Assembly (NCBI GenBank): GCA_900618795.1
Contig: UYJD01000018.1
Coordinates: forward strand, 414,931 to 441,252
Origin: Cyanodermella asteris
Lineage: Eukaryota > Ascomycota > Lecanoromycetes > Ostropales > Stictidaceae
Reading direction: 5' to 3'
DNA: 26,322 nucleotides
The translations under genes were made by a program, and so were the position numbers. The notes under the pieces are model-generated. The model did not search any database, was not told the origin of the DNA, and worked only from the letters and a program-made list of their open reading frames with translations. This document shows, in pieces, positions 1-26,322 of this stretch (within the stretch, counting starts at the first letter, position 1; every line of letters starts with the position of its first letter).

Positions 1-483
1 GGGGGGGGGGGGCGAAAGCTCCATCACTCGCATCTTTATGCAGGGTGCAAGCTGATCGATGCCCCTGAGCCTTTGGTGGGCGGTTTGCGTAGTTTGAGTT
101 TGAGTTCGAGTTAGGGTGTTTGCTATTCTGTTCCCCGCCGTGGCTGCAGCCCTTTTCTCTGCCCTCGCATGTCGAACTTCGATGGCACTTCAGCTTCCCG
201 TCAGCTCGTCCAACCACTGCTCGTCCTCGAATCGCAAAACACTCTGCACACGCCATCACCTATCTTTCGCCCAGTTGCGTCGCTCGCCGGCTCGAGGAAG
301 CTCTGCCGCGGCCGCGCGCCAGAATAGCATCCGGAAGCCCAAAAAGCACCCCGGCTCTCCCGACGTCTTCCTCCTGTTCTTTTCCCTCCTCTGAGCTTCT
401 TCCCCGCGTCTCCGTTGCGCGCGATACCTTTTCATTCATCTTTTGTGTTTGTTCCATTGCGAATTCCGCTTCCTCCGTTTGAT
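1..483. other. Upstream region of the SH3BGR-like gene
   Basis: No gene is supported here. The window opens with a run of 12 G. Around 90-115 there is an imperfect hexamer array (gtttga, gtttga, gttcga). From about 350 to 480 the plus strand is rich in C and T, as fungal promoters and 5' leaders usually are just before a start codon, and this fits the ATG at 484. Open frames in both strands here have no recognisable protein character. Confidence 0.5.
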
Positions 484-2458
484 ATGGAGTTCTCGCGTCC
501 CGAAGGCGCCCTCAGCGCCGACCCTACTCTGTGGCTGTACACGAGTCTGAGCTCCGGGTCGTCGACGCTTGTGACGGCTACATCGCGGCTCGAGACAATT
601 CTCAAGGCCAATCGCGTTCCTTTCAAGGCTCTCGATGTTGCGACCGAGGAGAAGGCGCGCATGCTCTGGGGTCGTCGTGCTGGAAAGCGGAAGCTCCCCG
701 GATTGGTAAAGCAGGGCATGGTTCTGGCTGTAAGTCCACCCCGATATATCCTCATGCGGCGAGGTGCTGTCCAAGGCTTGCAATTGGCGCAGCTCGCTGG
801 CCGTGCACCATGCTGCTGTCAGGGTGTCTGAGGCTGTCCGTCTCTTGCACCGACGCCAGGCTCGCATGTGAGACAGCTACCGAGAACCAGCTCTGACAGC
901 TGTTTCCTACAGGACCTCGACGAGGTTGAAGAATGGAACGAATACGGCGAAGTGAGGGAGAACCTCCTCGACGAAGATGAAGCTACTGCATCGCCCGCCC
1001 TCGTCTCGCTATCCAAACCTGCTGCTCCTGCTGCGCCGGTCGCGTCTACACCTCCTCCTCGGCCTGATGCCCCCACACCAGCATCTGCTGCCACACACAA
1101 TGCGGGCGCCGCGCCCACGATAACGCCTGCTGCCGCTGCCATCAAGGCTGCTGGGTCAATGACGTCTCTAAAGTCCACCGCCAGCGGAGCTTCTGCCGGC
1201 TCTGGGAAAAGTCAAGAGAGCGATCGCAAAGAACACATGCTGTCCCTTGCAGAACAAGTTGCCGCACGAGCTAAGAAATCGTCGGGCTTGCGGACCACCT
1301 CCGGTCAGGTCCTGAGCAGGGGCAAGGCGGACTCGAGCGCCTCGAAATCTACAGTCGCTTCTACCGAGGAGCCGACAGTCAAAGCTGCTGAAGCAGCGGA
1401 TGACAAGGTGGACGATGAGACTGAGGGTGCAGAGACAGCGAAGGCTGTGAATAATCCCGCTGCTGAAACATCCGAGGATGCATCGGCAACTGAGACCCAG
1501 AACTCTGAGAAGGCTGAGGCAGCGGTGCCATCACCAACAGAGCCTGTCGTTTCTGTCAAGCAGCAAATGAAAGAAGCACATTCAGCAGAAAAAGCAGAAG
1601 CTGCCGACAAGCCATCTGATAAGGTTGATGACGAACTCAAGTCTCCCGCTGCAACGGTGACCACGAAAGACGCAGAAGCAGACGCAGATGACGAAAGCGA
1701 GGATGAAGACGATTCCGGGGAAGAAGCGGACAAAAGTAAGACGCAGGAGCAAGGTGCGGCGGACCCGAAGGGCGTAACGAAGAGCGTGGCTGACTAGAAG
1801 ATAAGACCCGATTTCCGTTGAAAATGGCATGGTGGAGCTGGAAATCGCGATGCTGTTGAACTCGCCAACCATGGGCTCGGTCAGAGAGCGGAGGAAACGC
1901 TCTGACGGAGGCAAGAGAGGGGTAGGCCAGCCTGGATCCCCGGATACGTTGAACAGCACACTTGAAGAGGACGACGATATCCCTGGCTTTCACAGTCCAA
2001 CTATACGGTCCTCGCCCAACGGTAGTCCGCTTTCGTCAATGTCGCCCATGTCCGGCTTTGGCTTCATCAATGTCGATAACTTGTCGAAGGAGCCCCTGAA
2101 AGAGGAGGATGACGTGAGGAGTGCCAAAGAGCACAAGGCACTTGCCTCACAGCATACAGATGATGCAGCAGATGATACAGCGGAGCGCAGGGTGGAATCA
2201 AGCAATGACCTAACAACAAGTATCAATTCAGCAACAAGATCACTACCTGACTTTTCATCACGACAGTCAAATCAACAAAGATCCAGCAACCCCGAGCTCA
2301 AAGGCCAGAGCAGCATGGCGACCAGCACCACCTATACCAGCGAAAAGCCCGTCGTACGAGTCCCATCATTACCAGACGAGGAGGAGGACGTGTCTGCCGG
2401 CTGTTGCGGCGGCTTGTTCGGCGGCGGCAAGAAGAAAAAGAAGCAGAAGACCGGCTGA
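484..2458 (+). CDS. SH3BGR-like thioredoxin-fold protein with acidic tail and Cys-Cys/poly-Lys C-terminus
   Basis: Proposed exons are 484-729, 913-1735 and 1806-2458, giving 573 residues. Intron 1 (730-912) has GTAAGT, a CTGAC branch site and CAG. Intron 2 (1736-1805) has GTAAG and a CTGAC at 1790-1794; its AAG acceptor is the only nearby one that restores the downstream frame. Residues 5-95 match the SH3BGR/glutaredoxin-like fold of ascomycete proteins (PTLWLYTSL near the N-terminus, then KARMLWGRR, KLPGLVK, and EEWNEYGE after intron 1). The Cys-x-x-Cys of redox-active thioredoxins is absent, so this is probably a binding rather than a redox domain. Residues ~100-350 are Ala/Pro-rich, then strongly acidic (Glu/Asp/Lys/Ala). 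The end reads GCCGGLFGGGKKKKKQKTG, a pair of cysteines before a lysine cluster, which suggests S-acylation plus electrostatic membrane contact. The ATG at 484 is preferred over 415 because homologues start just before the PTLWLYTS strand. The part after 1800 could instead be a separate gene starting at 1829. Cellular function is unknown. Confidence 0.75.
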
Positions 2459-3262
2459 GCCATCTTCTCATCCATCACCAAATCTCACTCTTTTGTACAT
2501 GGATCCATTATTATTATTTTTTGCATTCGCATCGGCGTTGTTTTGCAGCATTTGTCTTTCTACTGATTGCTGCCTGGGATTTGAGCGCGGAATGACACCG
2601 TTTTTTTACAGAGTCGGTATGGAGGTTGGTAGATTGAATTGAATTGCGACTTCAATGATGATCTGAACAGAAAACAATATTACGTCTGGTCTTTCTCTTT
2701 TACAATTGTGTGACCTGACCATTGAGATGAATGCAATCCGACTCGCCAAAGCCTACTCTTCCACGCTGCCGTCTGCTTTGAGGCACTATCACCGATCGAT
2801 GCTCTACGTAGTTAAGGTTGTCACCCAAAGGGGCGGCAATGCGAGCCAAAAATGAGCTGTGGTTGTTTCTCGACGAGCACGAAATCATTCTCTGAGATTT
2901 CTTGTCATGTCCGCATAATTTCAGACACGGCACCAAAAGCCTCAGGCTCATTGGAACATGATCTCGGGTGGACTCGTGGAATGTATGGAAGCTTTCAAGC
3001 TCAAAGGAGCATGAAAGGCCTGGTTTAGTCTGTGTACATGGACTCTGTTCAGAGGGAATCTCGAGTTATTCTTGAGGTCTTCTACTAGCCAGCATCAAGG
3101 TCACCAATTAGGCACTCGGATCAAAACACAAAGGCACATTAAAGTGATTACACATTCTCTTGTACAGTTCCTCCTGCTTTCGATGAATCTGGCGCCTCGC
3201 TAAACTAGCAGTGAATTAACCAAGAAAGACTCAATCAGACCTCATTCTGGCATTTTCATTAT
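2459..3262. other. Convergent intergenic region
   Basis: This lies between the 3' ends of the SH3BGR-like gene and the 706-residue gene, so it should hold both 3' UTRs. A T-rich stretch at 2500-2600 and the A/T-rich 2630-2700 segment suit polyadenylation of the plus-strand gene. An 83-codon open frame on the minus strand (2700-2951) shows no family resemblance and I do not call it a gene. The tail of an alternative frame of the neighbouring gene reaches down to 3231. Confidence 0.5.
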
Positions 3263-5383
3263 TCAGCCGGTCATAGAGGTCCTTGAATGCAAGTGGGAAA
3301 GCCCTAGCAAGCTCATCGGTGTTGCTCTCATTTCTTGAAACGTCAAAGGTCGTGCCGGTTCGTCAGGGGGTGGCTCTTCCTCTGGTATTTTTGGGCTCTG
3401 CTCTGGTAACAAGTTACCATCCATTGCTTTCGTGAAAGCGACCACGAAGTGGTGACGCTCCTTTGGGCTTGCGAAATGTAACTCAATATAGGTTAGCTTT
3501 TGTATCTCCTCCGGACACGGCGGGTCGTCGGTCTCTAACAATGCAGACTGCCGGCTGTCTGCCGCGGGCGATACAGGATTTGACAATGAGCTTCTCCTTC
3601 GAGAGCCGATTGAGAGGACTGACGGTCTTCGCGGCGGGGTGGAGGGAACTTTGCTCTGTGTTTTGCTCAGGGTGAGTCTGATGTGTTTGACAGGTTGGTC
3701 GCCCAAGCTTGGGCGATCGAACCAGGAGACGGATAACGTGCGATGTTTTTGTGGCGACAATCTGTTTGCGTAGTAGCAGAGATAGTGTCTCCCAGCCGAG
3801 TTGCTCTTCCAGATTTTGGCATGCTGAAAGTCAGCTTCTCCGAGCTTGTCGGACTTTGACGTTGAGATCTTTTCCACATCGAATGTCTGAAGCAACTGTC
3901 TCCCGTGAATGGTGGATTGAAATTTGCTGAGCTCGACCTTGTCCGCGAAGGTGTAGACTGGGTTACAAGGCTTGTAGGGCTTCTTGTGGTACTTGATTTC
4001 CTGCTCTTCCATGAACGACAACTGTAGCGGCTTATTCAACCTGGAGTGCTTGGTAAATGGATGCACCGACTTGCTTAGTACGTGATCGATCTGGCAGCTG
4101 GTGCCTTTGTTGAAGGTCACTATCCGTGGTCGCCGGGCATCGTCAATCTCGTACGCGTAGAGAGGCACTTGATGCTTGTTGACACCACTCCATTCCACCT
4201 CTGCAATTGGTTGGGAGCTGGTAACAGACAACCGGCGCATCTCGTCGACCAAGCTTCCAGTCCGGTTTTCCTTTCGCTGCGACATCAACGACTCGCCAGT
4301 GAAAGCGGTGCTCCATGTGGGCGCAGGAGAGAGCGAGGCATCAAAGATTGGCGAGGGAGCATGGCTATTAACAGAGATGTCCGACGGCGAGCGAGCGTGC
4401 GACGCCGACGTCCCCGGTATTTGCTCAGGCGACGACAGGCCGGCATTATCGATGGACGAATGGTGAAATCCCGCCTCAGGGTGCGTTGTTCCTCGTGGAA
4501 AGGCGGGATCGGGTGGCAAGCTGCTGATGCTGTCTCTGCGCAGCGTCGGCGAGTCGGAGCGTTGTGCGCTTTCAAGAGAGCCCGTACTGGACGGCCTGCT
4601 GTGCAGAGATTGTTCTCTGTAAATGTCTCGTCGCCAGCGGGTCACGCTGCTCTCGAACGTCTCCTGCTCCGAGCGCACAGGTAATTCTGGCAATCGATCC
4701 TCCGTCATGCCCGACTGAATGAGGATTTGACGCCATTGATCGATTATTAACTTCAAGTCTGTCATCACGAGATCTGGCATCCGTTCGTATCGTTTGTCTC
4801 GTTTTTGACGATTCTGTAAAACGACGATTGAGTCATAGAGAGAGTTGTACAGTTTCGAGAACTTGTGAAGCGTCTGATCGTCCTCTGCGGTGGTTGCTTC
4901 TTGCGCAGAATTCGAGAATGGCCGAATGGCTTCCCGGTCGCGTAGCGCAATCTCGAGCAGCACCTGCATCGAAAATGAGTTCATCGAGTTGACGTGGATG
5001 TTGAGATTGTCCATGAGTCGCTTGCGCTCGCCAGACAAGTCTGCCTGCCATTTCGTGGTATCGATGGCTTTTCGAACAGGCTGGGCTTTGACCCGCAAAA
5101 GACTGTCATACTTCTTCAGGTACTCTGTGCATTGACCTATTGTTCTGAGAAAGTTCTCTTCGCCAGGGAAGAACTTGCCAGCCCTGCCAATGAGCCGCTC
5201 TTGATTGACCAGATTGATGGCGAACGTTGAGACAAGTTGAGCGAATTCCCGAGCCTCGGAGGAGGCATTGCGGTGCTCGTCGAAGAACGCATCGTACAGC
5301 TTCTTGAGCGCGACTGCAGCCTTGACCAGCTGTACTGGGGCTGCAGCGATTGCTGTGACCGTTCCTGGGTCCATGTCGTCCAT
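3263..5383 (-). CDS. Conserved-type fungal protein of unknown function, HeLo/Fungal_N-like helical N-terminus and PH-like C-terminus
   Basis: One uninterrupted ORF of 706 residues from the ATG at 5383 (a second ATG lies three codons in). Residues 1-235 look all-helical and begin with an Ala/Val-rich helix followed by KKLYDAFFDEH. This resembles the helical domains (HeLo-like/Fungal_N) found at the front of many fungal STAND-type and regulatory proteins, but I see no NACHT, kinase or repeat domain after it. Residues 250-390 are Ser/Pro-rich and probably disordered, with many possible phosphosites. Residues 395-655 alternate strands and end in an IELHFASPKERHHFVVAF helix, which is like a PH-type fold with a low-complexity insert (578-612). 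No signal peptide or membrane segment is visible. At the 3' end a second frame stays open past the stop to 3231 and looks more protein-like than the annotated last 25 residues, so the true C-terminus may differ. Function cannot be named. Confidence 0.8.
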   Translation of the reverse strand: MDDMDPGTVTAIAAAPVQLVKAAVALKKLYDAFFDEHRNASSEAREFAQLVSTFAINLVNQERLIGRAGKFFPGEENFLRTIGQCTEYLKKYDSLLRVKAQPVRKAIDTTKWQADLSGERKRLMDNLNIHVNSMNSFSMQVLLEIALRDREAIRPFSNSAQEATTAEDDQTLHKFSKLYNSLYDSIVVLQNRQKRDKRYERMPDLVMTDLKLIIDQWRQILIQSGMTEDRLPELPVRSEQETFESSVTRWRRDIYREQSLHSRPSSTGSLESAQRSDSPTLRRDSISSLPPDPAFPRGTTHPEAGFHHSSIDNAGLSSPEQIPGTSASHARSPSDISVNSHAPSPIFDASLSPAPTWSTAFTGESLMSQRKENRTGSLVDEMRRLSVTSSQPIAEVEWSGVNKHQVPLYAYEIDDARRPRIVTFNKGTSCQIDHVLSKSVHPFTKHSRLNKPLQLSFMEEQEIKYHKKPYKPCNPVYTFADKVELSKFQSTIHGRQLLQTFDVEKISTSKSDKLGEADFQHAKIWKSNSAGRHYLCYYANRLSPQKHRTLSVSWFDRPSLGDQPVKHIRLTLSKTQSKVPSTPPRRPSVLSIGSRRRSSLSNPVSPAADSRQSALLETDDPPCPEEIQKLTYIELHFASPKERHHFVVAFTKAMDGNLLPEQSPKIPEEEPPPDEPARPLTFQEMRATPMSLLGLSHLHSRTSMTG

Positions 5384-5856
5384 TAGCTTCCCAAGGCAGT
5401 CAAATAGTGGTTATCGCTGCAGGAGCTCAGCAAAATGCTGGGATTATACCGACACCGTCGCCTCGACCCAAGCTCACGCGACCGCACAAAGCTGGGAAAG
5501 TTAAAAATGGCTCGCAGTCTGGGAGCCAACGTGCCTGGGACGATTCGACACACGTGTACCGCTGTCTTGCTGCGGGTCAGAGCGGAAACTTCGATTTTCC
5601 AGAACAACTCGGTGGAGCATGCAGAAAGGCCCCGTTTTGATCCTGCTGCTCACGAACTTGCCGGAAAGTGAAAGGCGCGAAACCGACCAGGACTATCCCA
5701 TCACCCTTTGGCTCTCATATGCTTATTTCGAACACGAAAGGCACCACCTCACGATCGTGCTGCGCCCGGACCAGCTTGAGGCAGCGGACAGTGAGTGGCA
5801 ATGCAGGGTAAAGCACAGCCTCTGCGGTAGGTGAACTTGTGTGAGGACGAATCGCA

Positions 5857-5866
5857 CCCCACGTGC
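5857..5866 (-). promoter_or_regulatory. Candidate PHO box (CACGTG with GGG flank)
   Basis: On the minus strand this reads GCACGTGGGG, which contains the high-affinity Pho4/NUC-1 type site GCACGTGGG known from phosphate-starvation promoters. It lies about 690 bp upstream of the tentative start of the PHS-family transporter. A second CACGTG with other flanks is at 5551-5556. The core is short and also bound by other bHLH factors, so the assignment rests on the neighbouring gene. Confidence 0.35.
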
Positions 5867-6150
5867 GTCGTATAGAAACTTGCAATGGGCAGGCCACAAT
5901 CTGCCCGGTTCGCCAGCCTTGCGCCATGGTCTGCGGACGGCGCATAAACCAAAAGCGCCTATCCCCGTTTGAATGTCTTTCGTCGCGATTTCGTGCCGTC
6001 CATGTGGCTCAAATCCCAGTCAAACGCTTCGCCAACCCAGCCCGTGGCGGTCTTTGACTGTTCTGTCGTGCCGAATTTCATCTCCAGGGGGCTGATGCGT
6101 TGCGATGGCGTTCTATGGCTTGTTCATCAGGCTTATCATAGCCCGATACT

Positions 6151-6157
6151 TATAAAA
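6151..6157 (+). promoter_or_regulatory. TATA-like box for the phosphate transporter
   Basis: The sequence TATAAAA is followed 30-50 bases later by a pyrimidine-rich stretch, the usual arrangement around a fungal transcription start. If used, the transporter mRNA would carry a leader of about 350 bases with one short uORF (6276-6305). Confidence 0.35.
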
Positions 6158-6275
6158 TACGGTCACTCAAGCATCTCCCTCGTGTCGACTCCTTTTCTAC
6201 ACCATTGCAAGCTCCACTGATTAAATTTGCTACTCAATAGCTTGTCACTGGTGCTTTGCTCGAGTGGAGACTGAC

Positions 6276-6305
6276 ATGCGCGATCACTGGAACCTTTTAC
6301 TATAA
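6276..6305 (+). promoter_or_regulatory. Possible uORF in the transporter leader
   Basis: The first ATG downstream of the TATA-like box opens a nine-codon frame that ends in TAA. If it lies in the mature leader it could lower translation of the transporter. Leader boundaries are not known from sequence alone. Confidence 0.2.
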
Positions 6306-6546
6306 CATCAAAATCCTACAGGAACCTGCTCCTTACGTGCGAAAGCAGCTGCACCACAGTTTCTCCCGGTACCCGTTGAGTATCCTGGTGACTGGCAGAG
6401 GCCGCTCAAGGGGCACGCTTGCGACGAAACCAACCACGCAATAGGGGCGGCAACCTTGCTAGGGCACTGACTTTAGCGCTGCATAATTCCTTCACGAGGA
6501 CACACGGAGTTTGAGCGGTTTTCGGGCGTTGTGCGCATCCACCGTG

Positions 6547-8580
6547 ATGCCTAGGAGAGGACTATGGATTAATCCAACGATATCGGCAAGACATCTGAGC
6601 GTGCGTACGCATGGGCGATCGCGATGACCTCATAATTAACTTGCCGCACAGGACCAAGAAGAAAAGAGAATCCAGATTTACAACACGCTAGACCGGGGTG
6701 GCTTTGACTGGCAGGTGTTCTTCGTCGCCGCGAGCGGGTTCTTCACAGACTCGTACAACTTGTTCGCGACAAATATCATCTTGCCATCCATTGCATACTG
6801 CTACTGGGCAGGCCAAGCAGACGACGCGAAACAGAAATGGGAGCTTGCGATCAATATCGCGACTTTGGGGGGATCCGCCGTTGGTCAGCTGCTGTTCGGC
6901 CACCTGGCTGACCGGTATGGAAGACGAAAGCTGTATGGTCTTGAACTGATTATAGTGATCGTTTCTACACTTGGCCTGACCCAGGCCTCGACAGGGTACT
7001 TCAACATGGACAACAACAATCCTCCAATCGTTTACACCTCGATGAACATCCAGGCGTGGCTCATATTCTATCGTCTGCTTCAGGGCATCGGCATAGGAGC
7101 AGAATACCCAATGAGCGCTGTCATCACTGCAGAGTTTGCTTCAGCGCGCTCTCGCAGCCGGATGATGGCATCAGTGTTCCTTGCCCAGCCGTTGGCCACC
7201 CTTACGGCTGCGATTGTTGGACTGGCAGTCGTCATTGGCTACAGCTCTAATGAGATTGGTAGCTTTGGTCCCAATCTCGGAGACAACCCTCTGCCAGATG
7301 CGACTGTGAAGGTTGACAAAATTTGGCGATGGGTCATTGGAGTGGGTGCTATCCCGGCCTTCATCGCCATCCTGTTTCGCCTTACTATCCCGGAGTCGCC
7401 GCGATACACGCTTGATGTTGACCTGGACGCGAGTAGAGCGCTTCAGGATGCACTGCATCACTACGGAAGTATGACCACCATCGACACGCAACATACTGCC
7501 GCCAGCTCAGAAGAACCAGGCCACGTACATTACGAAACACCAGCAGTGGCACCAGGAGAGCTGACTCCACCACAGCGCTCCTCCATTGACGACCTGTCTC
7601 CAATGGCATCCCGGGCAGGCTCAGTCGTCGACGCCGCCGAGACCGAGCCTACTATCCCGCCCGACCCTCCGTTCTTTTTACAACTATACGAGTATTTGCG
7701 GACTGATGGGAATTGGCGGTGGCTTGCAGGGACATCCATTTGCTGGTTTATACTTGACTTTGCATACTACGGGCTCGGAATATCGAACCCGAGAACGCTA
7801 TCCAAGATCTGGGCAAACACACCGCAGATGCATGATACGTATCAGAACTCATGGGACACGGGCATCACGAACGGTACTGCCTCGCTGTTCTCGAACGACC
7901 AGGCAAACATCTTCTACGTCCTTCGTAACGACGCCATCAGGTCCATCATCACCACTTCGATAGGAGCTATTGTTGGTGGCATCCTGCTGATTCAGATCAT
8001 ACCTTACGTTCCGCGCAAGGCCATGCTTACTTGGTCTTTTGTCGTGCTCTCGATCCTCCTGATCGTCACCGGCGGCAGCTTGTTCGCAGTATTTGAAACC
8101 GACCAACACGCCGTCACAATTACGCTCTATGTCCTGATCCAACTCGTCTACAACGTCGGTCCGAACACCCTGCTCTTCATCTATCCTGCCGAAATCTTTC
8201 CCACCAAATTCCGTGGTACGTGCTACGGCATCGCCTCTGCCAGTGGCAAGATCTCCGCCGTCATCGTTCAGGCAGTTCTGCCTTACGCCCGTTTCGGCAA
8301 TCATATCAACGGGCATGTCAACGATGCAGTCCCTCTGGCCAGTATCCTGATCATTTGGGGCGCATTGATGTTGCTTGGTGGGTTCTTTTCTTGGCTGTGG
8401 TTGCCCGAGGTGCAGAAGCCAAGAGCGCAGAGTAATGAGCCGGGATACAGGATTCCGAGTAAGACGCTTGAAGAGCTGGCGGAAGGTCGCGGGGGTGCGA
8501 CCCAACAGAATGAGAACTTTGCTTCGAAAAGGCGCCGCTGGGAAGATAACAAGGAGGTGAATGGAGCAACGCATGCCTGA
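6547..8580 (+). CDS. PHO84-like inorganic phosphate:H+ symporter (MFS, PHS family)
   Basis: The main exon is 6652-8580. Its start is open upstream to a CAG acceptor at 6649-6651 and it has no usable ATG near its front, so at least one 5' exon exists. The best candidate is 6547-6600 (18 codons), joined across a 51-nt intron (GTGCGT...CAG, with TTAAC as branch site), giving 660 residues; this exon is tentative. The transporter body has about 12 membrane segments. DWQVFFVAASGFFTDSYNLF opens TM1, followed by the MFS motif LADRYGRRK, the PHS signature GIGIGAEYPMS, and RLTIPESPRYTLDV as in PHO84. A soluble central loop of ~90 residues (about 245-325) follows, then WFILDFAYYG and the closing half. 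The family couples H+ to uptake of phosphate at the plasma membrane. Where PHO84 has GGDYP this protein has GAEYP (Asp to Glu at a phosphate-site position), also seen in glycerophosphodiester carriers, so the substrate is not certain. It converges on the pseudokinase gene with only 112 bp between stops. Confidence 0.85.
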
Positions 8581-8692
8581 ATAGACTTGGAGGCCTCATT
8601 GCACACAGAGATGATTGTATGAATTGACCAAATTAGACTGTCCGCCTGCAAGAGACCAATTTGGGTGGCTTTCCACTGACTTTGACCTCTGC

Positions 8693-9733
8693 TCATGCCT
8701 GCGCCGCTCCGGATGTCTTGACCTTTTCCTGCTGGGCTCTGGCAAGATCACTCCAGACTCTTACTCTCTCACGCAATCTTGTTTCTTTGTCTTGATGAGA
8801 GCGGTCTTTGAGCAGCTCGTCCTTGAGCCACTTCTCGAATATGAGATCCAGAAGCGGATAGTCGAAATCATCAACGTTCTCTCCATCCTTGACCATCTTA
8901 TGACAACTGACGGACGATAGCCAAACATTGCCCGTGCCATCGATGTCCAAATTGTGAGGCATGATGCTGTCTATGGCGATTCCGTGCTCATGTAGGATCT
9001 GAACTGTCTGACAGAGCTGCTTATTCCATCTCGCATGTTTCTCAGTTACATGTATGAAATCCTCAGACTCGATCAGCCTTTCTGTGCCCTCAATCGTCGT
9101 GAGAATACCAGCCAACATGCCGCCCTCCTGAACAACTGTGAGAAGCTTCGGGACTTGGATAGAACCAGCGATACCGAGCTTGGATACCAGAAAGTGGAAT
9201 GCCATTGTGTTGAACGACGTGTTGTTCACAAACTCATCTGTCCTCGCTTTCCGAACTGGACGGCATCTGCTTGGTTCGAATTGAGCAACGGAACCGTCCT
9301 GCAGAAAGACTTTGCACCCCGTGACGAAACCGGCCATATGTTCTGCGATACGTAGCTCGCTCGCTTGGACACGAGGTATATCGTCTGGAATATCGAAAGT
9401 ATCCATCGAACACGGACCAAGTTGGTGCGCTACATGCTCAATCGGTCCTTCCAAAACCTTGACCTTCGCGTCCTCCGCACCCTCTTCCGTATAGAATTGC
9501 AACGTATACGACAGCGCATGATAATAATCGATCAAAACCATCCCCGCTTCCCGACCCGACGGCGCAAGCTCCTCGATCAGTTCCAAGGCGTATGCTATCT
9601 CGTGTCGATTGATCGACCTCATCTCAACGAACAAGGATTTCTTCAGAGTTTGCTTGCTTTCAAGATCTTTGAATATCTCGAGCAAATGCCGGCCGAATGG
9701 TGTGCCTTCGACGTCTTTGCTGCATAGAGTCAT
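8693..9733 (-). CDS. Degenerate protein-kinase-like protein (probable pseudokinase)
   Basis: From the ATG at 9733 the protein has 346 residues; the frame is open further upstream but only through non-ATG codons. The N-terminal ~120 residues have no recognised domain. The second half follows the plan of a fungal protein-kinase-like domain: a hinge-like segment (AGILTTIEGTERL), then a helix ending QILHEHGI. A catalytic-loop equivalent reads IDSIMPHNLDIDG, followed by NVWLSSVS where a kinase has its beta-strand and DFG. Aligned to the fungal pattern GDxKPxN, the catalytic Asp is Ser, the Lys is Met and DFG is missing, so phosphotransfer is unlikely. A charged helix closes the protein. Another 5' model fits equally well in frame: a 47-nt exon at 9766-9812 starting MSGAVAGS, spliced over a 46-nt GTATCT...CAG intron (9720-9765). 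Partner and role are unknown. Confidence 0.7.
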   Translation of the reverse strand: MTLCSKDVEGTPFGRHLLEIFKDLESKQTLKKSLFVEMRSINRHEIAYALELIEELAPSGREAGMVLIDYYHALSYTLQFYTEEGAEDAKVKVLEGPIEHVAHQLGPCSMDTFDIPDDIPRVQASELRIAEHMAGFVTGCKVFLQDGSVAQFEPSRCRPVRKARTDEFVNNTSFNTMAFHFLVSKLGIAGSIQVPKLLTVVQEGGMLAGILTTIEGTERLIESEDFIHVTEKHARWNKQLCQTVQILHEHGIAIDSIMPHNLDIDGTGNVWLSSVSCHKMVKDGENVDDFDYPLLDLIFEKWLKDELLKDRSHQDKETRLRERVRVWSDLARAQQEKVKTSGAAQA

Positions 9734-10506
9734 TGGAAATGTACACCGTTCCAATAGATAGATACGTGATGTTCTTGTTTGTCGGCCTTGAGCCAGCCAC
9801 CGCCCCAGACATCTTTATCAGAGTCCAGGCTGGAGATATGTGGGCTGTACTTGTTTGCAGACATGTTGAGACATTCCTTGTAGGGGAAAGCTATTTAGCA
9901 GTTGAGACAAGTAGGTACAAATGAGATATGGATTCTTGTCTGAGGGGCTCGCCACGCTTTGAGCCCCGCTTGTCAGGAATTGGGGTCCTTGACTGGGCAC
10001 AGTCCTGAGTGACGATCAGCAGTGGCGGGATCCTGGTGCAAAACTCCCGGTCCTTGCATTTCGTTCAACTCATGCGCATTGCTTTGATGATGGCAGACTC
10101 ACATTTAGCAGAGCCTCGTTGATGATTGCCTGAGTTCCAAGACATGTTCGTGAGAAGTTGTTCCGCAAGGCCCGGTTAGCCGACCCAAAGTGCGACTTCT
10201 GCCAGCATCTTGACGGATGCAAATGCAGATAAGGGTGGGAATCCACGCATGCACGCTCTGGTACATGAGCTTAAAGAGACATGGGGCAAGATATCAACCT
10301 ATTGAGATGGAATAAATGTGCCCGCTACAACATGCATCCGTCGGCTGCGGAGGTCAAGGCCGGCTCCTTCGAGTGACATCACTGCTCAACATGGGATTTC
10401 GAAAGTGCCATCCTGCTGCCTCAACTGATTTGCATTCGCCCTCCCGTCTGCTCATACATTCTTCTTGCTGCTTGTCCTTCCCTTTCATTTTCTCGGCGAT
10501 ACAGAT
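9734..10506. other. Divergent promoter region, pseudokinase / NAD(P)HX dehydratase
   Basis: These ~770 bases separate two divergent genes. A possible first exon of the pseudokinase gene lies at 9766-9812. From 10455 to 10500 the plus strand is a C/T-rich tract that runs directly into the dehydratase start, as expected for its leader. No other coding or RNA feature is supported. Confidence 0.45.
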
Positions 10507-11633
10507 ATGACGAACGAGATCATGTTGTCTTCCAAGTCCAAAGAAGTGATGGCCAAGGTACGGCACCTGGTGCCGCCGATGCTGGAGAAATTCCACAAAG
10601 GTAAGTTGTAGTCAGCTACCTATATTTTCGATGGGAGGATTTCATAATGACAATCACCAAGGGCAGCTAGGTCGAGTCGCGGTCATTGGCGGCAGTCAAG
10701 AGTAAGTGCTGATACACTCCGATACAGCCATACTAGGCATGCTTACCGGGACGTAGCTACACCGGGGCACCCTTCTTCTCCGCGAATGCATCCGCTAAGC
10801 TTGGTGCCGACATGTCCCATGTCATCTGCGAGCCCGACGCCGGCCAAGTCATCAAGACCTACTCTCCGAACCTGATGGTCCACCCGCTCATGCGCCAGGC
10901 CGACAAATCATACCACACGGACAGCAACCCATCAGCCGCCGCCAAAAACATCATCGACATGCTACCACGCTTGCACTCAATAGTAGTCGGTCCCGGACTC
11001 GGTCGCGACGCCAAGATGCAAGAGATCAGCAAACTGGTCGTGCAGGCGGCCATTAAGCAGAAGATCCCGTTTGTCCTAGACGCAGATGGACTCATGCTCG
11101 TGAACAATGATCCCGAGCTGGTCAAGGGCTGTCAGGAATGCGTGCTAACCCCGAACGTAGTCGAATTCGGGCGCCTAGCCAAAGCCCTAGGCATCGAATT
11201 GAACGGCGGCGCAACAGGTGGCGGAACGCAAGAGGATTGCATCAAAGTCAGCAAGGCATTGGGAGGTGTGCTGATCATCCAAAAAGGCAGCGTCGACTAC
11301 ATCAGCAACGGATCCGAGACATTGATCTGTGACTTGGAGGGCGGCTTGAAACGAAGTGGTGGCCAGGGAGATACTCTTACGGGCAGCGTCGCGACTTTTC
11401 TCGCTTGGAGGAACGCATATCACGAAAAGTTGTGGGAGACGGAAGGCGGCTTTACGGAGAAGGAGAGTTTGATGCTGTCGGCGTTCGGCGGCGCCGCCAT
11501 TACGAGAGAGTGTTCGAGACTTGCTTTCAAAGAATTTGGGCGCTCGTTGCAGGCTAGCAATGTGGGTGATCAGGTGCCTAAGGCCTTTGATGCTCTGATT
11601 GGGGAGAAGAGCCAGACATCAGCCAAAATCTGA
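10507..11633 (+). CDS. NNR2: ATP-dependent (S)-NAD(P)H-hydrate dehydratase
   Basis: Exons 10507-10600, 10662-10701 and 10757-11633 join in frame to 336 residues, the normal size for the fungal single-domain enzyme. Introns are 61 and 55 nt (GTAAGT donors, AAG and TAG acceptors). The enzyme uses ATP to dehydrate the damaged S-hydrates of NADH and NADPH back to the normal cofactors, a metabolite-repair step in cytosol and/or mitochondria. It has the ribokinase-like fold of the YjeF C-terminal (CARKD) family. Visible motifs are GRVAVIGGSQDYTGAPF near residue 32, GPGLGR (123-128), DADGLML (153-159), LTPNVVEFGRL (175-185) and the catalytic GGQGDTLTG (246-254, general-base Asp at 250). No N-terminal epimerase domain is fused; in fungi the epimerase is usually a separate gene and is not seen here. 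No clear mitochondrial targeting peptide precedes the domain. Confidence 0.95.
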
Positions 11634-13430
11634 TCCGAGTACTCCCGTTGAACACGAAAGTTGATCTGCATGTCGTCATTTCGCTGGCGCGAAGAATATA
11701 TTGAGACGGCTCTTGTTATGTGTATGAATTGATTTGAGCGAAAGATCCAGCCTTCAAATGTGCGCATTACAGATGTGCTTCCCGACGATGGTGGCGGAAA
11801 TTGGTCCGAGCCCACGGCATGATCTCAGTGCAATGAGCTGTCCTTCGAATCGGCAGTGCTCATCAGAGAACCGATTCCGCATTCGTGTACCAAAGGGACG
11901 AGTATTGTGAGGGGAGTTTGATGAGGTGCGGAGGAGGTGAATAGCGTTGGTGTTCGTGAGTGCTGAAGCGTTACCAACTGACACTGTTTTTACAAGCGGC
12001 ATTGCATCAGTGGGGGGGTCCAGAGAGCAGTTTAGCTCATCAATCCGCTCAACCCTAAGTATACAAAGCTAGCCACTGAGACGTGCTGATAGTGGCCCGC
12101 ATAACCTGTGTAAGAGGCCGATGACCCAAGTCAGTGCCCCGAGGTTACGCATGATCACCTAATGTGGCTGTGTTTGGTAACCACCGGTACACGGCAAGAG
12201 TCTGCAGGGAGGTAGCCAGTGCTGACCTTTGGCTGTACAGAGAGAGGTTGGTTGTTTTAGGGTTCCATCGGAGAGCTGAAACACCAAATTCCATACCAGT
12301 CAGTCTCGATGGAAATGGCCCAGTAAGTGAAGACCGGAATAGGGTATACCTGACCTCCGATGCTCGTGCTAGCTGTCGGATCCAGGAGGCTGTACCAACC
12401 TACAGAAGGGGCATACATTACCACAAGATGGGTAGCAGAATCAATCATCTCGGAGGAAAGTGAAAGGGCAGGCAGAGAGGCACAAATCCTGTGTCCAAGT
12501 GAAGACTCTGGGGAGAGAAAACTCGCGCATCGAAGCGCGCTATTTCCACGGTGGAGCGGCTGTCCTGACCTCGCAGGCCATCCATTGCCTTGTGCATTCG
12601 ACAACTGGCGGATGCCACCAATAGAAGCGCACTGATGCAAGATTCGGAGGCAATGGAGATTTGTGACTAGAAGATGCGTCGTTCATAACGGCTAGAAGAG
12701 CGAGGCGGCCGGACTCGGAACAACTCGGATCCGAAGATGCGAGTGCGCCACGCAATCCAAATGTACGTACTTGCCATGTCGCTTACTAACCATCTCTCAT
12801 CACCTCGTCCACCGCGCTGCCAGCCACCTCGAGCTCGTCTGGAGTCGTTTTCCTCTCATCGACCCTTCTGCTAGTGAAGTCGAAGCTGCATAACGTTGTT
12901 CTATCGTCTCACCGCGTGCGCGGCTCCAGTGGCGACGCGCCTGCCTTTGTGGTCGTCAACAAAGTCGACACGCCGCTCGAACTCACTACACTGGATCCAC
13001 ACCAGACTCGCGATTGGCGGGCGTCGGAGTAGCTTTGTACCCTTGCGTGCATAGTCAACAGGGAGCGGCGGTTCGTTGCGGAATTCGTTGGTATCAGACA
13101 AGAACGAGAGTCTTGTTACGACAGATCACGGTAGAGCATCTTGAAGCTGATTAAGCATCCATCTCCAACCATTAAGTAAGCCATTTCCACCCTCACGATC
13201 ACAGGCCTGATGCGGACGGTCGAAGAATGTCTGGCGACTTGCCCGTGCTGCGCACCGGCTGCAAATTTGACATGGATCAAAAGCCTCTTGCTTGCGGTTT
13301 CGTGATTCTTGCGACCGTTGCTAACATGCTTCCAGCCGTCTTCCCAAGAGCCTCTTGGGTGCTCCTCAGATTAATCAGCTAAGCTACGAATATCCCAAAC
13401 TCAATTGAAACCTTTCAGCGCTGCTTCGCG
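11634..13430. other. Long gene-free stretch upstream of the bZIP gene
   Basis: Nearly 1.8 kb without a supported gene. The first 150-200 bases should be the dehydratase 3' UTR. Open frames on both strands (for example 12257-12640 minus and 12164-12463 plus) have no family resemblance and overlap each other. Base composition stays near that of the neighbours, so a mutated repeat is not suggested. The 3' half probably carries the promoter and a long leader of the bZIP gene, including a 31-codon uORF at 13210-13305. Confidence 0.45.
13210..13305 (+). promoter_or_regulatory. Cysteine-rich candidate uORF ahead of the bZIP gene
   Basis: A 31-codon frame starts MRTVEECLATCPCCAP and ends in TGA 125 bases before the bZIP start codon. 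Genes for stress-type bZIP factors often have regulated leaders, so it may be a translational control element, but I cannot show that it lies in the mRNA. Confidence 0.25.
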
Positions 13431-14466
13431 ATGGCTGGAGGCGATGATGATACCGCTCGCAAGATCCAAAGACTCCAGGACTATAATCCTGGTCACGAAC
13501 CTTCGCAGCACCCACCGCCACCACATCCACAACACCTTCCACCGGTCCAACGAACACATGCCGGTTTCCAGCATGCAATGAGTCCACCCGGAGGAGAGCA
13601 CCCGTCGCCGCACCAGAGTCAGGCCCCTCACGCGCCTGTGCATCACCACCTGCCGCCCATGGTCGACCCGGCTCTGGGAGGCGGTGGACATCAGCTGGCC
13701 CCAATTCAGACACCACCTGGCCCACCACCTCATATGCAATTCCCGCAAACGCCGGAAACTGCACAAGAGACTGCCGACAGGCAGAAAGGTCGGCAACTCA
13801 GCAACACGAAACGTGCTGCTCAGAATCGGGCCGCCCAGGTAAGCACAGCCTGTTGTCGTGTTTCACCGTCTTTTGTATATTTGGAGACTGGAAATGAATG
13901 ATCAGACTGAACGCTGACATGTCAAATAGCGTGCCTTCCGCCAGAGAAAAGAGATCCACATCAAGCAGCTCGAGAATAAGGTTGGCGAGCTTGAACCGCT
14001 AAAGCGCCAGGTACACTCTCTTCAGCAGGACAACTACGCCCTTCGTGGATACCTGATCACGATGCTCGAGATGTGCATCAACAAAGGCTATGAGATTCCG
14101 CCAGGGGTTCCGTCAATGCAAAACTTGCAGTCCGGACCACCACCGCCTCCACCATTGGATTCACCTACCCAGGATCAGCACCAAGACGGTGATCCTGCCA
14201 GTGCACAGCTCCACGCGCAGCAAGCGCAATATCAAGACGATGATGAAGATGCCGAGATGGGTGGCGCCGGCCAGCCGGATTCTAGAGAGAACGACGAAGG
14301 AGCCCCGACCGCCCCGATGCAGAACATCGCTCAGCAAGCCATGAATCATGGTGAAGAGCCTGGACGGCCGGGTACAAACCAGAGCCAGAATCACCAGAGC
14401 CATTATGGTCCACTGCCGGGCCCCCCGCAGGATTCTAAGATCGACCCGGCCGTTACTGGAGCTTAG
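13431..14466 (+). CDS. kapC: KapC-like AP-1 family bZIP transcription factor
   Basis: Exons 13431-13838 and 13930-14466 give 314 residues. The 91-nt intron (GTAAGC...TAG) falls exactly between NRAAQ and RAFRQRK, inside the DNA-binding basic region, a position shared by many fungal AP-1-type bZIP genes. The spliced basic region reads TKRAAQNRAAQRAFRQRKE (about 126-144), nearly the same as Aspergillus KapC; it is followed by a short leucine zipper (about 148-185). The first 120 residues are rich in Pro, His and Gln, and the tail after 195 is Pro/Gln-rich with an acidic patch (DDDEDAEMGG), typical activation-type low complexity. The C-terminal IDPAVTGA resembles a short IDPAISG segment in KapC. 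The protein should act in the nucleus on AP-1/CRE-like sites. No Yap1-type cysteine-rich domain is visible, so direct oxidant sensing is not expected. The bZIP call is firm; the orthology is from memory of the motif. Confidence 0.88.
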
Positions 14467-14990
14467 GTAGCGTCAGAGGTTGATGGATATGCTAAACTTG
14501 CGGGGACGTAAAGCACGTCGTATCTTGCGCGGGAGATTGTTGCTGATAAGATGATGGGGTCCGGGAACAATACAATTACGAGGCGTTGCTGGCGTGAAAG
14601 GATTAACCGTGGTGTCGTAGAAAGCAGGTTGCATGGTTCGTTTTGGAGGGAGACCTGGACCATTTTGGCTGATTGGTACTGTGACAGCGTGAACCATTTC
14701 CATTACGAGTGGGAACGCTGTTGCGTCATGCTGATGATGCCTTTGCGCTGATATTTCGATCTTCACTCGACGGCTGAGAAAGTTGTTTTGAATACAAAGC
14801 TGCAGGATGTTTCTGTGCTCCTTTTGTGTTCAAACAGTATGATTGCAATTCCGGCTAAAGCTATTTGTAGCAATGTATAGTCGACAGGTAGTCGCAATCG
14901 CAAGCGACATGCCAAAGAATATGTTTGTTGCTTCGTTGTGCTCTGACGTCGAAGCTCTGCACGGGTCGGGCCAAAAACTCAGTGCACTTC
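14467..14990. other. Convergent intergenic region, bZIP / RIB7 fusion
   Basis: About 520 bases between two converging genes, moderately AT-rich, expected to hold both 3' UTRs. Small open frames on both strands have no recognisable character. Nothing else is visible. Confidence 0.45.
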
Positions 14991-16952
14991 TCATGCACCA
15001 CCAGTGAAGGTATTGCTATCCACCTCTGCACTCTGGCCAAATGTCTGCTCGGTCAAGACGGGATTTTGACCGTTCTCACTGCCATCCTCTATGCTGTGCT
15101 GTTCGTTACCATTTTGATTCTGAGAATCTGCGACAGGCCCAGGCATGGTAATCTCGGCCACCGGAACGTCAGAAGCAAATCGACCAGTCATCACCACATC
15201 CTCGCCCATTGGACACCATCTCACGTCGGAGAACTTAGCAACCGGCTTCGGTTTGCCAGTGGGATCAAAGGCTCTATTCGGGCACACGACAACTCCACCC
15301 ATACCCATGTACTGTGGTGAGATGGTCAAAATCACGCTGCTGACCAGATTCCGATTGGGCTCGTTGAAAAGGTCGTTGATGACGCTGCCACCGCCTTCGA
15401 TCATGATACTGCGGATCCCTTCGCCGGCCAAAGCACGGAAAATGCTGTCCCACCTCAGACGGGGCCGCATCGGAAACCTGGGATCCACGTCCGGGAGGCC
15501 GAGGTACTTTCCGCCAAAGAACTTCAGCATCTCTGTCCGTGCTGGGTCGAGATGGAAGCCGGGCGCAACAATGATCCATGGAGCACGGCCTCGCCCTTCG
15601 GCAGCAGCACGCAAAACTTTCGTCTCTTTCGCATCCATCTGCCAGCGACCCAGAGGGTCAAGGATGATTGGTCGAGGGTGCAAAGCCCATCCGAGTCCAC
15701 CATACCCACCCGCTCCTGCCAGCCGGCAATTCAACGTTGGATTGTCGACAGCTGCAGTACCGACACCGATCATGATCGCGTCATGACGAGAGCGGAGATA
15801 GTGTGTCATTGCTTTTGTGGCTGGACCCGAGATATGAGTTTGCACACCAGGGCCCAGGGCAATAAATGAATCCAGGGACGTAGCATAAGATAGTGTGACG
15901 TGCGGCAGACCGCCGGCTGGTGGCTGAAAATCGAAGCGCGGTAGGAAAGGTTCCAAGAAGGGATGCATTGCAGGATTGAAGTGTATTGTATCTGCAGGCA
16001 AGGGCTGCGCGGCAGCAGGAGCCGCAGTCTGGGGGACGACAGGATGGCTGGGAGTGTTCTTGGGTGCTAGTGTTGGCCCTATAGGATCGTTCGGGCCAAA
16101 CCCAGGATGTTGTGCGAGGTCGCCCTTTTGTGAAGCCCGCCACGCTTGCGAGGCATTTCGTACATCAGATCTGGTCATATACTTTCCGCCAATGACGGCG
16201 AGCTTCCCTGCCTCTCCGACCAGGACGTTGAACACGGACGCCGGCATATAGCCTTTCATCACTTCTGATCTTGCGATATCCATGACCACGCTGTTGCGTT
16301 TCATCTTGTCCATGTCTTCGAGATAATGGCTGTGCTCGTGTTCGCCTACTCGTGAAAGTGTCACGGCATGTACACCGCCTTCATAGTGTACGGCGCGAAG
16401 TCTCACCTTGCAAGTACCGCCCTCTCTGGTCTTCTTCTTCCTCAAGGGCTGCCCATCCGGTCCAGCTGGCGGTTTGCGAGGTTGGTATGTCGGTCTTTGC
16501 AGACGACAGGCATAGTAGTCTGTGCGAATGACACCTCGTTGCGAGCCCGCCGCTGGCCCAGATGGCCTCGACTTGTGCTGGCGAACCCAGACGTTGTCCA
16601 CGAACGGAAAGTAGTATTCGAACTCGTCCGACTTCAGCTCGATCGGTTCCTTGACATCGTAGAGCTTCTGGCGCATAAATGCGACCTGCATGGTAGCTCC
16701 ACGGAGCTCGTTGATGTTCCATTTCGGCTGAGGAATAGACCTGTTGAGAAGATATGTGCTGGATCGAGCTCCAGTTGAGTATCGCGAGCGACCAGGATGA
16801 GAGTCATCGGCATCATTCGTATCATCCTGCTCGTCGTCGTCGTCGTTCTGTGGCATTTCAGGAGGAGTGGCCATCTCAGCCATGATATCGTCGTTGTCGC
16901 TGGTCGGAGGACTCTCCTCCTCGCCGTGAGCGTCCTCCATCGTCTCGTCCAT
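14991..16952 (-). CDS. RIB7: Fusion ORF: Cys2-His2 (WRKY-GCM1/FAR1-like) region + RIB7 pyrimidinone reductase
   Basis: A single uninterrupted ORF of 653 residues, roughly twice the usual Rib7 length. Residues ~330-595 are a full 2,5-diamino-6-ribosylamino-4(3H)-pyrimidinone 5'-phosphate reductase, which makes the ribitylamino intermediate of riboflavin synthesis with NADPH. Visible motifs are HVTLSYATSLDSFIALGPG (351-369), SGPATKAMTHYLRSRHDAI (375-393), GVGTAAVDNPTLNCRL (396-411) and the nucleotide-site EGGGSVINDLF (519-529). Residues 1-60 are very acidic. Residues 108-245 hold Cys149, Cys181, His205 and His207 in a C-x31-C-x23-H-x-H layout with RTDYYACRLQR, GGTCKVRLRA and SRVGEHEHSHY around the ligands. 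This is like the WRKY-GCM1/FAR1/FLYWCH zinc-binding DNA-contact fold. A Pro/Ala-rich linker (280-325) joins the halves. Met329 (codon 15966-15968) sits where a stand-alone Rib7 would begin and has a purine at -3, so a short Rib7 could also be made. The last ~55 residues are Gln/Asn/Glu-rich and outside the family. Confidence 0.85.
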   Translation of the reverse strand: MDETMEDAHGEEESPPTSDNDDIMAEMATPPEMPQNDDDDEQDDTNDADDSHPGRSRYSTGARSSTYLLNRSIPQPKWNINELRGATMQVAFMRQKLYDVKEPIELKSDEFEYYFPFVDNVWVRQHKSRPSGPAAGSQRGVIRTDYYACRLQRPTYQPRKPPAGPDGQPLRKKKTREGGTCKVRLRAVHYEGGVHAVTLSRVGEHEHSHYLEDMDKMKRNSVVMDIARSEVMKGYMPASVFNVLVGEAGKLAVIGGKYMTRSDVRNASQAWRASQKGDLAQHPGFGPNDPIGPTLAPKNTPSHPVVPQTAAPAAAQPLPADTIHFNPAMHPFLEPFLPRFDFQPPAGGLPHVTLSYATSLDSFIALGPGVQTHISGPATKAMTHYLRSRHDAIMIGVGTAAVDNPTLNCRLAGAGGYGGLGWALHPRPIILDPLGRWQMDAKETKVLRAAAEGRGRAPWIIVAPGFHLDPARTEMLKFFGGKYLGLPDVDPRFPMRPRLRWDSIFRALAGEGIRSIMIEGGGSVINDLFNEPNRNLVSSVILTISPQYMGMGGVVVCPNRAFDPTGKPKPVAKFSDVRWCPMGEDVVMTGRFASDVPVAEITMPGPVADSQNQNGNEQHSIEDGSENGQNPVLTEQTFGQSAEVDSNTFTGGA

Positions 16953-17613
16953 GATTGTGATCCTGTCCCTTCACCGGTTCGTCTTGAATAGCTCGAGCCC
17001 GGAAATCACGAACGCTTCGTTCGAGTTCGAGTTCTAGCCGCCAGGCTGAAAGTCAAAATAGTGGACGTCGGCGCAGTTAAAGACGACGCAGAGCTGGCGC
17101 GGGCGAGTCCAGCGCCCAGCGACGCATCACCTGGCGACCGTGGCCTATGCATGGTGTTAGGACCGAGTCTGCGAAGTGAGGATTGAGTACTGACCTGCGG
17201 AGAAGAAAGTTGGGTCGTGAAGCTGAAGCAGTATTCTGGCGAGCACCAGTTGGTCAGGCACTAGCAGTTGTGCGAAACAGCAGCTGTGCCTCCGCGCCAT
17301 TGGCTGCCGACTTTCGCTGCTGACTGTCCTGGGCGTTGCAGGACCCCCACCATTCGGCCTGAACTTTCGTCCCTGACACAATATACTCTGCTTGCGAGAC
17401 GTGTTTCTACGCTCAGGAACCATCACAGTACTTAATCGATTGTGGCTCTCATTGCGCCGTCATGTTGAGATACATCCATTTGGAGGGCGACTCTGGCATG
17501 CAACCATGCGGCCTAGCATTGATGGCCGAGTTCACCAGAGGCCGACAACGGTGGTGAATTAGCTGTATTCATCTATCTCCTCGTGCATCATAATGCATGA
17601 GTGGTCATGACCA
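16953..17613. other. Intergenic region upstream of the RIB7 fusion and downstream of the TDT transporter
   Basis: Both neighbours are on the minus strand, so this holds the fusion gene's promoter (its right boundary is the transporter's 3' end). Close to the start codon, at 17017-17036, there is a short GAGTTC-type direct repeat. An 89-codon minus-strand frame (17157-17426) shows no protein family and is not called. Confidence 0.45.
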
Positions 17614-19299
17614 TCATACTTTCTCCTCTGTCCGCTGCCTTGCATTGGCCGAACCACCTTGAATGGCTGTGGTCGAGGCCTCATCCGGGCCTGCAACACC
17701 TTTGAAGCCGCCCTCATCTTTGTCCTCGCCTTTCTGTGGCCACAAAATCTGTCTCTTCCACAATGCCCTTCCCATCATGAAGACTACAAAGATCCACATC
17801 GAGATAAGCAAGCAGGTCATCACGCATCCGATGACCTGCAATGGATAGACGCTGAAGACCTTGGCGACTGCAAATGTCGCATTGACCAATGCTGTCTGCG
17901 GAAAAATGTAACTGAACCAGGTCATTGCAAATGGCATCCTTGCGCCCTTGAAGAAGAAATTGTAATGTGCACCGACACTGATGAAGAAGAACCACAATGC
18001 CAGACCCCAGAGCCAGAGAGCTGCCCAGCTAGCCACGACCATTATGATCATGGCCGCCAATTTCCCGTTGCCCATGAAATTGGTGGCTGCGTATATGCGG
18101 CCGGCATTTTGCGACATGCTAATGAGCGCAGACGCCGTGAAAGCAGACGGACCAACGCTTACAAACATGCCAGGACGCAAAGACTCTCGAGGCAGCTTTT
18201 GTGTCATGAGACGATATATGTAGGCTGAATATATCATCAGACTGACCATCATACCGATACCTTGAGCTGTGAAGCCACCAATAAGGATCCGCGCGCTTCG
18301 ATCAGGATCCAGGTCAGAAGTCAAAACCCCTGCGTGGGTTCCTATAATCAGCAGAGGGTAAGCTGGAAAGATCCAGATTGGCGTCATAGTTGCAATGGTG
18401 AAGGTTTGCGTGCTCCACATCAGCAGGTATATACCGAGACTTGCGATGATGGCAAGGCCAACGTCAACCCAAAACAGGATCATAACCACGGTATTGACCC
18501 AGTCCCCTACTCGCCCGTAAGCATATTGAGATATGTTCATGAGGATAGTGCCGAATGAGACAACAGCTGCGGGGATGAAGAGGGACTCGGTTGGATGGAG
18601 GAGCGAATTTTGAAAGGTTTTCGGGTGAAAGTAGAAGCGCATCGATATGCATGCGACGTTGATCAAGAAAAGGGTAACATTGAGGATGAAGAATAGACAT
18701 CCTAGCGCATACAAGCCCTGAAACTGGAAAGGGACGTGGAAGAGTACGCTTGCTAAGCCCCCGGTTGCCATGGTAATGGTGAAGTAGGTCCAGGTGAAGT
18801 GCTTCAGCCTCTGTCGCCAACCCAAGCCCGGCATGTCCTCGAGTTCGTGTGCTTTGGTCCGTAACGTGTGCATGACCGAGCCTCTCGACGTTCGCGGTGG
18901 CGATTTCGTGGACTCGGACCGTTCGTCGGCTTTTTCGGCTGGTGTTGCTGGGTCGCCGTCGAAGCACGCAACATCTTTCAGTCGGCTGCCTCCAGGAGTA
19001 ACGACTCCCAGTCGAGAATAGAGCCTCTTGGCTTGCTCAAAATCTTCGCCTGTGGGTGTTCTGTAGCCATCCTGACCTGGCTGAGCCACATGAAATGGAT
19101 GGAGGATGCCGTTTGATAGCTGAAGCCCACGAGGTGGTGGCTGCCGTGAATTCGGCATCAGAGCTTCAACGTTCGATGAAATGCTCGTGGCTCTGGGACG
19201 AGGAAGACGAGCTAAAGGGGCGTCGTGTGAATCTTGAGTTGTACTACAGACTGGTTCTGACCTGGGCTCTTCGCTGACACGGTCTGGGTGCGGTGGCAT
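17614..19299 (-). CDS. C4-dicarboxylate / malic acid transporter, TDT (SLAC1/TehA/Mae1) family
   Basis: Single exon, 561 residues, ATG at 19299. Residues 165-512 carry about ten hydrophobic segments (near 168-190, 196-218, 237-258, 267-295, 303-325, 336-360, 376-396, 413-442, 457-480, 485-512). The first has the family pattern FTWTYFTITMATGGLASVL as in Schizosaccharomyces Mae1, and a later one has FFFISVGAHYNFF. Members of this family move malate or other C4 diacids, or sulfite (Ssu1), across the plasma membrane; the Mae1-type first segment favours dicarboxylates, but the substrate cannot be fixed by sequence. Unusual is a cytosolic N-terminus of about 160 residues, rich in Ser, Pro and Arg, much longer than in Mae1, plus a charged C-tail. 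These are likely regulatory. It diverges from the GH105 gene across 1.1 kb. Confidence 0.9.
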   Translation of the reverse strand: MPPHPDRVSEEPRSEPVCSTTQDSHDAPLARLPRPRATSISSNVEALMPNSRQPPPRGLQLSNGILHPFHVAQPGQDGYRTPTGEDFEQAKRLYSRLGVVTPGGSRLKDVACFDGDPATPAEKADERSESTKSPPRTSRGSVMHTLRTKAHELEDMPGLGWRQRLKHFTWTYFTITMATGGLASVLFHVPFQFQGLYALGCLFFILNVTLFLINVACISMRFYFHPKTFQNSLLHPTESLFIPAAVVSFGTILMNISQYAYGRVGDWVNTVVMILFWVDVGLAIIASLGIYLLMWSTQTFTIATMTPIWIFPAYPLLIIGTHAGVLTSDLDPDRSARILIGGFTAQGIGMMVSLMIYSAYIYRLMTQKLPRESLRPGMFVSVGPSAFTASALISMSQNAGRIYAATNFMGNGKLAAMIIMVVASWAALWLWGLALWFFFISVGAHYNFFFKGARMPFAMTWFSYIFPQTALVNATFAVAKVFSVYPLQVIGCVMTCLLISMWIFVVFMMGRALWKRQILWPQKGEDKDEGGFKGVAGPDEASTTAIQGGSANARQRTEEKV

Positions 19300-19554
19300 G
19301 GTGGGTCAAAAATGTTAAGTAAATGAAAATAAAACCGGCCTTGGATTTCTTCGACCTGCGTCTGGTCAAAGATCTTGCTATTAGACAATAATGACGCGAA
19401 CTTATTTACTATTGCTGCGCGCCTGCCATGAACGCATGAGAGGATGCCTTTGAGTGAGAGAACGCTGTAAGTTGGAGTTCGGCGCATTTGTCGGGTGCAT
19501 CGTCATAAGTCAACGAACGGCTTTTTTCTTTCCGGTCGAGCGTGCGCAAAGCCC

Positions 19555-19566
19555 GCGGGGCCCCAC
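19555..19566. promoter_or_regulatory. Paired CreA-type (SYGGRG) sites
   Basis: GCGGGG and, immediately next to it on the other strand, GTGGGG form the near-palindrome GCGGGGCCCCAC. Both match the SYGGRG core of the CreA/Mig1 carbon-catabolite repressor, and paired sites are the ones known to act in Aspergillus. A third core, GTGGGG, is at 20089-20094. They lie about 260 bp upstream of the TDT transporter start and 840 bp upstream of the GH105 start. Confidence 0.35.
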
Positions 19567-20279
19567 CATTCACCAGTCAACAAGCTTGTCACGTGTAGAG
19601 CATCAAATCTTCAGTGATAAGAATGACAAGCAGCCTTTGACTAACGCATCGCGATCACTGATGGACTGCATATCAGTGCAGTCTCGCATCAGGGTTCGGG
19701 AGCCATGAAGCCTCACGCGATCTCGGACCCTGCACTGACCTTGTAACAAAGTGTCCTACGTTACCATGTCTCTGCTCGCGCCCAAAACTATATAATTGTG
19801 CGAACATAATACTGCGGGACAATGCCGTGTGACATGACCAATTTACGTCGTGATAAAAACCGAAACCCGTGCGGGACACGGCATGCCGAGGAGACCCTTC
19901 ATCGCCGCCAGCCCTCAATGGCAAGTGAAGGTTGAGCTTGCAGTCTATGCGCTACAGATCGGCCATGTTGCCTTGATTGAAGATATATCTAAGTATCGAA
20001 AAAGACGCATACAGATTGATTCGGTGATGCTTGCTCACCGCCATCATTTTCCGGCCCATCTTCGACAGTCGCATTGGGTTTGGTGGGCGTGGGGTAATCC
20101 CCGTAAGTGGCTCACCTCACCAGTGAGACGTCGACGATCCAAAGCCAACATTTTAGGTAGTTACCAAAAGCAGAAGCGAACCCGAGGTTTACGAACTAAC
20201 CACGAACTCAACATTCCACTACATTCCATCGCCCCCAAAAGATTGATCAGGCCCCCGCTCCTAGCACAGGCTCAAGACC

Positions 20280-20286
20280 TATAAAA
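20280..20286 (+). promoter_or_regulatory. TATA box for the GH105 gene
   Basis: TATAAAA lies 115 bases before the GH105 start codon, a normal distance for an inducible fungal gene. Confidence 0.45.
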
Positions 20287-20400
20287 TCCCATATTTGAAA
20301 AATGAGATGGCAGCTTCCATCGCCTTGATGGCTTGCGAACTCTGCGTTGTCGAAGTTTCCTAGCCGTTGAAGCACTTACAAACGGTCGAAGTCTGCCAGT

Positions 20401-21543
20401 ATGAAGACAGGGACGTGGTTTTGCTTCTTACACGCCACTTTTATAGCTGCGCAAGGCTGCCCGGCCGTGAATGCAGGATACAATGTCAACAAGGTTCTGA
20501 GCTGGGCGACGGCATTATCATCTCACAGCTGGGAATACGGTACTGCGGCCGAGGCTCTCCTCGAATTGAATGATCCGCAGTATTCGGTGTTCAGCTCTTC
20601 AGCGTTCCCGAACGGTCGAGTTCCAAAGCCTTCACAGTCGATCTCTTCCCTCAGCTATGCGAAGCCGCAAATCAGGACCAACAACGACACTCTCATTGAC
20701 GGTGATGGCGCGTCTGGTGACCCGGCAGCTCTGGGCGTTTCTGCCATCTTGATAGGCCAGACAGACGGAAGTTACATCAGCGCTGCGCAGCGCCAATACT
20801 CGCATCTCGTCAATAGCGTCCCGAGATTTGCGGATGGAGCCATATCGCAGCGAGACGCGAACCTCGAGGCGTGGGCAGACTTTGTCTACATGGCCCCGCC
20901 CTTCCTCGCATATTGGGCGGTGCAAAGCAACAACGCGTCTCTCCTCGACGAGACTGTCAGGCAATGTGGACTGTATAGAGACATTCTCAAGAATAGTAAT
21001 CCGGGGTATTGGCGTCACATCGAGAGAGGGCAGAGCACTGGAAACAAGGACCCGAACATCTGGAGTACCGGTAATGGATGGGCTGCAGCAGGCATGACTC
21101 GAGTTTTGGCGACACTTGTCAACTGGCCGACCACGGCGGGGCATACGGCGCAGAAGAACAATCTGGTCAACTGGATCAAAGAGATCGTTGATGGTGCTCG
21201 AAGTGTGCAGCGCGAGTCAGGAAGCAACCTTTTGAGGAACTACCTGCCTGACTCAAGCTGGTTTGGCGAGACGAGTGGAACGGCCTTGCTTGCCAGTGTC
21301 GTGTATCGCATGGCTGTACTTGCTCCTGGCACATTCGGAAGTGACTACATCGCCTGGGCTGATGACAGCCGCAGGGCTGTTGCTGCACATGTTGGTAGCG
21401 ACGGTACGATGAGTCCAGCAGTCAACCCCTTGGGATGGACGGACAGAACTCCATATACGAGTGGATCTCCAGAAGGACAAAGCTTTGGAGTTTTGCTCTA
21501 CGCGGCGTACAGGGACTGCAAATGTGCTGGAAAATGCCAATAG
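20401..21543 (+). CDS. Secreted GH105 family unsaturated glycuronyl hydrolase (YteR-like)
   Basis: Single exon of 380 residues starting with a likely signal peptide (MKTGTWFCFLHATFIAAQG, cleavage near 19). The rest is one (alpha/alpha)6-barrel of the Glyco_hydro_88/GH105 family. Family enzymes remove unsaturated uronic acid from the ends of oligosaccharides made by pectin/rhamnogalacturonan lyases by hydrating the double bond. Visible motifs are GDGASGDPAALGVSAI (101-116), EAWADFVYMAPPFLAYWA (156-173, with Asp160 at the catalytic position of YteR), DPNIWSTGNGWAAAGM (217-232), GETSGTALLA (289-298) and SPEGQSFGVLLYAAY (356-370). Length is normal for the family. Three Cys cluster at the C-terminus (CKCAGKC). 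The protein most likely works outside the cell on plant pectin fragments. The divergent dicarboxylate transporter and CreA-type sites between them fit carbon-source control, which is inference. Confidence 0.9.
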   Translation: MKTGTWFCFLHATFIAAQGCPAVNAGYNVNKVLSWATALSSHSWEYGTAAEALLELNDPQYSVFSSSAFPNGRVPKPSQSISSLSYAKPQIRTNNDTLIDGDGASGDPAALGVSAILIGQTDGSYISAAQRQYSHLVNSVPRFADGAISQRDANLEAWADFVYMAPPFLAYWAVQSNNASLLDETVRQCGLYRDILKNSNPGYWRHIERGQSTGNKDPNIWSTGNGWAAAGMTRVLATLVNWPTTAGHTAQKNNLVNWIKEIVDGARSVQRESGSNLLRNYLPDSSWFGETSGTALLASVVYRMAVLAPGTFGSDYIAWADDSRRAVAAHVGSDGTMSPAVNPLGWTDRTPYTSGSPEGQSFGVLLYAAYRDCKCAGKCQ

Positions 21544-23991
21544 TCAGTCGCCCGCTTCTGTGCAAGTGTCCCGGCTCAATGCCTTGGTAGACTCGAGATG
21601 GTGGAGATTCTGGTGCTTGCCTGGCTGGGTCATGGTGGTGCGTCGTGTTCAGGGGCACTCCAAAGCTTCAGGCAGTGCAAAGACTAAGTTGACGGCCTGG
21701 TCCCTCGTCGGCCATCCGATAACTACCTTAGGTTAGTTAGTGTGCTGGGCTATGTGCTTCGTTTCAATTCATGCATCGAGGAATATACAGACATGCTGCA
21801 GACTCAGATCAGATGTTGGCCAAAGCTACAATAAGCAAAAACGTGGGAAGCAATCTTGTGAACCGGGTACCAATGATATTCTCGCGATCGTCTCGCGATC
21901 GGCGTCGTAGAGAACTCAGCGTAGCACGTACGTGCACCGAACTTACACCGAAGCTGCCAAAAAGTGGAGCAAAGGTCGCAATACCTTTCAGCCTCGTTCA
22001 TGCACTTGGATGAAAGCAGACAAGACAAGCTCGCGGAAGATGGAGCTGATGGCTACCGCACCCAAAGCAAGGCGTGTTCGCAGGATCGACGCCTGGTGGA
22101 AGCCGTTTCTGATGGCGTAGCCAACGGACAAATTTTAGTGTGCCGATAGTGCCATGTGGCCCCCATTAGCCTGTGGAGGGCCGAAAAACGAGCGTGTCAT
22201 TTTCCATGTACGACACCATCGCCAGGAATACGCGGCCCGCCCATGGAGTCGAGGCAGGTCTGCTTTTCAAGATCGCCTCCTTCTGGATGTAGGCTTACTG
22301 GAAGCCGAAGCTGCCAGGGCATAATACATGGGGTTAGGTCCACCGGTAGCAGAAACGTCCTGACCTCGAACTGCTCGTCGCTGTTCATTGTTGGGTGCAT
22401 CGAATGTGAGACGCCGACCGCTGTAGACTGCCATGGTCGTGATTTCCGGGACAACAGACAGGAGACATCTCAGGCTGTCAGCCGAGGACGAGAAAGCGAC
22501 AGAGACGTGAGGGTATCAGGCTGAAGTGACAGGTGGGCGCAGCAAGTCTCAGGGATGCTGGCTGATGCGTCGCGCTGAGCCTGTTCCTGTCGGCGTCGCA
22601 GCCTGGGGTTGCCTCACACATTTCCAGCCTCCATAACAAGACCTCTCTCTCGCACCCAGCCAGCCAGCCAACAGGAGCTGCGCTGATTATTCTGCCCTCC
22701 GAGGCCGATTACACCTCGTGACTTCTGAAGCCTTAAGCGGCTTTGCCAAGCACCTGCGTGAAATTCCAGCTTCTCGACCTCTCGTGAGTGCTGCGTTGCG
22801 CTGACCTTGATCGCTGAATCTCAAAGACGCTCCGAACCTTGGCCCGACTGTCATCAGCGCAGACTCAGGCCTGTCCAGATCTTGGATGAGAGCTCTTTGA
22901 CGAGCTTACGGTATATAGTGTGTGCCTGAGCAAATTACATGCATGAGCGAAGATACCGACTAGGCAAGAGATGGAAGGCGACAGCCTAAATGTGCTGGTA
23001 CGAGAGGCTTGTGCACGACGGCAAGCGAACGTGATATACCTCTGACCTGCTTCCAAGACAGGACTGTGGACTGCGGTTGTCGAGTTGCGAATACGAATGG
23101 CCTGATGTCGGGCAGTCCTGGAGTCAGCCACACCTGACGCAATCAGGTCGTCGAGAACGACGTCTGACAATCTAAATCTAACCGGCTTGGTCATCTGTCG
23201 TCCATGTGTGGTCCCGTTTGCTAATTAGGCGGAAGGGGTGTTCATCTCGTGCTCGAAGCCATCAGAACGTCGCGCTGTTCGATGACCAGCATTTGGTCTG
23301 CTGCTGGTTGGATGATGACACTCCAGGGTGTGGTCAGGTTTCGGTGTGCAGTCTTTCTGCATCTGGTTAGGGGATCTAGGCGCCGGAGAGCTTCTCGGAT
23401 GGTCTGCTAGGATTGGCTGACAGCGGCGGATGAAACAGCAGTACCAACGCTGGCGCCGCCGCAGGCCTAAAGGGGAATAACCGGTCGCAGCACGATGAAA
23501 CGCGACGGCGATGACACCCCGCGTGCTGTGCGCTGACAACCTTTTCTTCGCTCTCGACTACAGCCCCAAAATAGGCCGTCAGAGCGCCTCTGGGCCAGTC
23601 GCAACGTCGCTACCGCTCCCATGTGGCGCTCTCTGATGAAACGCCCCCCGTCGTTGCGCGTGTGCGAAGCTTCGCTCTATTTGTCGACTCTCTCCTTTGA
23701 CCACCGACAAAGCGCTGCCACCGTGCGGAGGCTTGGTCCCATTGTCTCGTATACATACAGCACTGTAGTGCCCATTTCTCTTGTGTCTCTCTTTCTCTTC
23801 AGGTCGAGTCTTTGTATTTCTTGCACTGGTATCGTGAGAATCGTTGTTTGATACACGAGTCTGTTAATTTCATTCACTCTTTACCCACCCGAGGTCTACT
23901 CCTCAAACTACCGCTCCAGCTCTTCTGGCCTTCAATCTCTACGTACAATATTTGACTACGATCTTTACATAATCTACTTACCACAAACATC
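21544..23991. other. Longest gene-free stretch, between GH105 and the peroxidase gene
   Basis: About 2.45 kb without a supported gene. Open frames of 60-122 codons occur on both strands (22156-22524 plus, 22865-23194 minus, 23225-23539 minus), but none resembles a known family and they overlap one another. Local structure includes an 11-base tandem repeat at 21880-21901, a perfect 12-base palindrome at 21924-21935 and (CCAG)3 at 22656-22670 within a pyrimidine-rich segment. The last ~250 bases are C/T-rich and should be the peroxidase promoter and leader. A spliced small gene or a noncoding RNA cannot be excluded. Confidence 0.45.
21880..21901. repeat. Tandem 11-mer, two copies
   Basis: TCTCGCGATCG occurs twice in direct tandem with no mismatch, each copy containing the palindrome CGATCG. 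It is followed 22 bases later by the 12-base palindrome GCACGTACGTGC (21924-21935). The pairing suggests a protein-binding site, but nothing in the window identifies the binder. Confidence 0.6.
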
Positions 23992-25952
23992 ATGAAGTAC
24001 TCCGCCGTCCTCCTCGCTGCCGGCGCTGGCGTCGTGTCAGCTTTTCCCAACAACCTTCCCCGTGGCGAGCCGGCTTCCAACCCATGGCAAGCTCCCAAAC
24101 CTACTGACCAGCGTGGTCCTTGCCCTGGTCTCAACACCCTCGCCAACCACGGCTACATCAACCGCAATGGTCAGGGAATTTCCGTCGACATGACTGTCAA
24201 GGGTAAGCATATCGGACGAATTGATTTGTATCAGGCTGACAAATCTCAGGTTTCAAGGGCGCCTTCAACATGGGCAGTGACATTGTCTCTTCTGCTGCTG
24301 GCTCTGCTTTGTCTGTTTGCGAGCAGGTCACGAACAAGCAGTGCGCCGCTTTCGATCTTCACCACCTCAACACTCCTCACACTTTCGAGCACGACGGTTC
24401 TTTCTCTCGTGAGGACTACAACTTCGGTCTTGGCAACAACCACGACTTTAGCCAAGCTACCTTCAACACTGTTCTGGATGTGTGGAAAGACACCAACATC
24501 ATCAGCTACAGCTATGCCAACGCTGCCCGTTTGATGCGTATCAATGACTGCAAGAAGGCCGACAAGGCCGGCTGGTTCACAGAGTCTGACGGAACCGCTT
24601 TGACTGAGATTTCCTTCTTCATGGGCACCATGGGTACTCCTCAGGATGGAAACGCCCGCAAGGACTGGATCACTTACTGGTGGACTCACGAGCGTCTTCC
24701 TTTCGAGCTCGGCTGGGCTCCTGACCAGCGCTCCGAGCACAACCAGTCGACCATCAACACCATGATTCAGAACATTATCAACGCCCCTGCTCCTCCTGCG
24801 CCCAAGGTCAGCACCTCGTCGGCACCCAGCTCTACATCCGCTGCTCCCAACAAGGCCACCACCGAGGCTGCGAAGTCCACCACCAGCGCCGCTGCTCAGA
24901 TCACTAGCAAGGCCCCTGCTGTCACTCTTCCTCTCGGCTACGGTGTGCTCTCCACTAGCTCTACCATCAAGATCGTCAAGGTTTCCACCTCGACCCCTTG
25001 CACTCTGCCCGAGGGATTCACCTACAGCACCGCCAACCCGACTTCGTTCGTTCCGATTGCCACCTCCACCGCGGCACCATCGATCAGCAGCAAGGCCAGC
25101 GGCAGCTTGGTCAACACTTTCAGCTCTTTTACCAACTCCAGCAGCAGCGCCGGTCCGGTGGTGTCTTCGACTCTCCCTGGCACCGCTGTTGCCCCAACGA
25201 CTTCTGCTGCCCCCGTTACCACGACTTTCATGACCACCAGCACTGTCTTTGCCACGACCGAGATCACCATCACCAGCTGCGCACCGACCGTCACAAACTG
25301 CCCTGCCGAGTCCCGCACTCCTATGGTTGTCACCTCGACTATCAGCCAGTTTACCACCGTCTGCCCGGTCACTGCCACTCTGGTCTCGTCAGCTGGCAGC
25401 CTTGTGCCGATTGTGTCCACGACCGCTGCTCCTTCCAGCACGCCTTTCAGCGCACCTCCTCAGACTGTTGTCTTCACCGTCTCTGCTGGCAACCCGATCC
25501 CCGCCTCGTCAGTTGCTTCTTCTGCACCTGGCAGCGCTCCGGCCGCCGTCACCAGCGCCGCTCCGACCATCAACATTCCCAACCCTTACTTCACCTCCGT
25601 CCCGGCTCAGGTTTTCCCTAGCGTCCCAGCTCAAGTTATTTCTGAGTTCAGCGCCAGCACTGGTGCCTTTGCCGCTCCCAGCTACATTCCCGAGTACACC
25701 CTGTCTGGTAGCCAGGCCATTGCTTGCGCTACTGCTGGTAATGTCGCCACTGCTCCCCAGGCTACCACCGCTCCAGCGACTACCGCTGCTGCTGGCTATG
25801 GTGCTCCCGCCGCTAGCAAGGTCACTGGAGCTGCCAGCGGAACTGGTGTTGTGGTCAAGCCTACCGGTCCACCTATCGCGACCGGTGCTGCTTCCGTCAA
25901 GAGTGTCAGCGGTGCTGTTGCCGCTGCTGCTTTCCTGGCTCTACTCATCTAG
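23992..25952 (+). CDS. Secreted, probably GPI-anchored heme-thiolate peroxidase (chloroperoxidase/peroxygenase family)
   Basis: Exons 23992-24202 and 24250-25952 (47-nt intron GTAAGC...CAG) give 637 residues. A signal peptide (residues 1-17) is followed by the Peroxidase_2 domain to about 255. It shows [15 protein letters not shown] with Cys44 as heme ligand, [11 protein letters not shown] with Glu117-His118-Asp119 matching the metal-site Glu and the His/Asp pair of Caldariomyces chloroperoxidase, and [11 protein letters not shown] with Glu190 at the likely acid-base position. Such enzymes use H2O2 to halogenate or oxygenate organic substrates. Residues ~256-615 form a Ser/Thr/Ala/Pro-rich stalk. 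It contains two small Cys-bearing modules; one ([15 protein letters not shown]... FTTVCPVTA) recalls repeats in yeast wall adhesins. The end [13 protein letters not shown] after small residues is a typical GPI-attachment signal, so the enzyme is probably held at the membrane or wall. Most family members end soon after the catalytic domain; here the tail exceeds it in length. Expected to be heavily O-glycosylated. Confidence 0.92.
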
Positions 25953-26322
25953 AGAAGGGTTGGAGAGGAGTACGAGAGGGAAGATAGATAATGCAAGAGA
26001 CGGTTTCTTCACACGTACATTTTCATGATAGCATGGCGCCTGGATTTGGTGTGTTTGTGTGCTATGCAGCGCGTTCGTCCGTTGACTGTCAATATCCGGA
26101 TTACTCGTATAGAGATTCACATAATATCAATTGGTTCACAGCAATTTTGATCCTATCTTTCGAGTATGTTGTGAACGCAGTTGTAATGTATTACAAGATT
26201 GCAATTATTCGAGACGGCTAGGTCAGCCTTATTAAGCCTTAGTTAAGTCAGTTTATATGCATTAACCTTATTCTATACTGGCCGTTGGAATCTAGGGTTA
26301 GGGCGAAAAGGACGGAGTGAAT
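25953..26322. other. Downstream flank, AT-rich right edge
   Basis: The first ~150 bases are the likely 3' UTR of the peroxidase gene. From about 26170 the sequence becomes clearly AT-richer, with repeated TTAAG/CCTTA motifs (26227-26270), unlike the rest of the window. It may be the edge of a degraded or RIP-mutated repeat that continues outside. A short TAGGGTTAGGG lies at 26293-26303. No gene is visible. Confidence 0.4.

Follow-up and report, generated by a model that had tools for sequence, protein, structure and literature searches.

A probable fusion of the riboflavin-pathway reductase Rib7 with a putative zinc-binding module in the fungus Cyanodermella asteris

Apart from the possible case described here, we know of a riboflavin enzyme with a DNA-binding-type domain only from the archaeal RbkR. 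This riboflavin kinase with an N-terminal HTH is listed in both roles, as a regulator of genes and as an enzyme, and an enzyme-only relative of RbkR is described as being without the N-terminal HTH (PMC8305020). Known Rib7 chains are stand-alone (243-251 residues among the solved chains that we matched); the Saccharomyces cerevisiae protein ScRIB7 is reported to be a homodimer, in which G76, G78, T79, D83, E180, G181 and G182 belong to the NADPH motif or are positions where mutation abolishes activity (PMC3631187). In yeast Rib2, an RNA-modifying pseudouridine synthase domain stands beside the deaminase, and the same account describes moulds as being without this fusion (PMC8256712). The Rib2 case indicates that riboflavin enzymes do pick up nucleic-acid-related partners. 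How RIB genes are controlled in most filamentous fungi is, to our knowledge, less worked out. In flavinogenic yeasts they are described as being under separate regulators such as Sef1, which is reported to drive them at low iron in Candida famata (PMC12542839).

We analysed a window of 26,322 nucleotides from C. asteris, whose genome (28.5 Mb, 25 contigs) was also searched. The window holds a reverse-strand open reading frame (Table 1) that begins with ATG, ends with TGA and has no internal stop, and its coordinates and its length of 653 codons are exactly those of the single stop-free frame claimed in the first-pass annotation. Rib7 and an N-terminal module thus lie in one continuous frame, as first observed. 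The chance of an open run of 653 codons in sequence of intergenic composition is about 3e-13. The start context of Met1 shows a purine (-3) and a G (+4), and the six codons upstream of it are also open and hold no ATG. The acidic head and Pro/Ala-rich linker that had been claimed are borne out by their composition. In tandem upstream lies a gene for a SLAC1/malate-type transporter (17614-19299 (-), Pfam E 2.9e-86), with 661 bp between its stop and Met1. A convergent neighbour (13431-14466 (+)), 524 bp from the Rib7 stop, presumably encodes, to judge from its motifs, a bZIP-type protein like kapC or Yap; by eye, an intron at about 13839-13929 splits its basic region. These two neighbours and the fungal type of the Rib7 would suit a filamentous ascomycete.

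Table 1. Features of the fused reading frame, in positions of the window
Feature	Position	Strand	Basis or remark
Fused-protein ORF, 653 codons + stop	14991..16952	(-)	ORF reading; genome place G000:C4
Acidic head, residues 1-62	16767..16952	(-)	composition, 35% Asp+Glu
N-terminal module, residues 94-276	16125..16673	(-)	blocks in common with C18 paralogue: YFPxVDNV, CRL, basic run, C, HxH, KxNS
Cys149, putative zinc ligand 1	16506..16508	(-)	paralogue alignment
Cys181, putative zinc ligand 2	16410..16412	(-)	paralogue alignment
His205-Glu-His207-Ser-His209, putative zinc ligands 3 + 4	16326..16340	(-)	paralogue matches 207, 209
Pro/Ala-rich linker, residues 277-328	15969..16124	(-)	40% Pro+Ala; no stop and no consensus intron; composition with period 3; codon usage unlike that of coding DNA
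Rib7 reductase, residues 329-595 (RibD_C 350-587)	15168..15968	(-)	Pfam, NCBIfam, solved chains
G396-x-G398-T399...D403 = ScRIB7 G76-x-G78-T79...D83 (NADPH site, catalysis)	15744..15767	(-)	alignment
E519-G520-G521 = ScRIB7 E180-G181-G182	15390..15398	(-)	alignment
C-terminal tail, residues 596-653	14994..15167	(-)	no Lys/Arg, 16% Asp+Glu

On its sequence, the C-terminal half is identified as Rib7, predicted to be the reductase that works with NADPH in the riboflavin pathway of fungi. The Pfam RibD_C model matches it with E 4.1e-28 (99 bits against a cut-off of 24.1, over positions 1-196 of the 197 of the profile), the NCBIfam RibD/Rib7 models give sub-threshold matches, and solved Rib7 chains align from residue 330 or 331 (9l1h, E 1.9e-36; yeast 4ha7, E 1e-32). 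These alignments place Met329 where a plain Rib7 would begin, in agreement with the earlier claim. Set against S. cerevisiae RIB7 (4HA7; PMC3631187), the C. asteris protein has the whole reductase domain, the NADPH glycine motif, the equivalents of D83 and E180 and the same start position, and all seven of the key residues named above are kept (numbers mapped by counting along the 4HA7 alignment). It differs at the position of Thr35, a residue of substrate recognition, where Ser355 is a conservative change, and in the pocket for the adenosine 2'-phosphate, where by hand mapping three of nine residues are identical (the equivalents of Trp161, Val185 and Leu189) and six differ. The complete Rib7 with its usual motifs that had been claimed is therefore present, with Thr35 replaced by Ser. 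The name “riboflavin reductase” has to be given up: from the solved-chain match the enzyme is 2,5-diamino-6-ribosylamino-4(3H)-pyrimidinone 5'-phosphate reductase. Whereas the known Rib7 chains stand alone, here 328 residues precede the enzyme and a 58-residue tail follows it, which appears to extend beyond the lengths of the matched solved chains.

Among the best candidates scored across the genome, this ORF alone passes the RibD_C cut-off. The other match, at C11:1665855, is sub-threshold (E 0.04) and was rejected as a second Rib7, since we take its frame, from the motifs, to be a dihydrofolate reductase. Since the domain is complete, the active-site residues are kept and no other Rib7 was recognised, the ORF most probably supplies the Rib7 of C. 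asteris. For the rest of the pathway, the genome gave two matches to GTP cyclohydrolase II in two places, two to lumazine synthase in one place, two to riboflavin synthase in one place, and ten to cytidine-deaminase-type domains, a count in which Rib2 is not told apart.

The N-terminal module also exists apart from Rib7, as a comparison within the genome supports. Cys149 and Cys181 are the sole cysteines before the Rib7 half, a basic run lies at residues 170-176, and two registers are possible for the putative ligands, C181-x23-H205-x-H207 or C181-x25-H207-x-H209. A paralogue at locus L006 (1126-2366 (-), contig C18), in a gene not joined to Rib7, keeps all of C149, C181, H207 and H209 in the alignment. 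Because it aligns with H207 and H209, the C-x31-C-x25-H-x-H register is likelier, so that the first-pass C-x31-C-x23-H-x-H pattern holds in its C149-x31-C181 part and probably not in its x23 spacing. Pairwise BLASTP of module and paralogue gives E 2e-7 with 25 of 81 positions identical (31%; 35% in the full alignment), and in three tests with 2000 shuffles each (full, local windows, basic run masked) no shuffle reached their score. When the whole genome was searched with the module, the paralogue came at E 0.009, and the return search gave E 0.11. In L006 the stretch from the second Cys to the HxH is lengthened by two inserts, of 44 and 11 residues, and by eye a short intron seems to interrupt the gene after LTEQ; its same-strand neighbour presumably encodes a glutathione transferase. 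With hits allowed up to E 10, Pfam searches of the whole protein and of its pieces placed the module in no family, save for a sub-threshold FliG_M match (E 0.04-0.09), which we took as chance; the PDB gave no match to the module by sequence or by a three-sequence profile, and a whole-chain structure prediction from the one sequence (pLDDT 34.5) was not usable.

The module had been assigned to the WRKY-GCM1/FAR1 type, and support for this claim is weak. What speaks for it is the C...C...HxH order with kept putative ligands, which is also the order in Aft1, whose ligands are given as Cys143, Cys215, His239 and His241 (PMC4161868). Against it, the module draws no match from the Pfam AFT and FAR1 models even with E values of up to 10 allowed; a control frame passes the AFT cut-off. 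This control, locus L002 (1225-2919 (+), contig C11), is a 564-codon AFT/FAR1-type frame and the genome's sole match over the Pfam AFT cut-off; the Pfam FAR1 model matches it below cut-off. Its tail is rich in Gln and Ser and, by eye, its C-terminal end is coiled-coil-like. Aligned with L002, the module scores 48, while the top score among 27 decoy pieces is 44. The L002 score was reached in 15 (full shuffles), 31 (local shuffles) and 47 (basic run masked) of 2000 cases each; hhalign gives a probability of 13.6% and, for this single comparison, E 0.0021. The alignment is co-linear through the basic run, the second Cys, the HxH and a closing D-x-x-N-A, with the first Cys outside it. For L006 against L002, 0 and 1 of 2000 shuffles reached the score, a number that rose to 50 when the basic run was masked; in this alignment the two HxH blocks are not paired. 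An hhalign comparison of A2 with L002 (E 3e-64) was discarded, as A2 contains L002. The module thus resembles yeast Aft1 and L002 in its C...C...HxH order, in a basic run before the second Cys and in a later stretch ending in D-x-x-N-A, but differs from AFT/FAR1 fingers in that the Pfam models for AFT and FAR1 do not detect it and in being fused to an enzyme. These likenesses are suggestive of a distant kinship of the module to AFT/FAR1 fingers, short of membership. We consider that the N-terminal half is most likely a putative zinc-binding, nucleic-acid-contact domain, a distant AFT/FAR1 relative, an assignment that we infer from these rather weak similarities.

With neither a stop nor a consensus intron found between the halves, a message starting at Met1 must read into Rib7, and by default we expect a fused product. 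An intron splitting the halves had been named as grounds against a fusion; we found no consensus intron (donor, branch and acceptor) across the linker, either in a strict scan for introns of up to 160 bases, whose five in-ORF candidates all lie inside the intact Rib7 half (a sixth lies outside the ORF), or in a permissive listing of 16352-15941, which gave 16 GT sites, 12 [CT]AG sites and one branch-like site (16169). Within this range an intron between the halves was rejected. The locus could alternatively be two ordinary adjoining genes, their boundary masked either through unusual splicing or because a stop or a frame difference was lost to an error in assembly or base calling. Such a reading gains from the codon usage of the linker, which is not coding-like: residues 277-330 score -0.07 bits per codon, compared with 0.06 to 0.26 in the other segments, and the synonymous-only score of the linker is -0.10 ± 0.07, with residues 147-276 and 329-395 also near zero. 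The linker is open as well in the second forward frame and in one reverse frame, the latter with a codon score (0.16) higher than that of the Rib7 frame; and frames of 52 codons are open in 256 of 1746 overlapping cases (14.7%) in control stretches, so that the open linker by itself is weaker evidence than the whole frame. Besides the missing intron, the base composition of the linker by codon position stands against two genes. Its information of 0.0935 is reached by 0.5% of 2000 shuffles of its own sequence and is above all 50 half-overlapping control windows (maximum 0.076), from stretches picked for their absence of long ORFs and taken, rather than proven, to be intergenic. Period-3 p-values of 0.01 or less do occur in 3 of the 50 control windows, the test misses some true coding stretches (residues 331-395, p 0.52), and, since other frames of the linker are also open, the signal does not name the reading frame. 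Moreover, two sets of gene ends would have to fit into 156 bp, which, compared with the 661 bp to the stop of the upstream gene, leaves little room for a terminator and a promoter. We therefore regard two separate genes as very unlikely, and a translated fusion as strongly indicated.

A fusion could still share its locus with a plain enzyme, if a promoter inside the N-terminal coding part drove a plain Rib7 that begins at Met329, alongside a long transcript for the fusion. Met329, which has a purine at -3, is placed where Rib7 normally starts, and the weak codon usage in the linker would fit such a promoter. The leaky start that had been suggested is itself unlikely: 25 ATGs (including Met1; 13 in frame) precede Met329, leaky scanning past them was rejected, and plain enzyme could thus come only from an internal promoter. 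A bacterial sigma-70 promoter and terminator scan was also run and has no bearing on fungal DNA. We judge a two-product locus to be unlikely. A real fusion with no regulatory role, in which Rib7 works and the module is a captured or degenerate passenger or serves stability or protein contact, is doubtful, and a more serious possibility than either of these. The module has diverged too far to be recognised by any Pfam finger model, and the pseudouridine synthase domain of yeast Rib2 is described as unrelated to, and dispensable for, the riboflavin step (PMC8256712). Weighing on the other side, two paralogues that have diverged to 31% identity over 81 columns still share all four putative zinc ligands, which suggests selection on the finger, and the N-terminal half has no cysteines besides the two putative ligands. 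Most likely, then, the ORF is a genuine fusion with a working Rib7, as far as its putative activity can be judged from conserved residues; a gene-regulatory role of the fused protein is only plausible.

Of these readings we lean, tentatively and with rather less than even confidence, towards a single gene for a two-module protein of Rib7 and a divergent C-C-HxH module, whose dimer would bring the fingers to DNA and may regulate genes. The Rib7 part would form its usual homodimer, which would place two fingers together on one particle, and the N-terminal fingers would bind zinc and DNA. Part of the enzyme pool would then be found in the nucleus, on DNA, where Rib7 could regulate genes; a possible signal would be the occupancy of the Rib7 site by NADPH or by a pathway intermediate, which the protein might sense. 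The interpretation offered in the first-pass annotation is, taken as a whole, partly supported.

We can also imagine a bolder version, which we think quite improbable: a eukaryotic trigger enzyme of vitamin B2, with the Rib7 homodimer holding two AFT/FAR1-like fingers on promoters and so coupling the expression of RIB genes, and perhaps of iron-uptake genes, directly to the levels of NADPH and of pathway intermediates, as a fungal counterpart in principle of RbkR. Aft1 is iron-responsive in S. cerevisiae, and to tie AFT-like fingers, iron and Rib7 together in C. asteris would be speculation. A general link to iron is disfavoured, because iron in most fungi is reported to be controlled by another, conserved system and the Aft1 of P. 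pastoris is described as being without iron-sensing residues (PMC4161868).

No description of a Rib7 and finger pairing was found among the listed titles and abstract openings of open-licence PMC papers, and no relative with the same fusion in viral and prokaryotic collections, where the patterns matched 1, 1, 0, 0 and 14 viral and 0 and 44 genome stretches; as collections of viruses and prokaryotes, these say nothing about fungi. The architecture, and this alone, is what the ORF has in common with archaeal RbkR, namely a riboflavin-pathway enzyme and a DNA-binding-type domain in one chain. The two differ in the enzyme, in the DNA-binding fold and in the domain of life, and both roles are reported for RbkR, whereas only the enzyme domain is recognised here. 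With yeast Rib2 our ORF shares the joining of a fungal riboflavin enzyme to a nucleic-acid-related domain, but in Rib2 the partner is an RNA-modifying enzyme. If the sole Rib7 of C. asteris truly carries a DNA-contact domain, one protein would unite a pathway enzyme with gene control, and eukaryotes would then offer an example of a vitamin enzyme that carries a DNA-binding-type domain.
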